This document shows, in pieces, positions 1-64,000 of a DNA stretch of 64,000 nt. Position 1 is the first letter of the stretch, and each line of letters begins with the position of its first letter. The translations under genes were made by a program, and so were the position numbers. The stretch lies in the IMG/VR virus record IMGVR_UViG_3300032242_003148, positions 1-64,000 of that record, one strand, 5' to 3'. The notes beneath the pieces are model-generated. The model was not told where the DNA came from. It made no database searches and saw only the letters and a program-made list of their open reading frames with translations. The stretch comes from a virus.

Positions 1-1
1 A

Positions 2-2614
2 TTAGAATCAGGTGGTAACCTGGCGAGTTTAAATACTAAGTTGCCAAGCCTAGGACAAGCAACAATGGCTAGTTCTACACCTGTAGTTATAGCTAGCAAC
101 CAATCTTCTATCCCTGTATCAGGGACATTCTGGCAAACCACTCAGCCTGTTAGTGGAACTTTAAACCCAGACACATCGTTTACAGGCGCTATATCCTCTA
201 ATGGTGGGACTGTTGAAATAAATACAACAAGCATGAATAGTGTTTCCTTCCAGGCAGTTTTAACTCAAGGAACAGCACCTACTTTCACAATAATACCAGA
301 AGTTTCTGTGGATGGATCAACATGGGTGCAGACTACATATATATCTGTAACCTCAGGAGGAATAGGCAGTAGCGCATCAGCTGTTCCTATCTATGGGCAA
401 TCTAACTGTACAGGATTTGCAAAATTTAGGTTAAGAGCTACCTCATGGACCGGTGGTACAGGAACACCAACAATAACAGTTACTATAAATGCATCTAGAG
501 GTGTAAGTAACGTTATGTTAGATAACGCTGTTCCTGCCGGCTCTAACACTATTGGATCAGTTCAAATAATAGATAGTTCAACTAGTAATAAAGCTGTAGT
601 AAAGGGAGGTAATTCAGCAGCAGTAGCCGGAGATCCTGCAGTGGTAGTATCTGTTTCTCCAAATACCCCAGTTAAGCTTGATGCAGGAAGTAATGTTATA
701 GGTACTGTTATAATAGGAAATGACGCAAATAGCGTGAATTTAAGCACAATAAATACAAGTCTTACAAATGTTAAAAATGCTATAAATAATCTTATAGATC
801 TAAGTACCACAATTTGGGTAGATAACTCTACCACAACACCAAGATACTATATCAGACGGGAGCAAGCCAACCAAGGAAGCATAACCGTGAGTTGGGAGAA
901 TGTAGATGGAACTGCTGCCTCACCCACAATAGCAAATTTAGTATCTATTGCAGCCGTTCAAGGAATTGTTGTTGAAAATACACAATATATCGCAACAGCA
1001 ACATCCGGATCAGCATATACCACAGGAGATATACTTATTCATACTTACGGGATAGACACAGCTAGTAGTCCAGTTAGTATCTCGTTTAATATTTGGTTTA
1101 ATGCATCCACAGCAGTAATACTTTCTGCTGCACCTACGGCAGGTAATTATGCTACGTCAGCAACAACACAAGTTAGTGGATCTGTTTCTGTTAGTAGCGG
1201 TACCGTAACAGCTAATGCAGGCACTAATCTTAATACTAGTTCATTAGCGTTAGAATCAGGTGGTAACCTGGCGAGTTTAAATACTAAAACCCCAGCGTTA
1301 GGACAAGCAACAATGACTAATTCTCGCCCTGTAGTTATAGCTAGCAATCAATCTTCTATCCCTGTATCAGGAACGTTCTATCAGGCCACTCAACCTGTTA
1401 GTGGATCTGTTTCTGTTAGTAGCGGTACAGTAACAGCTAATGCAGGCACTAATCTTAATACTAGTTCATTAGCGTTAGAATCAGGTGGTAATTTAGCAGG
1501 TATAAATAGTAAGTTGCCCGCACTTGGCGCTGCAGTCAAAACTTCGTCTATACCTGTGAATATTGCTAGCGATCAAACTGTGCCTGTTAGCGGAAGTATT
1601 AGCGTATTAGGGGGTAATGCAAATGCAGTTAAAGTTGATGGTAGTTCAGTAACTCAACCCATTAGCGGTACAGTAACAGCTAATGCAGGCACTAATCTTA
1701 ATACTAGTTCATTAGCATTAGAATCAGGTGGTAATTTAGCAGGTATAAATGGCAAATTACCAAATTTAGGTATTGCCGCTAAAGCATACTCTGTACCTGT
1801 GAATATTGCTAGCGATCAAACTGTGCCTGTTAGCGGAAGTATTGGTATTAGTTCATTACCCGCAATACCCGCAGGAACTAACGCTATAGGAAGCATCACA
1901 AACACGTCATTTGTGGTTAGTCAAACAACTGCAGGGAATCTTAATGCAACTGTGGTTCAAGGGTCAGCGAGTAATCTTAACGCTACTGTGGTTCAAGGCA
2001 CTGCTTCTAACCTCAAGGCTACAGCTTTGGTTAGTGATGGTACAAACACAGCTGCTGTTAAAGCAGCTAGTACAGCAGCGTTGGCGGCTGATCCAGCCCT
2101 GGTTGTATCGGTATCTCCTAATACCCCCATTAAACTAGATGCAGGAACTAACGCTATAGGAAGCATCACAAACTCGGCATTCACAGCGAATCAATCAACA
2201 GCAGCTAGTCTTAAAGCTACAGCTTTGGTTAGTGATGGTACAAACACAGCTGCTGTTAAAGCAGCTAGTACAGCTGCAGTAGCTACCGACCCAGCATTAG
2301 TTGTAGCGGTATCTCCAAACAACACTGTGTCAGTTAGTGGTTCTACGGTGGCTATTACTGAGTATATTACTGCACTAGCCGCTGGCACAGCCTCAACCCT
2401 TTTTTCGTCTAACACAAATAGAAAATATCTAGCAGTTCAGAACACATCACAATATCCTATGTATTTAAGAATAGGCAACAGTGCAGCTATAGGTACAGGT
2501 TTTTATCTAGCTCCATACGGCGGTTCTTATATCGCAGATGGATTTAGTGTACCTAATGGCTCTGTGAGTTTGATTTGCGCATCTGTTGGGACTTATTACG
2601 CCATACAGGGTTAA
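2..2614 (+). CDS. Repetitive tail-fibre/adhesin-type protein, 5' partial
   Basis: The reading frame is open to the left edge of the window, so the true start is outside; about 870 codons are visible. The protein is rich in Ser, Thr, Ala, Val and Asn and built from repeated cassettes, the clearest containing TANAGTNLNTSSLALESGG followed by a segment like LPALGQATM..PVVIASNQ and a VPVSG spacer. Such modular beta-rich repeats are typical of phage tail fibres and surface-exposed virion proteins. The last 90 or so residues (from about AAGTASTLF) lose the repeats and look like a separate C-terminal domain. It is followed six bases later by another structural-type gene. The exact role (fibre, fibritin or capsid decoration) cannot be told from sequence alone. 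Confidence 0.7.
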   Translation, partial: LESGGNLASLNTKLPSLGQATMASSTPVVIASNQSSIPVSGTFWQTTQPVSGTLNPDTSFTGAISSNGGTVEINTTSMNSVSFQAVLTQGTAPTFTIIPEVSVDGSTWVQTTYISVTSGGIGSSASAVPIYGQSNCTGFAKFRLRATSWTGGTGTPTITVTINASRGVSNVMLDNAVPAGSNTIGSVQIIDSSTSNKAVVKGGNSAAVAGDPAVVVSVSPNTPVKLDAGSNVIGTVIIGNDANSVNLSTINTSLTNVKNAINNLIDLSTTIWVDNSTTTPRYYIRREQANQGSITVSWENVDGTAASPTIANLVSIAAVQGIVVENTQYIATATSGSAYTTGDILIHTYGIDTASSPVSISFNIWFNASTAVILSAAPTAGNYATSATTQVSGSVSVSSGTVTANAGTNLNTSSLALESGGNLASLNTKTPALGQATMTNSRPVVIASNQSSIPVSGTFYQATQPVSGSVSVSSGTVTANAGTNLNTSSLALESGGNLAGINSKLPALGAAVKTSSIPVNIASDQTVPVSGSISVLGGNANAVKVDGSSVTQPISGTVTANAGTNLNTSSLALESGGNLAGINGKLPNLGIAAKAYSVPVNIASDQTVPVSGSIGISSLPAIPAGTNAIGSITNTSFVVSQTTAGNLNATVVQGSASNLNATVVQGTASNLKATALVSDGTNTAAVKAASTAALAADPALVVSVSPNTPIKLDAGTNAIGSITNSAFTANQSTAASLKATALVSDGTNTAAVKAASTAAVATDPALVVAVSPNNTVSVSGSTVAITEYITALAAGTASTLFSSNTNRKYLAVQNTSQYPMYLRIGNSAAIGTGFYLAPYGGSYIADGFSVPNGSVSLICASVGTYYAIQG
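1211..1736 (+). repeat. Near-identical 55-60 bp direct repeats inside the first structural gene
   Basis: Three near-identical copies start at about 1211, 1436 and 1679, each beginning GCTAATGCAGGCACTAATC and coding for TANAGTNLNTSSLALESGG. The tail of a further copy forms the first 40 bases of the window. The copies differ by only a few bases, so they were duplicated recently or are kept alike by recombination. They are in frame and code for repeated fibre modules. Confidence 0.85.
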
Positions 2615-2620
2615 TACTAC

Positions 2621-4234
2621 ATGAGCTTAGTCACCAGTAACCAGATGGGATCATCCAAGGGGCTGGGCTCTTCTCTAAAGCTATATAGAAATTTAATTCA
2701 ACCAATAGATTATGTAGGAGGTATTGGTGGCGGTGATTTAATTTTTGGAAGACCGTCAGTAAGCACTTATGTTAATTCATCTGGTTTGATAGCCACTGCC
2801 GCTAATAATATTCCGAGATATGAATATACAAGCACAAGTCCTTATACCCTAAGGGGGTTATTAATGGAAATGGCGAGAACAAACTATCTAGCATATAGTT
2901 CTACTTTTACAAACGGTGCATGGACTAAATCAAATCTAACCGTGGCGAATACTGGGCTTATTACAGCACCTGACGGCAATCCGTCCGCATGTACAATTAC
3001 TGATAACACAAATAACGTAGCACATTATATATCTGCTACAGGAACTAATACAGGTATTGCCTCAACGTCATATACTTTTTCTGTTTTTGTTAAACCAATA
3101 TCAACAGCAACCAAGAGATATATACAAATTTCTTTAGGTCCCACAGCCCAATTCAGCAGCACCACATATGCTAACTTTGATCTAGTTTCTGGAACTGGAA
3201 CCGCCACTACAGGTGTGGGTGTGGTTTCGGCGGTGTCCACTTATTACGAAGCCCAGGGTTATTATAGAATAAGTATACAAGCAACAATGGGAACAACCAT
3301 AGCAAACCCAACAGCCACAATAGCTGTAGTCCCAGCAACCAGTTCTACATTAAATGCAGCATACGCAGGAGCAGGAGTAGCTCAGTTTTATATATGGGGA
3401 GCACAGCTAGAAAGATCCACAGCCCCCGTGGGCGCAAACTCAGTGTCAATCCCTACATCATACATACCAACAGATGCCGGGAGTAATGTGGCTAGGCAGA
3501 ATGACACCCTTATTCTCCCAGATAACACCTATACAACAGTCTCAGCAGCGGCATCTATAGGGGCAACCTCTATTTCAGTAAATTCTACTGCAGGAATATA
3601 CGTTGGAACACAAATTTTAGCCACTGGTTTAGCAGAAAACACAACAGTGTCCGCTATAAACGGTTTAGTTCTAACAATAAGCCCTGCAGCCACAGGAGCA
3701 GTTGCCCTTAACGCCAGTGTTAGGATAGGCATATCAGGAACAGGGCAAACCTTTCTCAACCCCAGGCAAGGAACTTTAATAGTAGAGTTAGAGCAGCATG
3801 GTGTAAACGCCACGGCTGGTGGAGAACAAACCGAAATGTTTTATTTTGATTATAATGGTACAGGAACTAATTATATTGCTCTAGAAAGTAATGGGGCAGG
3901 TTCATCTCAAGGCTTTAGGCTATATTCATCCAATAACAGTGCTGCCCAAGTAAATATAACTACAAACACAGGGCTCAATAATACTACGTATAGACTGGCA
4001 GGTTCTTATAACTTTGACGCCAATAGCTATTCTTTCTATTTAAACGGCAGTTTAATAGGAACCACAACAACCTCTAAAACTGCACCTAACGGAACATTAG
4101 ACAAGATATATATAGGTTCTAGCCCATCAAATTATAGTGCTAACGGGCACATTAAATTATTTGCATACTATAATTATGCAATACCCAACTCAGTTCTACC
4201 GACATATAGCAATGTTGGTCAAGCTCTAGTGTAA
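2621..4234 (+). CDS. Tail-fibre-like protein with predicted carbohydrate-binding beta-sandwich regions
   Basis: This 537-residue protein has a region around residues 90-290 (from ARTNYLAYSSTF to WGAQLERS..IPTSYIPT) of the kind often found in phage structural proteins with carbohydrate-binding-module-like folds. Residues about 380-530 contain a LamG/concanavalin-like segment (GTLIVELEQHG, YSFYLNGSLIGTT, KIYIGSSPS). A role in receptor or polysaccharide binding is inferred. The ATG at 2621 follows the upstream stop by six bases and has no Shine-Dalgarno sequence. Confidence 0.6.
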   Translation: MSLVTSNQMGSSKGLGSSLKLYRNLIQPIDYVGGIGGGDLIFGRPSVSTYVNSSGLIATAANNIPRYEYTSTSPYTLRGLLMEMARTNYLAYSSTFTNGAWTKSNLTVANTGLITAPDGNPSACTITDNTNNVAHYISATGTNTGIASTSYTFSVFVKPISTATKRYIQISLGPTAQFSSTTYANFDLVSGTGTATTGVGVVSAVSTYYEAQGYYRISIQATMGTTIANPTATIAVVPATSSTLNAAYAGAGVAQFYIWGAQLERSTAPVGANSVSIPTSYIPTDAGSNVARQNDTLILPDNTYTTVSAAASIGATSISVNSTAGIYVGTQILATGLAENTTVSAINGLVLTISPAATGAVALNASVRIGISGTGQTFLNPRQGTLIVELEQHGVNATAGGEQTEMFYFDYNGTGTNYIALESNGAGSSQGFRLYSSNNSAAQVNITTNTGLNNTTYRLAGSYNFDANSYSFYLNGSLIGTTTTSKTAPNGTLDKIYIGSSPSNYSANGHIKLFAYYNYAIPNSVLPTYSNVGQALV

Positions 4235-4292
4235 CAAAATCCTTGGGAGTTTCGGATTGCTTATTAGCCTTTAAATTCATAGAATAACTCTT

Positions 4293-5198
4293 ATGGCTGA
4301 TAGCACTATACTTTCAAGATTACCTGTTTCAGGGGCGGCGCTTGTTAGCGGAGGCTCACCTGATGCCAATAAGGTTCCACTACTCAATAGTAGTGGAAAA
4401 ATAGATTCTTCTATGTTTAGTAATACCCTAGCTATTGCTAGTGTTCCTAATCAGGCGGCAAGATTAATATATCCAAATCTAATAATTGGGAATTTTATAC
4501 TACAAACAGACAATAATACACTATATGTACTAAATAGCTTACCTTCGTCTGTTAACAGTAATTGGAGTATTGCAGGCACAACCATATCATACCCTGTTAC
4601 AAAAGTGGCAGGGAAAACAGGAGAAGTTACACTAAGTACTGGCGATATACTAGGTTTATCCACAGCAATCACAAATGGGTCTGCTGTGAGATCAGTTAAT
4701 AGTAAAACAGGAGCAATATCATTAACATCAGACGATATTCCAGAAAGTACTGGAACCGGAACACACAACTTATATTTTACAAATAGCAGAGCCGCTAGCG
4801 CTGCACCAGTTCAAACCGTGGCAGGAAGATCAGGTGATGTAGTTTTATCTAAAACAGATATATCCGGTCTACCGGCATTTGGGACCTCGGCTACACTTAA
4901 TTTTCCAGCATCGGGAAATGCAGGAGCCACAGAAGTGGTTCTTGGTAACGATACAAGATTATCAATAATTCCACCGTACAATGAATTAGATGTAGTATCT
5001 AGAGACATAAATTCTAATCCAACAAGCATAGTTTTAAAAAATGGCGGAGTAATTGTTGGTACATTAAATCAAACCTATACAAATGGAAAATTAAACAACG
5101 TTGTTCTCACAGATGGAACAAATACAATTGCAAATTGGAGTATTACATATGACGGTTCTGGAAATGTATATTCTGTAGTAATAAGCAAAACAAACTGA
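4293..5198 (+). CDS. Tail-fibre shaft-type protein
   Basis: The 301-residue product carries several copies of a hairpin-like motif, GKTGEVTLSTGDI, SKTGAISLTSDDI and GRSGDVVLSKTDI, spaced through residues about 110-195. This repeat style is common in the shaft of trimeric phage tail fibres. The C-terminal 70 residues (VLKNGGVIVGTLNQTYTNGKL..NWSITYDGSGN) look like a small separate beta domain. The gene lies between two adhesin-like genes. Upstream is ATAGAATAA five bases before the ATG, a box shared with the next gene. Confidence 0.6.
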   Translation: MADSTILSRLPVSGAALVSGGSPDANKVPLLNSSGKIDSSMFSNTLAIASVPNQAARLIYPNLIIGNFILQTDNNTLYVLNSLPSSVNSNWSIAGTTISYPVTKVAGKTGEVTLSTGDILGLSTAITNGSAVRSVNSKTGAISLTSDDIPESTGTGTHNLYFTNSRAASAAPVQTVAGRSGDVVLSKTDISGLPAFGTSATLNFPASGNAGATEVVLGNDTRLSIIPPYNELDVVSRDINSNPTSIVLKNGGVIVGTLNQTYTNGKLNNVVLTDGTNTIANWSITYDGSGNVYSVVISKTN

Positions 5199-5211
5199 TA
5201 GAATAAATATT

Positions 5212-8169
5212 ATGTCACTCACAACAGATATTATAGCTTATTGGGATTTACGTCCTAGCCATTATTCAGCAGGAGTAGTTACAGATTTATCCGGAAATGG
5301 GCATAATTTAACACTAACAGGTTCATCAATAACCACAAATAGTTCTGCTTATGGGCCTATATCAACGATTGTGCCATATGATAGTTTAACTTCGTTTTTA
5401 GGTAAAAATAATATATCCGTTTACCAGGGTGGAACTGATCTCGGAGCGAGAATAAATATAAGTTCTGGCGGGTCAATAACTATTGTGGACGGTGGGAATG
5501 GATATCAAACAGGAACAGCAACAATAGGAAACAACACCAGAATATCTATCACACATAATCCTAACTTTTTTGATTGTGTGGCGCTAGCTGCAAATTCTTA
5601 TTTCACAGTTAATCCAAGTATTCTACCTCAGCTGTCTGGTAAATCAGAATTTTCTATGGGTGGGTGGACAGCTGTTTATTTAGTTGGTGACGCTGCAGCA
5701 AGAAGTAATACTATATTTGGTGGCGGGAATAGTTCTATATATGGATTTTCGCTATCGAATATCTATGGTTTGACTCCTCTCGATTATGTTATTTCAGGAG
5801 CTGCCACGATATCTGATGGAAGTGTTGCTAGATACCCTAATTCTTTTGGAGGTGTACAAAGATTTAATCTTCCGATAGGGAATAGCCTAACTGGTCAGAG
5901 TGCGGCGTGGCAGCACATTTTCATGACCTATAAAAAAGGCACTAATGGTCGTGGTACAATATCGATCTACCTCAACGGGGTACCCATAGGAAGAAATCCG
6001 GCGGTTCTAGCAACAGGCAGTAATGGTGGCAAGGTTCCAACATTAACTCAACCTATATTAATAAATGCAACAAGAAATACCTCTGGAACTGTTGTGCCTG
6101 CCTCTACATCTGCTCAGCAATTTTTAGATCTAGGAATTTGGGGTAGACAGCTATCAGATGACGAAGTATTTAATTTATACTATAGAAATAATTGGAATAG
6201 CTATCCTTTTACAAAAAAAACAATAACCCCAGCATTAACAGATAATTTAGAAGCCAGATGGCCTTTAAACCAATCAGACTACGAAGATGCTAATGCTAGT
6301 GAGGAATATAATGTCGTACATAATAGTTATACATCCACAGTTAATGGTCATGTATTAAGTGGGGCGCACGCGAATTATATCAATACAGGAGCTATTAACA
6401 TTCCAGGCCCTTTTGGGGGGGGTATATCTTTTGTGGATGAGCTTGCAGATACTAGATATAGCGTAGGCAAGCTGGATTGTATTATGGCAGGTAATTTTCC
6501 AACAGCATCATTCAGCATTAACACTTGGGTGAGAACCACTTTGTATGCAACAAATATTCTAAAGGTTGTGAACCCTTATGTTTGGAATAAAGATAGTATA
6601 AGTATATTCTGCGAGGGCAATACGATACACGCAGTAATGAAAAATTATTTAGATAATGGAGATGTTGTATCAATTTTTAACAGTAACCTGGGAGGTATAA
6701 CCGTAGATGGAAATTGGGTGAATATTGCTATTACTTTTGACGGAGCATTTATTTGTTATTATCAAAACGGGGCGTTTGTGTCAAAGACTCAGGTTAATTT
6801 AAACACAGATAGTTTTGGAATAATACCAGCCACAGCTGCAAGTCTAGCAATTCCATATAAATACTCAGAGATACAGATTGGCCGTTCGCTTATAAAATAT
6901 AGTGATTTACAAATATGGAGCAGGCCGTTATCGCAGCAAGAAGTAACTTCAATTTATAATAAAATAAATAGTTCAGTTAGTCTTTATGTAGCACCAAATG
7001 GAAAAACCTATACTCCCGCTACCCAGCAAAAACCATTATCGTCCGCACAACGGGCGTGGAGCATCGCCAATAGTCTTTTAAATTGGAACACTCCCCCGGT
7101 TATACACGTGAGTGGAGCCATAACTGGGGCAAATGGTGATTATTTGCCAAATGGGCTTGGAATATCAGACGGTGTCACAACCACATATAAATGGTATCCA
7201 AACGGGGACCACACCTCGCAATATGTTTTATCTTGCACTAAATTAACTAACTCACCCGCCAGCTATGCTTGGCAAATTATAAATAATTATGATTCTAGTG
7301 TTGTGGCTAGCACCGTTCCAACATTGGGTTCAATCTCTTCGCCCGATCCCTGGGTGCGCGATTGGCAGAATATTAACGTTACATATATAAAAGGCAATAC
7401 AGGCACATCCAAAAACATCCATTTTGCAGCAGGAACATATAGTGGAATAAATACATATGGAGAAAATTGGGGTAGCGACATATCAATATCAGGAGACGGC
7501 AAGACCACAACAATCCTAGGAGGAATCTCTGCAAGCAAAGGTAATAATTATTCAGTTAGGGCCATTAATGGTTTATCTGGCGGTTTAACAGTTAGAGCCG
7601 AAGAATCAGGTGGATATATACACATAATTAGTGATAATACTATAGATTTAAGTTTTGTTGATTCTATAGGGGGAGTTCCTGTGGGTAATGGAGGAAACAT
7701 CTCACTAATTGGTTGCTATGTTTCTTATGGTGTAAATACCAGCGCTCAGCCTGCTAGTCTATATGTGGACGGCAATGGAGATCCTATTGTGGACCCTGTT
7801 GCGATTATATATAACCCTGCAGATGACGACGAAAACGGGAATCACAATATTTTAGACACCATCTATCCACCAACAAACCCACTCTCTAGTGCCGCGAATA
7901 TAGGACAAGCAGGTAGTATATATTTAAAAAACTCCACAGTTAATGGAAATATATACGCAAATTCATATGGTTTTAATTGGAAAAATGTTACAGGGGGAAG
8001 TATAGAATTCGTTGACTCTAACAGATTAAATGGAGAAATTGAAAATAATGGTAATAACGGCGGAGGTAGAGGTAGTTTAAAAATCACCACAACAAACACA
8101 GGTAATAACTCAAATAATAGTAATGGAACACTACTTTCCCAGATTTTGAATTTACCTTTTTCACTTTAA
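5212..8169 (+). CDS. LamG-domain adhesin with C-terminal beta-helix-like region
   Basis: A 985-residue protein with two LamG/concanavalin A-like regions. The first is at about residues 110-330 (GGWTAVYLV, WQHIFMTYKKG, ISIYLNGVPIG, DLGIWGRQLSDDEVFNLY). The second is at about 425-585 (FSINTWVRTT, WVNIAITFDG, LQIWSRPLSQQEVTSIYN). The C-terminal part from about residue 700 is glycine- and asparagine-rich with short repeated strands (GSIYLKNSTVNGNIYANS), as in right-handed beta-helices. Host-surface glycan binding is the likely role. Only 13 bases separate it from the previous gene, and the same ATAGAATAA box precedes its ATG. Confidence 0.6.
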   Translation: MSLTTDIIAYWDLRPSHYSAGVVTDLSGNGHNLTLTGSSITTNSSAYGPISTIVPYDSLTSFLGKNNISVYQGGTDLGARINISSGGSITIVDGGNGYQTGTATIGNNTRISITHNPNFFDCVALAANSYFTVNPSILPQLSGKSEFSMGGWTAVYLVGDAAARSNTIFGGGNSSIYGFSLSNIYGLTPLDYVISGAATISDGSVARYPNSFGGVQRFNLPIGNSLTGQSAAWQHIFMTYKKGTNGRGTISIYLNGVPIGRNPAVLATGSNGGKVPTLTQPILINATRNTSGTVVPASTSAQQFLDLGIWGRQLSDDEVFNLYYRNNWNSYPFTKKTITPALTDNLEARWPLNQSDYEDANASEEYNVVHNSYTSTVNGHVLSGAHANYINTGAINIPGPFGGGISFVDELADTRYSVGKLDCIMAGNFPTASFSINTWVRTTLYATNILKVVNPYVWNKDSISIFCEGNTIHAVMKNYLDNGDVVSIFNSNLGGITVDGNWVNIAITFDGAFICYYQNGAFVSKTQVNLNTDSFGIIPATAASLAIPYKYSEIQIGRSLIKYSDLQIWSRPLSQQEVTSIYNKINSSVSLYVAPNGKTYTPATQQKPLSSAQRAWSIANSLLNWNTPPVIHVSGAITGANGDYLPNGLGISDGVTTTYKWYPNGDHTSQYVLSCTKLTNSPASYAWQIINNYDSSVVASTVPTLGSISSPDPWVRDWQNINVTYIKGNTGTSKNIHFAAGTYSGINTYGENWGSDISISGDGKTTTILGGISASKGNNYSVRAINGLSGGLTVRAEESGGYIHIISDNTIDLSFVDSIGGVPVGNGGNISLIGCYVSYGVNTSAQPASLYVDGNGDPIVDPVAIIYNPADDDENGNHNILDTIYPPTNPLSSAANIGQAGSIYLKNSTVNGNIYANSYGFNWKNVTGGSIEFVDSNRLNGEIENNGNNGGGRGSLKITTTNTGNNSNNSNGTLLSQILNLPFSL

Positions 8170-8194
8170 CTGTAGAATTGAGGGGTAGTATAAC
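8165..8194 (+). promoter_or_regulatory. Possible promoter before the glycosyltransferase-like genes
   Basis: TTTAAC at 8165 and TATAAC at 8189 are separated by 18 bases and lie 20 bases before the ATG at 8214. The -10 box matches the sigma70 consensus at five of six bases, but the -35 box is weak. Confidence 0.3.
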
Positions 8195-8213
8195 TCTAAC
8201 AAGATGAACCAAA

Positions 8214-9122
8214 ATGTCCTCCTCAAAACTCTATCTAATAGTTACATATTTTAATTTTACAAATTCTAAAAAAAACAAAGAGAGAATAAAAATTTTTTTA
8301 GAAGAATCGGTTAAATATCCAAATGTAGAATTAGTATTATCAGAGGGTATATTTTCAGACGTAGAGCCATTGCCGGATTTTTCGAGCAGTATATACAAGC
8401 ATCTTAAGTATAACTATACTAGTAAGATATGGATAAAAGAAAATTTGATAAACCTAGCAATATCCACACTTCCTGAAGACTGGGAGTTTGTTAGTTGGAT
8501 AGACAAAGATATATCTTTTGAAAATAAAGACTGGGCGGAAAAAACAATTAAACTATTGGGCGAAAAAGGCATAGTTCAGCCATGGAGAAAATGTTTTTTC
8601 TTAGATGAGCATGGTGAACTAGATATTAAAGCTCATGAATACTTTGAAAATATAAAATTTAATTGTGGGTCTTTAGAAGATGGAATAGGGTCTTTCTGCA
8701 GCCGTAAGATTTGGGGACTAGATGGCCACCCAGGGCAATGTTGGGCTATAAACAAAAAAACTTACCTGAAGATAGGAAAATTAATGGATGTATGTATTGT
8801 GGGTGGTGGTGACGGAGCTATATATGTAGCATTAAATAATAACTTCAGCACAAAACTGTATGATATATATGGTTGTGAAATATATGACTATATATTTAAT
8901 TTTAAGGATGTTGAATCTGGCTATCTTGATGAAAAAATAACTCATAGTTATCATGGGGATATTTCTGATAGACAATACAGGAGTAGATTAGACATATTAA
9001 GCCGGCATGAGTTTAACCCAAGAACAGATATTGGCTATACTCAAGAAGGATTGATATACTTGGAGAACAAAGAACTAGAAAACAGCATATTGGAATATTT
9101 CTATTCTAGAAATGAAGCATAG
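8214..9122 (+). CDS. Glycosyltransferase-like protein (GT-A type)
   Basis: The 302-residue product starts with a strand-like LYLIVTYFNF. It has a DxD-type motif in SWIDKDISF (D97, D99), as used by GT-A glycosyltransferases to bind metal and nucleotide-sugar. It then has HPGQCWAINKKTYLKIGKL followed by GGGDGAIYVAL, and near the end HSYHGDISDRQYRSR. This order of DxD, an aromatic acceptor-site segment, GGGD and HG..R.Y..R fits glycosyltransferases I know from large phages. It lies inside the tail-fibre cluster, two bases from a second enzyme-like gene. I infer that it glycosylates a virion protein or a host surface glycan. The exact sugar cannot be told. Confidence 0.6.
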   Translation: MSSSKLYLIVTYFNFTNSKKNKERIKIFLEESVKYPNVELVLSEGIFSDVEPLPDFSSSIYKHLKYNYTSKIWIKENLINLAISTLPEDWEFVSWIDKDISFENKDWAEKTIKLLGEKGIVQPWRKCFFLDEHGELDIKAHEYFENIKFNCGSLEDGIGSFCSRKIWGLDGHPGQCWAINKKTYLKIGKLMDVCIVGGGDGAIYVALNNNFSTKLYDIYGCEIYDYIFNFKDVESGYLDEKITHSYHGDISDRQYRSRLDILSRHEFNPRTDIGYTQEGLIYLENKELENSILEYFYSRNEA

Positions 9123-9124
9123 CC

Positions 9125-9841
9125 ATGAATTACAAAATACATCCATTTATATTCAATTGGCCTGGGCAATATGAAAACTGTTTAAAGCTAGAAAACCAGT
9201 TTAAATCTGTTTTTGGTGAGGTTACAGTTATAAACTCTGATGATAGTCATAGAGAAGATAGATGGGTTAATGTAGGAGATGAGATTTATTTCACAGGACA
9301 GTGGAGCTGGGCTATTGAACTTTTTAAGGGAGATATACTGTTTCACACCCAGGCGGATGCTTATTGTGAAGATCTAGAGGGGTTTATTAATTCAGCATTA
9401 TCAAATCTAGAAAAATATAATTGGGGAATATACGAACCAGCTTTTGATCGTAATGATATTATTGGTGCTGACTTATTCACAGCAGATCCTAAAGTAGATA
9501 AAAATATAAAGCTGGTAGCAAACACAGACTGCACTATGTGGTTAATTCATAAGGATGTTATACAAGGAGGCAAAGAAAAATATGATAAGTATTTCTTTGG
9601 TTTAAAATATGGCTGGGGTATTCCTCAGTTATACGCCAGTGAAAGCTACAAATTAAACAGACCGGTGATAAAAGACTATAATTATATAGGGCACCATCCT
9701 AGCGGCACAGGGTATAGCCAGAATGCGGCAGGACTTGAAAAAAAGTTGGTTATGCGAGAGATGTTAAAAAGATGCGAAATTCTTGACAGGTGGGGAGCTC
9801 TAGGAAAAGCTATGCATATACTAACCAGCTGGAGGTCATGA
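9125..9841 (+). CDS. Second glycosyltransferase-like protein
   Basis: This 238-residue protein starts YKIHPFIFNWPGQYENC. It has a probable metal-binding acidic motif in FHTQADAYCEDLEGF and a later NTDCTMWLIHKDVI segment, resembling short GT-A folds. The match is weaker than for the previous gene. The stop overlaps the start of the giant structural gene (ATGA), so the three genes from 8214 to 16875 are probably one translational unit. It may act with the upstream enzyme on the same substrate. Confidence 0.45.
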   Translation: MNYKIHPFIFNWPGQYENCLKLENQFKSVFGEVTVINSDDSHREDRWVNVGDEIYFTGQWSWAIELFKGDILFHTQADAYCEDLEGFINSALSNLEKYNWGIYEPAFDRNDIIGADLFTADPKVDKNIKLVANTDCTMWLIHKDVIQGGKEKYDKYFFGLKYGWGIPQLYASESYKLNRPVIKDYNYIGHHPSGTGYSQNAAGLEKKLVMREMLKRCEILDRWGALGKAMHILTSWRS

Positions 9842-12800
9842 GTTACTCCGCACAACTGGCCAGTAATCCCCCGTTACAATTAGTGCGGGACTGCTTGGCT
9901 TACTGGGGATTTGACAATCTAGAGACTCAGACAATTCTTCGAAACGGGGTGTCTTATACTAGAGGTATACGATATAATACCCAAGGAAATAACCCAGATG
10001 TAGGTACCACTCTAGAGTCTAATAAAATAACCACACTATCAGATTACACTGGTTGGTATGAGAATAATCTAAGTGCATTTGGCAGTGGAGTCCAGCTCTG
10101 CGATGGCGCACCTAATGGTACAATTGGGTCTGATGGTGTTACAGTTACAGCAATATTTAGAGTAACGTCTGTTTATCAGACAGGCTATACAGTTGATCTA
10201 ACGGTAACAAACGCAGGCCCTGAAGACCTAGAAAGATTTTGGAGTATACTGTACTGTGGCTTAGATGAGACTTTAGTTAAAGTAGAGGATCGATATTCGG
10301 GGGCAATATGGGATTATCATGGCCCAACTAATAATAGTTTTGATTACATGGGTACAGACGAGCCTTCTCCAAATTTTTGGGGAGAAGACAACTACTCTGC
10401 AGTTGGTAATCATGGATATCTTTTATCCGCCAGACATACCAGGATACCATCAGGAAGTTCTATAGTATTAAAGCTGACGTTTGATCTACAATTTGGTGAC
10501 GGTGCAGGAATATACTCATTCCCACCAAGTGATAAACATCTATATGCGTATGGTGATATGGTGCCATTGGATATGTTAGTTCCAACGCCATGGGATCCTG
10601 ATCCTCAGCCAACCGTATGGCCACCATTCCGTATGGCAGCAAGACCATATAGTGGATTTCAAGGCTATTTTTTCAACGGACCTAATAGCTATCTTCGTAA
10701 TAACAACAATTCACCAAAAATAGCCAGCATAGGTTCTGGGGACTTTACTATTGGTTTTTTTGTGGCGCCGTCAGGGCCTAATGGAAATCCGATACAAACA
10801 GTGATATCCACAGAGGAAATAGGCACAGCATATCCAGGGTATACAAATGTAGGTTTTTCGGTTTATCTGGATTACACAGCTTATGACCCTATAAATGATC
10901 CTTATAGAGTAGCTTTAGGATTTAAGGTTGGCAATTTTGATCCTGGGCCGGTTTGTTATATTAACACAAATAAAGCTAATTCCGCAAGTGAAATACAAGG
11001 CAGACATGGTACTGATAACTATGGTATTTATGGTAGATTCGGATTTTCAAGCTGGGGCGACTATTCACATATATCAATAGTAAGAAACGAAGGAAAATAC
11101 ACTGTTTATAGAAACTTTCATAAAGTTTTTGAGTGCGATCCAACAGGTATAACTGGGATTGATGTTTTGGCTGCTCCAAGAATAACAATAGGGGGGCAAT
11201 GGATAAATTCTGGTGCAGGTAGTCTTACTAATTTATTTCGTGGTGCGGTTGATGAAATTGGAATTTGGAAAACTGCAATGTGGTGCGGGGAGAGTGAGAT
11301 TTTTATGAATGACCCAGTTATTCCAGACGGTAATCTTGATGGGCTAAGACAAATTTATAATTATGGTGGAGAAGGTGGAGGTGGATTTAAAGGTGATCGT
11401 GAATATATGGATTATCAATACACTTATCCATTTGGATATTATGTATATATACCTGATGAGCTTACAGACTATACAGTTTATTCATATAATAAAATAGATA
11501 TTCCTATAGGGTTAGCAAACGGTTATTTACCGCAGGAATTTTATTTAACTGATGCGACTGCATTAATAAACTATGCGAATCGTGACTCTAGGGATACTGA
11601 CTACGGTATGCAGGGTATTGATTGGGCGCCATTTACATATAACGCAGCCACCCAAACACTATCAGGTAGATACAACGGAATGGCACTATTGAGGGATAGA
11701 ATGTCCAATCTTTTCACTTGGTTTGATGATAATGGTTATGGAGGTTATAATCCTAAAACACACCAAAGTTATAGTTATTATAAAAATCCTAATTTTGGTA
11801 ATGTTGAGGGTCCTACCCCTAGAGGCGATTTTTCTATTTGGTTCTACGATACCGGCGCAGGTATGTCAGATCCTTATGGTAATGCTATTGAGTATAGTCA
11901 GGAATACTTTGCTAGATTAAAGGATATTGTTGCTAGTGGTATAGATGGAGACAGGATGAAAACCGAGAATATAGATATAGCTTATTTAGTCTATATAGAT
12001 ACCTTGAGCACAGTAGGAATGGTAGACCCCGGAAAGATAGCAAGGGTACAGCAGCGATTGAAGTTCAACGTAAATGTACTAAAGGGTTTCACTGAACCCA
12101 AGATAAACAACAATTTTGTAGCAGGAACAACAATACCAGAAATTGTAATAGACTTATCTGATTACCCTCGTGGAAATATAAAACGAGCAGTTGTTAATGT
12201 ATTTAATAATGTGGGATCTCCGTATTATGCAAACCCTCTGCTTGTAGCGCATATGACACCCACGGCGCAGACTCCTAGTACAGAGGTACTAACTGCGACC
12301 ATATCAGGAAAAAAATTAATAATTTCAGGTCTTATTCCGATATATTGGCTAGTACACACTTTCAGTGTAGGATATGGTCCGCAGATAAAAGTTTCTATAA
12401 TTGGAGAGGCGGATACACCTGGTTATGAATATGAAATTTATCATGTCATGGATACTCCCTTACTGGGTGGACCTATAACCCAGATTTCTTTTTCTCCTGG
12501 TTATTTTGAATTAAATGGAGCGCCAATAAATAACACTTTAGATATATATTTTAATCCTAAGCTTACTTTGTCGGAGGTGAATAATGTAATAGCTATGTTA
12601 CGAGATATAGAAGGAATTAACAACAACCAGCTAATATACCGTACATTTACAAATAACGAGAACGGGGATGATCAGCCGCCTGTGGTGCATGATGAACCAC
12701 CAGATATAAATTGGGGGGCAGGTACAGGTTATAGCAGCGTGCTGGGTGTACCTAGTGGACTCACCGTAACTAGAATACCTAACTATTCAATATCGTCTAT

Positions 12801-15800
12801 AGAATCAACTCCTATGGGTACAAAAACTAATCCTTATATACTTTCTGGAGTGGCTAGTAGTGGACTAGTTTTCTGGACAAAAAATGTAACTTATTTTGAA
12901 CTTAACCTACTGTGCTATATAGCACAGGCTCCCCCAAGAGTTCATAACTTTCCAACCAATGGTGAAACAATACCATTAATGTCTAGAGTGGCATACAGAG
13001 ATTTTCCTATTAAAACTGATATAAATATAACTCCAATAAAACATGTGGATATAATTATGGCCCCTGGGCAGCCGATAACAAACAATGTAAACATCCCCAT
13101 AACCATAACTGGGACATTAGTTCCTGACGGACTTCTATCCCCAGGAGTCGGACCATATCCTTATCTTGATTTTAGTTTACCTAATGGAATTTCGATACAA
13201 ACAACACCATCCTATGCTATAGTAGGATCATACCCAGCGCGCCATGCAGTCTACGACGCTGACGGTAATCTTCTATACTATACAGGCGGAGGTGGTGGTG
13301 ACCTAGTAATTTATGCTCAGGGATATAATTGCCTGGTGGCAGCACCAATTGAGTTTCTTGTTGATGAGTTTGAATTTACTCCCAAACAAACTTTTTTAAA
13401 TTTCCATGAAAGGTATGTTCCTCCATTTGTACCAGCAACAAACTACCCTGGTTGGGTAGAGCGTTGGGGTACTCCTATTGGATTACCTCCTGGTGTATCA
13501 CAAGATCCAGCTAGTGGTTTAGTTTCAGGTGCAATAAGAACTGCGGGAAGTGGTACAACCACCTTTAAAGCTATTCATGGCGAGTACACCGTGGATTCTT
13601 ATGGTATTCCCTGGGACATGGTGTATAGCCCACCCCGACCTTTGTATATGATTTTCAATATTCCATTATTTGAATACTCTACAATACAAATACTAACAAC
13701 TGATAATCAATGGCCGTCTGGTAGCATTGGCTTGGAGATAATATCTGGGAGTTTACCTGATGGTATTACTATTGACGGGCAGGCTGGAACGTTAAGTGGT
13801 TACTGCACAGACATCAATTATTCTCCGCAACTTTTAGTTATTCGTTTCTCAGATGACTATGGTGACTTAGGTACGCACACTTATCCAATTTTTACGGCAG
13901 TTAATAGTCTTTTAATTACCCCATCTATTCAACTTAATTATACATTAGGAAATAGTACGTACTCTAAAATAGCTTATAGCGATATACCTATAGATAGGTG
14001 GGTATATAATACTCAAAATTATGCATATACAGGCTATACAAACAATCTACTTCCTTTCGAAATAACAAAAGAAGGCTATATAAAATACACACATTGGACC
14101 AAGGGAGATTATTATAACACTAGAGAATTTAATCTATTTCCTATTGGTGGCAGTACCACATTATTTTATGGTACATCAAATGATCCATATTTTTATTTAG
14201 CTCCCGGAGAATATATTCAGGGTCAAGGAATACCCCCAGGCACCCAGGTAATTGATATAGACTATGTTTCAACACCATATCATTATACTTTAAGTTTTCC
14301 GGCGCAACCTTCCGGGATTATAAAGACCGTGCAGGCGGGACTAGGACTTAAAGTTTATAACAAAAATAATGTATATGAAGTTATCGGTGAAGGGAATTTC
14401 GGGGCTACCCCCCCAGAATTCACAAATGGTAGTGAACAGAATGGTACAGCCATATTAAGATATATATCCAGTTTTTCCGAATACGGAGATACATTCCTAA
14501 CGAAATACGATGCAATCTATGAGACATTGGCTCCTCCACAATTTAAAGTGCAACAGAATTTTTCTACAGGAGGGGCTGAAATAACTGGAATAAGCCATGT
14601 TATAACTTATGAAGAAAAGGGTATACTCTTGGGTGTGATTTGGGTTGTTTCTGGTGGAGACACATTACACAGGTTAGAATTAATAACTCCTGGAGATACA
14701 TTTCAAGAGCGTCACCCAGAAAATAATCCAGATTCTCCTGTACCTAATACATACTCTATACAGGATATTAAAAACCTGCACGATATTTGGGATTCATATG
14801 ACATTATTTACAGACCTACTGTTTATTCATTGAGAGACCTACACAGCATAATACCAGGACCTGGGGCGTATTCTACAGATATATTTATTTCTGCTAATGG
14901 TCAAATTATTCAAGGATCACTAATAACTTATAACGATCCCAAAAGCATAAACTTTAATGTATATTTTACTGGTGGTTCTCTCTCAAATCACGTGTTAAAG
15001 GGATTGGCGTTTGATAAAGACGATATCTTGTATGTAGTAGATAGTACAATGAATAATATATCAAAAATTATAAGCCATACAGACCCAAATACAGGATACA
15101 TCACAAGAGAAGCCGTTGTATATGCTTCTGGCAGTGGCGTGTTTCCATTAAACTCACCATCCTCTATTGCTTTTGATTTAGATTCTAATCTATATGTTAC
15201 AAACCCAGGTAATAACAATATTTTAAAATTTCCACCAGGTGGTGGAAACACTCCAGTGTTGTTTGCTTCGAACATATCATCCACAGCAATAGCTTGTTCA
15301 AATGGCCATAATACACTGTTTGTTGTGGATAAAATAAATTCAAAAATAATAGAATTTTCAACTAGCGGTGAAATTATAAAAACAATATACAGTAAAACTA
15401 TTGATACGGAAAATAGTTTTAATAACCCATCTGCTATAACTTTTCCTAAAAGCGGACTCGACTTTATAGTAGCAAACAGTGTATCCAATCCACAAATTAT
15501 ACATGTCTACAACAACACAGTTTATAGTAATACAGTATTGATAACTATAAATTTAGACAGAGGATTACCAGCGATAACACCTAATCAAACGTTTTCAGGA
15601 ACAATAAATGTATTCTTAGAATTTATTATTTTGAGAGACAACGATAACCAAATAAATAGTTGGCGACTAATAGACATAAATAATGTAAATCTAGAGATAT
15701 CAATAGACCCATACTCAGGCGTGGTATCTGGTGTGCCCGGCATTGCTGGGTTATTCACATATCTTGTAAAAGCCACGAATGACCAAGGTGAGGACACTAA

Positions 15801-16875
15801 AGAAATAACCATAGATATAGCTGGAATTGTCCCTACGATATTGCCTGGACAAGTATTCTCCTTGTTTGTTGGTGATCCTAATAATGCATCAGACGCGATA
15901 CAATACTCAGGAACAACAGCGGATAGCTGGCAAATAGTAAGTATAGTTAGTGGTGGAACACCAGATGTAACTATAAACTTTTTAGGTCAATTCGTGGGAG
16001 CAACCCCAGCTGCTGTTGGTACTTATATAGTTAATATAACCGCCACAAACCGATCAGGAACATCGGCAGTAACTCCTGTAACATTAAATATATTACTACC
16101 CTACCCTGTAGTCACGCCAGGCCAATATGTGTATACAGCAACAAATACAAATATCGATTATGATGTAGCTTATATTGGAAGTACACCAAATCATTGGGAA
16201 TTAGAAATCCCGCAGAATACCACACTAGCTATCTCTAACTCCGGTAAAATCACCGGTAAAATACCTTATGAATCGCAGTTTACCTTGGCTGTGAAGGCCT
16301 CTAATGATTCAGGAATTAGTGAAGAGAGTATAAATATAATCGCTGTGGACTCTCCTCCTATTATAACTACAAACCAAGTATTTAGTGGTCAAATTAATGT
16401 ATATTTTAATAATGCTATACTATATTCAGGCACAGCAAACACATGGAGCTTAACAGAAGAAAATGTTTTACCGCCAGGTTTAACATTAAATACATCAACT
16501 GGGGTTATATCAGGCACACCCACAACCCCGGGAATTTATACAAATATAAGTATAACAGTAATATCTAATAATGGTGGTAGGGATATCAGAACTATAAATA
16601 TAGTTATTTCTAATATAGGAAGCCTTATTCAAATAGCACAAGGCCAGGTAATAAACGCAACAGGAGTAAGTGCATTTACGTTCACGCCAACCTATACAGG
16701 ACGCCCAAACAGGTGGGATGCAGCTAGTCTACCAGCATGGTTAACTATAAACCACACCACAGGAGAATTAACAGGTACAACCACAGGAATAGCTCATGGA
16801 AATTACTCTTATTGCGTATACGCTAAAGATGATTTAGGAAATAGTTCAGCGGCATTTATAAAAATACAGATATAA
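9838..16875 (+). CDS. Giant multidomain structural/adhesin protein (LamG, NHL-like, Ig-like)
   Basis: I chose the ATG at 9838 because it overlaps the upstream stop as ATGA and has GGAGG four bases before it; the frame is also open from a GTG at 9790. The product is about 2345 residues. A LamG-like region lies at about 275-490 (GSGDFTIGFFVAP, YSHISIVRNEG, GAVDEIGIWK). Putative Ig modules of He_PIG type appear near 1210 and 1310 (LPPGVSQDPASGLVSG, LPDGITIDGQAGTLSG). Residues about 1715-1895 carry NHL/beta-propeller-like repeats (GLAFDKDDILYVVD, SIAFDLDSNLYVTN, NTLFVVDKINSKIIEF). Five Ig-like modules of roughly 85 residues end the protein (for example LPPGLTLNTSTGVISGTPT). It is likely a very long fibre or tail-tip protein. 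Confidence 0.7.
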   Translation: MSYSAQLASNPPLQLVRDCLAYWGFDNLETQTILRNGVSYTRGIRYNTQGNNPDVGTTLESNKITTLSDYTGWYENNLSAFGSGVQLCDGAPNGTIGSDGVTVTAIFRVTSVYQTGYTVDLTVTNAGPEDLERFWSILYCGLDETLVKVEDRYSGAIWDYHGPTNNSFDYMGTDEPSPNFWGEDNYSAVGNHGYLLSARHTRIPSGSSIVLKLTFDLQFGDGAGIYSFPPSDKHLYAYGDMVPLDMLVPTPWDPDPQPTVWPPFRMAARPYSGFQGYFFNGPNSYLRNNNNSPKIASIGSGDFTIGFFVAPSGPNGNPIQTVISTEEIGTAYPGYTNVGFSVYLDYTAYDPINDPYRVALGFKVGNFDPGPVCYINTNKANSASEIQGRHGTDNYGIYGRFGFSSWGDYSHISIVRNEGKYTVYRNFHKVFECDPTGITGIDVLAAPRITIGGQWINSGAGSLTNLFRGAVDEIGIWKTAMWCGESEIFMNDPVIPDGNLDGLRQIYNYGGEGGGGFKGDREYMDYQYTYPFGYYVYIPDELTDYTVYSYNKIDIPIGLANGYLPQEFYLTDATALINYANRDSRDTDYGMQGIDWAPFTYNAATQTLSGRYNGMALLRDRMSNLFTWFDDNGYGGYNPKTHQSYSYYKNPNFGNVEGPTPRGDFSIWFYDTGAGMSDPYGNAIEYSQEYFARLKDIVASGIDGDRMKTENIDIAYLVYIDTLSTVGMVDPGKIARVQQRLKFNVNVLKGFTEPKINNNFVAGTTIPEIVIDLSDYPRGNIKRAVVNVFNNVGSPYYANPLLVAHMTPTAQTPSTEVLTATISGKKLIISGLIPIYWLVHTFSVGYGPQIKVSIIGEADTPGYEYEIYHVMDTPLLGGPITQISFSPGYFELNGAPINNTLDIYFNPKLTLSEVNNVIAMLRDIEGINNNQLIYRTFTNNENGDDQPPVVHDEPPDINWGAGTGYSSVLGVPSGLTVTRIPNYSISSIESTPMGTKTNPYILSGVASSGLVFWTKNVTYFELNLLCYIAQAPPRVHNFPTNGETIPLMSRVAYRDFPIKTDINITPIKHVDIIMAPGQPITNNVNIPITITGTLVPDGLLSPGVGPYPYLDFSLPNGISIQTTPSYAIVGSYPARHAVYDADGNLLYYTGGGGGDLVIYAQGYNCLVAAPIEFLVDEFEFTPKQTFLNFHERYVPPFVPATNYPGWVERWGTPIGLPPGVSQDPASGLVSGAIRTAGSGTTTFKAIHGEYTVDSYGIPWDMVYSPPRPLYMIFNIPLFEYSTIQILTTDNQWPSGSIGLEIISGSLPDGITIDGQAGTLSGYCTDINYSPQLLVIRFSDDYGDLGTHTYPIFTAVNSLLITPSIQLNYTLGNSTYSKIAYSDIPIDRWVYNTQNYAYTGYTNNLLPFEITKEGYIKYTHWTKGDYYNTREFNLFPIGGSTTLFYGTSNDPYFYLAPGEYIQGQGIPPGTQVIDIDYVSTPYHYTLSFPAQPSGIIKTVQAGLGLKVYNKNNVYEVIGEGNFGATPPEFTNGSEQNGTAILRYISSFSEYGDTFLTKYDAIYETLAPPQFKVQQNFSTGGAEITGISHVITYEEKGILLGVIWVVSGGDTLHRLELITPGDTFQERHPENNPDSPVPNTYSIQDIKNLHDIWDSYDIIYRPTVYSLRDLHSIIPGPGAYSTDIFISANGQIIQGSLITYNDPKSINFNVYFTGGSLSNHVLKGLAFDKDDILYVVDSTMNNISKIISHTDPNTGYITREAVVYASGSGVFPLNSPSSIAFDLDSNLYVTNPGNNNILKFPPGGGNTPVLFASNISSTAIACSNGHNTLFVVDKINSKIIEFSTSGEIIKTIYSKTIDTENSFNNPSAITFPKSGLDFIVANSVSNPQIIHVYNNTVYSNTVLITINLDRGLPAITPNQTFSGTINVFLEFIILRDNDNQINSWRLIDINNVNLEISIDPYSGVVSGVPGIAGLFTYLVKATNDQGEDTKEITIDIAGIVPTILPGQVFSLFVGDPNNASDAIQYSGTTADSWQIVSIVSGGTPDVTINFLGQFVGATPAAVGTYIVNITATNRSGTSAVTPVTLNILLPYPVVTPGQYVYTATNTNIDYDVAYIGSTPNHWELEIPQNTTLAISNSGKITGKIPYESQFTLAVKASNDSGISEESINIIAVDSPPIITTNQVFSGQINVYFNNAILYSGTANTWSLTEENVLPPGLTLNTSTGVISGTPTTPGIYTNISITVISNNGGRDIRTINIVISNIGSLIQIAQGQVINATGVSAFTFTPTYTGRPNRWDAASLPAWLTINHTTGELTGTTTGIAHGNYSYCVYAKDDLGNSSAAFIKIQI

Positions 16876-16904
16876 TTGACAATACTTAACATGTTTCGTA
16901 TCAT
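16876..16904 (+). promoter_or_regulatory. Sigma70-type promoter of the lysis cassette
   Basis: TTGACA at 16876-16881 and TATCAT at 16899-16904 are separated by exactly 17 bases, a near-consensus housekeeping promoter. Transcription would start near 16911, twelve bases before the first lysis gene. It begins one base after the stop of the giant gene, so the lysis genes can be transcribed separately from the tail genes. Confidence 0.6.
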
Positions 16905-16922
16905 TCTACTAAAACCATTGGT

Positions 16923-17408
16923 ATGGAAAACGAAGAAAACCAGGTAGATAAGAATTCGCAAGCTATAGTAGACATAAATAGAAAACTATACGATCTTGCC
17001 GCTGATCTCAGATCCACAAGAGATACCGCAAGAGATGCTCTGTCTATAGTTATAGGTGTTGATGGTAATAATGGGCTCAAGAGTTCTATGAAGACTCTCA
17101 CAGAAACGGTGGACAGGATAAAGGAAGATTTCTTATTCCTAAGGGAGACCGCACATAACTATAAGGAATTAAAAGGGCTCATACTTAGATTTTTATTCAC
17201 AGGGGCATTTGCATTCTTATTTCAGCTTGGTGGTGTTATCTGGTTTTTCTCTGCAGATCATAAGTCTAATGAAAATATAAGCGTGCAGATCAAAGAGATG
17301 GCACAGGATATAAAGCAAAACCAGCGAGAGAACATGCAAAGAGATGTTGTGGACGCAAAAACTGCAGAGCAATTAAAAGAGTTATTAGAAAAAATAAATG
17401 AAAAATAA
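16923..17408 (+). CDS. Membrane protein with coiled coils, candidate inner-membrane spanin
   Basis: The 161-residue product has a charged, heptad-like N-terminal 90 residues and one transmembrane helix at about 91-112 (ILRFLFTGAFAFLFQLGGVIWFF). A second charged helical tail follows (QIKEMAQDIKQNQRENMQRD..LKELLEK). The end of the gene is overlapped by the start of a small lipoprotein gene, as in Rz/Rz1 pairs. A role as inner-membrane spanin is an inference from this arrangement; an XhlA-like holin accessory is an alternative. Confidence 0.45.
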   Translation: MENEENQVDKNSQAIVDINRKLYDLAADLRSTRDTARDALSIVIGVDGNNGLKSSMKTLTETVDRIKEDFLFLRETAHNYKELKGLILRFLFTGAFAFLFQLGGVIWFFSADHKSNENISVQIKEMAQDIKQNQRENMQRDVVDAKTAEQLKELLEKINEK

Positions 17409-17586
17409 ACATATACTTTTACTCTGTGCATTAGTTCTCACCAGCTGCGCTGTCGCTGCGCCTAAAAAAACACAAATAACCCAAAAAACCAGCGATGACA
17501 TATCATCACTTGGATCAACACTGAGCAAGGCAGAGGGCAAGGCCGTGATACTAAGAACCTGGCTGGAGGCACATCAAGGTGAATAA
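17398..17586 (+). CDS. Small lipoprotein, candidate outer-membrane spanin
   Basis: A 62-residue protein with a short Lys-start signal peptide and lipobox LTSC (Cys at residue 17), so the mature lipoprotein is about 45 residues. It overlaps the upstream membrane protein gene by 11 bases and the downstream one by 8 bases. Rz1-type spanins are lipoproteins of this size that overlap their inner-membrane partner. If correct, this means the host has an outer membrane. Confidence 0.5.
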   Translation: MKNKHILLLCALVLTSCAVAAPKKTQITQKTSDDISSLGSTLSKAEGKAVILRTWLEAHQGE

Positions 17587-18052
17587 ATATATAATCAGCT
17601 TTGCTTTGCTGATTTGTGGGGCGGGTAGTACTAATGCTTTCCCATCTAAAAAAGATATTAGTGACCTACCTAAGAGCCAGATAATAGCCACAGCAAACTC
17701 TTTGGTTAAACTATATGATGTTGCATCCGCTCAATTAGACTCAGCTAAAAAAGATTTGGCTACCGTACAATCAAAGTATGACTTGAGCTTAGCTCAGCTT
17801 AAAACAGCTCAAGATGAAGCACAAAAATATAGGTTAGAGGCCCATAACAACGCCAAGCAGAGGGATGTTGTGGTGTTTGGGTTTGCTATATTTTTCTCAC
17901 TTTGGTTTGGTTCGTTATTCGGTAACCTATTATCTACATTACCTTCACCATGGGGAGTTATTGCCCCATGGATAATGTATGCCGTTGGGCTAGCCACAGG
18001 TTATGCTCTGGGTAGGTATATTCTTTCTTATCTATCTGCTTTTATTCCATAA
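17579..18052 (+). CDS. Membrane protein with signal peptide, coiled coil and two C-terminal helices
   Basis: The gene starts with GTG and has GGAGG nine bases upstream, one of the few good ribosome sites in the window. The 157-residue product has a cleavable-looking signal (IISFALLICGAGSTNA) and a coiled coil at about 45-95 (SAQLDSAKKDLATVQSKYDL). Two hydrophobic stretches lie at about 97-150. It lies between the lipoprotein and the holin-like gene. It may be part of the lysis machinery, but I do not recognise the family. Confidence 0.45.
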   Translation: MNKYIISFALLICGAGSTNAFPSKKDISDLPKSQIIATANSLVKLYDVASAQLDSAKKDLATVQSKYDLSLAQLKTAQDEAQKYRLEAHNNAKQRDVVVFGFAIFFSLWFGSLFGNLLSTLPSPWGVIAPWIMYAVGLATGYALGRYILSYLSAFIP

Positions 18053-18053
18053 T

Positions 18054-18386
18054 ATGCAAAAGTTTACACTATGGATTAAGAAGGTGTTGGCAGAAAACAA
18101 TGGGTCGCCTAGCAGCGTGAGAGTATGCTTATTCTTGCTTGTGGCTGCTGTGGTTGGTTGTGTGGTGTATGTGATAGTGCAGCATACCATACACCATTTG
18201 GATGGAGCTATAATCGACATACCTAAAAATTTAGCAGATCTATTAGCGTTTACAGTAGGAGCATTAGCAGCAGCAAAAACAGGCAGTAAATTCGGAGAAG
18301 AGGGTGCGTCTAGAACATTACCTCCCGCGCCACCAGTCGAAGAGCCGGGCCAGCCAACAGCTAAAGCCACAGATCCTAATATCTAA
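18054..18386 (+). CDS. Holin-like small membrane protein
   Basis: The start at 18054 directly follows the previous stop (TAATATG) and is preferred over upstream in-frame codons that overlap that gene. The 110-residue product has hydrophobic segments at about 23-45 (VCLFLLVAAVVGCVVYVIV) and 58-75 (LADLLAFTVGALAAAKTG), and a proline-rich C-terminus. Two-helix proteins ending in a small GAxxAxKxG-like segment directly before a lysin gene are usually holins. The role is inferred from topology and position. Confidence 0.5.
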   Translation: MQKFTLWIKKVLAENNGSPSSVRVCLFLLVAAVVGCVVYVIVQHTIHHLDGAIIDIPKNLADLLAFTVGALAAAKTGSKFGEEGASRTLPPAPPVEEPGQPTAKATDPNI

Positions 18387-18397
18387 ATTTAAATAAT

Positions 18398-18979
18398 ATG
18401 GTTCCTCTGGCCAATATAAAAATAGCTGATGTTATTAACTCAGCTTCAGGGTCAGACCAATATCTAAAATGGCTGAAGTTTATACTAGAGTGGGAATGTG
18501 AGATAAACAGGGCCGGCTATATCACTATCGAGAATCTAGGAGATGGAGCAGGTATCACAGTAGCAGGACTAACAGCTAGAGATGATGATTTTCCTGGGGA
18601 GGGAATAACTGCTAAGTGGATAGCAGATAAATTTAAAACAGGTTATTGGGACAAGTGTGGTGGGGATACATTTAAATACCCTATTGGCCCTGTAGTTGCT
18701 AACTTTGGTGTTAACTGTGGAATAGAAACTGCAATAATAATGCTACAGCTGGCCATATGCGACCATGGTTTAAGGGTGGTTTGCGATGGTGAGTTAGGTC
18801 CCATCACAATAAAGTCAGCCCTACAATTACCTAATAGCGTTGAATTAGCACTAGGTGTTATAGCAAAGGGAAGAGCAAGGTATAAGAGATTAGCTGAATT
18901 TCACCCTAACCCAAATGCCAGATTCTTGAAGGGCTGGCTAAACAGAACTGACGCACTAACTGCTACTTTCTGCAGTTAG
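18398..18979 (+). CDS. Endolysin, GH108-type muramidase with peptidoglycan-binding C-terminus
   Basis: The 193-residue product fits the GH108 (secretion activator/lysozyme) fold. An N-terminal LKFILEWECEINRAGY supplies the catalytic Glu (E31 or E33) at the place of the usual EGGY motif, and GITVAGLTARDD follows in place of GGxTxxGIT. GYWDKCGG and VVANFGVNCGIETAIIMLQLAI match the conserved C-terminal half, and VVCDGELGPITIKSAL is the peptidoglycan-binding helix region. It cleaves the glycan backbone of the host wall at the end of infection. It closes the lysis cassette and overlaps the convergent gene by four bases. Confidence 0.75.
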   Translation: MVPLANIKIADVINSASGSDQYLKWLKFILEWECEINRAGYITIENLGDGAGITVAGLTARDDDFPGEGITAKWIADKFKTGYWDKCGGDTFKYPIGPVVANFGVNCGIETAIIMLQLAICDHGLRVVCDGELGPITIKSALQLPNSVELALGVIAKGRARYKRLAEFHPNPNARFLKGWLNRTDALTATFCS

Positions 18980-19266
18980 ACATTCTCCTCGTCATCATCA
19001 TCCACAGGAGGAGGTATTGGAGGGGGATTTGGGCCCCTATCATCCATCTCCTCCATATGTAGCGCCTGGTTTCTAAGATGTTCCTGGCAAGCAGAAGCCT
19101 GGGCATCAACAAAGTTAAGAAGCCCTAACCTTATTGTGGGGTTATCATAGCTCTCAAAAGATTCTATTTCGCCCCTATCATTTACCACCGCTAGATAGTA
19201 ACCCCTTGAAAACTCACTTAATTGAGTGAGAAACTGCTTGGGTAATTTGAAGCCTCCCGGTTTCAT
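18976..19266 (-). CDS. Unknown 96-residue protein with acidic-proline tail
   Basis: The product begins MKPGGFKLPKQFLTQL and ends in a proline stretch and a run of Asp/Glu (PPPIPPPVDDDDEENV). No family is recognised. It lies beyond the terminator of the leftward block and has its own possible promoter, so it may be expressed apart from the replication genes. It is convergent with the endolysin gene. Confidence 0.5.
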   Translation of the reverse strand: MKPGGFKLPKQFLTQLSEFSRGYYLAVVNDRGEIESFESYDNPTIRLGLLNFVDAQASACQEHLRNQALHMEEMDDRGPNPPPIPPPVDDDDEENV

Positions 19267-19282
19267 TTATTTATTTTTATTA

Positions 19283-19288
19283 ATTATA
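19283..19288 (-). promoter_or_regulatory. Possible -10 box for the 18976-19266 gene
   Basis: TATAAT on the minus strand lies 17 bases before the ATG, just after a terminator. No good -35 box is seen; a run of T sits where it would be. Confidence 0.3.
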
Positions 19289-19303
19289 TACTAGTTAATG
19301 GCT

Positions 19304-19338
19304 AAAAAAAAGGAAAACCCGCTAGGGCCTTCCTTTTT
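19304..19338 (-). terminator. Rho-independent terminator ending the leftward block
   Basis: On the minus strand AAAAAGGAAGGCCC pairs with GGGTTTTCCTTTTT around a TAGC loop: 14 pairs, two of them G-U. It is followed by T residues. The wobble pairs form only in minus-strand RNA, which sets the direction. It lies ten bases past the stop of the 19348-19716 gene. Confidence 0.8.
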
Positions 19339-19347
19339 AAAAATCTA

Positions 19348-19716
19348 TCACATTAATAGTGTAGCAAACAACTCGTGGTTGTCTACTGGTTTTATAATCT
19401 CCTCATGGGAGACTATGTTTTCCTTAGATTTTTTATTAGTTTTAAACTTAACCATATACTCATAGCAATACTTATAATATATAGGTTCGCCCATTGAGAT
19501 AGTAGGTAAGTTTAATTTTTTAACCGTTTCAGCACTCCCACCTAGGGATTTTTGTATATACAACAGGCGTAGACCAGTATGATAGTCTAGTAGATCTGGG
19601 TGTATAATTTCGTGTTCTATTACATCAGGATCTTTCCCGAAGTTGAACTCTACGAATCCTTTGATAGGTAGTGCTTTTATTAGTTTTATAAGATAGTTTT
19701 CACTTGGTTTTGCCAC
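19348..19716 (-). CDS. Unknown 122-residue protein with HEIIH
   Basis: The product contains IEHEIIHPDLLDYHTGLRLLY near residues 33-53. HEIIH formally fits the zinc-protease HExxH motif, but the flanking residues do not match a family I know and the match may be chance. The start overlaps the upstream membrane protein gene by 17 bases. It is the last gene before the main terminator. Confidence 0.5.
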   Translation of the reverse strand: MAKPSENYLIKLIKALPIKGFVEFNFGKDPDVIEHEIIHPDLLDYHTGLRLLYIQKSLGGSAETVKKLNLPTISMGEPIYYKYCYEYMVKFKTNKKSKENIVSHEEIIKPVDNHELFATLLM

Positions 19717-19936
19717 TTGAGGTTAAACGCTTTCCAAGATATCTTCTCGGATGATTATATGATTTTCTCGCTTCTCCGCGAGCGTTGGCTAACCAAGAGC
19801 CAATTAAAACAGCCAGACTTAGCAGTATTACTGCTGAAGTATAGACTGTTGCATAGGGAGGAATTCCACCCTGAGCCAATTCAACTATCCCTCCGACGAA
19901 AACGCCGAAGAATATACTGTTTATTATTTTTCGCAT
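19700..19936 (-). CDS. Small two-helix membrane protein
   Basis: A 78-residue protein with hydrophobic stretches at about 5-22 (INSIFFGVFVGGIVEL) and 29-49 (ATVYTSAVILLSLAVLIGSWL), and a basic tail. It overlaps both neighbours by 13-17 bases, as in a translationally coupled operon. The function is unknown. Confidence 0.5.
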   Translation of the reverse strand: MRKIINSIFFGVFVGGIVELAQGGIPPYATVYTSAVILLSLAVLIGSWLANARGEARKSYNHPRRYLGKRLTSSGKTK

Positions 19937-20826
19937 GGATGGTTATCCCAGCCACTCCCGACTATGCAGAAGTTTGCTTGGAAATCAAGATACCTTCGAT
20001 GATTAGGGTGTAAGCCAGGGAACCAATTAACTAACGTCATATCTTTTCTAGCCACCTTCACAGTCATAACGTTATATCTCATCATTTGCGGATTGTTAGT
20101 CAGCACAGGTGGATATGATGGGCATGAGGCTTCTACCTCAAATATCCTCATGTTTACAACTTGCTTAGGAACTATATTAACTTTACCCTCGGCGAACAAT
20201 TCTTTAGGTAGGTCGTACATTTGAATTGCACAAACACTAGCCACATACCCTCTTGGGAGATGAACTCGTAATACCCGATTGAACTTTCCGTCCATTCCCC
20301 AGTATGTGTTCTCAGGAACCACCCTGGACTCGTCTATCATGCTAAACAATTCTGTGAGCGCTTCGATGGAATCTACATGGTGTAGCATATCTCCATCTTT
20401 TTTAGCTACGAATGTGTTTGGCCTGATTTGTTGAGGCTTGGCAATTCTATCTAGCTGAGCGTATCTTTCTACAGGATCCACAGTTAGACCTATCTTGGTT
20501 ATGGTTCTATTTAGTATTTCTGCCAGAGTCAACTTATTGTGAATTTTCTTAGGGGGAGCTTTGTGGGTGCTCGTGTTGTTTTCTGGCGCTTTAACTTCTA
20601 CTGGTGCTGCTGGTGGGGCAGCTACTGGCTCTTCGCAGTACTTGGACATTCTAACTTCTATGTCCTTTCTTACTTCTGTTACCAACCTATCTATACCAGC
20701 AGAACTAAGTGGACCTGATAAGATCTCTACTACTTTTTCAGGTGTAGCAACCATAGGCTGCTTTTTGTTTCTCTTTTGCTCTGCTGCTACTACCGCAGCC
20801 CGTACTTCTTCAGGGATAGGAATCAT
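19924..20826 (-). CDS. Unknown 300-residue protein
   Basis: The N-terminal 110 residues are helical and charged, with an Ala/Pro-rich linker (EEPVAAPPAAPVEVKAPE). The rest looks like a mixed alpha/beta domain (THRVVPENTYWGMDG.. region and RVHLPRGYVASVCAIQMYDL). No conserved catalytic motif is recognised. A 142-base gap with a possible promoter precedes it, so it may start a separate transcript. Confidence 0.55.
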   Translation of the reverse strand: MIPIPEEVRAAVVAAEQKRNKKQPMVATPEKVVEILSGPLSSAGIDRLVTEVRKDIEVRMSKYCEEPVAAPPAAPVEVKAPENNTSTHKAPPKKIHNKLTLAEILNRTITKIGLTVDPVERYAQLDRIAKPQQIRPNTFVAKKDGDMLHHVDSIEALTELFSMIDESRVVPENTYWGMDGKFNRVLRVHLPRGYVASVCAIQMYDLPKELFAEGKVNIVPKQVVNMRIFEVEASCPSYPPVLTNNPQMMRYNVMTVKVARKDMTLVNWFPGLHPNHRRYLDFQANFCIVGSGWDNHPCEK

Positions 20827-20931
20827 TTTGTTTTGATTTCTTTTTTGGTTTTGGGTATTACTCTAAGCTAAGCCATAATCCCACTAACATTAGCAGGATC
20901 TCTATAGGCAAAACGGCAGAGCGTTCATAAT

Positions 20932-20937
20932 ATTATA
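20932..20937 (-). promoter_or_regulatory. Possible -10 box in the 142-base gap before the 300-residue gene
   Basis: TATAAT on the minus strand lies about 105 bases before the ATG at 20826. The -35 region is poor. This is the largest gap in this part of the block. Confidence 0.3.
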
Positions 20938-20968
20938 CCAATAACAGATTAATAATTTCCCAGGGGGG

Positions 20969-21424
20969 TTATAAATTCTGCTCCACAGGATAATTACTCT
21001 GTAGATAATTTTTTAAAGGCTCTATAACTATTCCAGTTCGTGAATCAGCCTGCTCTTTAACAAATATACCTCCCACACCAGCATAAGATTTATCTTCATA
21101 CATAACAAACACATCACTGCCATGTATATAGCAGAATAGCATGTTATCCTGTATGTTATTACTCATGTCAAAGAAGTTAGAGTAGAGTAGAGTTTGCTTT
21201 AACTTGTCTGCATTCCAGAGTTTATTAATACTTACTTCCTTTTCTTTAGAGGAGTAGATTTTTAAGAACTTTATTCCTGCAGGTAAATACTCTAGTCTTT
21301 CTAATTCAAAATATACCTGGTTGTTATCACATAAAGATTGATCCACAACAGGAGTGTATATTTTCCTGGGGATACCAAAGTGCCTAGCAACTGCCTGTAT
21401 AACCTTTTGTTGATGGCTATTCAT
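20969..21424 (-). CDS. Unknown 151-residue protein
   Basis: The product begins MNSHQQKVIQAVARHFGIP and has alternating strands (YFELERLEYLPAGIKFLKIY, MLFCYIHGSDVFVMYED). No family is recognised. It overlaps the upstream gene by eight bases. Confidence 0.5.
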   Translation of the reverse strand: MNSHQQKVIQAVARHFGIPRKIYTPVVDQSLCDNNQVYFELERLEYLPAGIKFLKIYSSKEKEVSINKLWNADKLKQTLLYSNFFDMSNNIQDNMLFCYIHGSDVFVMYEDKSYAGVGGIFVKEQADSRTGIVIEPLKNYLQSNYPVEQNL

Positions 21425-21587
21425 CTTTTATTTTTTCTTGTACGGGCTGAGCTATATCTTTCAGGTGGTTAGAATTCTCCACTTTTTGTTTGTGCAGGTC
21501 TATTAGTTCTTGGTTCTGCTCTATCAGGGTATCTAACTTACCCATCAATTTTCTAAGATTAGTGTTCAGTAGGTTTACTTCTATCAT
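21417..21587 (-). CDS. Small coiled-coil protein
   Basis: I chose the ATG at 21587 because an earlier in-frame ATG at 21632 would overlap the upstream gene much more. The chosen start also has the usual AACACACAAG leader. The 56-residue product (MIEVNLLNTNLRKLMGKLD..) is strongly helical and charged. The function is unknown. Confidence 0.4.
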   Translation of the reverse strand: MIEVNLLNTNLRKLMGKLDTLIEQNQELIDLHKQKVENSNHLKDIAQPVQEKIKDE

Positions 21588-21759
21588 CTTGTGTGTTTTG
21601 TTTGGTTGCTTGTAGTTCTGTGTATAGTACATGAGCAGAAACTTTCATAAATCTTAGGAGCTTATTTATTACGTTTATCCTTACTAATAAAACAACGTTT
21701 ATTAATAATGATATAACCGTGATAGCTGTGAGTAGATATATGAATGTTTCTTTTTCCAT
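21559..21759 (-). CDS. Small single-helix membrane protein
   Basis: A 66-residue protein with one transmembrane segment at about 6-28 (FIYLLTAITVISLLINVVLL) and a polar tail. It starts two bases after the stop of the secreted-protein gene. The function is unknown. Confidence 0.45.
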   Translation of the reverse strand: MEKETFIYLLTAITVISLLINVVLLVRINVINKLLRFMKVSAHVLYTELQATKQNTQDDRSKPTEH

Positions 21760-21760
21760 A

Positions 21761-22045
21761 CTAGAATTCGATTGTTAAACATGTGAGGGCTCGTTCCCTG
21801 GTAGGTCTGTTAAAAGAACCATAGTCAGGAACGAGCTTACCACATATGAATATTGGGAGTTTGTTGTTTATCTTTGTTACTTCTGCTCTATAGCTATGGC
21901 TTAGACAATAGTCTAAAGTCTCATGAAAATCTATAGATGGATCTTTGGTTAGCTCCTCGCCACAAAAGCCTCGGGGGGGAGTTATTGCTAATGAAGCAAA
22001 AGAGCTAACCAAGATCAGAGTATTTATGATGTGTGAATGCACCAT
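21761..22045 (-). CDS. Small exported protein
   Basis: The 94-residue product has a signal-peptide-like N-terminus (HIINTLILVSSFASLAITPP) and four Cys in the mature part (FCGEE, DYCLSH, FICGK, LTCL), which could form two disulfides in the periplasm. It overlaps the phosphoesterase gene by 41 bases. No family is recognised. Confidence 0.45.
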   Translation of the reverse strand: MVHSHIINTLILVSSFASLAITPPRGFCGEELTKDPSIDFHETLDYCLSHSYRAEVTKINNKLPIFICGKLVPDYGSFNRPTRERALTCLTIEF

Positions 22046-22805
22046 CCTTTAATATTCCATAATGTAGGCAGGTGTCAAGGTTCCAACATGTAATTTCTTT
22101 TCCATCCAGGCCGTCTATTGTTAGATGTCCTGGTTGGGATAATGTTGTATGCCCTACGATCTGATTGCCAATCTCCTGACTAGCAAACATCTCGTCATTC
22201 CAGTCTAACCATAATGGCCCACCATATGCATCACGACCGCCTCTGGCTACTCCTACGGCACATATAGAGGTATTCCTGGGGTGCATTACATTCCTGAAAT
22301 TCTCCCAAACCTCAGGTAGGAGTACATCCACATGCCAATTTATATCCTTACCATAGGGTAGGTGTTGAGGAATAAACCCAGCATGACTTAGTAGCCAACC
22401 CTGCGCAAATACCGCAATATCAAAGTGATCTATAAAGAAAGTATCCCTAAGGTTATTCTCAAAGAACACTTTTCTAAAGTTGGAACATTTGTTCTGGGTG
22501 TAGCCACTAGCGTAGTAATGGTTATTCTTTACATGCCTAGCTCCTCTTGGGGCTGTGTTATTAAAGATATAGTTAATATCATGATTACCCACCAAAAAAG
22601 TGAAGTCATCTTTCCTGGGGTGTTCAGCTATTAATTCTCTAAGATATACGCAGGTTGCTTCAAATCCTGCCACAAGAGGAGGTTCATAGAAAGAGTCAAA
22701 CCAATCACCCAGGAATATTACCCTGTCGTAGTTTTCTTTTTCTAGAACCTTCTTTACTTGATGGATTCTCTGATGAACGTCAGGAATTATTAGCGTTTTC
22801 TTCAT
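22005..22805 (-). CDS. Calcineurin-like metallophosphoesterase
   Basis: I placed the start at MKKTLIIPDVH (22805), because the fold begins there; an upstream ATG at 22841 is possible. All metal-binding motifs are present in order: DVH (D9, H11), GDWFD, GNHD, LLSHAGF and VGHT. The 266-residue size fits single-domain phosphoesterases, including phage Ser/Thr phosphatases such as those of lambda type and Ap4A hydrolases. The substrate cannot be told. Confidence 0.75.
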   Translation of the reverse strand: MKKTLIIPDVHQRIHQVKKVLEKENYDRVIFLGDWFDSFYEPPLVAGFEATCVYLRELIAEHPRKDDFTFLVGNHDINYIFNNTAPRGARHVKNNHYYASGYTQNKCSNFRKVFFENNLRDTFFIDHFDIAVFAQGWLLSHAGFIPQHLPYGKDINWHVDVLLPEVWENFRNVMHPRNTSICAVGVARGGRDAYGGPLWLDWNDEMFASQEIGNQIVGHTTLSQPGHLTIDGLDGKEITCWNLDTCLHYGILKDGAFTHHKYSDLG

Positions 22806-23238
22806 CAGCGCGGAAAAGTTGCATGAACTCGTCTCTTGCATTTATAAATACTTGATACCCCTCTGTCAACATCCAATCCTGGATTGGCTTGTGCCTGCTA
22901 GAGTATACATAGATATTAAAATCTTGCCCTGTGGATATATCTCCATACATAACTGTATGTCCTACGTTTTGTTCTGCTAAGATTTCTCTGTGTCCGTTGA
23001 TATTGTCTCCCCAGATACGGCCTTTGTATGTGAGACTTCTATGGCTAATTTGTATACCTGCTTTGAATTGTTTCTTACCTTCTCCTATGGTTCTAAGCAC
23101 TGGGTTTATAAGAGCCATGTATTGTTCAGGACCAGCTAGTCTTTCCTCTGACCAATGTAGGCTATTTTGAATTACATCAGAATTTAGTCTTTTGCGTGTG
23201 TGACCTTTATCGGTCCATAGTGTGATATATCTTTTCAT
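22780..23238 (-). CDS. Unknown 152-residue protein
   Basis: The product begins MKRYITLWTDKGHTRKRLN and contains ISHRSLTYKGRIWGDN and HTVMYGDISTGQDFNIYVY. No family is recognised. Its end overlaps the phosphoesterase start and its ATG overlaps the upstream stop (ATGA). Confidence 0.5.
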   Translation of the reverse strand: MKRYITLWTDKGHTRKRLNSDVIQNSLHWSEERLAGPEQYMALINPVLRTIGEGKKQFKAGIQISHRSLTYKGRIWGDNINGHREILAEQNVGHTVMYGDISTGQDFNIYVYSSRHKPIQDWMLTEGYQVFINARDEFMQLFRADEENANNS

Positions 23239-23426
23239 CTTGGTATTTTGTAGTAGCGGAATCCCAGAATTAATCTCTGGAGAGTCCTGATTATTATGTT
23301 TGGTCGGTTTTCCACGGCTATTGCGAAGTCTTTAGGATTGCCTGTAGGGGCAAAGACATACCTAGGAACTACTGGTTGCATAGTTAGGTTTGCCTCTGGG
23401 ATATCATCTTGTTGGTATAGGTTCAT
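23235..23426 (-). CDS. Unknown 63-residue protein
   Basis: I chose MNLYQQDDIPEAN (23426) as the start because the longer frame from 23477 would run through the preceding membrane-protein gene. The product has a Pro-rich N-terminus (MQPVVPRYVFAPTGNP). The function is unknown. Confidence 0.4.
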   Translation of the reverse strand: MNLYQQDDIPEANLTMQPVVPRYVFAPTGNPKDFAIAVENRPNIIIRTLQRLILGFRYYKIPR

Positions 23427-23430
23427 GGTT

Positions 23431-23580
23431 TTATCGTTTATACCCCCATGTAACACAGGCGGTAATTCCAAATGCAAACACCCAGTATAGGGAGTCTGCC
23501 CACTTTAGTTTAGTTAGCCACCAGATTGCGTTGATGAGATACATCATCATAATCAGGTAGTTGAATATTAGTTGGTTCAT
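23431..23580 (-). CDS. Very small membrane protein
   Basis: A 49-codon frame (MNQLIFNYLIMMMYLINAIW..) with two hydrophobic segments fits exactly between the HNH gene and the 63-residue gene, starting two bases after the HNH stop. It is too short for most gene finders. The tight spacing and the hydrophobic pattern support it. Confidence 0.45.
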   Translation of the reverse strand: MNQLIFNYLIMMMYLINAIWWLTKLKWADSLYWVFAFGITACVTWGYKR

Positions 23581-23581
23581 T

Positions 23582-24196
23582 TTAAAAATTGGTCGATACA
23601 CTAATTAATTTATTATACTTTCTTATATTTAATTTTGCTGGAAGTATCTGAAGATTTCCTGGGGCGTGGAAACCTCCTTTAGATACCGGAATTATATGGT
23701 CTACATGCATAAGGTTTGGTATACCCATGCATTTATTTATCCTGGTCCTTAGTTTGTATATCTCCCGTATAATTGCTCTATCTTCAGGATTTTCCGGCGT
23801 AGCTATTTTTAACCTATTTTGCCTCTTTAAGCTTTTTCTAGCTGTCAGTTCAGGATTAGCTTCACGATATTTTTTCTCACGCTCAGCTATTTTTTCTTTG
23901 TTAGCTTGATAGTACTTTTCACAGTAACCTTTATGGTTTTTTTTACGTCGCTCAGCTATTTTTTCTTTGTTAGCTTCACGATACTTTTTCCCATACGCAG
24001 CTATTTTTTCTTTGCTATAACTTTTAATTAGCTCAGCTATTTTTTCTTTGTTAGCTTCACGATACTTTTTTGAATATTTAGCTATTTTTTCTTTGTTAGC
24101 TTCACGGTATTTTTTTAGATACTCAGCTTTCTTTTCTTTGTTAGCTTCACGATATTTTTTTAGATACTCAGCTCTCTTTTCAGGGTCTCTCGGCAT
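23582..24196 (-). CDS. HNH endonuclease with N-terminal KYREANKEK repeats
   Basis: The C-terminal 70 residues form an HNH nuclease module: ARKSLKRQNRLKIATP, then HVDHIIPVSKGGFHAPGNLQILPAKLN. The N-terminal 130 residues consist of about eight lysine-rich repeats of the form KKYREANKEKIAE, probably a long helical DNA-binding or spacer arm. Free-standing HNH genes in phages are often homing endonucleases. No intron or intein is seen next to it. Confidence 0.7.
   Translation of the reverse strand: MPRDPEKRAEYLKKYREANKEKKAEYLKKYREANKEKIAKYSKKYREANKEKIAELIKSYSKEKIAAYGKKYREANKEKIAERRKKNHKGYCEKYYQANKEKIAEREKKYREANPELTARKSLKRQNRLKIATPENPEDRAIIREIYKLRTRINKCMGIPNLMHVDHIIPVSKGGFHAPGNLQILPAKLNIRKYNKLISVSTNF
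23860..24180 (-). repeat. Tandem 36-45 bp repeats coding the HNH arm
   Basis: On the plus strand TTTTTTCTTTGTTAGCTTC recurs about eight times with spacing of 36-45 bases. The repeats stay in frame and code KEANKEK-type units, so they are protein repeats and not a CRISPR array. Confidence 0.8.
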
Positions 24197-24206
24197 GCCT
24201 GGTTTT

Positions 24207-24238
24207 GAGGCCTCTAGGGGATCGGACCCTATAGCCTC
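24207..24238 (-). other. Hairpin just upstream of the HNH gene
   Basis: GAGGC at 24207 and TAGGG at 24215 pair with CCCTA at 24227 and GCCTC at 24234, giving a two-part stem. It lies between the 24256 gene and the HNH start. There is no T run on the minus side, so it may be a processing or translational control structure rather than a terminator. Confidence 0.4.
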
Positions 24239-24255
24239 GGTGGTTTAGTTTTAGT

Positions 24256-24633
24256 TTAAGACCACACGCCCTGCTCTGATAAGAGCACGATAGGGGCCTT
24301 GTGAATTGGTTTGTTTATTGTTTTGTTCCTGAATGTCCCATGTTTGTAGGGGTTGTAGGTAATTTTATTTGTAAATTTTAAAATAGGTAGCGGCGTGTTT
24401 TTTGTCAAGCCACGGACAAATAGTGGTTCGCCCTGGACGTAGGCATGTACATTCTTTCTTTTCTCGCGAATGACTCGAGCGCGTCCTGCTTTGCTCACGA
24501 GGAAGGTAGCATCCTTCAATATTACCTCATCACTATGACATAGGACTCTCCAGCCCTTTTTTGTTTTACTCTGAACACTCCATGTCTTTTTGTTGAGATT
24601 ACGGTACACTTTGAATTTTATTGGAGATTCCAT
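24256..24633 (-). CDS. Unknown 125-residue protein
   Basis: The product begins ESPIKFKVYRNLNKKTWSV and contains RVLCHSDEVILKDATFLVSKAG and ITYNPYKHGTFRNK. The style is familiar from phage hypothetical proteins, but I know no function. Its ATG follows the upstream stop directly (TAAATG). Confidence 0.55.
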   Translation of the reverse strand: MESPIKFKVYRNLNKKTWSVQSKTKKGWRVLCHSDEVILKDATFLVSKAGRARVIREKRKNVHAYVQGEPLFVRGLTKNTPLPILKFTNKITYNPYKHGTFRNKTINKPIHKAPIVLLSEQGVWS

Positions 24634-25377
24634 TTACTCTAGTATATAGCTCCAATAGCGGCTGTCTGTTTTACCCTGCTTCTTATCCCAGAATATACAC
24701 CTAGCAATGTACGGTGGGATATTCCACATGCGGCTCATATCTAGCCAATGTTGCTCAATCTTATCATACTGTCTGAGGTCTTTAGCCTGATCCAAGCCAT
24801 AGGCTTGAAACAAGTGAGTGTCTAGGCAGGTTATAAATGCTTCGTTAGGAAAGCACATCTCTAAAGAGAAACTGGTTTTGGCTGGCCCTAGACCCAAGAC
24901 TCTTTTCATGAGCCTGTTTCTATAGCTAGTCCAATTCTCTTCAGAGCTCTTGGTGAACTCTTTTGTGTTGTCCCAGAAGTCATCAGCAAACTTAGAGATA
25001 AACTTGAGCCGGTTGTTATGCAAACCTACTCCAGAATCCTTGATAAGCTTACCCAACTTAGGGCGGTCCACAATCCAGTCTTCCCAATCCTTGATTGCAT
25101 TATAGCCAGCAACATTAGATTTATAGCTAGTGTGCACGCTCATAAACGCAAACAACCACCGTTTGAACAGCTCGGATTTGTTAGCGGGTGTAACAGATTC
25201 CCAATAGGTTCTGTATTCATCTATCTCCATCCTGTTCAAGCCACAGAAGAATTTTTCTACTTTATCATATTTTGGTTTTCTGGAAATGCCCGCCGGTTCT
25301 AGCTCTTGTGTGAATAGTTCTAGCTGAGCATTATCTTTATTCTCTAAATAATTACCTAAAAAGTTTAATTGTGTCAT
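24634..25377 (-). CDS. HhH-GPD-type DNA glycosylase/lyase
   Basis: This 247-residue protein has a helix-hairpin-helix LGLGPAKTSFSLEM (Lys at about 167) followed at the right distance by CLDTHLFQAYG (Asp at about 186). This matches the catalytic Lys/Asp arrangement of 8-oxoguanine and endonuclease III-like glycosylases. No iron-sulfur cluster cysteines follow. It probably removes damaged bases from phage DNA, beside the recombination genes. The lesion specificity is unknown. Confidence 0.6.
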   Translation of the reverse strand: MTQLNFLGNYLENKDNAQLELFTQELEPAGISRKPKYDKVEKFFCGLNRMEIDEYRTYWESVTPANKSELFKRWLFAFMSVHTSYKSNVAGYNAIKDWEDWIVDRPKLGKLIKDSGVGLHNNRLKFISKFADDFWDNTKEFTKSSEENWTSYRNRLMKRVLGLGPAKTSFSLEMCFPNEAFITCLDTHLFQAYGLDQAKDLRQYDKIEQHWLDMSRMWNIPPYIARCIFWDKKQGKTDSRYWSYILE

Positions 25378-25390
25378 TAACGCATATTTT

Positions 25391-25431
25391 TAAAAAGTTA
25401 AGGCCTCTGATGAAATTAATCACCAGAGGCC
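25391..25431 (-). terminator. Strong Rho-independent terminator
   Basis: On the minus strand GGCCTCTGGTGA pairs with TCATCAGAGGCC around TTAATT. One pair is a G-U wobble that exists only in this direction. TTAACTTTTT follows. It lies just past the 25459-25719 gene, so it ends the RecA/RuvC transcript. Confidence 0.85.
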
Positions 25432-25458
25432 CATTCAAGTCCCTTTAGGGATTTTTAT

Positions 25459-25719
25459 TTACTTCTTTTTCTTCTTCTTGGCTGCTGCTGCTTTTTTGCA
25501 GGTGAACTTATTCATGAGGCAATCATACTTCTCCATGAGCTGATTATACTTTTTGGTTGCTGATGCAAGACGGCCGCGGAGTGACCAGATTGCCGTGCTG
25601 CTGGAGATACCCAGGCGCATGCCTTCTAACTTCTGGATCTTACCTTCGTTAACTAGTTCCTGAAGGGCTGCAATTACTTCCTGTTCAGTGAATTTTTTTG
25701 TGTTGTTTTTCTTACTCAT
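25459..25719 (-). CDS. Small protein with poly-Lys tail
   Basis: The 86-residue product has a winged-helix-like start (EQEVIAALQELVNEGKIQKL), a helical middle, and ends in AAAAKKKKKK. The lysine tail suggests nucleic-acid binding. It overlaps the resolvase gene by four bases and ends the operon before the terminator. Confidence 0.5.
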   Translation of the reverse strand: MSKKNNTKKFTEQEVIAALQELVNEGKIQKLEGMRLGISSSTAIWSLRGRLASATKKYNQLMEKYDCLMNKFTCKKAAAAKKKKKK

Positions 25720-26225
25720 AACGTACGTGTGTTTTTGATTCTTAGATATTCAGCTATGAGGATTCCGTCAGCGTCTACTTTTAATGGTAGTTTCGGGAAT
25801 AGTCTCTTGCCTACATCTAAACTTCCTTTCTTTAGCTCTTCTTTCTTTAAATTTTTAGGAAGAAGAACTGTCTGCCACTCTTTACTATCAAGATATACAT
25901 AGGGGATTTCGGCTGCTTCTAGGGCGATAAGAGTGGCCTCGATAGCCCTCATAGCACTCATAGATGCAAAGAATCTACCGGGGTTGATCATTGGCCGTTC
26001 TAATCCGGCAATCATACCCGCATCAGGTAAACCTGATGCCTTACCTTTTATTTCCAGGAAGATCTCTAATAGTTTTGGATAGTCTATTCTAGATATGTTC
26101 TTGGCTACTTTGGTATAGCTCAATTCTTTCTTAACGGGAGTTTTATAGAGATAGCTTTCCCCATTACTGAGGATTACCCCTACTCCGTTAGAAGATGTTC
26201 CGTTGTCTATGCCTATGTATATCAT
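25716..26225 (-). CDS. RuvC-like Holliday junction resolvase
   Basis: The 169-residue product has the RNase H-like acidic set of RuvC enzymes: IGIDNGT (D7), GLERP (E76) and DADGILIAEYL (D151, D153). The helix FASMSAMRAIEATL and DSKEWQ also fit phage and pox RuvC-like nucleases. It would cut branched DNA made during recombination or packaging. It lies two small steps downstream of recA. Confidence 0.7.
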   Translation of the reverse strand: MIYIGIDNGTSSNGVGVILSNGESYLYKTPVKKELSYTKVAKNISRIDYPKLLEIFLEIKGKASGLPDAGMIAGLERPMINPGRFFASMSAMRAIEATLIALEAAEIPYVYLDSKEWQTVLLPKNLKKEELKKGSLDVGKRLFPKLPLKVDADGILIAEYLRIKNTRTL

Positions 26226-26232
26226 TTTAGTA

Positions 26233-26418
26233 TCAGATGGTCTCGTTGATTATCTTCATAACCTCTTCGTAGTTTTTATGGCTAGCATTTTTTACGTAGA
26301 GGTTGTTCTTTAACCAGCGGAGATCATCATTATGTTTAACTGACTTTCGATAATCAGGCAAATTCATTTTTTTAATGAGCGCCGCTATCTTGGTCAGTTT
26401 ATCCAAATATTCAGTCAT
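26233..26418 (-). CDS. Unknown 61-residue protein
   Basis: The product is helical and charged (MTEYLDKLTKIAALIKKMN). It fits exactly between recA (one base away) and the resolvase gene (seven bases). No function is known. Confidence 0.45.
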   Translation of the reverse strand: MTEYLDKLTKIAALIKKMNLPDYRKSVKHNDDLRWLKNNLYVKNASHKNYEEVMKIINETI

Positions 26419-26419
26419 T

Positions 26420-27613
26420 TTAACTTTCAGTGTCCATTTCTAGCTGCGACTTCTTTTTACGACGGGCCTTGTTCTTCTCTTCTATCACCGATGCAACTTC
26501 AGGTGCCGGCATATCAGGAATACCAAAGGCTTGACGTATTAGTTCTTTAGCTTGAGGGCTGTTCATGAGAACCATGCCTAGCTCCATTTCACGATATTTT
26601 TTATCTGTGTCTATGATTGCTGTTGTGGGTTCTCCTGATGAGCTGTCGGTATATTCCACATTAGGCACTTTCCAACTGTACCATCCTCCTGATTTATTTA
26701 CTAACTCAGGATATGTTTCGCCTAGTAGCCTTACCAATGGACTATACCAATCAATACCACCATTGATATATAGGTCAAATTCAACCTTCTGACTATTACC
26801 CTCCCGGCCAAGCTTGTTACGCTTAACTGTTAAGCTATGAGTCGAACCGGCTTTTCTTTTTACACCCATGTGATCTTCTAGTAGTAGGTCTTTGGTTCTG
26901 GCAACCTTGAGCTGATAGGTAGAGTTAAAGCGCTGAGCCTCACCACCTATCAATGCTTCTGGTTTTTCAGCACCAAATGTAACCATTCCTCCAATTTGTT
27001 CTCTCAACTGATTGGTCACCACTAGCACAGCCTTTTCGCTCTCTAGGAGTGGAACAATGTTGCGGTAGAATCCCGCCATGAGCTTTGCATGCTCACCTAC
27101 CTTGGTTTGACCAATCACATCCTGATCACGCTCATACTCTGAAGCAGCACCTGCAACAGAGTCTAACGCAATCATAATAGGTGTTATTTGATCAGGATCT
27201 GCCTTTGGTATATTCTCAATAATAACCTTGATGAGAGTCAATGCCTCTTCAAGGGACTTAGGATTGTGATATATAACTTTCTTAGGGTCGCAACCTTGTA
27301 GCTCCATAAACCTGAAGTCAGGAGCATTCTCAGTTTCTACCCATATGAAATGTCCTCCTGCCCTGATGAATGTTTTGGCTAGTTCGAAAAGAAAGGAAGT
27401 TTTTGCGCAACCTTTCTTTCCGTATACTAGATAGCATCGACCGTAGGCTACAAACCTACGATCGAATACATATTCCATCAAAGGATTATCGAGGACAATT
27501 CCTGTGGGCGGAAGTTCTTTATCTACAGTGTTTAACTCTAGATTATCAGCTTCATCTTTGAACACTTTTTTGAAGTCTTTTTTAACGCCATTCAGGAGCT
27601 TGTCGATATCCAT
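26420..27613 (-). CDS. recA: RecA-like recombinase
   Basis: The 397-residue product has Walker A GKKGCAKTS (residues 65-73), the acidic segment IWVETENAPD, a Walker B-like PIMIALDSVAGA, and VVTNQLREQIGGM in the DNA-binding L2 region. It also has a Lys/Arg-rich C-terminus (KARRKKKSQLE). It forms filaments on single-stranded DNA and drives strand exchange. The SSB-like gene lies seven bases upstream. It is closer to phage RecA/UvsX types than to the full-length bacterial protein, because the usual C-terminal domain differs. Confidence 0.85.
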   Translation of the reverse strand: MDIDKLLNGVKKDFKKVFKDEADNLELNTVDKELPPTGIVLDNPLMEYVFDRRFVAYGRCYLVYGKKGCAKTSFLFELAKTFIRAGGHFIWVETENAPDFRFMELQGCDPKKVIYHNPKSLEEALTLIKVIIENIPKADPDQITPIMIALDSVAGAASEYERDQDVIGQTKVGEHAKLMAGFYRNIVPLLESEKAVLVVTNQLREQIGGMVTFGAEKPEALIGGEAQRFNSTYQLKVARTKDLLLEDHMGVKRKAGSTHSLTVKRNKLGREGNSQKVEFDLYINGGIDWYSPLVRLLGETYPELVNKSGGWYSWKVPNVEYTDSSSGEPTTAIIDTDKKYREMELGMVLMNSPQAKELIRQAFGIPDMPAPEVASVIEEKNKARRKKKSQLEMDTES

Positions 27614-27620
27614 ATTTTAT

Positions 27621-28652
27621 TTAATTACTTGATAAGAAGCTAGCTGCGGCTTCCTTCGTGCTAAACTTCATCATTGGATTTGGTGGAAGCTTACTTGGGT
27701 CGATGTCACCCGGGTCAACAAATGCAGGTTCTTGCTGCGCTGGACGAGCCGCAGGAATTGCAGTGTTGATAGGAACACCTGCCGGTGCTACAGGCTGACT
27801 AACAGGTCTAGCAACAGGAACCTGCTGCTGAACAGGTGGAACGAATCCACTTGAAACACGCTCTATACCAGGAGCCCTGGCAGCTGCACGAAGACCTGGG
27901 AATCCATCCATGCAATGATCAAATACATCGCCTGAATACATATCCCTGAGCTTTGAAATAATCTCATCGTTGCTCTTAATCACAAGAGCTTCGTCTAGAT
28001 TATACATGTTGTCTGCTAGTTCAAGAGGTAGAACTGCTGGCTGTGATGCCTCTACGTTCAAGTACCATGGGTTAGAACTATTGTCCTTGAGCTGAACAAA
28101 CACAGGAAGGGCGCGCTCTGGATCATTGATCAAGGGGCGGGCATTTCCAGCGATGTCTGTTTTGCTCAGCCAATCATGGATTTGGCTTGCACCATTATAG
28201 CTAGGGATGTCTAGAACATGAACACCAGCAGCAATGTTGCTTGCGTAAACAACGTTGAATATCTGGCGCTTGGTAACCCTGCCGAAGTTTGGATACTTCT
28301 TGAAGGTTTTACCGTTCACGTTAACTGTTGCCCCTGCTTCATCCTGGGCGTAGCCAAGGTTCTTGTAATTGTTAGCGAAATATTCCGCAGGATCATTATT
28401 GCGATTAGGCACATAGTATTTCTCTTTGTACTTATCACCAAAATTATCACGGATTTCAAACGCCTTGTACCAGACACCATTACCGAATGCGTCTGCCTTG
28501 TAGCCAGGCATGAAGTACAGATAAACACCATTTTGATTAGTATTCTTGTTGAAGAGTACTTTCCTCACGTTTTCATGAATATAGGGTGTGTTGTTCTGGA
28601 CTTGTCCTGTTTCTGCTCCGTCGAACTTTAAGCTAGGTTTAATAAATGCCAT
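27621..28652 (-). CDS. Single-stranded DNA-binding protein (gp32-like, putative)
   Basis: The N-terminal 230 residues contain GVYLYFMPGYKADAF and KEKYYVPNRNNDPAEYF, reminiscent of the core of T4-type SSB. They are followed by a Pro/Ala/Gln-rich linker at about 270-315 and a short conserved-looking end (PPNPMMKFSTKEAAASFL). The tail is not acidic, unlike classic SSBs. Position directly upstream of recA supports the call. Confidence 0.5.
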   Translation of the reverse strand: MAFIKPSLKFDGAETGQVQNNTPYIHENVRKVLFNKNTNQNGVYLYFMPGYKADAFGNGVWYKAFEIRDNFGDKYKEKYYVPNRNNDPAEYFANNYKNLGYAQDEAGATVNVNGKTFKKYPNFGRVTKRQIFNVVYASNIAAGVHVLDIPSYNGASQIHDWLSKTDIAGNARPLINDPERALPVFVQLKDNSSNPWYLNVEASQPAVLPLELADNMYNLDEALVIKSNDEIISKLRDMYSGDVFDHCMDGFPGLRAAARAPGIERVSSGFVPPVQQQVPVARPVSQPVAPAGVPINTAIPAARPAQQEPAFVDPGDIDPSKLPPNPMMKFSTKEAAASFLSSN

Positions 28653-28654
28653 AT

Positions 28655-28957
28655 TTAGTTGTTATTTTGTGTTGTAGGTTGTTCTTCTTCTAGGTTTGTG
28701 AAAAGGAAATACTCATTTCCAAGTTCTGTACTCATTGCTTTCGCAACTTCATAGATGTTGTTGTACTGTTTAAACCAATATCGCAGGTAACCAGAATATT
28801 CAAGTGGTATTTTGTTCCACTCTCTAATAATGGCTCCCGCGAGCTGGTGATCAACGTTCCATTCATCAAACTGAATATTGCAGGCCTTGCAAACCTTGTC
28901 AAGGCACTCACGCAATTTACTTTCTATAATCCGCTTATTCGTCTCCTGATAATCCAT
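28655..28957 (-). CDS. Unknown 100-residue protein
   Basis: A helical protein with two close Cys (KVCKACN) and aromatic-rich SGYLRYWFKQYNN. It lies between the SSB-like gene (two bases) and the E1-like gene (seven bases). I cannot see an E2-type active site. No family is recognised. Confidence 0.5.
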   Translation of the reverse strand: MDYQETNKRIIESKLRECLDKVCKACNIQFDEWNVDHQLAGAIIREWNKIPLEYSGYLRYWFKQYNNIYEVAKAMSTELGNEYFLFTNLEEEQPTTQNNN

Positions 28958-28964
28958 AGAACTA

Positions 28965-29561
28965 TCAGATCATGAACAACTTCTTATCAGTTCGCTCTCC
29001 GCGAATAAAATTCAGGAAAACCTGAACCATCATACCTGCAACTACCGTGGGCAGAGTGTGACTGATGTTTGATTCTTTCTCATGCTTCAACAAGCAACCA
29101 CCACGAATGTCATCGTTGGTGATATATTTTTTGAGCTCTTCTTCTGGTAGCTTTGAATTAAACAAGGCACCCTGGCGACTAGTGCAACGACCATCAATCC
29201 AGAAGTTCTTGTCTTTGTTCTGGAAGCTCCAGTTATATAGTGTGCGGCGGAATTCCATACTGTCCACACAGCTGAAGATAACATCATATTTCTTGAAGTC
29301 CTTCTCCTCCATGAACTTATTAATTCCGTTCACCACATAACGATCTTCTAGCACTTTTACCTTTGGCTTGCCCACATCATCAATCTTATAGTTTTGATGT
29401 AGTAGGTTAGAGGTATCGATGATGTCATTATCATAGATATCAACATCCACACCAGAGTAATCAAATTGCTTACGGTTAAAGCCGTAGTCAAATAGGATAC
29501 CCAATAAGTTTGAACCAATGCCTCCGGCACCGGCTATACCAATTTTTTTTAGTTTAGTCAT
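28965..29561 (-). CDS. E1/ThiF-like adenylyltransferase
   Basis: The 198-residue product has the full adenylation signature: GAGGIGS loop (residues 11-17), DxD in YDNDIID, SNLLHQ where E1 enzymes have SNLxRQ, GKPKV, and FSCVDSMEFRRTL (D100, R105). GGCLLKHE gives a candidate catalytic Cys at 156. E1/ThiF proteins activate the C-terminal Gly of ubiquitin-like proteins. The usual Arg of the NLxRQ motif is His here, and the protein is short. It overlaps the JAMM protease gene by eight bases, which strongly suggests a common pathway. Confidence 0.75.
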   Translation of the reverse strand: MTKLKKIGIAGAGGIGSNLLGILFDYGFNRKQFDYSGVDVDIYDNDIIDTSNLLHQNYKIDDVGKPKVKVLEDRYVVNGINKFMEEKDFKKYDVIFSCVDSMEFRRTLYNWSFQNKDKNFWIDGRCTSRQGALFNSKLPEEELKKYITNDDIRGGCLLKHEKESNISHTLPTVVAGMMVQVFLNFIRGERTDKKLFMI

Positions 29562-30018
29562 TATAGTTAGTTAGATATTGCAGTGTTTCTAGTCCCATTG
29601 TGAATGTGTGCAGATCTTTCTGCGCTGACCATTCAGAGCATGAGAATTCTCTGTGCTTGTTTGAATATATATAGTTATATTTGAACCCCTGGAATAACTT
29701 GTCGTAATCCAGTTGGCTTGGCATAGGAGAGAACTGTGGGTGAGTATGAAAACTACCATACATGTTCCAGCCTTTATTCATCATAGGGATAATCTTTTCC
29801 CCGAACTCTTTATGGTCTGTTTCATATAAACCGTAAGCAACAGGCTCTCCCTCATGAACGTTTTTAACTTTTACGAAGATAAAGTCCTTATTGTCTCTGG
29901 TTAATATGATACCACCCTCCTCCTCGTTATCCCGGCGACACTCTATAGCGGCACCGGTGATAACTCTGGAGATACGTGTATTTATTTCTTTTATTACGCG
30001 CATGGAATTAATTGCCAT
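29554..30018 (-). CDS. JAB/MPN (JAMM) metalloprotease
   Basis: The 154-residue product has a perfect JAMM zinc motif, HTHP..(7)..SQLD with H91, H93, S101 and D104, and an upstream Glu in EEEGGIIL. JAMM proteases cleave after the terminal Gly-Gly of ubiquitin-like proteins, either to mature them or to remove them from targets. It lies between a 3'-5' exonuclease gene (25-base overlap) and the E1-like gene. A start five codons later (30003) is also possible. Confidence 0.8.
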   Translation of the reverse strand: MAINSMRVIKEINTRISRVITGAAIECRRDNEEEGGIILTRDNKDFIFVKVKNVHEGEPVAYGLYETDHKEFGEKIIPMMNKGWNMYGSFHTHPQFSPMPSQLDYDKLFQGFKYNYIYSNKHREFSCSEWSAQKDLHTFTMGLETLQYLTNYND

Positions 30019-30662
30019 TTCTCGGCGATCTTCTTTGTTAGTAATAGGTCGTTCCTGAGATAGGCTTTGGCCGCCTCAGTATCCCGCTCGTAGGTCTGAT
30101 AGAATAACTCTTCAGACTTATCCTTGTCACCTACTTCAAGGTGCAATGCTAGCTCCTTGAGGCTGGTGTAGTCCTTTCTACGGCAATCCCACATAGCGGC
30201 AAGATCAATAGATCCAGAGTCATATGCAAAACCGCCATCTGTACGGAAGAACTTAGTAAATAGGTTTTTACCATACTTCAATCCCCTGCGGCAAAGGAAT
30301 GGAATATCAAAGTTATTACCGTTAAAAGTAATAATGTTATACGCCCTACCTCCAGGCATGCCGTCAGCTCCGTCAAAGTAGACCAATAGGTCACTGAAGA
30401 TATTTATGAGTTTTTCCTCACTCATACCACAGTATAACTCAGGTTCTTCTTTGCCTATCTCCCAAATACCAATAGCACAGACCTTAGAAGTTAATGCAGA
30501 TAGTGTGCACTTATCGTAGAAGCTAGCTTCTTTACTCCTCAAGTCTTCTGCTACCTTAACAGGGTCTTTTAGCCTGCTATCAGCCTTGAACTCTGGTATG
30601 AATGGCGCTATCTCCTCTTTGGAAAGAGGAGCCGTTTCTATATCTATAATGTATGTGTTCAT
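29994..30662 (-). CDS. DnaQ/PolB-type 3'-5' exonuclease
   Basis: This 222-residue protein has the three exonuclease motifs: DIET at the N-terminus (D7, E9), ITFNGNNFDIPFL, and YLRNDLLLTKKIAEKW. It looks like the free-standing predicted PolB-like 3'-5' exonucleases. It may proofread or trim DNA ends. The stop lies inside the next gene start. Confidence 0.7.
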   Translation of the reverse strand: MNTYIIDIETAPLSKEEIAPFIPEFKADSRLKDPVKVAEDLRSKEASFYDKCTLSALTSKVCAIGIWEIGKEEPELYCGMSEEKLINIFSDLLVYFDGADGMPGGRAYNIITFNGNNFDIPFLCRRGLKYGKNLFTKFFRTDGGFAYDSGSIDLAAMWDCRRKDYTSLKELALHLEVGDKDKSEELFYQTYERDTEAAKAYLRNDLLLTKKIAEKWQLIPCA

Positions 30663-30684
30663 AATTTAATTTGTTGCTATGGCT

Positions 30685-30713
30685 TGGTGGGTAAGGATTT
30701 GCCCTACCCACCA
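30685..30713 (-). other. Perfect 9-bp hairpin between genes
   Basis: TGGTGGGTA at 30685 pairs with TACCCACCA at 30705. It lies in the 60-base gap between the 72-residue gene and the exonuclease gene. No T run follows, so it is more likely an RNA stability or processing element than a terminator. Confidence 0.5.
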
Positions 30714-30722
30714 TGTTGATTA

Positions 30723-30941
30723 TTACTCAGAGTATCCTCCGTAGTAATCATTATTAGCCATATTGGTTTTTACTCTTACTGCGTCTGATCTGCCTTCTGT
30801 TAGTCTGTGGAATATATTTAATATTCTTATGTATCCCTTATCTGTTTTAACAGAAGATTTACCAAGTCCTGTTACCTTCTGCCTATGATTAAACTTAAAC
30901 TCTAACTGCACTGTTTTTTTATTTTTTTGGGTGCTTTGCAT
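30723..30941 (-). CDS. Unknown 72-residue protein
   Basis: A basic protein (TVQLEFKFNHRQKVTGLG) with an Asn/Tyr/Gly-rich end (NNDYYGGYSE). No family is recognised. It lies 23 bases downstream of the 690-residue gene. Confidence 0.45.
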   Translation of the reverse strand: MQSTQKNKKTVQLEFKFNHRQKVTGLGKSSVKTDKGYIRILNIFHRLTEGRSDAVRVKTNMANNDYYGGYSE

Positions 30942-30964
30942 AGGGTTATATATTTAATAGGTTA

Positions 30965-33037
30965 TTAGGCAGTGAGGTCTAACTGGTCAATTATATCCGC
31001 CACATCATCGCGATCAGGCTGATAGTCATTATGGGCATTCTCATACTGCGGCTGAGCTTCTCCCTTTAGTGTGCCTATTTTGCCCTGCATAACAGAGTCA
31101 TTTTTCAACACATATAGCCTGGCTGCGATATCATCATAGCCAGCACCACGGAAGTGATTATCGTTAACAATACAGCGATATTGCTTTGATTCAAAGTCGT
31201 ATACCTTTGCGTTCTCAACAACTATCGCATATGTTCTAAGACTACCCTTGACCTTGTAGGCTTTCTTGCCCAGGAACTCTATCATTTCTGCTCCTGTTAC
31301 CTTCACAGCACTATCAAGGAAGTTTTTGCTCCTCTCAATAGATTGCTTCTTAGCCTGGTCAGCAACATCAATGATCTTCTTGATGTCATCTGACGTTACC
31401 GTGGTGGTTGTGATGGAATTTTCTGTGCCATCTTCATTTTTTGTAACTGTGGTGAACGTGCAGCAATCCCTGATGGCTCTTGCTAACTCTTCTCTGGCCC
31501 AGCGCCAATTACGGGTTTTGCTAGCCTTGTTACTCCAACGGTCATTGGTTTTCTTGTTAATTGTATCAATTCTAGTAATCAATTTACCAAGACTAACCTT
31601 ACCACCATCATCTCCCTCTACCCTGATCTTGATGCATTTTGCAGCAGGATCAATCCAGAACTTAACAGGTGGAGCAGCAGAGCTGGCTACAGGGCTGTTA
31701 TATTCATCGCGGGTTATAAGGCTATGCATTTTAACAGGCAAGCCATTTGCTATAGCATCATGCCAGCGTATGCTCATTTTGCTGATTCTTCGCACAAACA
31801 GATTATATTCATCCAGGTTGTGATGACAGCTTGCACGATACATAACCTGCTGAACCTCAACAGCATTTATTCTTTTGCCGTTGATCTTTCTGGCTCCATG
31901 TTTGTTCTTGGTAACCTGCACATCAAATCCATTGATTTTAACCAATGGGAATGTATATGTTGCATCGTTAACTTCTTGGGCGTCAACTATATCCTCAAAG
32001 GCATTTGTATAAGTCTCTATGATGGTATAGATGTCAAACTCACCACCAAAGTTGAGTTTTTCGTATAGCACATCAAGTAGGTTATCGCCCTCTATGCTGA
32101 TGTTCTCATACACAGCTGACTTCTTGGTAAGCATGATATTGTTGATGCTGGCTTTTTCAATTTCGCCGGCCTTTAACTTATTGATTACCAGCAGAGAAGT
32201 GTTATTTTGATAATCCTTCTCTATGAACCCTCTGAGCTCATCATACTTACCACGTAGCTTAGGTGGTAGCTTCTTCTCCATTTTCAATCGCATCATCTGC
32301 GCTTCTGTGGAGTGTACAAAGCTGTTATTTTTTAGCATTGTGCATAGCTTAGGATGTAGTGATGCCAGCAGATAGATATGCATTGTGTGTATATCTAGCT
32401 CATTGGTTATAACAATATATCTTTCCTCTTTACCTGATAGGGAAGTATTTGAGAATCCCAGAATAAAGAATCCTTTATCTAGGTAATCATATATAGCGTC
32501 ATCATCACGCCCTATAACAAGTATTTTATTATTTGTATGGGCAGTAGTAACAATCCTATAGGTGTGATTATTCTCCATTACCTCTAGTGGGCTATTCTGA
32601 ATAACATAAGGAGTACGGATTGTATCCGGCATGTCCTTTGGAATAAATCTCATGGTTTTGAACCGCTTGGCAAGTTCAGGGCCATTAGCTTTGTTTATCT
32701 TTTTAGCAGTTCCCTTCTTTTCAGATTCTCCATACTTTAGGGAATCATAGAATTTATGCCCTGGTGTTCCGGAGTTATTCTTATTTGCGAACAAATTTCC
32801 AAGCTCTAGTCCGTTTGTGTTTATTTGTGCTACCTTGGCGTAATTCCATGCAGCTTGAAGTGTTTTGAACTTCAGCTTGTGAATCTTCATGGTGTAGGCA
32901 TTATCATGTGGGAATGGCTTACCATGATTCACTTTTTGCCAGTCGATCTCGAATTCCACAGCACCCTCCGCAGGGAATGCTTTTAACTTATTGAATAAAT
33001 TAATGTATGATTTAAATTTTTTAATAGATAGTTCCAT
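30965..33037 (-). CDS. Large unknown 690-residue protein
   Basis: No catalytic motif is recognised. The first 130 residues are basic, the middle is mixed alpha/beta, and residues about 530-590 form a helical basic stretch (KIIDVADQAKKQSIERSKNF). A distinct C-terminal module follows (KVKGSLRTYAIVVENAKVY, YRCIVND, GYDDIAARLYVLKND). It lies between the ubiquitin-like candidate and the JAMM/E1 genes, so it is one candidate substrate or partner of that pathway. This is inference from position only. Confidence 0.6.
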   Translation of the reverse strand: MELSIKKFKSYINLFNKLKAFPAEGAVEFEIDWQKVNHGKPFPHDNAYTMKIHKLKFKTLQAAWNYAKVAQINTNGLELGNLFANKNNSGTPGHKFYDSLKYGESEKKGTAKKINKANGPELAKRFKTMRFIPKDMPDTIRTPYVIQNSPLEVMENNHTYRIVTTAHTNNKILVIGRDDDAIYDYLDKGFFILGFSNTSLSGKEERYIVITNELDIHTMHIYLLASLHPKLCTMLKNNSFVHSTEAQMMRLKMEKKLPPKLRGKYDELRGFIEKDYQNNTSLLVINKLKAGEIEKASINNIMLTKKSAVYENISIEGDNLLDVLYEKLNFGGEFDIYTIIETYTNAFEDIVDAQEVNDATYTFPLVKINGFDVQVTKNKHGARKINGKRINAVEVQQVMYRASCHHNLDEYNLFVRRISKMSIRWHDAIANGLPVKMHSLITRDEYNSPVASSAAPPVKFWIDPAAKCIKIRVEGDDGGKVSLGKLITRIDTINKKTNDRWSNKASKTRNWRWAREELARAIRDCCTFTTVTKNEDGTENSITTTTVTSDDIKKIIDVADQAKKQSIERSKNFLDSAVKVTGAEMIEFLGKKAYKVKGSLRTYAIVVENAKVYDFESKQYRCIVNDNHFRGAGYDDIAARLYVLKNDSVMQGKIGTLKGEAQPQYENAHNDYQPDRDDVADIIDQLDLTA

Positions 33038-33057
33038 GTATGTATATGGTTAGTTGT

Positions 33058-33100
33058 TTAAAATAGAAGTGGGAGAAGGGAAATTAATCCCCTCTCCCAC
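33058..33100 (-). terminator. Terminator or attenuator after the ubiquitin-like candidate
   Basis: On the minus strand GTGGGAGAGGGGA pairs with TTCCCTTCTCCCAC in a 13-pair stem with one G-U. TTCTATTTT follows. It lies 21 bases past the stop of the 33122-33385 gene. The T tract is imperfect, so some read-through into the 690-residue gene is likely. Confidence 0.65.
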
Positions 33101-33121
33101 AACATTATTGCCTAACGGCGA

Positions 33122-33385
33122 TTACTTGCTGCCGCCAACAAGAGTTCCAGAAAGAACAATGTTGGTATCCTCAGCTTTACCAAGACGAAGAGCGAGCTTC
33201 TCCTTGTTCTTGTCTGAGGTGACTTCTCCACCATCAAACTCGAAGAGCTGACCGTCGATCCATACCCAGTGGGCGTGTGAGGCCACCTTTTCGGTGATTG
33301 CGGTTACAGCCTGATCCAGGGTCTGGTCAGCGAGTTCAGTGTGTCCGGTGTTATCGGAGATTTTAACGATGTATTTCTTGTCCAT
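33122..33385 (-). CDS. Candidate ubiquitin-like protein with C-terminal Gly-Gly-Ser-Lys
   Basis: The 87-residue product reads as strand (KYIVKISD), strand (HTELAD), helix (TLDQAVTAITEKVASHA), strand pair (HWVWIDGQLFEF), a charged loop, and a last strand (TNIVLSGTLV), the order of a beta-grasp fold. It ends in GGSK: Gly84-Gly85 plus two residues that would have to be clipped off before activation. A JAMM protease and an E1-like enzyme lie in the same leftward block. I see no close match to a named ubiquitin-like family, so this is a structural inference. A plain small phage protein with a chance GG is the alternative. Confidence 0.45.
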   Translation of the reverse strand: MDKKYIVKISDNTGHTELADQTLDQAVTAITEKVASHAHWVWIDGQLFEFDGGEVTSDKNKEKLALRLGKAEDTNIVLSGTLVGGSK

Positions 33386-33432
33386 ATGTGTATATGTTGT
33401 TTGTTGTTTGTGTTGTTTACCGAATTACTAAC

Positions 33433-34164
33433 TTACTTCTGCCCAAAAAGCGCCTGAGCAACGACGTGTAGGTTCTCTAGATAGCCTGCATCGATAATCC
33501 TATCGATATAGCTCTTTCCAGAGTAGTTCTTAGCTTTACCCAATCCGATCTCCTCCAAGGTATAACCCTGTTTGCCTAGCTCGATGCGCATAATGCGATC
33601 AAACTGTGCATAGAGTGCCTTGTAGGTATTACGATGATCTTCACGGTCACTTGCCTGAACCTGTTCAGGGGTTAAACCCTTCATCTCGATCTGGCGCATG
33701 GCTTCCTTGTGGACCAACTTGTTGATCTCATCCTTGAGATTACGCTTTAACGTTTCCTCAGGTGATGTGATGTGACTACGCACGGCATCAACAGTGAGCT
33801 TTGGCATCACTGGTTGAGCTTTTGGAATATCCGCTTCAATTTGAGGGATTTCTTTTTGCGCTTCTAGACTCGCACCCTGGGTAGGGTTAACACCCTTGAA
33901 GGTGTAACCCGCTGTGGTTGCGGATTTCTTGATTGGTGTTGGACCGCAAGATGCATTGTATAGATGCACGTTATTGGCCAACACAAACTGGCGATTACGT
34001 GTAACACCATCAATGGTAACGCGTTCTGTGAAGATTGCGTTTTCCTTTTTGAAGGCATTAACAGGAGTCATTCCGGCGTGTTCAACAAGATCACTCACGC
34101 AATATGCGGGGTGTCCGTTGACTGTGGCTGTTCTCAGGTTTGCTGTGTTTATAGGTACTTTCAT
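33433..34164 (-). CDS. Unknown protein with BRO/KilA-like N-terminus
   Basis: The N-terminal 75 residues (HPAYCVSDLVEHAGMTPVNAFKK.. to NRQFVLANNVHLY) recall the BRO-N or KilA-type DNA-binding domains of phages, but the match is weak. Residues 130-243 are helical and charged. It could be a regulator. It starts 55 bases after the Gp88-like gene. Confidence 0.45.
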   Translation of the reverse strand: MKVPINTANLRTATVNGHPAYCVSDLVEHAGMTPVNAFKKENAIFTERVTIDGVTRNRQFVLANNVHLYNASCGPTPIKKSATTAGYTFKGVNPTQGASLEAQKEIPQIEADIPKAQPVMPKLTVDAVRSHITSPEETLKRNLKDEINKLVHKEAMRQIEMKGLTPEQVQASDREDHRNTYKALYAQFDRIMRIELGKQGYTLEEIGLGKAKNYSGKSYIDRIIDAGYLENLHVVAQALFGQK

Positions 34165-34181
34165 GTGTGCTGTTTTGTTGC

Positions 34182-34202
34182 GTCCGGCCCATATGGGTGG
34201 AC
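34182..34202 (-). other. Short hairpin in the gap after the Gp88-like gene
   Basis: GTCC at 34182 and GGAC at 34199 flank the palindrome CCCATATGGG. There is no T run. It may be an RNA processing or stability element. Confidence 0.35.
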
Positions 34203-34219
34203 TTTGTTTTCTGCTATTC

Positions 34220-34954
34220 CTATTTGTGTATAGGAAATTGTATATGCCTCAACTTACCCGTTTTAAGGGGTCTGTCAATGCATGCCCTGCATCTACTGCA
34301 GGCACCGTAATCTTTTGTACTCTTGGTCTGCTTGTTAACAGCAGGACAAGATAGATACTCTCTATCGTTTAAAAGTTCTTCTGGAAAGGTATCACCCATC
34401 CAAGCAATAGCCACATTAGGATAATCCCTGTATGGCTCGTATGCTTTTAGAACTTGTTTTATATTAACAGGGTCACAACTCAGATATATGGATAAGTTCT
34501 TAACCTCTGCTAGGATAGGTATGGCGAATAGAGACCTGGTATACCCCCAGAATCTAGTATTCGGCCATTCCTTCATAACATGGGCCCAAGCTCTTGCGTA
34601 GACTTCGTTAAAGAAATCTCCTCCCATATGCAGCCTGAAGAACTGCTTGGTGTTTCCACCGCCCAATAAAAACTTCAGTACTGTGTTTCTTATTATCTCC
34701 ACCATAAGAGGATAATCAGCTTTCAATATGATGTTGGTATTGTGATCCTCCACCTTTTGATAGTTCTTGTATATCCTGCTTGTGGTACAAGCATAACAAA
34801 CATCCTCACAACCCTCATCTCCACCTGTGGCTCCTGGACAAGTACCACCTCGTTCTGGTTTACCGGTTTTGAGTCCGAATGTGTTTTTATGGTTTTTGTG
34901 AAACCTTGTTTTCCTGTTCTCTGATAACTTAAAGCTTAATAGGCTGTTTAGCAT
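34220..34954 (-). CDS. Gp88-like cysteine-rich protein
   Basis: This 244-residue protein fits the phage Gp88 family. It has LKTGKPERGGTCPGA, GCEDVCYACTTSRIY, then FFRLHMGGDFFNEVYARAWA, and a C-terminal Cys group (SCPAVNK, CSRCRACID). The Cys pattern suggests a metal or iron-sulfur centre. The fold has been likened to radical-SAM proteins, but no function is established. It lies just after a zinc-ribbon gene and the polymerase. Confidence 0.6.
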   Translation of the reverse strand: MLNSLLSFKLSENRKTRFHKNHKNTFGLKTGKPERGGTCPGATGGDEGCEDVCYACTTSRIYKNYQKVEDHNTNIILKADYPLMVEIIRNTVLKFLLGGGNTKQFFRLHMGGDFFNEVYARAWAHVMKEWPNTRFWGYTRSLFAIPILAEVKNLSIYLSCDPVNIKQVLKAYEPYRDYPNVAIAWMGDTFPEELLNDREYLSCPAVNKQTKSTKDYGACSRCRACIDRPLKTGKLRHIQFPIHK

Positions 34955-35157
34955 TAGAAGTATGTGTGTTCTTTTATGTCCTCCCTACTATTTACATACC
35001 CGCCAAAACTTTCGAATTGGCAGGTGTTGCACATAGTAACTTGGTATTCTTTGCCTTTGTCATTTGTGCCCTCCCACGTGGAAACATTTCTGCTCCCGCA
35101 GCAAGGACAATCTCCATCGGCTTCGCTTGTGTATATTGTTTTTCTTTTGATTGGCAT
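34954..35157 (-). CDS. Small zinc-ribbon protein
   Basis: I chose MPIKRKTIYTSEADG (35157) as start; the longer frame would overlap the polymerase end. GGAG lies about ten bases upstream. The 67-residue product has CPCCGS and CNTCQFESFGGY, a four-Cys zinc ribbon. It lies one base after the polymerase stop and overlaps the next ATG by one base. It could bind DNA or RNA. Confidence 0.6.
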   Translation of the reverse strand: MPIKRKTIYTSEADGDCPCCGSRNVSTWEGTNDKGKEYQVTMCNTCQFESFGGYVNSREDIKEHTYF

Positions 35158-35158
35158 A

Positions 35159-37846
35159 TTAATGGCTCCAGTCCCATGATTGGGTCTGATTGTTCCAAAC
35201 TGTTTCTTTCTCGAAGAATTTCTTCTTACCTTTCCATCTGTCACTAACAACTAACTCACAACCTAGTTTATCTCCTGTGGCGATTCTTGTGTAATCACAG
35301 AAGACATGTCTTAGTATCTCAGGAAGATAGTTATCTTTCATAAGATCTTTGTGAGCAATCCAGTAGTTAGCATCATGTACCACATTAACAGGATAAATAT
35401 ATTTCATCCAGAGGCCCTCACTCTTTAGGAATTTTCTGATGTTCACAGAAGCATACCACATGAACAACGCCAATTCAGAAGCCACAGGAAAAGCTAAACT
35501 CTCATTCAGCCAACCTGCCTTGATTCCGAAATTGTCTGTTTTTTCATATGATAACTGCATACCTCTGGCATTAGATATTCTTTCGTAAGCGTTAACCTCA
35601 GCATTACATTCTTCTCTATACCCCATGTATGTACTATATCTCTTCCAGGTTTCCAAAGCATATTGAATCAGCTCTAGCGGAACATGTAATCCGTTTTCAG
35701 CGTAGATCTCAGCCTGAATAGGAATTGCGGCATAGTCCAGCCCTGCAGTATAAGAAACACGAAATGTGATACTCTTTGCGATAACATATTTAGAAACATC
35801 TTTCTTGGATAACCCAGGGTCTTGGAAGTATTCTCGCATCTTGGTTTGATGGAAATTTCCTGCCCTGATATCCTTGATAAACGCTTCATCCTTGCTAAGG
35901 AATGCCATAATTGCAAGGTCTGCACCTGCAATGTCTAGCTCTACCCAATGATAATCCTGACTACCGGAGTAGAATATATTCCTGATGTTGTCTGGTAGCT
36001 TACTGTTGTGATTAGCTTGTTCATCCTTGGTCATTAATGAATAACCAGGTACGAAGATATTAGGGATGTGAGCCAACACCTTTGATGCAGGATTTTGGAC
36101 GTTTGGAGAGCTAGATGCTCGGAAGTTTTTAAGAAGCTCAAAGAAGCTTGCATGTACTCTTCCGTCATTAGCAATCGCCGCCCAATAACTCTGCTTTAGT
36201 GGTTCATCATCATCGCCATCCTCTAACTCTGATTCATCCATGACCACACCTTTCTTGGATAAGAACTTAGTAGCGAATACTCCTATTCTGGAAATATTCA
36301 ACAATAGTTCTACCGCCTTGTGCTTGACTTTTAGATCTTCAGAGTCGTTCTCCTCCATATCCTCCTCTAGTTCGAACTTGATGGTGGATAGGGATTTACC
36401 ATTTGTGCTAGGTGAGAATAGCCTTTGTGTTTGGGGGCTCTGCTTCTCGTACCATACTCTAGGCTTTGGTGACTTTCCTGCTTTTGTATAGTATGCAGGA
36501 GGTAACGCCAAAGTACTGAATAAGAATTCTTTCTTTTGCAGTGAAGAGTTAGGATTGAACCCCTTGATACCAAAGTGGTTATCCATAAAGGTATCCATCT
36601 CCTCTCTCAAGCTGTTATATTTATTCAAATATTTATCAGTGATCTCATTTAATACATCAAGGTCTATGGGTATGCCGGTAAGCTCCATATCCAGGAAGTA
36701 ATTTGTGAGAGGTAGATAAACACCGTCATAATAACCCTTTAGCTCTTTTGGGAAACCCTCACGCATTCTTAAACACGCTTCACGATGAGCCACAGCATCA
36801 CCAGCACAATAATGATAATATGTGTCAGGTTCAAAGAACTTCATCTTTGCTAATGCTGCCTTTGGCAACTTATGCTCTTTCATCTTACGATAGAAAGGAA
36901 CATAGTATGGCTCATAGTTAGTAAACTTCTTAATGCCTGTTTCTAGGCCCTTGGCCATTCTAGAGTCAAAGAAAGCCACTGCCTTCATACCATCAAACCC
37001 TAGAGTCTCATCCGCTAGTTTAAACCCTCTATAGGTCAACCTGATATCGTCAGCGCGTATATTCCAGCCTAGCCTATCTGCTTTAGGATGCTCTAGAATA
37101 AGCTTCATGGTATCTAGTAGCTCACGGTTCTCTGTTACACCATCCTTGGATATGTTAAGAACCACGGCCACATGCTTTTCGCAAGAGTATTGAAACTCAT
37201 ACATCACCTCGTCATCAGTGAACTTACTCCCATACCACTCAGCATCATAACCAATAGAAAACATTTCCCTGGATATATAGTCTTTTAGTATGGCTATATT
37301 CTCTTCAGGACTATCCACTATCTTGTATGTATACTCTTGGTACTGGAGATTATTATCCACTGCTTTTTTGGCTAGCATGAATATATCTCTAAACTCAGGA
37401 CGTTTTGTAGGGTCCTGAACTGTGACCATTCCTGGTGAATAATTAGCTAGTAGCTTACCGTATGGGGAATCTATGATTTCGCCGAGGTAGTCTCCTACCT
37501 TCATATTGGTTTTCATGATTCTCTTGAATACTTCAGCGCCTAGACTAATGATTAGCTGTGGTTTGATTTCTTCTATCTCCTTATCCAGCTTTTCACTCCA
37601 GAATTCTATATCTTCTGCTGGTGGCTTTGGCTTGCTACCTATGCCATTTCTTACCATAGCAGTGAAGTAGCATTCTTCTACTGGTATCTCTGCCTCTTCC
37701 AGGGCATCTAATACTTCGTTGGCTGATCCCCCAGACCTACCAAAATGAGCAACCTGAAGGTCGTCCTTGGTGGGATGGGAGAATACGATCATATATTTCG
37801 CCCCCGGTCCTCCTCTGGGTTTTACTTCTACTTTTGTGTCGCTCAT
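35159..37846 (-). CDS. Family A DNA polymerase with N-terminal UDG-like domain
   Basis: The 895-residue protein starts with a uracil-DNA-glycosylase-superfamily-like region (about 15-165: YMIVFSHPTKDD, PQLIISLGAEVFKR, LLANYSPGM), as in some SPO1-like phage polymerases. The 3'-5' exonuclease motifs follow: GYDAEW (D201, E203), WNIRADD and YCAGD (D350). The polymerase has SSSPNVQNPAS, motif A ELDIAGADLA (D638), motif B AKSITFRVSY (K691, F695, Y699) and motif C VVHDA (D825). Two usual residues differ: the steric-gate Glu is Asp (D643), and the Glu after the motif C Asp is Ala. It is the main replicase. Confidence 0.85.
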   Translation of the reverse strand: MSDTKVEVKPRGGPGAKYMIVFSHPTKDDLQVAHFGRSGGSANEVLDALEEAEIPVEECYFTAMVRNGIGSKPKPPAEDIEFWSEKLDKEIEEIKPQLIISLGAEVFKRIMKTNMKVGDYLGEIIDSPYGKLLANYSPGMVTVQDPTKRPEFRDIFMLAKKAVDNNLQYQEYTYKIVDSPEENIAILKDYISREMFSIGYDAEWYGSKFTDDEVMYEFQYSCEKHVAVVLNISKDGVTENRELLDTMKLILEHPKADRLGWNIRADDIRLTYRGFKLADETLGFDGMKAVAFFDSRMAKGLETGIKKFTNYEPYYVPFYRKMKEHKLPKAALAKMKFFEPDTYYHYCAGDAVAHREACLRMREGFPKELKGYYDGVYLPLTNYFLDMELTGIPIDLDVLNEITDKYLNKYNSLREEMDTFMDNHFGIKGFNPNSSLQKKEFLFSTLALPPAYYTKAGKSPKPRVWYEKQSPQTQRLFSPSTNGKSLSTIKFELEEDMEENDSEDLKVKHKAVELLLNISRIGVFATKFLSKKGVVMDESELEDGDDDEPLKQSYWAAIANDGRVHASFFELLKNFRASSSPNVQNPASKVLAHIPNIFVPGYSLMTKDEQANHNSKLPDNIRNIFYSGSQDYHWVELDIAGADLAIMAFLSKDEAFIKDIRAGNFHQTKMREYFQDPGLSKKDVSKYVIAKSITFRVSYTAGLDYAAIPIQAEIYAENGLHVPLELIQYALETWKRYSTYMGYREECNAEVNAYERISNARGMQLSYEKTDNFGIKAGWLNESLAFPVASELALFMWYASVNIRKFLKSEGLWMKYIYPVNVVHDANYWIAHKDLMKDNYLPEILRHVFCDYTRIATGDKLGCELVVSDRWKGKKKFFEKETVWNNQTQSWDWSH

Positions 37847-37854
37847 GTGTTTTA

Positions 37855-38082
37855 TTATTTTTCTAAATCTATACCTGTGGATGGTTCATCGTATTCATAT
37901 CCAAGATGCGCTCCATCCGGCAAGCTATACCCAAGAGCCAACAAGAATCTTTCAAATGATTCTATGGCTTCGGGTAGCAGGGCATCAGTAAACATATTAA
38001 AATGTACTGTGGTGTGCGGGGCAGTCATCCAAGATGGTGTTGTTACTGTGAATGTGTGTTGTCTTTTCTCATTGTTCGTCAT
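37855..38082 (-). CDS. Unknown 75-residue protein
   Basis: I chose MTNNEKRQHTFTVTT (38082) as start, which overlaps the upstream stop by 14 bases instead of 74. The product has a short beta part and an acidic helix (IESFERFLLALGYSLP). It ends eight bases before the polymerase start. The function is unknown. Confidence 0.45.
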   Translation of the reverse strand: MTNNEKRQHTFTVTTPSWMTAPHTTVHFNMFTDALLPEAIESFERFLLALGYSLPDGAHLGYEYDEPSTGIDLEK

Positions 38083-38617
38083 ATTCGTCGTAATCTTCTT
38101 GTTTTGGTAGTTCCCCGAAAAGATTAAGCATGATATTTCCAAATATTCCTATGTCATTAGTAATATCTAGCCCTGCTTCTCTCCAGCTCACTCCTGTGAA
38201 TTTGTTTTCTGTTTTCTCGTACACCACGCCTTTTTCTACCTTTAGGCATAGGTGGGGCTCTATAGAGCTATCGAATACTCTAGGATAGTTTACATTCATG
38301 CTCTCATCAGAGCTGTCCATGAATAACCCACCTATCTTTCTTTCTGAAATGATTTCATAATCATCCCTACCCAACTGGCATGAGAATCTTATTAGATCTT
38401 TTCCGTGTGTGTCTGAATAAGATGCTGATACTAGATAAACCGCGTCAAAACTCCTGGATAAGCATGTATACTTTCCGAACGTATATTTCATGTCGAAGGG
38501 ATGTTTCCCTACGACTTCATTATCCAAGAAGTCAAAGACTCCCAAGACAATATAGTCCTTTGTATGGTTAGCTTTTCCAAGAGCAAAGAATATACTATCT
38601 TGGGAGTGTATTTGCAT
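38069..38617 (-). CDS. Unknown 182-residue protein
   Basis: A beta-rich protein (YIVLGVFDFLDNEVVGKHPF, HLCLKVEKGVVYEKTENKF) with an acidic end (KQEDYDEYDEQ). No family is recognised. Its start overlaps the helicase stop by one base, so it belongs to the replication operon. Confidence 0.5.
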   Translation of the reverse strand: MQIHSQDSIFFALGKANHTKDYIVLGVFDFLDNEVVGKHPFDMKYTFGKYTCLSRSFDAVYLVSASYSDTHGKDLIRFSCQLGRDDYEIISERKIGGLFMDSSDESMNVNYPRVFDSSIEPHLCLKVEKGVVYEKTENKFTGVSWREAGLDITNDIGIFGNIMLNLFGELPKQEDYDEYDEQ

Positions 38618-40044
38618 TACATGAATTTACCGTTAGGGGAAGGAAGTAACTCCTCCTTTTCAGGTATGTTCTTGAAACTTGTTTGTTTTGATTTTTTGTT
38701 TTTCTTACCTGTGAGTTTAGGCACAAGTTCGAGTTCGATTTGTTCTCTTGCTTCTCCTCCAACATCTGCGGTATCAAACCTCATGAATTCCATATTGGCT
38801 CTGTGAGGTACAAAGAAGTTCTTGGTATGCCTAGACTTCAGAGAAAAGATATTTGCTATCTTTGCATCTGGACTGTCCTTACCTATACCAACAACTATAT
38901 CTGCAGGTTTGATAACACCCTTGAATCCGGATATTTCAGCGTTACTGAAGTGTCCTTTCATTTTTCCTGTGGCCTGGTGAAGTAACCACACAGAGAATTT
39001 ATGTTCTCCTAGGATTAGATGGTTAGAAAGCTCCTCTACCTCAAAAGAGATAGTCTCGTATTTCTGCCATTGAGCATCGTAGGTTTTGGACGGTTCCATA
39101 TAGTCCATCTGGTCTATATACACAACCTCAGGAATAAACCCTGACTTTTCCGCTTCTCTGTCCAAGAAGTTTGCTATATCTTTGGCGGTTTCAACATCAC
39201 TATCTTTCATGTTAATAACTCTGATATTTGCCATCACCTCTTTCTCGTCGTTAGTCATATCATGCCATTTACTCATTACCTCAGACTGAGCAATAGCTTT
39301 TCCATGGTGTAGATCAGAATAGCTCACATGAAAGTAGTTTGCATATATTCTGGCGAATATAGGCTCTTTTGGTTCTTCCATGCTTAGGAACATAACCTTG
39401 TAACCTAGCTTTGCTGCTTCTATTGCTGAGTGTATTGCCATTGCGGTTTTACCCCCACCAGAATAACCAAGGATTATTCCGTATTCCTGTACACCTAATC
39501 CCTTGATTATAGCGTCGATATCCTTGAATCCTGTTGGGAACGTTTTCTTATGCTCGGCGAATATAGGACGCTCAAAAGGATTGAATGTCATCTCTTCTCC
39601 ATTACTAGATGCATTTTTGAAATCAAATACTAATGAGTTCAAACTGGCAGCTACTGAGTCAGCATCTTTGGTATCACCCCTGAGGATAGCCCCAAATCTT
39701 CTGGCTTTTAACATTTTCGGCAAGTGCTCTATTATATAATCAGAATTCAATGGATCATCATTATAGATATACCCATGAAAATCCCCTATCTGCTCTTGCT
39801 GTCCTTGGCTTATCTTGCCATTAGTAATTGCCTCTTTCAACTTGATAAGCATGAGCTTAGGATTGATAGGCGCCTCATTAACATCCAGGGCTATTTGTAT
39901 GAATGCTCTGTATACATCCACACCTCCTAGATCTTCTGGGACTATTTTTAAGCTTTTGGCTAGGTTGAATACTTTTGCATCTCTTACGATATGCTTTATA
40001 ACCAACTCCATGAAGTCACCGTCTTGATATATATCATTAATCAT
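38617..40044 (-). CDS. DnaB-type replicative helicase
   Basis: The 475-residue product has the RecA-fold helicase core: GYSGGGKT (Walker A, 193-200), FLSMEEPKEPIFARI, EVVYIDQMDYM (Walker B, D311) and LLHQATG with the sensor/H4 region. The N-terminal 150 residues look like the DnaB N domain. It unwinds the fork, with the primase two genes upstream. The basic tail (TGKKNKKSKQT) may contact partners. Confidence 0.8.
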   Translation of the reverse strand: MINDIYQDGDFMELVIKHIVRDAKVFNLAKSLKIVPEDLGGVDVYRAFIQIALDVNEAPINPKLMLIKLKEAITNGKISQGQQEQIGDFHGYIYNDDPLNSDYIIEHLPKMLKARRFGAILRGDTKDADSVAASLNSLVFDFKNASSNGEEMTFNPFERPIFAEHKKTFPTGFKDIDAIIKGLGVQEYGIILGYSGGGKTAMAIHSAIEAAKLGYKVMFLSMEEPKEPIFARIYANYFHVSYSDLHHGKAIAQSEVMSKWHDMTNDEKEVMANIRVINMKDSDVETAKDIANFLDREAEKSGFIPEVVYIDQMDYMEPSKTYDAQWQKYETISFEVEELSNHLILGEHKFSVWLLHQATGKMKGHFSNAEISGFKGVIKPADIVVGIGKDSPDAKIANIFSLKSRHTKNFFVPHRANMEFMRFDTADVGGEAREQIELELVPKLTGKKNKKSKQTSFKNIPEKEELLPSPNGKFM

Positions 40045-40583
40045 ATTATTCTATTAACCGACAAGTTTTGTTCACGAAGAAAGGCAACCAGCTCAGGTGA
40101 AGCTTCTTTCTTCGCTGTTTCACTATATAACCTGATAATTTCAGGGACCGGTTCTTTGGTGGCGAGTATTCTAAACCAAGCATAGAAGCTCAGCCTGGGG
40201 TTCAATAATGTCTCTATAGGATCTTTTCCTAAGTCAACAACATGTCTCCTAAGCATTTCTTTCTGATGCTCGTATAGATCTGATGGGTGTACGCAATATT
40301 CCTTGCTGTATGTGAGTGCCGCCTGATTTCCAGAAGCCGATCCAAAATAACTAGGATAGAAATTTTCCTGGTGACCACTCAGGCTTTGAAACAACCCCAT
40401 TGCATATTGCTCTGGTGTTATTCTTTGAAGTTTGCAGAATTCTGCAGCTTTCTTGAATGCCTTATCGTGGGCGGGAGTACTGTTGTATAAGTAGTGGGAT
40501 TGCACCAAGCCACGTAAACGAACATACTCATTCTCTATCCGAGTTTTTAATTCTTGAATTTGTGGATCACCTATTTGTTCCAT
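40041..40583 (-). CDS. Unknown protein between primase and helicase, possible loader
   Basis: The 180-residue product is helical with a Gln/Lys/Arg N-terminus (IQELKTRIENEYVRLRGL). The gene overlaps the primase by 13 bases and the helicase by four bases. Its place suggests a helicase-loading or primosome factor. This is not shown by any motif. Confidence 0.45.
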   Translation of the reverse strand: MEQIGDPQIQELKTRIENEYVRLRGLVQSHYLYNSTPAHDKAFKKAAEFCKLQRITPEQYAMGLFQSLSGHQENFYPSYFGSASGNQAALTYSKEYCVHPSDLYEHQKEMLRRHVVDLGKDPIETLLNPRLSFYAWFRILATKEPVPEIIRLYSETAKKEASPELVAFLREQNLSVNRII

Positions 40584-41494
40584 AATGATGTGACGATATT
40601 GTTTAATTCCTCTGTTGTAGCTTCATCGGGAGAATCAAAGCCATAATCTCTAGGATCAACATTAATACACTGACGGCCGTTGATCCTAAACTCTTCTGCC
40701 AACTCCCTGGCCTTTTCTTGGGTATTGTCTTCGCCATCGAGGATCAATGTAATCTTCTTCCATTCTTGAATCAACTGTTTTTGCGTGTGTGATATACCTT
40801 TCCCTAAAGTAGCAACAGCGTTCATTGCCTTTAATGCCTTCTTAGCTCCTTCAACCACAATAACATGTGGATGATGCAGCTTGGCATTATCGTAGTTGAA
40901 TAAATAATTGCCTTTGGGGAAAAGATGAAGGTATCTCATGAACTGAAAACGGTCTCCGTTGAAAGTTCCTGGGATAAATCTAATCTGCCAGCCAACATAT
41001 TCTCCCCTGTGAAATATAGGAAAGTGTATGCTCTCTGCTGTGTTGATCTTTGTTCCTGAGTCGAACGTTAGGTTTGTGCCTCCGTCTGCAGGTATATATC
41101 CTACACCTATAGAGGCATAGTAATTAAAATTTGTAAGATGATCTTTCTTTAGAAATTGTATAGCCGGATGATCTTCTGCTAACGAACTAAAGTCCTGCAG
41201 CTTTGTATATGGAGGAGTTTTAGCATATGGATAATTTTGTTCATCATTAACCCCTGTCTCAGGAGCTGCTGACTCAAAACTGAAGTTGTCTCCCTTGAGT
41301 AGCTCGCTTACTTTCAATAGCTCACCACAGATAAAGCAGTTACTCACAGCCCATCCAGGAGAGATATAACGCTTCATCTTTTTAGCGTTCTTTGCCTCAC
41401 AGGTGGGGCAATTAACTCTGTAACTACCACCACTTACTCCTTTGGCTTTTCCAAATCTTTCTTTTAATAATTTGAGTACGTAGGTATTTACCAT
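40571..41494 (-). CDS. DnaG-type primase
   Basis: The 307-residue product has a CPTC..(20)..CFIC zinc site (C29, C32, C53, C56) and a TOPRIM core with VIVVEGAKKAL (E215) and LILDGEDN (D253). It makes RNA primers for the lagging strand. It is short for a bacterial DnaG, as in many phages. It is separated from the helicase gene upstream by a terminator. Confidence 0.8.
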   Translation of the reverse strand: MVNTYVLKLLKERFGKAKGVSGGSYRVNCPTCEAKNAKKMKRYISPGWAVSNCFICGELLKVSELLKGDNFSFESAAPETGVNDEQNYPYAKTPPYTKLQDFSSLAEDHPAIQFLKKDHLTNFNYYASIGVGYIPADGGTNLTFDSGTKINTAESIHFPIFHRGEYVGWQIRFIPGTFNGDRFQFMRYLHLFPKGNYLFNYDNAKLHHPHVIVVEGAKKALKAMNAVATLGKGISHTQKQLIQEWKKITLILDGEDNTQEKARELAEEFRINGRQCINVDPRDYGFDSPDEATTEELNNIVTSLWNK

Positions 41495-41503
41495 GTTGTG
41501 TGT

Positions 41504-41539
41504 TTGAAAAGGGTGTGATGGAAATTACTCCACCACACC
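41504..41539 (-). terminator. Terminator between SF2 helicase and primase genes
   Basis: On the minus strand GGTGTGGTGG pairs with CCATCACACC, with one G-U wobble. CTTTTC follows. A TTGACA box just before it (plus-strand 41546-41551) might restart transcription, with a weak TAATTT 18 bases on. Confidence 0.65.
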
Positions 41540-41558
41540 ACGTATTGTCAAATGAAGT

Positions 41559-43034
41559 TTACTTGAGTTGCTTTTTTTCGCCGGTATTATGCCAGTCGAT
41601 CTGTTCAACCCTGTCAACTTCGTGAATTGTCCAACCCTGTTCTTTATAGTATTGGATTCTTTTTTTAGCCATTCCATTTAATACAGGATCATGGTTATCC
41701 ATGAAATCAACCAGAACAAAGTGAGTTTTATCGGTTAATCCGAATTTTTCCTTTTGTTCTTGTGTTAATATTCTGCTTCCTCGAAGAGCCTCCTGAAGAA
41801 CCTCTACTTTTGATGAACCTCCCGCACCCTGTATAACAACGCGACAGTTCGGAATATCCACACCAGCACGAAAAGCGTCAGTAGCAATTAACCTTTGGAA
41901 TTCATTATTAGCGAATTCTGTGGCTGTGTCCCTCTGTTGCTTGTTTGTGAGTGCGAATGTACCAACGGATTTTTTGCTGCTCTCCCTGTGTAGATATTTT
42001 GTTCCTGGTGGGAGATATTTATACAATGGAATCAGGTGATCCTTTACATGGTCTACAAATATGATTGTCTGCCATCCTTCTGGGATGTTGTTGCAGACTT
42101 CTCCTATCATTTCGTGACGAACAACGCAGGATTTTATACCATGCTTTATTTTCGCCTCTATAGAGCTGTATAGGTTGAACTCGTAGTCCCTGGGCATGTT
42201 TAGCATATAAACAACCCCAGGAACAACGGCACCGGATTCCTCTGCATCCATATATGGAAAATATATGAGATCTTCACCAAACAGCCCTACCAATAGCTTG
42301 TCACTATTGTTAAACAAGCCGTCTGTGGTAGCACTAAAACCAAACATCCTTTTAGGTCGCAATATCTCCATGCAATTCTTGAAAGTAGGACTTCCTGTGG
42401 ATTGCATTTCGTCTACCAGAAGTAATTCACATTTTTCCAGGGAACAACTCTTCAGGCTCTTGAACGTGGTTATCGTGATATCATTGCTAATATCATGACT
42501 TCCATCGCCTACCAAGCCCACATGTTTCTCCGGGAAGAATATTTTAAACTTCTGATATGTTTGCCTGACTACCTCCTTTAGAGGAATTGCCAATATCGTG
42601 TTCAAGCCATTCCATGCAGCATAAGTGATAGCAGCAAGATGTGTCTTGCCAATACCACCTGCGGCATTAATAACGCCACTATCTTCCGCTCCCTTTAATA
42701 CAAGGTCTGCTACGAGCGGTATCTGATAGTCTCTTAACTTGAACTCTTTTATTCTATTCCAATCTATAGGAGGTAGCGGTGTGCGCAAATCCGTCACCTG
42801 ATAGGTATCGTGATTCTTGTGTATCATCACGGTAATCTGGTAGAAGAACCCAGGGAGGGTAAATGCATATCCGTCACTATCCACGGAGTAGAGCATCTTC
42901 TCAACGAAAACGCATTCTCTCTTGTAGTTAAATGACTGCATTTCCCTATGGTGGTACCTGAGATACTTCATTAGGTATGGCGGAATAGGTTTAAACCTAA
43001 GACCTCCATCGAATCTGGTGATTTCTATATGCAT
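41559..43034 (-). CDS. SF2 helicase (UvsW-like)
   Basis: The 491-residue product has AAGGIGKT (Walker A), VDEMQ (DExx box), FGFSATT (motif III), RLIATDAFRAGVDIP (motif V) and QEALRGSR (motif VI). The 110-residue N-terminal part fits the DNA-binding region of UvsW-type helicases. It probably unwinds branched DNA and R-loops in recombination-dependent replication. It lies near the Rad50/Mre11-like pair. Confidence 0.75.
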   Translation of the reverse strand: MHIEITRFDGGLRFKPIPPYLMKYLRYHHREMQSFNYKRECVFVEKMLYSVDSDGYAFTLPGFFYQITVMIHKNHDTYQVTDLRTPLPPIDWNRIKEFKLRDYQIPLVADLVLKGAEDSGVINAAGGIGKTHLAAITYAAWNGLNTILAIPLKEVVRQTYQKFKIFFPEKHVGLVGDGSHDISNDITITTFKSLKSCSLEKCELLLVDEMQSTGSPTFKNCMEILRPKRMFGFSATTDGLFNNSDKLLVGLFGEDLIYFPYMDAEESGAVVPGVVYMLNMPRDYEFNLYSSIEAKIKHGIKSCVVRHEMIGEVCNNIPEGWQTIIFVDHVKDHLIPLYKYLPPGTKYLHRESSKKSVGTFALTNKQQRDTATEFANNEFQRLIATDAFRAGVDIPNCRVVIQGAGGSSKVEVLQEALRGSRILTQEQKEKFGLTDKTHFVLVDFMDNHDPVLNGMAKKRIQYYKEQGWTIHEVDRVEQIDWHNTGEKKQLK

Positions 43035-43035
43035 T

Positions 43036-43227
43036 CTAGTCTTCTATTAGGTCTTTGAGAAAGTTCTCCACTATAGGGTAGAGTAGAACTCCTCCTAAGC
43101 CACCTATAATGAAGTTAATCCAAGGCTTGTCCAATATAAAACTAATAATGATAGCCAAGAACATACAAGTTCTCCAAACAGGACTTAAACTATAAGATTT
43201 AAGCTTTTGGATTTCTTGATCGTCCAT
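43036..43227 (-). CDS. Small membrane protein
   Basis: A 63-residue protein with two hydrophobic segments (CMFLAIIISFIL, WINFIIGGLGGVLLYPIV). It overlaps the next upstream small gene by 29 bases. The function is unknown. Confidence 0.45.
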   Translation of the reverse strand: MDDQEIQKLKSYSLSPVWRTCMFLAIIISFILDKPWINFIIGGLGGVLLYPIVENFLKDLIED

Positions 43228-43408
43228 TATTATTTTTAGGTGGTCTGTTATAAGTCTTTTGTTTCTTTAGCACCCGTTCGGAGGCAGAAGAGGCAATATC
43301 TGTTAGTGTCTCACTCTTATCCTTACCTAATGCCGCACTAGCTATGGACAGTAATGAAATACCAATAGATATTAAGTTTTGTTTAAGCTCATTTTTATCT
43401 TCGCTCAT
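43199..43408 (-). CDS. Unknown 69-residue protein
   Basis: It has a short hydrophobic or amphipathic helix (LISIGISLLSIASAALG) and a basic Asn/Arg/Pro-rich tail (KTYNRPPKNNNGRSRNPKA). It overlaps the Rad50-like stop by four bases. The function is unknown. Confidence 0.4.
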   Translation of the reverse strand: MSEDKNELKQNLISIGISLLSIASAALGKDKSETLTDIASSASERVLKKQKTYNRPPKNNNGRSRNPKA

Positions 43409-45462
43409 AATTTAATTGTGTTGTCGACCACATCAGAGAGATCCTCGTCGTGATCGATAATTATTATTTGTTTCAGTTTGCTCATGTTCTTCATATTCTT
43501 GATGACTTCGAAATAGTTTTTCTTGCTCTCTTGGGAGAGGTGCACAGAACCCTCATCGAATATCATCATAGGAAATGCTTCACCGAACATACTGTGTAGG
43601 GCAAGCCTCAATGCTACGCCAACCATTATCTCCTGACCTCCAGACACACACGGCAGTTTTCTACCCTGGTAATCAAATACATCTATACCAAAGCTATCAT
43701 TAACCTCTGCCCTATAGGGGAAGTTAAATTGCCTTAGATTTTCTGATAAGTACTCTGATACCGTGGAGCTGTATGTCTGTATTAGCTTTCTAGGAAACTG
43801 AGAAGTCGCCAGCATTTCATAGATTTCGTTAAGTATATTAACATACTTATTTCTAACCTTGTTCTGCTCTTTGGTTCTATTGTTCCTGTCTAGCTCCTCT
43901 TGCTTGAGTGTTAGTAGATTATTATATCCAGACAGCTCATTTTGTTTTAATTTCTGTTTTTCCTGATCTTCTTTTATATTTTTAATCCTACTGGCGATAT
44001 ATTCCTCCTCTACCTCTATAGTGATCTTGGCATAGTCGTAAGTTGTGAGAGTTATATTACTCATGTTCTGTGCCATTAGATTATCTTCTACACCATTTAA
44101 GGCAGCCACCAGAGTCTTTCTAGACTCAACGAAACTGCTATATTGAGAAACCACCGCAGAATAAATCTCGTAATCATTCTGGTCGAAAGAAATATCCTTT
44201 ATAGGATCTAGTCCGGCCAGAACTTTAACATTGTCGCTATTCCAGTTATCAAAAGTAACTTTCCTATATTCAATATCTGAGATACTAGACGTTACTTCTG
44301 ATAACTCTTTCTGAGCGGCTACTATTTTAGACTGTAGCTCTTCAACCTTTTTGGATACATGGGATATATACTCCCCTATATCTTTGAGGGTTGAACCGCA
44401 ATGAGGACAGTTATCAACATCTACTAAACCTTTTTCTTTGTATGTTTGAATAGTTTGATTTGATTCGTTGTACTCTTTAGATAAGTTATCATACCCAGCT
44501 TGCAGTAACCCCTTGTGGCTGTGTAAATACTCCAGCTCTGAAATATCTTCAACCGTAGGTTCTGCTGGTTTTTTACTTTGTAGTTCGGCTAATTGTTTTT
44601 CAAACGAGGTTTTTTTCTCGTATAGAGGACGACTCAGCTTTAGTTTCTCTAGGGATGAGGTTATTTCTGCGATATCCACAGTAGCCAATTTTGAATCTAT
44701 CTTGGTTATTTCACCTTTAATTTCTTCTTTTCTAGCTTCTAGTGCAGCTATTCTATCTGCTATTTCTATTCTCTTGGATTCTGCTGCCCTGCAAGAAACA
44801 AGATAGTTTGATCTAGAAATTAGGTCAGCATAAGTATCAGACAAATCTGGTGGAAATTTAGCCAGTTCTATTTGCGCAGTATCACGCATTTTTTTTATAT
44901 CCTCTATTTCAGAGATATACTGATTCTCATCTAGCAATGGGTATTCAGGTGGCGCGGTTTTGATATATTTATTCCATATAACATCCCTTACCTTTGTGGT
45001 GTTAGGGACGAGAAATATCTTTTGGAATATCTTTTCTTTTGTACTGTTATCACCAGAGAATAGAAGAGCTATGTCTCCCTGCTTGGCCACAACAATATTT
45101 TTAAAGATATTCTTGTCTATCTGAAACAGCTTATCCCAAATCTCTGCTACCTCACCTGATTTCTTGTATGTAATTCCATCATACTTGAATGCCACCTTAG
45201 AAGTGTCTAAGTGACGCTCTAGTACTGCCTCTTTGCCATTTATGTCTATGTGACCTATAACATATCCAGATTCCTCACCAACTGAAAGCATATCGGCTTT
45301 AAACCCATAGCCCTCACCAGTGAAGAGGAATATTATAGCCTCCACAATACTAGACTTGCCTGCACCATTAGTGCCAACAATTCCAGTAATACCCTGCTGG
45401 AAATTAATTTCCAGCTTACGGTGTGTTCTAAAGTTCTTTAGGTTTAATTTTTTAAGTTCCAT
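43405..45462 (-). CDS. Rad50/SbcC-like recombination ATPase (gp46-like)
   Basis: The 685-residue protein has Walker A GTNGAGKSS at residues 30-38, long coiled coils with a CPHCG zinc-hook motif in the middle, the ABC signature CVSGGQE, and Walker B MMIFDEGSVHLS. This is the architecture of Rad50/SbcC and T4 gp46. It acts with the Mre11-like protein encoded three genes upstream. Together they resect DNA ends. Confidence 0.85.
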   Translation of the reverse strand: MELKKLNLKNFRTHRKLEINFQQGITGIVGTNGAGKSSIVEAIIFLFTGEGYGFKADMLSVGEESGYVIGHIDINGKEAVLERHLDTSKVAFKYDGITYKKSGEVAEIWDKLFQIDKNIFKNIVVAKQGDIALLFSGDNSTKEKIFQKIFLVPNTTKVRDVIWNKYIKTAPPEYPLLDENQYISEIEDIKKMRDTAQIELAKFPPDLSDTYADLISRSNYLVSCRAAESKRIEIADRIAALEARKEEIKGEITKIDSKLATVDIAEITSSLEKLKLSRPLYEKKTSFEKQLAELQSKKPAEPTVEDISELEYLHSHKGLLQAGYDNLSKEYNESNQTIQTYKEKGLVDVDNCPHCGSTLKDIGEYISHVSKKVEELQSKIVAAQKELSEVTSSISDIEYRKVTFDNWNSDNVKVLAGLDPIKDISFDQNDYEIYSAVVSQYSSFVESRKTLVAALNGVEDNLMAQNMSNITLTTYDYAKITIEVEEEYIASRIKNIKEDQEKQKLKQNELSGYNNLLTLKQEELDRNNRTKEQNKVRNKYVNILNEIYEMLATSQFPRKLIQTYSSTVSEYLSENLRQFNFPYRAEVNDSFGIDVFDYQGRKLPCVSGGQEIMVGVALRLALHSMFGEAFPMMIFDEGSVHLSQESKKNYFEVIKNMKNMSKLKQIIIIDHDEDLSDVVDNTIKL

Positions 45463-45998
45463 TAGGTTAATTCTTCTTCATCTAATCTATTGCTAGCTTT
45501 AGCGTGATCAGGGCATAGTGTTCTATACCAGCCTCCTGTATACGTTTTTCCAGGCTTACCACATTCTTCACAGGTTCTGCCTGATAGATATTCTGTATAG
45601 GTTTCGTATGCCCTTATGGTTGTCCATACTTCCGTGAATACTTCTTCTATAGATTCTTCATCAAACATGTGATGATTCTCAGGCTCTTCTGCGTGAGTTA
45701 TACTATGATAAAGGCAGAGAGTGCCAAACTTTTCTTTTATTTGAAAGAATTTCAGAGAGGGAGAGGGATAAGGAGCACACACGTTATCACCATTATGATA
45801 CTCTGGTTTGAGTTTTACATAACGGCGATTAGGTTTGAGTGCATGCTTAGCCAGCCTACAGAATGTGTCTATAAGCTCATACCATCCATCCCCACACTCA
45901 CAGCCAAAGGCCATGAGGTTTTGCGTGAGTGGTTCATTTCTGCCCACAAAGAAATCAGGATAAGCCTCTACTAGCTTTTGTTCTAGTTCAGCGTTCAT
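45462..45998 (-). CDS. Unknown protein with C-terminal zinc site
   Basis: The 178-residue product contains FGCECGDGWYELI, QIKEKFGTLCLYH and TCEECGKPG..WYRTLCPDHA. The same combination (GDGW, KEKFGTL and a C-terminal CxxCG..C..HA) recurs in phage and bacterial proteins of unknown function. It overlaps both neighbours by one to four bases. Confidence 0.6.
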   Translation of the reverse strand: MNAELEQKLVEAYPDFFVGRNEPLTQNLMAFGCECGDGWYELIDTFCRLAKHALKPNRRYVKLKPEYHNGDNVCAPYPSPSLKFFQIKEKFGTLCLYHSITHAEEPENHHMFDEESIEEVFTEVWTTIRAYETYTEYLSGRTCEECGKPGKTYTGGWYRTLCPDHAKASNRLDEEELT

Positions 45999-46324
45999 TT
46001 CTTTTCTTCACCATCTTTTGTGGTTTCCTCATTTTCAAGGCGGTCTAATCCGGCCTTGAGCATATCCACAATTACATTATTAGCACTAACATCCCTGTCA
46101 CAGGATTCAGCTATAATATTTTCTAGGATCTCACGAGGGAGTTCAGAGAAGTCCACCTCTAGTTTAACATATGGCTTCATAAGCACATGTCCATCAGGAG
46201 TTAACTCAACACTGAAATTTTGCCCAGCCTCTAAGCCAAGTTGATCAACCTCCTCTTCTGTGAATTGGATATATACATCTTTGCTGGGCAGGATCTTTTT
46301 AGTTAATGTTGTTGATTCGTCCAT
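45995..46324 (-). CDS. Possible AbrB-like DNA-binding protein
   Basis: The N-terminal half (VYIQFTEEEVDQLGLEAGQ..VLMKPY) resembles the swapped-hairpin AbrB/SpoVT fold. The C-terminal half looks like a helical dimerisation part. The 109-residue protein may regulate transcription. It sits between the Mre11- and Rad50-like genes. Confidence 0.45.
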   Translation of the reverse strand: MDESTTLTKKILPSKDVYIQFTEEEVDQLGLEAGQNFSVELTPDGHVLMKPYVKLEVDFSELPREILENIIAESCDRDVSANNVIVDMLKAGLDRLENEETTKDGEEKK

Positions 46325-46325
46325 A

Positions 46326-47429
46326 TTATTTTGGTTGTTGTAGTAAAATTTCGTTCTTCAGACTATCCAGAACTTTCGCCGTGTCATCCTCTGTTAGTAA
46401 TTTTACTGCTGTGTTATATATGATATCGCTATCATCTTTACCGTTTGTGAGTTCGTGAAGAACATTAAATATACGATCTGCGGTTTTAAGCTCAGACCTT
46501 ATGTTGATATGTTCTTCCTGATTATTTTTATCTAGTTTTACTCTAGTGAATTTAACCATGCCAATCTTGTACAAGAACTGGAGCTTGTCTAGTTGGTCTG
46601 ATACCTCATGGGTATATTTACAAAGAAACACAGGTTTATTCTCACTCATCACATATTCTGCATATAGGGACGGAGAGAAGTTATCTATGTTATCTTTTGT
46701 AATATTCAAGGTAACAAACTTCCTAGGTAGCTGGTACTCAACTATTTCTAACTTATCGCCATTCCAATAGTACATGCCGTCCTTCTCTGTTTCATCAGCT
46801 GCTGTGACTCCTAGACTTCCGCAATAACCTACAAAGATTTTACGGTCACACACAGGGTCGTGATACCACATCTCTAGACGTTTATGAATATCTCCAAGGA
46901 ATATAGCCTGTATTGATCCGCATTGATTAGAGAAGTCTATATCCTTTATAGATACTTTTTTCTTCTCTGATATAAAGTGAAATAACTCAGGAACCTGCTG
47001 GTGCAGGAAAATAAACTTAACAGAGTTTGCTGGTCTGCTGTTTAATTCCATATTCAACAGGTCTATAACATGTTGAGGGTTATCATTATAATCTATTCCA
47101 ACGAACTCATTTTCTGTGTTAATAGGATCAAATCCTGCGATTTTTTCCCAAGTAACACCATCCACAGGTTTGCTGTGATCTCCAGCAATACCCAATGGAA
47201 TTATGTTTGCCCTGCGAAGCCTTCTAAGCTCTCCAGACACGAAGTCTATTGTCTCTGAAGACGGCTTGTTGTTGTCGAACAAGTCACCAATGCTAACAAG
47301 GTAGTCCACACCCAGCTCTATGGCTGTGTCTATGGCCTTTGTGAACACTACCCTACAATCATTTTCTAGCTCTGGGAAGTTGTATAATTTGCTACCCAGA
47401 TGTTCATCGGATATTGCTAAGAATTTCAT
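46326..47429 (-). CDS. Mre11/SbcD-like nuclease (gp47-like)
   Basis: The 367-residue product has ISDEHLG (D8, H10), GDLFD (48-52), GDHS where most relatives have GNHD, FLHQQ and LGDIHK. This is the metallophosphoesterase set of Mre11/SbcD. The Asn to Asp change in the third motif is unusual. It pairs with the Rad50-like ATPase for end resection. Confidence 0.8.
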   Translation of the reverse strand: MKFLAISDEHLGSKLYNFPELENDCRVVFTKAIDTAIELGVDYLVSIGDLFDNNKPSSETIDFVSGELRRLRRANIIPLGIAGDHSKPVDGVTWEKIAGFDPINTENEFVGIDYNDNPQHVIDLLNMELNSRPANSVKFIFLHQQVPELFHFISEKKKVSIKDIDFSNQCGSIQAIFLGDIHKRLEMWYHDPVCDRKIFVGYCGSLGVTAADETEKDGMYYWNGDKLEIVEYQLPRKFVTLNITKDNIDNFSPSLYAEYVMSENKPVFLCKYTHEVSDQLDKLQFLYKIGMVKFTRVKLDKNNQEEHINIRSELKTADRIFNVLHELTNGKDDSDIIYNTAVKLLTEDDTAKVLDSLKNEILLQQPK

Positions 47430-47827
47430 ACTTCTAGTTTTCTGTGTTGTTCTGTGAATACCACTTTAGGGGTTTCACTGATTGTGCCTGCGTTATAACC
47501 ATCCACGTATTCTTTCGTGTAGTCAAGTAGATGTGATAATCCCGTGAGATTATCTCCATCCTGTACAAATGCGTAGCCTCCATCAGAATTTTCACCACTT
47601 GACCTGTTTTCTACAGCAAGTTCGTAAATGTCTAAGGCTAATGAATCAGCCATCCAGACTGCAGCTATTTCTGCCTTACTGTACTTTCCAGTTTTGGTGT
47701 GGAATAGATTTTCAAATACATAGTACATGTTATTGCTATTCTTTACCAATTCTATGGCCATCACCTCAGTTATATTGCCTGCATGTATTTCCGCTTTTTT
47801 AAGAAAGCAGGTTTTGATTCTTTCCAT
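47426..47827 (-). CDS. Unknown 133-residue protein
   Basis: It begins MERIKTCFLKKAEIHAG and contains AAVWMADSLALDIYELAVENRSSG. No family is recognised. It overlaps the Mre11-like start by four bases and the upstream gene by 29 bases. The ATG has GGAAG upstream. Confidence 0.5.
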   Translation of the reverse strand: MERIKTCFLKKAEIHAGNITEVMAIELVKNSNNMYYVFENLFHTKTGKYSKAEIAAVWMADSLALDIYELAVENRSSGENSDGGYAFVQDGDNLTGLSHLLDYTKEYVDGYNAGTISETPKVVFTEQHRKLEV

Positions 47828-48071
47828 AGTCTTCCTCTATTTTTGTGTTTAGATAATCTCGTTCTATCTCTATAAGTTTATCTCTAAACTCATGTACGCC
47901 TATGATGTTTCCATCTAGGTCCACTGCTTGCCATTTTTGAATTCTTGGATTGAACTCAATGTTAGAGACCCGCTGAACCGCCCTCCTACCGAGGGCAGCC
48001 AGCTTGTCGAATAGATTATCAGAAAGACCCGAAAGATTACCTTCCTTGTCGATATAGATAACGCTTCTCAT
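47799..48071 (-). CDS. Unknown 90-residue protein
   Basis: The product begins MRSVIYIDKEGNLSGLSDNLFDKL. It has strands followed by a basic helix (GRRAVQRVSNIEFNPRI). It overlaps the DUF2997-like gene by four bases. Confidence 0.5.
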   Translation of the reverse strand: MRSVIYIDKEGNLSGLSDNLFDKLAALGRRAVQRVSNIEFNPRIQKWQAVDLDGNIIGVHEFRDKLIEIERDYLNTKIEEDYGKNQNLLS

Positions 48072-48265
48072 AACTCTATAGTATTACCGCCGTTTTCAAT
48101 GGGTTTGTTATATTCTTCGGTCATCTCTCTGGTGCTCTCCTCAGCACCGCCAAGACGATCCTCTATGAGTTTAGTTGCCTCAAGACAACCAGAACCATAG
48201 CCTTCTACCTTGTCCACTTTCACATTCCCATCGCTATCAATGATGAATGTGATACTCTTAGACAT
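48068..48265 (-). CDS. DUF2997-like small protein
   Basis: I chose MSKSITFIIDSDGNVKVDK (48265) as start, since the known family begins this way. The 65-residue product matches DUF2997: ITFIIDSDGN, VEGYGSGCLEATKLIEDRLGG. This family travels with DUF1257 and Ycf46-type ATPases; all three are in this cluster. The function is unknown. Confidence 0.65.
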   Translation of the reverse strand: MSKSITFIIDSDGNVKVDKVEGYGSGCLEATKLIEDRLGGAEESTREMTEEYNKPIENGGNTIEL

Positions 48266-48521
48266 ATTGCATTGTGTTTCTGAGGAACCGTCCCAGCTTA
48301 TCATGCTGGAAACGGATGTTTACTGTGTGGAGTTTTTCTCCTGGGCAATAAACCACATATGTTACCTTTGCCCTTGCCCACCCGTGTGACCTCTCCGGGA
48401 TCAGGCTATAGTTGTGAACATACACCCTTGCTGGTGGGTATGGCTGACACTCCTGGTAGAGTGTTTCCACGATGGATCTTTCTAGCTGCTGCTTGATGGA
48501 GTCAAATTCTTGGTTAGTCAT
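48258..48521 (-). CDS. Unknown 87-residue protein in the Ycf46-type cluster
   Basis: It contains ECQPYPPARVYVHNYSLIPE and AKVTYVVYCPGEKLHTV. No family is recognised. It overlaps the DUF2997-like gene by eight bases. Confidence 0.45.
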   Translation of the reverse strand: MTNQEFDSIKQQLERSIVETLYQECQPYPPARVYVHNYSLIPERSHGWARAKVTYVVYCPGEKLHTVNIRFQHDKLGRFLRNTMQYV

Positions 48522-48531
48522 ATATGCGTAT

Positions 48532-48921
48532 TTATTTGGTTGCGATTATTTTTAGTTCTCCTGACTTTAGGGTCTCTACCTGGTAGTTGAGATCCTCCTC
48601 ATTCATAAACTGCTTTAATTCAGTTAACGAATAATTCTGCTTAACATTCTTCAAGTTCTGTCCTAGCTGTCTAGCTATAGAGCTATCAAAGAAGTCGCAG
48701 GTGAATGTTGCCTCACCATCGCTATTTATATCAATTCCCACATCATATCCGCGAGGAGATGGATTTAATGCTACGTATTGATGAACAATGTTTCTACTGG
48801 GATCAGAGGGATACGTTGTGCATTTCTGATTCTCGACAATTTTCCATCCGAGATTTTCAAAAGTACTCAAAAGTAATCTCTTGTTTTTAAACTTTGTTTT
48901 GATTTTTACTGAGTGGCTCAT
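48532..48921 (-). CDS. DUF1257 (Ycf35-like) protein
   Basis: The 129-residue product begins SHSVKIKTKFKNKRLLLSTFENLGW and has GYDVGIDINSDGEATFTCDFFD and QNYSLTELKQFMN, fitting DUF1257/Ycf35-type proteins. These are widespread in cyanobacteria, plastids and phages but have no known function. It lies in the same cluster as DUF2997- and Ycf46-like genes. Confidence 0.65.
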   Translation of the reverse strand: MSHSVKIKTKFKNKRLLLSTFENLGWKIVENQKCTTYPSDPSRNIVHQYVALNPSPRGYDVGIDINSDGEATFTCDFFDSSIARQLGQNLKNVKQNYSLTELKQFMNEEDLNYQVETLKSGELKIIATK

Positions 48922-49247
48922 TGTGTTATTAGTATTTGTATAACGTCATTTGTTTTTGCCGGCTGAACGCTAAGTCGCGTTATTTTCTTCTTTTTGAACC
49001 CCTGGTGTTCCAATGCGTCATTGAGTTCATATTCTATGGCTTCCTTGAATTCTCCGTGCGAGAGTTCTATGTTTTCTTTTTTATGCGATACAATGATATC
49101 AGTTTGAGTAATTCCTATTATTACTCCGTTGATTACCTCGCAACACGGAACTATCAAGCTAAAGGTACCCTCTGGATCCCCCCTAAAGGAGATCCAGAGC
49201 ATATCAAAAGAGGGAATATTCATTACTGTTTCTTCTCCCTCGTACAT
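48918..49247 (-). CDS. Unknown 109-residue protein
   Basis: I chose MYEGEETVMNIPSF (49247), which has GAGG nine bases upstream and starts just after the previous stop. The product has beta strands (FSLIVPCCEVINGVIIGIT) and a charged helix. It overlaps the DUF1257 start by four bases. Confidence 0.45.
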   Translation of the reverse strand: MYEGEETVMNIPSFDMLWISFRGDPEGTFSLIVPCCEVINGVIIGITQTDIIVSHKKENIELSHGEFKEAIEYELNDALEHQGFKKKKITRLSVQPAKTNDVIQILITQ

Positions 49248-49248
49248 A

Positions 49249-50253
49249 TTATACCTCAAGCTTACGGAAGTATTCCCCAGAGATATTGGCCACATCGGTC
49301 ATACTCTTGGCTTCCGAGATAACATTGGTTAACACTCCCTGCAGTTCTTTGACTGCGTCCTTGTCCTTAGCAAAGTCTGTTTCTCCTTTAAGGAGCTTTT
49401 CGACCTTGCTAAGCTCTGCCTCTATGGTCTTATCTTCTATGAAGTTAAGATCACGGAACTCGTTGATGTGTTTCATGAGTGTTTTGATGCTGGTCTCGGA
49501 AACAACCTCTTTCTTTGAGATTTTACCAAGTACAACAGAGCAATGTTCAACCACCTTGCTACGCAGGGTGTTGATAACATCGCCAACGAACTCGTTGATT
49601 TTACCCATGTGAGTATCCAACTGGTTCTTGTACTCCTGCTTGTACTGACGCGCAGCTGCAAGTTTAGCTTCACCAGCAGCCTGCTCACGATTGATTTCAG
49701 TATGAATATCAATGTCAGCAAACTCAGTAGGCAGTTTAACCTCGAAGGATACAATTTCGAATGAGAACTTGCTCTTCACGTTTTCAACGCTAGGATATAG
49801 ATATTCCATATCATCAACATTGATCTGGTCTGCAAACTGCTTGTAGTACTCTATAGCCTCCTCCTTGTAGGTTGGATACTTCTCGATAAACTCATCACGC
49901 ATTTGGATGAACGCTTCTTTATACTCATTCAGCTTCTGATAGACCTCTACATACCTTGCCTTAGGGACAAAGTGTGCTTGAGGAACCAGTGGAAACTGGA
50001 ATGAGTTGGCGTACAAGTAGTTACGGGCCTTGGCCTGTAGACTGCGGAACAGGTTATGTACCGCAGGCTTGATAAGCATTTTCTTGCCGAGCTGAATAAC
50101 CTCAGGAAGTTTGTTATCTAATTTGATATCTTCTTCCGTGAGGCTGTAGCTCATTCCCCACATTGCTATGTGTACATTCACAAGCTTTCCATCTTGGAAT
50201 ACCTTGTCGTAGTACTGCTGCAGTGTGTCTGATATTTTGTGTTCTCTTTCCAT
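49249..50253 (-). CDS. DUF3150-like protein
   Basis: The 334-residue product contains VHIAMWGMSYSLTEEDI, LGKKMLIKPAVHNLFRSLQ, FVPKARYVEVYQKL and a long helical C-terminus. This arrangement matches DUF3150 proteins, which often sit next to AAA ATPases. It lies one base downstream of the Ycf46-type ATPase. They probably form a complex, but what it does is unknown. Confidence 0.6.
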   Translation of the reverse strand: MEREHKISDTLQQYYDKVFQDGKLVNVHIAMWGMSYSLTEEDIKLDNKLPEVIQLGKKMLIKPAVHNLFRSLQAKARNYLYANSFQFPLVPQAHFVPKARYVEVYQKLNEYKEAFIQMRDEFIEKYPTYKEEAIEYYKQFADQINVDDMEYLYPSVENVKSKFSFEIVSFEVKLPTEFADIDIHTEINREQAAGEAKLAAARQYKQEYKNQLDTHMGKINEFVGDVINTLRSKVVEHCSVVLGKISKKEVVSETSIKTLMKHINEFRDLNFIEDKTIEAELSKVEKLLKGETDFAKDKDAVKELQGVLTNVISEAKSMTDVANISGEYFRKLEV

Positions 50254-50254
50254 A

Positions 50255-51823
50255 TTATTCCATTGAGATGCTAAGCTTTCGCATAGCGGTTTCTATTGTT
50301 TGGGTTTCGCCCTGATCGTTAAGCATGACTAGCTTGCCGCGGGCTTGTTTACGCATGGTCTGAAGATCTTCCTCGTGCGAATGGGCAAAAGGAATAAACT
50401 CATCCAACTCTGCTAATACATCCTTATCGGATATTTCTTTACCAACATCAAATGCCCTGAACAATGCAGATTTAACCACATCTTCAATCTCAGCACCTGT
50501 GAATTCATCTGATTCAACAACAAATTTCTTTAGATCGAAATCTGAGGGATTGCGGCCATATTTCTTCAATACTACATTGAAGATTTCACGACGTTCTTCA
50601 TCGCTAGGTAGATCAACCCAGAATAACTGGTCAAACCTACCCTTACGAATAAGAGGTGTTGGTAGTATGGTATGATCATTAGAGGTTGCCACAATAAAGG
50701 CAGGATTAGTCCTGTCATTGAGCCAGCCAAGGAACGTACCAAAAATACGAGAGCTAACACCCGTATCCCCCTTACCTGAAACTGCGTCCTTACTAAGACT
50801 CTTTTCAATCTCATCAATAAGGATTACGCATTTACCAATGCTCTCTATAACCTTGATTGCTTCTCGCATGTTACGCTCACTATTACCAACATGAGAATCA
50901 AAGATAGACCCCATGTCGAATTGGAACAATGGGCAGTCAAACTCCTTGGCAATAGATTTACTCACTAGAGTCTTACCCACACCAGGCACAGAGGCCAGCA
51001 ATATACCCTTTGGTAGAGGCAGCTTATAGTCTCTTGCATCCTGTGAATACGCCTTTTTCCTAGAGCGAATCCAACGTTTTAGGCCGTTAAGCCCACCCAC
51101 ATTATCAAACGATATATCAGATGGGATATAGGTTAGCAGTCCATTTTTCTTCAGCTGCTGAATCTTCTCATCGAATACCGTACCCACAAATGGCTGTTCA
51201 AAGCTCTTCGTGGTGGTGTATGCCATAGCAAAAGCATTCTCAATTTCACCAAAGGTCATACCCTTGGCTGCTTCTACTGCCGCTTCTTTGATTTCTTCAG
51301 GAACCACTAGGGCGTCCATTTTATTGTCCTCCCGGGCCTTGTTAACAGAATCAATAATAAATGCTAGACGCTCCTCTATGCTCTTTGCACCAGGGAGATC
51401 GTAGTCTATCAACTGAATCTCTTTTTCCATTTCCGCAGGTATTGCGAATTTATGGCCAACAAGAACCAACATGTTACCCTTGGTCTTTAGAATATTCCAA
51501 AGGTTCCTGAGCAGGCGGATGTTAATCACCTTGTCGAAGTGAAGGTGGAAGTCTTTTAGGATAAAGATATTATCCTCTTCTCTGTAGCTCTGTAGATACT
51601 TGAGAAGCTCTGTGCTGTTATTTAGCCCTTCTGGGTGAATTTGATTTGTATCTTTAAGATTAACCAATCCACGTTGGGCATCCCAGGTGTGTATCTTTGT
51701 TACCTCATCCGTGGAGAATAGCTCCAGGATATCTTTTACTACCCTCTCCTCCTCATGGGTTAGGATGAACAGGCTAGGATAGTGTGCTTTGTAATAGTTT
51801 TTGAATTTTTGTGTGAATTCCAT
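50255..51823 (-). CDS. Ycf46-type AAA ATPase
   Basis: The 522-residue protein has an N-terminal part of Ycf46 style (YPSLFILTHEEERVVKDI) and an AAA core. DNVGGLNGLKRWIRSRKKA comes first, then Walker A SVPGVGKT (278-285), Walker B CVILIDEIEKSL, the sensor IVATSN and an Arg finger LIRKGRFDQLF. These are hallmarks of Ycf46, a plastid and cyanobacterial ATPase family. With DUF3150, DUF1257 and DUF2997 it makes a conserved module of unknown function. Confidence 0.8.
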   Translation of the reverse strand: MEFTQKFKNYYKAHYPSLFILTHEEERVVKDILELFSTDEVTKIHTWDAQRGLVNLKDTNQIHPEGLNNSTELLKYLQSYREEDNIFILKDFHLHFDKVINIRLLRNLWNILKTKGNMLVLVGHKFAIPAEMEKEIQLIDYDLPGAKSIEERLAFIIDSVNKAREDNKMDALVVPEEIKEAAVEAAKGMTFGEIENAFAMAYTTTKSFEQPFVGTVFDEKIQQLKKNGLLTYIPSDISFDNVGGLNGLKRWIRSRKKAYSQDARDYKLPLPKGILLASVPGVGKTLVSKSIAKEFDCPLFQFDMGSIFDSHVGNSERNMREAIKVIESIGKCVILIDEIEKSLSKDAVSGKGDTGVSSRIFGTFLGWLNDRTNPAFIVATSNDHTILPTPLIRKGRFDQLFWVDLPSDEERREIFNVVLKKYGRNPSDFDLKKFVVESDEFTGAEIEDVVKSALFRAFDVGKEISDKDVLAELDEFIPFAHSHEEDLQTMRKQARGKLVMLNDQGETQTIETAMRKLSISME

Positions 51824-51824
51824 T

Positions 51825-52304
51825 TTATACGGGTTTGTGTGTTTCTTTTAATGCTTGACCAAGTTCTGTGCCTCTTATGGCAAAGAAATCAAGGATATGC
51901 TCCATAATAGTGTTTAATGGAGTGGTGCCTCTCTTTCTAGCCATTTTCTTAATATACTCCTCCTCATGTGGTGGCAGCTTGGAGAGTAACCACACAGAGC
52001 CATTATATAATGGGTGTGAGGCTATCTGTAGCTCCTGAGGAGATTGCGGGGTGTCATTGTACCCCATCGCAGGTTTGCTTCTTATAGCAAGCTTCACGGG
52101 CTTTCTAAACCCTGCCAGCTTGTCTTCCTTCTTAAGTGGAGCCGGCAATGGTGTTTTAACCTTTGGGGGCCTTCCACGTCTTTTAGCCGGAGTTACCTCT
52201 ACAGCTTTAACCTCTTTTCTAGGTCTACCCCTACCTCTTTTAACGGGAGGAGTCTCATTCTTAATTATTTTTTTGTTAACCTTTTTCTTTTTTCTTCTTT
52301 TCAA
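51825..52304 (-). CDS. AT-hook DNA-binding protein
   Basis: The start is a TTG preceded by ACACACA. The 159-residue product has a lysine-rich N-terminus and two AT-hooks, KRGRGRPRK and KRRGRPPK, which bind the minor groove of AT-rich DNA. The C-terminal 60 residues (LPPHEEEYIKKMARKRGT..) are helical. It may regulate or organise phage DNA. It heads the Ycf46 gene group. Confidence 0.6.
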   Translation of the reverse strand: MKRRKKKKVNKKIIKNETPPVKRGRGRPRKEVKAVEVTPAKRRGRPPKVKTPLPAPLKKEDKLAGFRKPVKLAIRSKPAMGYNDTPQSPQELQIASHPLYNGSVWLLSKLPPHEEEYIKKMARKRGTTPLNTIMEHILDFFAIRGTELGQALKETHKPV

Positions 52305-52325
52305 TGTGTGTGTTGTTTTGAAGGG

Positions 52326-52517
52326 TTATACCTTTTTAGGTCTTGGTGGTTGTTGCATAGGTTTCTGAACTGGAGGTTCAGGAATATGCGTTAACTCTTT
52401 GCGTTGCTGAGACTTGCTGCTATCTGTATAATACTGACTAAGAATTGGTCTTAATACCGGCTCTACATATCCGCAAAGTCTGTCCCTAACTTTATAATAT
52501 ATTGCTGTTTTGCTCAT
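52326..52517 (-). CDS. Unknown 63-residue protein
   Basis: A small basic protein (KTAIYYKVRDRLCGYVEPV) with a Pro/Lys-rich end (VQKPMQQPPRPKKV). No function is known. It lies 21 bases before the AT-hook gene. Confidence 0.4.
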   Translation of the reverse strand: MSKTAIYYKVRDRLCGYVEPVLRPILSQYYTDSSKSQQRKELTHIPEPPVQKPMQQPPRPKKV

Positions 52518-52531
52518 TAATTAATTATACA

Positions 52532-52696
52532 CTACTTCTTTCCATAGATTGGATAATATTTTTTATTTCCCTTCACTTTAGGTGTTAGGGTGGATATTAG
52601 CGAATCTAATGATCTGTATGTAAAATCATATAGTGCAACAAAGTTGTTGCCTTGTTGCGGTTTTTTACTTAACTTCTTTCTTGTTCTATGTCCCAT
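52532..52696 (-). CDS. Small basic protein divergent from the terminase
   Basis: From MGHRTRKKLSKKPQQ (52696) it would code 54 residues with a basic start and NNFVALYDFTYRSLDSLIS. Its start overlaps the terminase start by nine bases on the other strand. This arrangement is unusual and the gene may not be real. Confidence 0.3.
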   Translation of the reverse strand: MGHRTRKKLSKKPQQGNNFVALYDFTYRSLDSLISTLTPKVKGNKKYYPIYGKK

Positions 52697-54391
52697 TCTG
52701 ATGTCAAAGATACTATAGAAAAACTTTTCCAGGTTGGTACCAAGGATGCTGTTTTTCGTGCTCGACAGCTGATGTTTTCGGTACTTCCGCCCTCTCATTT
52801 TGTCGAGAACTATTTGTTCGATAACGAGGGGAGGCTTCAAGATTTAACTGATTTCCCGATGCTTAAACATGTGTATGACCACATGCCACAGAAACTGCTC
52901 CTTAAGTGTAGTCGTAAGACTTTAAAGAGTACACTTTTGAGTAACTTCGTGTGCTTGAATATGTTGAGATGGAACTACTACAAGATGCTCTATATTGGCC
53001 CTCAGGAATTAACTGTTAAGTATTTCTCTAGTAATTACCTTCCACCCAGATTTGATAGCCCTAAGGTTAAGAATATGTTGGTGAAAGGTTGGGATAAGAA
53101 TGATGTGTTTGAAAAAATTATGGGCGATACCAGAAGCAGTATCTTGTTTCGTTATGTTAAAGATGATGCTACGCGAGTCCGTGGACCTGCGGTTGATTGT
53201 ATTGTTTATGACGAGGTGCAAGACATGATGTATGACCAGATTCCTATTATCCAGGAAACTATGGCATTGAGCCCTTACAAAAGAGAGATCTTTGCAGGTA
53301 CTCCTTTGGATAGCACGAATACTATTCATAGTTTATGGAAAACAACGAATCAGCTTGAGTGGATGATGCGCTGTGGATGTGGTCATTGGAATAGTCTCAC
53401 AGAGGGTAATGACCCAATGAAAATGATTTTGGAGCACGGTTTGAGTTGTTCTAAGTGCTCTAAACGTATTAATGCAAGAGATGGTGAATGGGCGGCAGGA
53501 AATCCTACTAACTTCCTGATGACTGGTTATCATCTAGCCCAGCCTATACTGCCATTCTTTAATGAAACTGAAAAAGAGTGGAAAGAAATTTATGAAAAAT
53601 GTACTAGTGGTAAGTACGATCATAAAAAGATAATGAACGAAGTGTTTGGGCTTACTTTTGATATGGGTACAAAACCCATCACAGAAGAAGAACTTCGTCG
53701 TGTTTGTGTGTTAGGTAAGATGTTGGATAGTAATGGTAAAAAGCTTATTCATGAAAAGAACCGGCCGATGTATAAGATATACACGGTGGGAGTGGATTGG
53801 GGTGTTTCTATGGTTCAAAGCAGAACTATATGCACTGCAGGAGCCATGAGAAACGATGGAGTGTTTGAGATTTTCTATGTAAAGATATTCAATGGATTTG
53901 ATCATGAAGGGCATATTAGAAACATCTCAGAGTTAGCTAATGATTATAATGCCTTTTGTGTGGCTGACTCCGGTCCTGACCCTATCAGAGGAATTAAACT
54001 GTGTGAATTAACAAGCCCTACACGTTCGCAATTAGCAACATATAGGAGAAGTAAAGTTATTCAGTATTTTGATATGGGAGATTACGATTGGAGGCAAAAC
54101 CGTTGGGTGCTACATAGATCTGATGTTATTTCATTGGTTATACGCCAAATAAAGGCAGGTAAAATATTGTTCCCTAATTGGGAAGAGGTGTCCGACTATA
54201 TGCAGGACTTATTGAATGTTTATGTAGAAGTAAAGGATGGTATGTACGGTCAGGAAATGTTCTATAACCACAACCCCAACCAGCCTGATGATGCAATGCA
54301 CAGTCTTGTGTTTGCTGTTTGCGCCGCCTACATGGCCGCTGGAGATATTAGTCTCCAGGGCGCAAGTAGTAGTGCAAGAGATGTTATTTAA
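52688..54391 (+). CDS. Terminase large subunit
   Basis: The 567-residue product has a Walker A-like CSRKTLKST (74-82), Walker B CIVYDEVQDM (D175, E176), and an inserted four-Cys zinc site (RCGCGHW and CSKCSK, about 229-257). The RNase H-like nuclease has GVDWG (D370), VADSGPD (D427) and PDDAMHS near the C-terminus. It cuts and packages DNA into the procapsid. It is the only plus-strand gene for thousands of bases on either side. The zinc insertion recalls GpA-type terminases. Confidence 0.85.
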   Translation: MSHSDVKDTIEKLFQVGTKDAVFRARQLMFSVLPPSHFVENYLFDNEGRLQDLTDFPMLKHVYDHMPQKLLLKCSRKTLKSTLLSNFVCLNMLRWNYYKMLYIGPQELTVKYFSSNYLPPRFDSPKVKNMLVKGWDKNDVFEKIMGDTRSSILFRYVKDDATRVRGPAVDCIVYDEVQDMMYDQIPIIQETMALSPYKREIFAGTPLDSTNTIHSLWKTTNQLEWMMRCGCGHWNSLTEGNDPMKMILEHGLSCSKCSKRINARDGEWAAGNPTNFLMTGYHLAQPILPFFNETEKEWKEIYEKCTSGKYDHKKIMNEVFGLTFDMGTKPITEEELRRVCVLGKMLDSNGKKLIHEKNRPMYKIYTVGVDWGVSMVQSRTICTAGAMRNDGVFEIFYVKIFNGFDHEGHIRNISELANDYNAFCVADSGPDPIRGIKLCELTSPTRSQLATYRRSKVIQYFDMGDYDWRQNRWVLHRSDVISLVIRQIKAGKILFPNWEEVSDYMQDLLNVYVEVKDGMYGQEMFYNHNPNQPDDAMHSLVFAVCAAYMAAGDISLQGASSSARDVI

Positions 54392-55509
54392 GCTTTACCA
54401 AAGCCAATAACTCTATCTTCTTCTTTATCTTCTTTGTGACGATTATCTTCGTCTAAATAATAGATATCAGCAATAGACATACTCTCTGTTGCGGTATGTT
54501 GTATACCTAGAGAGTCTATTAATTTCTGACTATCTTCTACCGATAATTTCTTGAACTCATGACTGACTTTCAACCTGCCTTTTCTTAACAAGGCCTTATC
54601 AAGATTTTCCTTTTTGGTATTGAATGTAGCAATAATACTTACATTCAAGGTACTGCTTATAAAGCTATCCGTAAGATTAAGTATGGTTGATACCAGTGAT
54701 GAGTTTCCTCTATCTTCTTCCCGGGATAATAGTGCCTTTTCTGCGTCTTCTATAACAAGAATCATGTTCCTATTACTCATGAGCAGTGGCAGGAAGTTTG
54801 GCGATGTCAGGCTATCAATAAGGCTAATAGGGATATAAACAATCTTTCTATTTTTTACTGTTGATAGCAGATGTTTGATATACGAGGATTTACCTGTGCC
54901 TGGATCCCCATAAAACAGGTATAAACCAGAGGATTTATTCTTTAATGAGTCTATAACACTATCATGTACTTCTTTAAACTCAGTACCGTAATTCAAATCA
55001 AGGTTAGTGTCTAATACAGGCACATCTAGTGGCTGTAAATCTGTATCCCCATGTTGGCTTACTAATAGGTATATCTTTGCTTCTGCTTCATGTTTGAACT
55101 TAGACAACTCCTCACCTAACTTTTTTAGTTTTTCAGGGGAGCCACCACAAGCCTGAACAGCGCAGGTTTTTACTTGTTTAGGTTTATTAAGATTATAACT
55201 TTCTTCGCTAATGTACGGCAGATATTCTCTTGATCTTCCGTAATCGCTAACCTCAAGAATAATATCCAGATATTCTCCTTTACCTAGCCAGAATCCTGAT
55301 TCTGATAGTTTTCCCCCTTTAAACGCAAATTCTGAATTTAATGGATCAAAATTATCAGATATAAACTGGCTAGTCTTTTCTAAATCAAGCGGATCTCCAA
55401 CGTATACCTTAGATGGTAATGTTCCGTTTTCTTTATTATATAAGTATTCTACTCTAGTGTCACCTAATCCAGACGGACGGTCGAATAGGTCTGTGTGTGC
55501 TTTTTTCAT
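54388..55509 (-). CDS. AAA ATPase (BCS1-like)
   Basis: The 373-residue protein has Walker A GDPGTGKSS (201-209), Walker B ILVIEDAEKAL, sensor IIATFNT and KALLRKGRLKV. The 190-residue N-terminal part is of unknown fold. Its style resembles BCS1-type AAA proteins, which work as remodellers of folded proteins. It is convergent with the terminase and overlaps it by four bases. Confidence 0.7.
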   Translation of the reverse strand: MKKAHTDLFDRPSGLGDTRVEYLYNKENGTLPSKVYVGDPLDLEKTSQFISDNFDPLNSEFAFKGGKLSESGFWLGKGEYLDIILEVSDYGRSREYLPYISEESYNLNKPKQVKTCAVQACGGSPEKLKKLGEELSKFKHEAEAKIYLLVSQHGDTDLQPLDVPVLDTNLDLNYGTEFKEVHDSVIDSLKNKSSGLYLFYGDPGTGKSSYIKHLLSTVKNRKIVYIPISLIDSLTSPNFLPLLMSNRNMILVIEDAEKALLSREEDRGNSSLVSTILNLTDSFISSTLNVSIIATFNTKKENLDKALLRKGRLKVSHEFKKLSVEDSQKLIDSLGIQHTATESMSIADIYYLDEDNRHKEDKEEDRVIGFGKA

Positions 55510-55511
55510 CT

Positions 55512-56066
55512 TTATTTAATGTCTGTCATATATTTCGTCACATTATCAATTTTCATATTAAATATTTCTTCTAGTGCCAGATTTTTTTCTTTGTCATCTC
55601 CGTCGGTTGGGGAACCTTCTGGCATGATAGCATTAGGAAAGATATCAGGAGCTTTGCAAAAACCGTATTCATGAAATACCCAGCCAGCATAAGCTTTAAC
55701 AGAGTCACTATATTCTAGCTGTTCCATTTTAAGCAATAGTGCTTCTGTAATTCCAATAACGGTCTCCTCTGCTTCTGAGGGCTCGAAGTCTTCAAAATCT
55801 TGATGATTATGATTTGTTAAACTGTTGAGTACTTCGAATGTTCGTACATCCGTCTCATACATATCTGTGGTTAACATAACAATCACAGCCTGAATCTTAT
55901 CGGACTGCAGATCAGTTATTTTTATGTCATACTTAGTCTCTAGCTCGTTTCTGAGAAGTTGAGGTTCCCATGTAAAAGAGTCCACGCCAAATTCCTCCTG
56001 TATAACGTAGGCCAAAGCCATTAGCGGAGCAGTTTGATCTTTTAATATTTCCTTAGAGGATTTCAT
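55512..56066 (-). CDS. Unknown 184-residue protein
   Basis: A helical acidic protein (NHNHQDFEDFEPSEAEETVI). No family is recognised. It lies two bases upstream of the AAA gene and may be its partner. Confidence 0.5.
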   Translation of the reverse strand: MKSSKEILKDQTAPLMALAYVIQEEFGVDSFTWEPQLLRNELETKYDIKITDLQSDKIQAVIVMLTTDMYETDVRTFEVLNSLTNHNHQDFEDFEPSEAEETVIGITEALLLKMEQLEYSDSVKAYAGWVFHEYGFCKAPDIFPNAIMPEGSPTDGDDKEKNLALEEIFNMKIDNVTKYMTDIK

Positions 56067-56083
56067 TTAGGTTTTATTAGATT

Positions 56084-56155
56084 TGGCAGAGGCAGGAGTT
56101 GAACCTGCTGTCTCAACGTTATGAGCGTTGCGAGATACCGTTTCTCTACTCTGCG
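56084..56155 (-). tRNA. tRNA with CAU anticodon (Met or Ile2)
   Basis: The minus strand folds as a 72-nt cloverleaf: D-stem GAGA/TCTC, anticodon stem CAACG/CGTTG with loop CTCATAA (CAU), T-arm GCAGG-TTCAACT-CCTGC. The acceptor CGCAGAG/CTCTGCC pairs at six positions, and C1 faces C72. CCA is not encoded. The unpaired 1:72 recalls initiator tRNAs, but the three G-C pairs of initiator anticodon stems are absent. Confidence 0.8.
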
Positions 56156-56211
56156 TTAAATCTTAATTCTTGTTAAGATATCAATGTTTCATATCTTTTG
56201 CAAGTTGTAGA

Positions 56212-56664
56212 TTAGGCCTGGTTCAAGATAAAGTAATCTTTACCCTGATCGTATACTGCTTTAATTGCTGCTGCTGCCCATACCACGTGCTCTACAGGGG
56301 TGTGCGCATAGTCGTAGAACTGTACCCTGTTGGTTGTCCATGGTGTTTCCGCAGCATCTCTGGTTGAGAAATAAATACGTGCAGAAGTTCTAGCCCACAG
56401 ATCAAACTCAGAGGGTTCGTAATTTTCTTGGGTATTCACATATGGCTTATCTAATAGAGTATGAACCTCGCAATAAGCCTTAAAGAAGGTTTTGTGCCAT
56501 AACTGAGGATCAGCGTGCACCATAGTGTTGTAACCCTCCATTCTGCATTGATGTAGAACATCTGCAAGATCTGGTCCGTTTTTCCAACTCCATTTGTATA
56601 CGTCTGCTCCCCATCTACGAACATGTCCGCAGTCATTCCAAAGTACTTTAATTCTAGCTTCCAT
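56212..56664 (-). CDS. Unknown 150-residue protein
   Basis: I chose MEARIKVLWNDCGHVRRWG (56664) to avoid overlap with the upstream gene. An ACACACAACAA leader supports it. The product contains EFDLWARTSARIYFSTRDAAETP and AHTPVEHVVWAAAAIKAVYDQ. No family is recognised. Confidence 0.5.
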   Translation of the reverse strand: MEARIKVLWNDCGHVRRWGADVYKWSWKNGPDLADVLHQCRMEGYNTMVHADPQLWHKTFFKAYCEVHTLLDKPYVNTQENYEPSEFDLWARTSARIYFSTRDAAETPWTTNRVQFYDYAHTPVEHVVWAAAAIKAVYDQGKDYFILNQA

Positions 56665-56675
56665 TTGTTGTGTGT

Positions 56676-56867
56676 TTATATTTCCCAGAAACCCCACTCT
56701 ACTTGAGGGAGTGTGTTTTCTGGTTTGAATGTAGGTATTTGTGATCCGTCCGAGTACTTACCTACACGTAGTATTTCGGCGGCTTTGTCTTTCGCATCCC
56801 AGGGGGCATCAGCCTCCACGGATATAATAGTAGTATATATTCTCTTAACCTTTACCTCATACTTCAT
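56676..56867 (-). CDS. Unknown 63-residue protein
   Basis: A beta-rich small protein (KYEVKVKRIYTTIISVEADAP). No function is known. It lies 11 bases before the next gene. Confidence 0.45.
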   Translation of the reverse strand: MKYEVKVKRIYTTIISVEADAPWDAKDKAAEILRVGKYSDGSQIPTFKPENTLPQVEWGFWEI

Positions 56868-56881
56868 ATTGTGTGTACAAT

Positions 56882-56923
56882 AAAAAACCTCCCTGGTGCG
56901 CTTCAGTGAGAGGCGTGGGAGGT
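56882..56923 (-). terminator. Terminator after the 350-residue gene
   Basis: On the minus strand ACCTCCC pairs with GGGAGGT around a loop with a CGC/GCG inner pairing. TTTTTTATT follows. It ends the transcript of the gene at 56946-57998. Confidence 0.75.
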
Positions 56924-56945
56924 ATTATTTTATTTTTTTACTTTT

Positions 56946-57998
56946 TTATACTGGGCGGATACCCGAGATCTCTTCGAACAGCTTGATGTCTGAACGTGGC
57001 ATTGTAGGGAATACTTCTGCAAGCTTTGTGGAATCTGCTGGATCCAGGTCGAATCCAAAAGCTTCCTCATACTTGTCCTTACCTACCTTTTGAAGGTCAT
57101 CAATGAGATACTTGTCGCCGTGAGCCTCAACAAAGTTAAGATCACTTGCAACTTTCTCTATGCTCTTCGTGAAGATCATGTCAACAGGGTCACGAAGAAC
57201 CTGTGCGACTTTAACATTATCATATAGACCTTCCATATTCTCAATATGGGCTAGGGTCTCTGCGAGTTTCATAACCTCTTCTGATGAGCTTATGTTTTCG
57301 ATATCTGCAGAGATTTTCTCATACATCTCTTTATGTTCTGCTTGCTTGAGCTTTGTGCTTCTTCTCCAGACTTCTGTTTTTAAACCAGCAAAGTCAGGAT
57401 AGAAATAACCGGCATACTTAAGGAGCAGATCAGGAACCTCGTCCACGCCTAGCTCACCGGCGACCTTAACGGAATTCTCTGCTAGCTTGGTTCTCCACTC
57501 AAATGGATAGTTATGGATGTTGTTTACAATGTGGTCCATATTCTCCCTGAGGTCAGCTGCAGTTTTAACAGGATAAAGATCCATAGCACCCAAACCGGCA
57601 AGTTCAAAGTTACCTAAGTGTGTTTCTGGATAATCTGAGCTAGCCTGTTTTGTGAACTCATTAGAGTAACTATTGATATCTTCCTCAATTTGGAATATCT
57701 CAGCGGCCTCTTTAATCTTGTTTTCTAGTTGACGAACATACCCATCACCGTATAGCTTTTCTATATCAGCTTTCTTGCTGATGAAATAAGCATTACTCAC
57801 ATATGTACGGGCAGCACTATTCAGGGGATAAATCCTACGATCTTCATCCGCAAACGCCTCTTTGGGTAGGCCTTGGAGGGTATCATAGTCATCCACAGAA
57901 GCGGTCTTCACATATTCAGGAAGTGCTGCAACGCGGAGTAATTGATAAAGCTCCTTATTGGAGTAGTCGGTGGATTGGTCAAAATTTAATGAACTCAT
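56946..57998 (-). CDS. Unknown helical 350-residue protein
   Basis: A helical, acidic protein with many Lys/Glu stretches. It has the repeated motif VKTA/VKVA (YVKTASVDD, PVKTAADLR, SVKVAGEL, NVKVAQVL), a feature of some phage internal or head proteins. No domain is recognised. AAGGT lies upstream of the ATG. It has its own terminator and diverges from the plus-strand gene at 58024. Confidence 0.55.
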   Translation of the reverse strand: MSSLNFDQSTDYSNKELYQLLRVAALPEYVKTASVDDYDTLQGLPKEAFADEDRRIYPLNSAARTYVSNAYFISKKADIEKLYGDGYVRQLENKIKEAAEIFQIEEDINSYSNEFTKQASSDYPETHLGNFELAGLGAMDLYPVKTAADLRENMDHIVNNIHNYPFEWRTKLAENSVKVAGELGVDEVPDLLLKYAGYFYPDFAGLKTEVWRRSTKLKQAEHKEMYEKISADIENISSSEEVMKLAETLAHIENMEGLYDNVKVAQVLRDPVDMIFTKSIEKVASDLNFVEAHGDKYLIDDLQKVGKDKYEEAFGFDLDPADSTKLAEVFPTMPRSDIKLFEEISGIRPV

Positions 57999-58023
57999 AA
58001 TTTTATATTTACCTTATTTTAGC

Positions 58024-59307
58024 ATGAATATCAACGACTTTAATAGCAAAATTAATCTGCCTCGTTTAGTATCCAAACTGGGGTTGAAAGTGGATGATTT
58101 CGATTTTGTAAGAATACCAGTCTTTGGCTGGTTTGCAAGGTCTAAAACCTCTAACTTTGTTGGTACAGTATTTGACTTTTTTGAGGGTAAGGACTGGCCT
58201 ACCCTATATACCACAGTATTAGATAACTTTGATGACTGCTTGGATTTTAAACTTCCTAGGTCTGAATATGCGGAAAGGAAGCTATGGAATAACTATTATC
58301 TACACGCCCAGTATCAAGGGGCATGGCAACTCTCTAAAGAGGAAGCCAAGAACCATAGAGCAAGGCACGGAGATAAGGTTATGTATTTTAAAGATATATT
58401 AACTGTAGGAGGTATGCCTGGGTTCTTAGAGAACGAAGTAGGATACCTCACAGAAAATGTGGTTAAGGCCTTTCCTAAATTGAATCTGGGCCCTAAGCAG
58501 AAGTATAAGAAGGTTTTGCTCATACCTTCATTTGTATCTCCTAAACATATTTGTTCTCTAGAGCTGGCTAAGTTTCAAACACCAGCCGAAAGAGAAAAAC
58601 TATATATGAATGCCGAAATGGGTTGGTATGGTAAAATTGGCTCTGAGGTTCTAGGAGATTTCAATGAGCTAAAAATCAGATCCGGTTTTACCTGGAACTA
58701 CAAGGCTGATTGGTGGACGAACCAACCTATCAAATTATCTGATAGTATTGATACGTCCAGCCTAATCAAAATATGGAGTGAGGCAAAAAGGTCAGAATTT
58801 AAAACAAACCCTATGGATTTACTCATAGGCAAAGAGGGAACCACTAATCTTCATCACTATGTGGCAAACCTATCCTATGAGCAGGTAAAAGAGCTTGGAG
58901 AGCGCTCTGGAGAGGATTTGATGCGCTCCTGGAGAGAATCCAGAGAGCAGCAATTCACTGTGCAGGGTAAAACATTCGTAAGAAGAGGAACCTCATACTT
59001 TCTTGTTAAAGAACGTGAGGAAGAACAACTTACAAATTTTGCACTAGAAATTAACGAAATCCGTAAAAAGACAGAAGATAATGAAGAAGCGTTCTACTGG
59101 AGTGGTATGATTCATCATGGAAATAGCGTTGTGCCTTTCCAGATGAGCGATAAGTTCTTCAATAGCTCACATCTGTTCTCTAAAGGAATTAGAAAGCAGT
59201 TTATGACCTTAGGTATGGGTATACCGTTCATTAACGAAAGATATGTCCGACAGGTGTTAAATATGATTCAACTTACATCATACAAGGTACCTATTATAGC
59301 AGAATAG
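58024..59307 (+). CDS. Unknown 427-residue protein on the plus strand
   Basis: I chose the ATG at 58024 because upstream in-frame starts lie inside the divergent gene. The product (MNINDFNSKINLPRLVSKL..) is mixed alpha/beta, with VLLIPSFVSPKHICSLELAKF in the middle and EREEEQLTNFALEINEI later. I recognise no motif. Only 25 bases separate it from the divergent gene. A structural or replication role cannot be decided. Confidence 0.5.
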   Translation: MNINDFNSKINLPRLVSKLGLKVDDFDFVRIPVFGWFARSKTSNFVGTVFDFFEGKDWPTLYTTVLDNFDDCLDFKLPRSEYAERKLWNNYYLHAQYQGAWQLSKEEAKNHRARHGDKVMYFKDILTVGGMPGFLENEVGYLTENVVKAFPKLNLGPKQKYKKVLLIPSFVSPKHICSLELAKFQTPAEREKLYMNAEMGWYGKIGSEVLGDFNELKIRSGFTWNYKADWWTNQPIKLSDSIDTSSLIKIWSEAKRSEFKTNPMDLLIGKEGTTNLHHYVANLSYEQVKELGERSGEDLMRSWRESREQQFTVQGKTFVRRGTSYFLVKEREEEQLTNFALEINEIRKKTEDNEEAFYWSGMIHHGNSVVPFQMSDKFFNSSHLFSKGIRKQFMTLGMGIPFINERYVRQVLNMIQLTSYKVPIIAE

Positions 59308-59311
59308 GCTG

Positions 59312-59345
59312 ACCTCCCCCTAATTTGCGGGGTTTAAGGGGAGGT
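59312..59345 (-). terminator. Hairpin terminator candidate between convergent transcripts
   Basis: ACCTCCCCTTAA pairs with TTAGGGGGAGGT on the minus strand, with one G-U wobble that exists only in that direction. There is no long T run after it. It lies about 90 bases past the stop of the leftward gene at 59433. Confidence 0.45.
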
Positions 59346-59360
59346 TGCCTGATCCACACC

Positions 59361-59406
59361 ATCCAGCATTAGTGCTATCGTTTTTTTAAACCTTCACACT
59401 ATGGAT
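59361..59406 (-). ncRNA. Possible structured RNA element
   Basis: CATCCA with TAGTG pairs with CACTA and TGGATG across a 22-base loop, with a four-base bulge. It is a weaker version of the islands seen to the right. It may be part of the terminator region. Confidence 0.2.
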
Positions 59407-59432
59407 GCAGGGACAGAGTCAATAGCTGTATG

Positions 59433-59807
59433 TTACCACCAGCTAGAATAATATACTAGTCTTCCTTGACGGATTTCATCTCTGGATTTACGAATAAACT
59501 CCATGTCATCCTCTAATGAATCTTCATCAGGAGGGTTATTTCCAAAGAAGAATCCTGTGGTAGGAGGTAATCCTTCCATCTTAAGGTCTTTTTCTAACCT
59601 ATCCAGATCTTCCATATCTAGATTTACATATTCACAGTTGAACTCTTTGGTTCCGCCTTTCTCTAAATATAGCTTGTGCATCCAACCATGAAGGTCATGA
59701 TGCTTTCTCCAATAGTGTATTTCACTACTATCGTTATTTGGTTTAACTTTTACAGGGCCAAGGGTATCCACGACCTTGTAGCTTCTTGCATACATGTCTA
59801 ATCCCAT
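59433..59807 (-). CDS. Conserved MGLDMY-type hypothetical protein
   Basis: The 124-residue product begins MGLDMYARSYKVVD, has IHYWRKHHDLHGWMHKLY, TTGFFFGNN and ends LVYYSSWW. This combination is familiar from a family found in phages and bacteria. Its function is not known to me. It starts eight bases after the previous gene. Confidence 0.65.
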   Translation of the reverse strand: MGLDMYARSYKVVDTLGPVKVKPNNDSSEIHYWRKHHDLHGWMHKLYLEKGGTKEFNCEYVNLDMEDLDRLEKDLKMEGLPPTTGFFFGNNPPDEDSLEDDMEFIRKSRDEIRQGRLVYYSSWW

Positions 59808-59814
59808 ATGTGTG

Positions 59815-60006
59815 TTATGATTTGGTGTTTGGTTTGGTTTTTACTGCGGCAATATATACTGCCCCTAGTAATGTTTCTTCTGATTCCTTAGCACCGAGTC
59901 TAATCGCTGCCTTGGCATCTTTAATGAGGTTATGTGTGTAGTTTTTGGACAATACTATATTGCCAACTATCAACTGCTCTAATCTATTCAGGTACTTTAC
60001 TTTCAT
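59815..60006 (-). CDS. Unknown 63-residue protein
   Basis: A small helical protein (LEQLIVGNIVLSKNYTHNLI). It overlaps the upstream gene by 23 bases. No function is known. Confidence 0.45.
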   Translation of the reverse strand: MKVKYLNRLEQLIVGNIVLSKNYTHNLIKDAKAAIRLGAKESEETLLGAVYIAAVKTKPNTKS

Positions 60007-60199
60007 CTTTAACGGTCTTTTTGGGTTTGTAGTACATTCCCATATATCCAGCTATTAACTTTTCTTTGTCGAATGTGAGGTCTGGAAATAGCTCCAGGTC
60101 CTCAGCAGCTTTCTTTTTACAATACTTCAAGCATTCCACTTCTGTCATTTTTTCAGTAGCCTTGTAATGGTCTATTTTATTTTCTTTTGTTTTAGTCAT
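59984..60199 (-). CDS. Unknown 71-residue protein
   Basis: I chose MTKTKENKIDHYKAT (60199); upstream in-frame starts lie in the structured RNA region. The product is charged (KYCKKKAAEDLELFPDLT). The function is unknown. Confidence 0.45.
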   Translation of the reverse strand: MTKTKENKIDHYKATEKMTEVECLKYCKKKAAEDLELFPDLTFDKEKLIAGYMGMYYKPKKTVKDESKVPE

Positions 60200-60221
60200 A
60201 TTGTTTGTTAATAAAAATATA

Positions 60222-60353
60222 CTCATCTGTAGTGTGTTCGAATCCTGTGCTGTCGAATTCCTCCCAATGTCTGGTTCTAAGTCTACTGTAGCAGACCCCA
60301 CTCTGGGTTTTCCGTAAAGGGACGTAGATACACACAAGCACCCTACAGATGAG
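60222..60353 (-). ncRNA. Structured RNA candidate closed by an 11-bp inverted repeat
   Basis: CTCATCTGTAG at 60222 is the exact reverse complement of CTACAGATGAG at 60343, closing a 132-base island. Inside, TGTGT/ACACA extends the stem and small hairpins such as CCC-AGAGT-GGG can form. On the minus strand the closing stem is followed by TATATTTTTATT. No reasonable coding frame was found. It lies in the 310-base gap before the 59984-60199 gene. Confidence 0.45.
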
Positions 60354-60394
60354 CAAATTGAACGGGGCGCGACTATAGGGCCATCGTCGTTTAA

Positions 60395-60419
60395 TACAAC
60401 CCGACCGCAAAAGGTTGTA
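60395..60419 (-). other. Perfect 7-bp hairpin
   Basis: TACAACC at 60395 pairs with GGTTGTA at 60413. It lies between two larger inverted-repeat islands in the same non-coding gap. Confidence 0.4.
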
Positions 60420-60429
60420 CCCGCTAGCC

Positions 60430-60502
60430 AAACTAGGGTAAGCCTTTGTCGTTTACCTAGGAACTTACAGGACGGGGCATGGAGCCCCTTTTCCCCTAGT
60501 TT
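60430..60502 (-). ncRNA. tRNA-sized three-way-junction RNA candidate
   Basis: AAACTAGGG pairs with CCCTAGTTT over nine bases, and GCT/AGC extends it with a bulge. Inside are GGGGC-TCCAT-GCCCC and GTAAG/CTTAC stems. The 73-base island lies eight bases from the tRNA-Tyr gene and has the size of a tRNA but no anticodon or T-loop. It is GC-rich compared with its surroundings. Confidence 0.45.
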
Positions 60503-60509
60503 AGCAAAT

Positions 60510-60594
60510 TGGTGGGTAGAGAAGGACTCGAACCTTCGAACTCCAAGGAGAGGAGATTTACAGTCTCCGGCAATTGCCGCTATGCGATCTACCC
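60510..60594 (-). tRNA. tRNA-Tyr (GUA)
   Basis: A class II tRNA with acceptor GGGTAGA/TCTACCC, anticodon stem GGAGA/TCTCC with loop CTGTAAA, a long variable arm (CTCC-TT-GGAG), T-arm GAAGG-TTCGAGT-CCTTC, and CCA encoded. Confidence 0.9.
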
Positions 60595-60604
60595 ATTAAA
60601 ATTG

Positions 60605-60677
<73 letters not shown>

Positions 60678-60678
60678 G

Positions 60679-60753
60679 TGGTGCACGATGAGGGGATCGA
60701 ACCCCCGACCTTGCCCGTGTAAAGGGCCTGCTCTACCGCTAAGCTAATCGTGC
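60679..60753 (-). tRNA. tRNA-Val (UAC)
   Basis: Acceptor GCACGAT/ATCGTGC, anticodon loop TTTACAC, T-loop TTCGATC, discriminator A, and CCA encoded. It lies two bases from tRNA-Ala. Confidence 0.9.
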
Positions 60754-60759
60754 ATTAAT

Positions 60760-61200
60760 TTATTTATTTTTAATCTTTTTTGCTCCAGGTGCAACTATTT
60801 TATAACCTAAAGAAGATAAAGTTTTTTTACTACTCTCTATTTTCTCAGCTATCAGTTTAGCGCAACGTTTTTCAATAGCCTTCAAGGTCAATTTAGCTGT
60901 CTTCCATTCAAGCTCGTTTACTTCAAAATAGAAGTCTGAACCTAACTCTGCTAGTTCATAGTCCACAGGTTCTCCATCTGAGTTTCTTTCTAGGATACTG
61001 CACTGATTTCCGCAGGCACAAGTAACCCATTCACTAGACATCTTGATTTCTTTCTTAAAGCGCTTTCTAGCTTCTTTAATATAATCATCAGACATGTCGA
61101 GATAACTTTTTATTTCTTTTGGCTGTTCTGCTATACGCTCGTCTAGGAATTTATTCCAATCAAACTTTTCTTTATTTTTAGTCTCTGAATATGTTTTCAT
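60760..61200 (-). CDS. Unknown protein with Cys pair
   Basis: A 146-residue charged helical protein with VTCACGNQCSILE in the middle, possibly a small metal site. It lies between two tRNA groups. The leader before its ATG is ACACACACACAA with no Shine-Dalgarno. No family is recognised. Confidence 0.5.
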   Translation of the reverse strand: MKTYSETKNKEKFDWNKFLDERIAEQPKEIKSYLDMSDDYIKEARKRFKKEIKMSSEWVTCACGNQCSILERNSDGEPVDYELAELGSDFYFEVNELEWKTAKLTLKAIEKRCAKLIAEKIESSKKTLSSLGYKIVAPGAKKIKNK

Positions 61201-61222
61201 TTGTGTGTGTGTGTTAAGATTG

Positions 61223-61260
61223 TGCGAGTTTTATTTTTATCTCATTGGCCTTTACTCGCA
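61223..61260 (-). other. Hairpin in the leader of the 60760-61200 gene
   Basis: TGCGAGT at 61223 pairs with ACTCGCA at 61254 in seven pairs. It lies in the 93-base gap between tRNA-Gln and the gene. It may help release the tRNA from the mRNA. Confidence 0.4.
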
Positions 61261-61293
61261 TTTGCCCTTCAGTTGGGTGCGACCACAACATAT

Positions 61294-61367
61294 TGGCTAC
61301 CCCGCATGGATTTGAACCATGAATGTTAGTGCCAAAAACTAAAGTGTTACCGTTACACTACAGGGTA
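61294..61367 (-). tRNA. tRNA-Gln (UUG)
   Basis: Acceptor TACCCTG/CGGGGTA with a U1-A72 pair and G73, both typical of tRNA-Gln. Anticodon stem TTAGT/ACTAA with loop TTTTGGC, T-arm CATGG-TTCAAAT-CCATG, and CCA encoded. Confidence 0.9.
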
Positions 61368-61376
61368 ATTTAAAAT

Positions 61377-61451
61377 TGGCTCCTGATGCTGGGCTCGAAC
61401 CAACAACATGCGAGTTAACAGCTCGCTGCTCTACCATTGAGCTAATCAGGA
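61377..61451 (-). tRNA. tRNA-Asn (GUU)
   Basis: Acceptor TCCTGAT/ATCAGGA, discriminator G, anticodon stem GCGAG/CTCGC with loop CTGTTAA, T-arm GTTGG-TTCGAGC-CCAGC, and CCA encoded. Confidence 0.9.
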
Positions 61452-61455
61452 GTAG

Positions 61456-61639
61456 TTTTGACGGAACGATCCTGCAGAACCTTTTCAACATCCGGGTTAC
61501 CATGGTTAAAGAAGTTACTCAGCACTATTATAGTGTGCCAAACATAAGAGCCCTTCTACCCGACCACACCGGCGCACCTACACCATCGGGGGATGGGGGA
61601 AGGGGCACTCCGGTCGTATTTATGATGCTGCCGTCAAAA
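61456..61639 (-). ncRNA. Structured RNA candidate closed by a 9-bp inverted repeat
   Basis: TTTTGACGG at 61456 is the reverse complement of CCGTCAAAA at 61631, closing a 184-base island between tRNA-Asn and the next gene. Inside are CACTATTATAGTG, CCATC-GGGG-GATGG and CGACC/GGTCG stems. It is GC-rich. A plus-strand frame crosses it but begins inside the tRNA and is not credible. Confidence 0.45.
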
Positions 61640-61645
61640 ATCATA

Positions 61646-62275
61646 TTACATATTTCTAAAGATCCAAAATCCTAGCTTGTCTAGGCCTTGGCCTGCTTTT
61701 CTTGAGGTTTTTGCTATGAACCTCCAAGTAGCTGCCCAGTAACCAAAAGATACCTTGTTTAGCACCTTTCTGGTTTTGTTCCATGGATGATTCAGGTCAG
61801 CGTCAAGTCTGGCCCTGAATTCATCATCAGCTTTTTTAACTTCTGCGGCTGTTCTGGTTAGCTCTATTCTGTGGGCTTTAAGTGATAATAACTTACCACC
61901 ATTAAACACAGCCACAAATTCTAGCCACCATTCATTGCCGTCGTTATCGTCTCGCCCTGTGTAGAAATTAACACTCTGGGTAATTTTCTGTTTAACTAAA
62001 GATCTTCCGGTCTCCGTGAATCTAATGTTTGGAAAATACCGGTGCTTCTTCTTTTTAATTTCTTTAATCTCTTTTTCTGACAGCTCCTCGTAAGTTCCTT
62101 CAATTTTTTCTAACAAAAGGTCACCATTCTTTTTGAGGTAATATGTTTGCATACATTCCTCTAGATCTTTCGTCTGGAAATCTACTTTACCCCAATCTTT
62201 ACCCTTAAAAGCTTCTTTGGCTTTCTTGGGCAGGGGCAGGGCTTTTTCTACTATAATGGTATCAAATAATCCCAT
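61646..62275 (-). CDS. Conserved MGLFDTI-type hypothetical protein
   Basis: The 209-residue product begins MGLFDTIIVEKALPLP and has VDFQTKDLEECMQTYYLKKNGDL. This start and the FQTKDL segment recur in proteins of unknown function in phages and bacteria. The C-terminal part is basic and helical. It lies one base downstream of the small gene at 62277. Confidence 0.6.
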   Translation of the reverse strand: MGLFDTIIVEKALPLPKKAKEAFKGKDWGKVDFQTKDLEECMQTYYLKKNGDLLLEKIEGTYEELSEKEIKEIKKKKHRYFPNIRFTETGRSLVKQKITQSVNFYTGRDDNDGNEWWLEFVAVFNGGKLLSLKAHRIELTRTAAEVKKADDEFRARLDADLNHPWNKTRKVLNKVSFGYWAATWRFIAKTSRKAGQGLDKLGFWIFRNM

Positions 62276-62276
62276 A

Positions 62277-62483
62277 TTATTCTTTATCCTGGGTGAACCT
62301 AGGATCTTTCTTTAATAGGTGTTTTGGGACTTGGTTTAAAACAATAAGTTTTTCCATCTTTGCGTTAGACACCATTTCTTTCCATTCGTCATCTTTCAAA
62401 CCCTTGGGTCTGTTAGCCATCATTTTTTTAACGTCCCATGTTGGAAGGGATTTAGTAATTTGTTTGGTTTGCCAAATGTGCAT
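62277..62483 (-). CDS. Unknown 68-residue protein
   Basis: A small basic protein (KMMANRPKGLKDDEWKEMV). The leader is AACACATAAAATT. No function is known. Confidence 0.4.
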   Translation of the reverse strand: MHIWQTKQITKSLPTWDVKKMMANRPKGLKDDEWKEMVSNAKMEKLIVLNQVPKHLLKKDPRFTQDKE

Positions 62484-62504
62484 AATTTTATGTGTTAATT
62501 TTAA

Positions 62505-62645
62505 TGATCTGGATGGTCACTACTCCATCACTGTTTTGGTTTCCCTCGGCTTGCAAGCTCGCCCCCGGAATTTCCAGAAGCACAGGGTTGCTGCGGACAA
62601 CTTACCGCGTAGCAAATGTATGTTCTTTTCCATACTGTCAGATCA
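62505..62645 (-). ncRNA. Structured RNA candidate closed by a 7-bp inverted repeat
   Basis: TGATCTG at 62505 pairs with CAGATCA at 62639, enclosing 141 bases. Inside, TTGCT and GCGG pair with CCGC and AGCAA (nine pairs with a bulge), and GATGG pairs with CCATC. It fills the gap between two genes and has no good coding frame. Confidence 0.4.
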
Positions 62646-62670
62646 AATTTTTATTTATACTGTTGGTTAA

Positions 62671-62973
62671 TTATTGTTCTTCGTATCCTGCGATAATAGC
62701 TGCACAACGGATATAACCGATAGCATCAACGAAGTTATCGCGCTTGGATGTATATACATCCCTGGCCACCTTTAGTAGCATCATCATCATTGCTGCGTCG
62801 TAGGCAGAAATCTCTGCCTCTGGATCTTTTCTAACTGATAGATAAGCATTCCATAGTGTGGATATTCTTTCGTGATTTGGTGCTGGGTGGTCATAGTCTC
62901 TACGACGATCACCAGACGTCAAACGAAGGGCTTCCTCTAGGATGCTTTCTTTTTGTGTGGTAGTTTTACTCAT
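62671..62973 (-). CDS. DUF6378-like phage protein
   Basis: The 100-residue product contains LTSGDRRRDYDHPAPNHERISTLW and SAYDAAMMMMLLKVARDVYTSKRDNFVDAIGY. This matches a common phage family with GDR..YG.P..N..RI..lW and a C-terminal DN.VD.IGY. Its function is unknown. Confidence 0.65.
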   Translation of the reverse strand: MSKTTTQKESILEEALRLTSGDRRRDYDHPAPNHERISTLWNAYLSVRKDPEAEISAYDAAMMMMLLKVARDVYTSKRDNFVDAIGYIRCAAIIAGYEEQ

Positions 62974-62981
62974 GGATTTTG

Positions 62982-63010
62982 ACCCTAAGCTAGTATTGCA
63001 GCCCTGTCAA
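62982..63010 (-). promoter_or_regulatory. Possible sigma70 promoter of the DUF6378-like gene
   Basis: On the minus strand TTGACA and TAGGGT are separated by 17 bases. The predicted start of transcription lies only about two bases before the ATG at 62973, so the mRNA would be nearly leaderless. The -10 box is weak. Confidence 0.35.
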
Positions 63011-63228
63011 ACGGATTTCTCGGAATATTTTTCAATAACCTGGTCAGGTCGTTTACCTACCCAAAATATAGCCAAATATGGGGGAGTGTTGTATTGGGCT
63101 ATCTCTTTATAGCTTGTGTTTAATCCTGCTAGGCTGTACGCCCTTTGCATATTCCAGAAGTCATTATAGTTGTCTGCTGTTGCTTCCCACCATTGTGGAA
63201 TTTCTACTGTGGTTTTTTTGTGTGTCAT
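63007..63228 (-). CDS. Unknown 73-residue protein
   Basis: The product contains VEIPQWWEATADNYNDFWNM and YLAIFWVGKRPDQVI. No family is recognised. It is the last protein gene before a 770-base non-coding stretch. Confidence 0.45.
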   Translation of the reverse strand: MTHKKTTVEIPQWWEATADNYNDFWNMQRAYSLAGLNTSYKEIAQYNTPPYLAIFWVGKRPDQVIEKYSEKSV

Positions 63229-63256
63229 GTGTTTTATGTTGATAGCTAAAAATTAG

Positions 63257-63337
63257 AGCTCAGGACAGGACTTAAAATACTCCACGTGCCATTGGAGCAT
63301 ACGCCTAATACCAGAGGGTTATTGGTTGTCCTGAGCT
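63257..63337 (-). ncRNA. Structured RNA candidate closed by an 11-bp inverted repeat
   Basis: AGCTCAGGACA at 63257 is the exact reverse complement of TGTCCTGAGCT at 63327. The 81-base island also has CTCCA/TGGAG and an AATA-CC/GG-TATT hairpin. It is one of three in the final non-coding stretch. Confidence 0.5.
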
Positions 63338-63347
63338 AGAATCACAT

Positions 63348-63474
63348 TAGCCCTATATAGGCTATGTGGCAAATAAAATTTTCCGGATTGTGTTAGTCAC
63401 TGCCGGACCAGTGCTCCCAAGCCTGAGTGTGTCAGATTTAGAAAATGGTTAATGGTTGTTACTTTATAGGGCTA
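63348..63474 (-). ncRNA. Structured RNA candidate closed by a 10-bp inverted repeat
   Basis: TAGCCCTATA at 63348 is the reverse complement of TATAGGGCTA at 63465. The island spans 127 bases and starts ten bases after the previous one. No coding frame fits. Confidence 0.45.
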
Positions 63475-63608
63475 GAATAAATCTACAGGTTTGGACCCCT
63501 TTGAATTATTCTATCTGTTATTTTTTTGGGCGGGAAAGATATGATATCTCGCGGCCACAGACGGTTGTAACATTAATGATTTAACCGATAAAATACATTA
63601 CCAAATTT
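63475..63608. other. Non-coding spacer with small hairpins
   Basis: No gene or long inverted repeat is seen here. Short hairpins such as AGATAT-G-ATATCT and CGGTT/AACCG are present. Confidence 0.4.
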
Positions 63609-63767
63609 TCCCAGTAGTTGTAGCTCCTAGATGGTTGATTTCCTTTGTTCTCACATTCATCACCTGTATGCCTATGAGAGGATGTATCGTTTATCTTCAG
63701 GATTTCCACGTATACACACGGCGGCTGACGTGCTTCTCAGTGTGGGTTTTATATACAACTACTGGGA
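63609..63767 (-). ncRNA. Structured RNA candidate closed by a perfect 14-bp inverted repeat
   Basis: TCCCAGTAGTTGTA at 63609 is the exact reverse complement of TACAACTACTGGGA at 63754, the longest such stem in the window. The island spans 159 bases. A 14-bp perfect match at this distance is very unlikely by chance. Confidence 0.55.
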
Positions 63768-64000
63768 TAAAAAGTGTTCCTCCACCCGCAGCTAGCTTCT
63801 CTCCCCCATGATGACTAGTCATGTTTCTTATTACTCATGCCTGATATAATAGAGGGATTACACGTGCAGGGAACTGCGGTCTCTTTCGCTTTAACGATAA
63901 CTGTAGTCGTGCAGTATTCGTCAAGCTATGAGCAAGGGGAGCGACCTCACCCTAGGAGGAAAATTAATTGACCTATTCGCCCAAAACGTCTTCGGTCTAC
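63768..64000. other. Non-coding stretch at the right edge
   Basis: No gene is seen. It holds the palindrome ATGACTAGTCAT near 63812 and hairpins such as GCAG-GGAA-CTGC and ACTG/CAGT. Another island may begin here and continue beyond the window. Confidence 0.35.

Follow-up and report, generated by a model that had tools for sequence, protein, structure and literature searches.

We report what is probably a complete phage-encoded ubiquitin-like (Ubl) pathway, carried as core genes by a single lineage of large, uncultured phages. Comparison of gene content and sequence among the relatives shows that a predicted Ubl precursor, a JAMM protease with an intact motif, an E1-like enzyme, and a 690-aa partner protein are co-inherited within a replication/recombination block. 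Since no relative that could be checked lacks any of the four, these viruses probably tag proteins in the manner of ubiquitin, and we take protein conjugation to be the probable purpose of the pathway.

Gene block and its relatives

The window analyzed here, a stretch of 64 000 nucleotides, comprises bases 1–64000 of a 165.6-kb virus record. Its minus strand encodes, in transcription order, a family A DNA polymerase, a GP88-family protein, a 243-aa protein, the 87-aa Ubl candidate, the 690-aa protein, a 72-aa ORF, an exonuclease-like protein, the JAMM protease, the E1-like enzyme, a 100-aa protein, a 343-aa protein, and RecA-like and RuvC-like proteins (Table 1). The 243-aa (positions 33433–34164) and 343-aa neighbors have no family match; the latter is present in every contig that reaches its place and may, from position alone, be a single-strand-binding protein. 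The remainder of the record (64001–165606) encodes subunits of a multisubunit RNA polymerase (Rpb1/Rpb2-type), both ribonucleotide reductase subunits, PhoH, a subtilase, and an ATP-dependent DNA ligase. Elsewhere in the window, also on the minus strand, we noted a DUF3150 protein adjoining an AAA ATPase with weak Cdc48-type lid matches (49249–51823), and an abiF RNA match that lies barely above its gathering score (56887–56922; 37.3 versus 37 bits).

Table 1. Features of the gene block and its neighbors, with positions in the window
Feature	Position	Strand	Remarks
RuvC-like conserved neighbor	25716..26225	−	Named by reading the sequence, with no database match behind the name
RecA/UvsX-like recombinase, neighbor	26420..27613	−	
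343-aa conserved neighbor	27621..28652	−	Gene-order conservation
E1-like (ThiF) enzyme	28965..29561	−	PF00899 ThiF, E = 2e-19; candidate catalytic Cys156
JAMM/MPN+ protease	29554..30018	−	PF14464 Prok-JAB, 7.5e-10
3'–5' exonuclease-like protein	29994..30662	−	RNase_H_2, 6e-6; missing in about half of loci
72-aa ORF	30723..30941	−	Close relatives only
690-aa partner protein, no known fold	30965..33037	−	Invariant C404 and C622; DUF7737-like C-terminal stretch
Intrinsic-terminator-like hairpin directly 3' of Ubl gene	33069..33100	−	13 pairs; fold z = −6.7
Ubl candidate, 87 aa	33122..33385	−	Beta-grasp-like; ends LSGTLVGG/SK (slash after Gly-Gly)
GP88-family neighbor	34220..34954	−	4.3e-31
Family A DNA polymerase, neighbor	35159..37846	−	

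The same block, comprising DNA polymerase, Ubl, 690-aa protein, JAMM, E1, RecA-like protein, and RuvC, was found in 30 further viral contigs, of which 27 were retrieved through the E1, two through the 690-aa protein (L051 and L057), and one through the JAMM (L166). Queries with the E1, JAMM, Ubl, and 690-aa protein against viral contigs all recover one common set. Contigs L002 and L003 are ∼99% identical to the window, and L051 breaks off before the JAMM and E1 genes. The order Ubl–690-aa–(exonuclease)–JAMM–E1–343-aa–RecA is constant in all complete contigs. A preliminary description of this DNA had treated the 690-aa protein and the exonuclease alike, as genes lying between the parts of the system; the placement holds, but the 690-aa protein proves to be a constant member of the set, as are the Ubl, JAMM, and E1, whereas the exonuclease, like the 72-aa ORF, is optional. 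Identity to the window's E1 is ∼65–89% in the main clade and ∼50% in divergent members, about the same as for DNA polymerase and RecA; because E1 identity tracks these two, we regard the E1 as a core gene of the lineage. Some of the source metagenomes are presumably lake samples, judging from their metagenome numbers. Bacterial genomes searched for relatives yielded only ordinary ThiF, tblastn of cultured phages with E1, JAMM, and 690-aa queries yielded no relative, and we found no description of a phage Ubl–E1–JAMM set in the openly accessible literature.

Every relative sampled retains the set next to its DNA polymerase and RecA genes, which points to a core function rather than to an accessory anti-host tool. 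The preliminary description had proposed either a conjugation or sulfur-transfer system of the phage's own or a tool for undoing host conjugation, and it is the second proposal that this universal retention disfavors. Under such a counter-defense role, the E1, JAMM, and Ubl would imitate and interfere with the Ubl systems of the host (type II CBASS, Bil), for instance by stripping host conjugates. Enzymes of this kind do serve bacterial defense (PMC10097602), and the phage JAMM matches PADLOC JAB models while the E1 weakly matches PADLOC E1–E2 models. We nonetheless consider the role quite improbable: the set occurs in all sampled relatives, its E1 is as conserved as DNA polymerase and RecA, unlike typical accessory counter-defense genes, and the phage itself provides a processed Ubl, seemingly in excess.

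Ubl candidate, JAMM protease, and E1-like enzyme

The 87-aa ORF, first singled out for its Gly-Gly-Ser-Lys end, is confirmed and ends in LVGGSK. Gly-Gly is found near the C-terminus of all 29 complete Ubls (those of the window, 27 further contigs, and L166); homologs that lack it while keeping JAMM and E1 neighbors were sought as evidence against a Ubl, and none occurs among the 29. No residue follows the Gly-Gly in L009, L019, L037, and L166, and 1–9 residues follow it in most others; divergent members have tails of 109 (L020), 157 (L040), and 75 residues (L041). This combination of a constant Gly-Gly and an unconserved tail is the pattern expected of a Ubl precursor that is cut after Gly-Gly. 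The dN/dS of the gene is ∼0.1–0.14. The extended Ubls are encoded at L040:6650–7381, L041:6922–7407, and L020:6813–7406, and the extensions of L040 and L041 resemble each other.

Profile searches gave no family match for the Ubl, and sequence-based PDB searches with profiles of the Ubl and of the 690-aa protein returned nothing useful. An AlphaFold2 model of the Ubl (pLDDT 78) has the order strand–strand–helix–strand–strand–helix–strand and a floppy LVGGSK end. With this model, the top Foldseek hits are to ISG15, and the list is made up mostly of ubiquitin, SUMO, PB1, UBX, and further beta-grasp domains, at weak statistics (best E-value 0.046, TM-score 0.39–0.45). The proposed strand and helix order is thus present in the prediction, but the fold match is statistically weak, and the model, though consistent with a beta-grasp fold, is no proof of it. 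One could argue from the weak fold statistics and the lack of a family match that the 87-aa protein is no Ubl at all and has its neighbors by coincidence; given that Gly-Gly is universal, with free tails, and that JAMM and E1 accompany it in all complete relatives, we judge this extremely improbable.

Directly 3' of the Ubl stop codon, a strong hairpin with a T-run is present in 23 of 25 loci, and L166 also has a terminator hairpin at this place. At ΔG ≤ −18, 21 of 24 loci have such a hairpin 3' of the Ubl, as compared to 0/24 for RecA, 0/25 for JAMM, 1/10 for the exonuclease, 2/24 for E1, 3/25 for the 690-aa gene, and 6/21 for a 61-aa gene. The stems vary in sequence between phages, so it is the structure that is kept and not the sequence. 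This recurrence bears out the initial suggestion that a terminator parts the Ubl gene from the rest, possibly for production in excess; a terminator so placed supports separate, and probably higher, expression of the Ubl.

The JAMM and E1 genes, whose products both pass their Pfam cut-offs (Table 1), overlap by 8 nt, and the coordinates and motifs initially assigned to them were confirmed. The window's JAMM has the motif HTHPQFSPMPSQLD and an upstream Glu in EEGG. This Glu and the HxHx7-8SxxD motif are complete in 30 of 30 cases (29 aligned proteins and L166), including L009, L019, L037, and L166, where the Ubl already ends in Gly-Gly. Since the JAMM is intact where its Ubl needs no trimming, its role probably extends beyond maturation, which favors conjugate removal. 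It also weakly matches a desampylase model (9.9e-5) and the tail protein phrog_5556.

The E1 is compact (198 aa), with a dN/dS of ∼0.03, and it carries GAGGIGS and, as its DxD, DND. The glycine loop, the first Asp, the Lys, and the later Asp are kept in phage E1s. Adenylation is nevertheless uncertain, because every phage E1 has a His where ThiF and PRTRC enzymes have the Arg of their NxxRQ motif, because the phage E1 begins right at the first strand, and because DEAS replaces DxD in L166, with loss of the second Asp. C156 is the sole cysteine invariant in 29 of 29 E1s with the complete region; of three mostly conserved cysteines, C98 is lost in L041 and L166, and C126 in L166. Placed by eye on an alignment, C156 falls near the conserved SCS...E cysteine of PRTRC ThiF, and we infer that it is the candidate catalytic cysteine. 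A LAGLIDADG-type endonuclease ORF lies inside the E1 gene of L018 (L018:8828–9990), at the codons of the nucleotide-binding Asp motif; this insertion has no Rfam intron match.

The 690-aa partner protein

The 690-aa protein is present in every contig that reaches its place, with lengths of 660–730 aa, and C404 and C622 are among 36 residues invariant across 20 aligned members (including L166, L040, and L041). It has no PDB relative, either by sequence or by a fold search of its model; the fold search gave one unnamed viral match (A0A516M0H5, E-value 6e-7). A weak match to DUF7737 recurs in the C-terminal part of 16 of 17 members (best 0.0025), and hhalign comparison to DUF7737 gives 82–85% against two sequences. 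We rejected two candidate identities. A fusion of PRTRC_F and PRTRC_B would fit in place and summed length, but hhalign gives no similarity; an E2 fold at the C-terminus is suggested by strand order in the model, but has no HMM or fold support.

The preliminary description saw no E2, and our searches agree: both PF00179 and PF14460 are absent from the whole virus record. The absence of these E2 families and the lack of an E2 match for the 690-aa protein are among the features that speak against conjugation. The 690-aa protein may be a putative Ubl acceptor or transfer enzyme. We advance only tentatively, and with more doubt than confidence, the stronger proposal that through its invariant Cys622 or Cys404 it acts as a new, non-UBC transfer enzyme of E2/E3 type or as a dedicated acceptor, in an essential, virus-specific pathway whose tag controls the phage replication/recombination machinery.

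Sulfur transfer is the main rival to conjugation. As a sulfur carrier, the Ubl would be matured by the JAMM and adenylated by the E1, and its thiocarboxylate would give sulfur to a tRNA, nucleotide, or cofactor, as in the quinolobactin and CysO pathways, with the 690-aa protein as the acceptor enzyme. JAMM–E1–Ubl trios do occur in sulfur pathways (PMC1779556, rows 4a–4e), the E1 is also ThiF-like (6.8e-13 against the ThiF model), the phage encodes tRNAs, and an E2 was not found in the record. Yet the E1 is closer to PRTRC ThiF than to ThiF, the neighbors are replication genes, and the JAMM is retained even with Ubls that need no trimming. Moreover, rhodanese (PF00581) is absent from the record and none is fused, although a host enzyme could serve, and no sulfur-metabolism family is among the matches listed (25 of 39 for one part of the record). 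We therefore hold a sulfur-carrier role to be unlikely, and favor conjugation.

Known systems and the proposed pathway

The plasmid PRTRC module (operon type 6d of Iyer et al. 2006) consists of C (Ubl), F, B (E2-like), A (JAMM), and ThiF (E1) (PMC1779556). The phage set is collinear with it (Ubl, large gene or genes, JAMM, E1) apart from the F/B position, where one 690-aa protein without E2 match takes the place of F and B, and the profile nearest to the phage E1 is PRTRC ThiF (hhalign 99.5%, score 148, versus 103 for bacterial ThiF). Against the PRTRC_ThiF model, however, the E1 scores 51 bits and does not reach the cut-off of 144.75; it also differs in its compactness and its NLLHQ motif. 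PRTRC_B/Prok-E2_D has no match in the record, nor to the 690-aa protein, which matches no F profile either; a PRTRC_C-type Ubl was not matched by HMM or hhalign; and the JAMM, 154 aa without the N-terminal domain of the PRTRC_A type, has no profile match to it. Plasmid PRTRC_C ends in a single Gly with no tail, in contrast to the Gly-Gly, mostly with a tail, of the phage Ubl. On these sequence tests, the phage set is not a PRTRC member. It is accordingly very improbable, in our estimate, that it is the PRTRC system proper, taken from plasmids for replicon maintenance, despite the collinear order, the nearest E1 profile, and the existence of PRTRC modules in cultured phages.

Two such modules came to our notice. 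In the cultured 217-kb Bacillus phage vB_BauM_KLEB27-3 (OM634661.1), gp199 (L167:718–1425) consists of four tandem PRTRC_C-like Ubl repeats, each ending GVKG, which resemble a polyubiquitin precursor; PRTRC_B-like, PRTRC_A JAMM, and ThiF genes lie just downstream. The 32.9-kb genome of the cultured Burkholderia phage BgVeeders33 (OK665841.1) contains a PRTRC C–F–B–A–ThiF module (L168:2737–6660), in which C, F, B, and A score above curated cut-offs and PRTRC_C has GTKGG followed by ∼60 extra residues. Phage-borne Ubl modules are therefore not unique. Both clusters hold Ubl, JAMM, and E1 in one block, as here, but both are PRTRC-like and include a PRTRC_B (E2-like) gene; the window's family is distinct from them and has no recognizable E2.

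Other known systems share parts of the set. Archaeal SAMPs are Ubls attached to lysines and removed by a JAMM (PMC4443979). The SAMP system (UbaA E1, SAMP Ubl, HvJAMM1) has the E1, Ubl, and JAMM in common with the phage, whose JAMM weakly resembles the desampylase as noted above, but is chromosomal and without a 690-aa partner. SAMPs are made with a free C-terminal Gly-Gly, and we know of no E2 in the system. The lambda/T1 tail genes I (Ubl) and K (JAMM plus NlpC) are a phage-encoded pair (PMC1779556), but without an E1 and with a role in tail assembly, whereas here an E1 is present and the neighbors are replication genes. Type II CBASS Cap2/Cap3 and Bil have an E1 and a JAMM and perform reversible conjugation (PMC10097602); they differ in being bacterial defenses with an E1–E2 present, and CBASS conjugates cGAS rather than a free Ubl.

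By analogy, the phage set would work like the SAMP or PRTRC pathway. In the conjugation pathway that we propose, the JAMM would clip the residues after the Ubl Gly-Gly, and the E1 would adenylate the exposed Gly-Gly and load the Ubl onto Cys156. The Ubl would then be joined to a protein, a step in which the 690-aa protein would serve as acceptor or ligase-like partner, and the JAMM would take attached Ubl off again, making the tagging reversible; the terminator after the Ubl gene would keep the modifier more abundant than the enzymes. Judging only from the position of the genes, the probable target is a protein that acts in phage DNA metabolism.

To our knowledge, the known prokaryotic Ubl systems are those of cells, plasmids, or bacterial defense. 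The phage Ubl/JAMM pair in the literature that we consulted, that of the lambda tail genes, has no E1; here an E1 joins the set. The four genes offer a compact system for studying Ubl transfer without a recognizable E2, in which the 690-aa protein, if the proposal is true, is a candidate new transfer enzyme. A lineage that keeps a Ubl, an E1, a JAMM, and one more protein as a core set would show viruses running ubiquitin-like tagging of their own.
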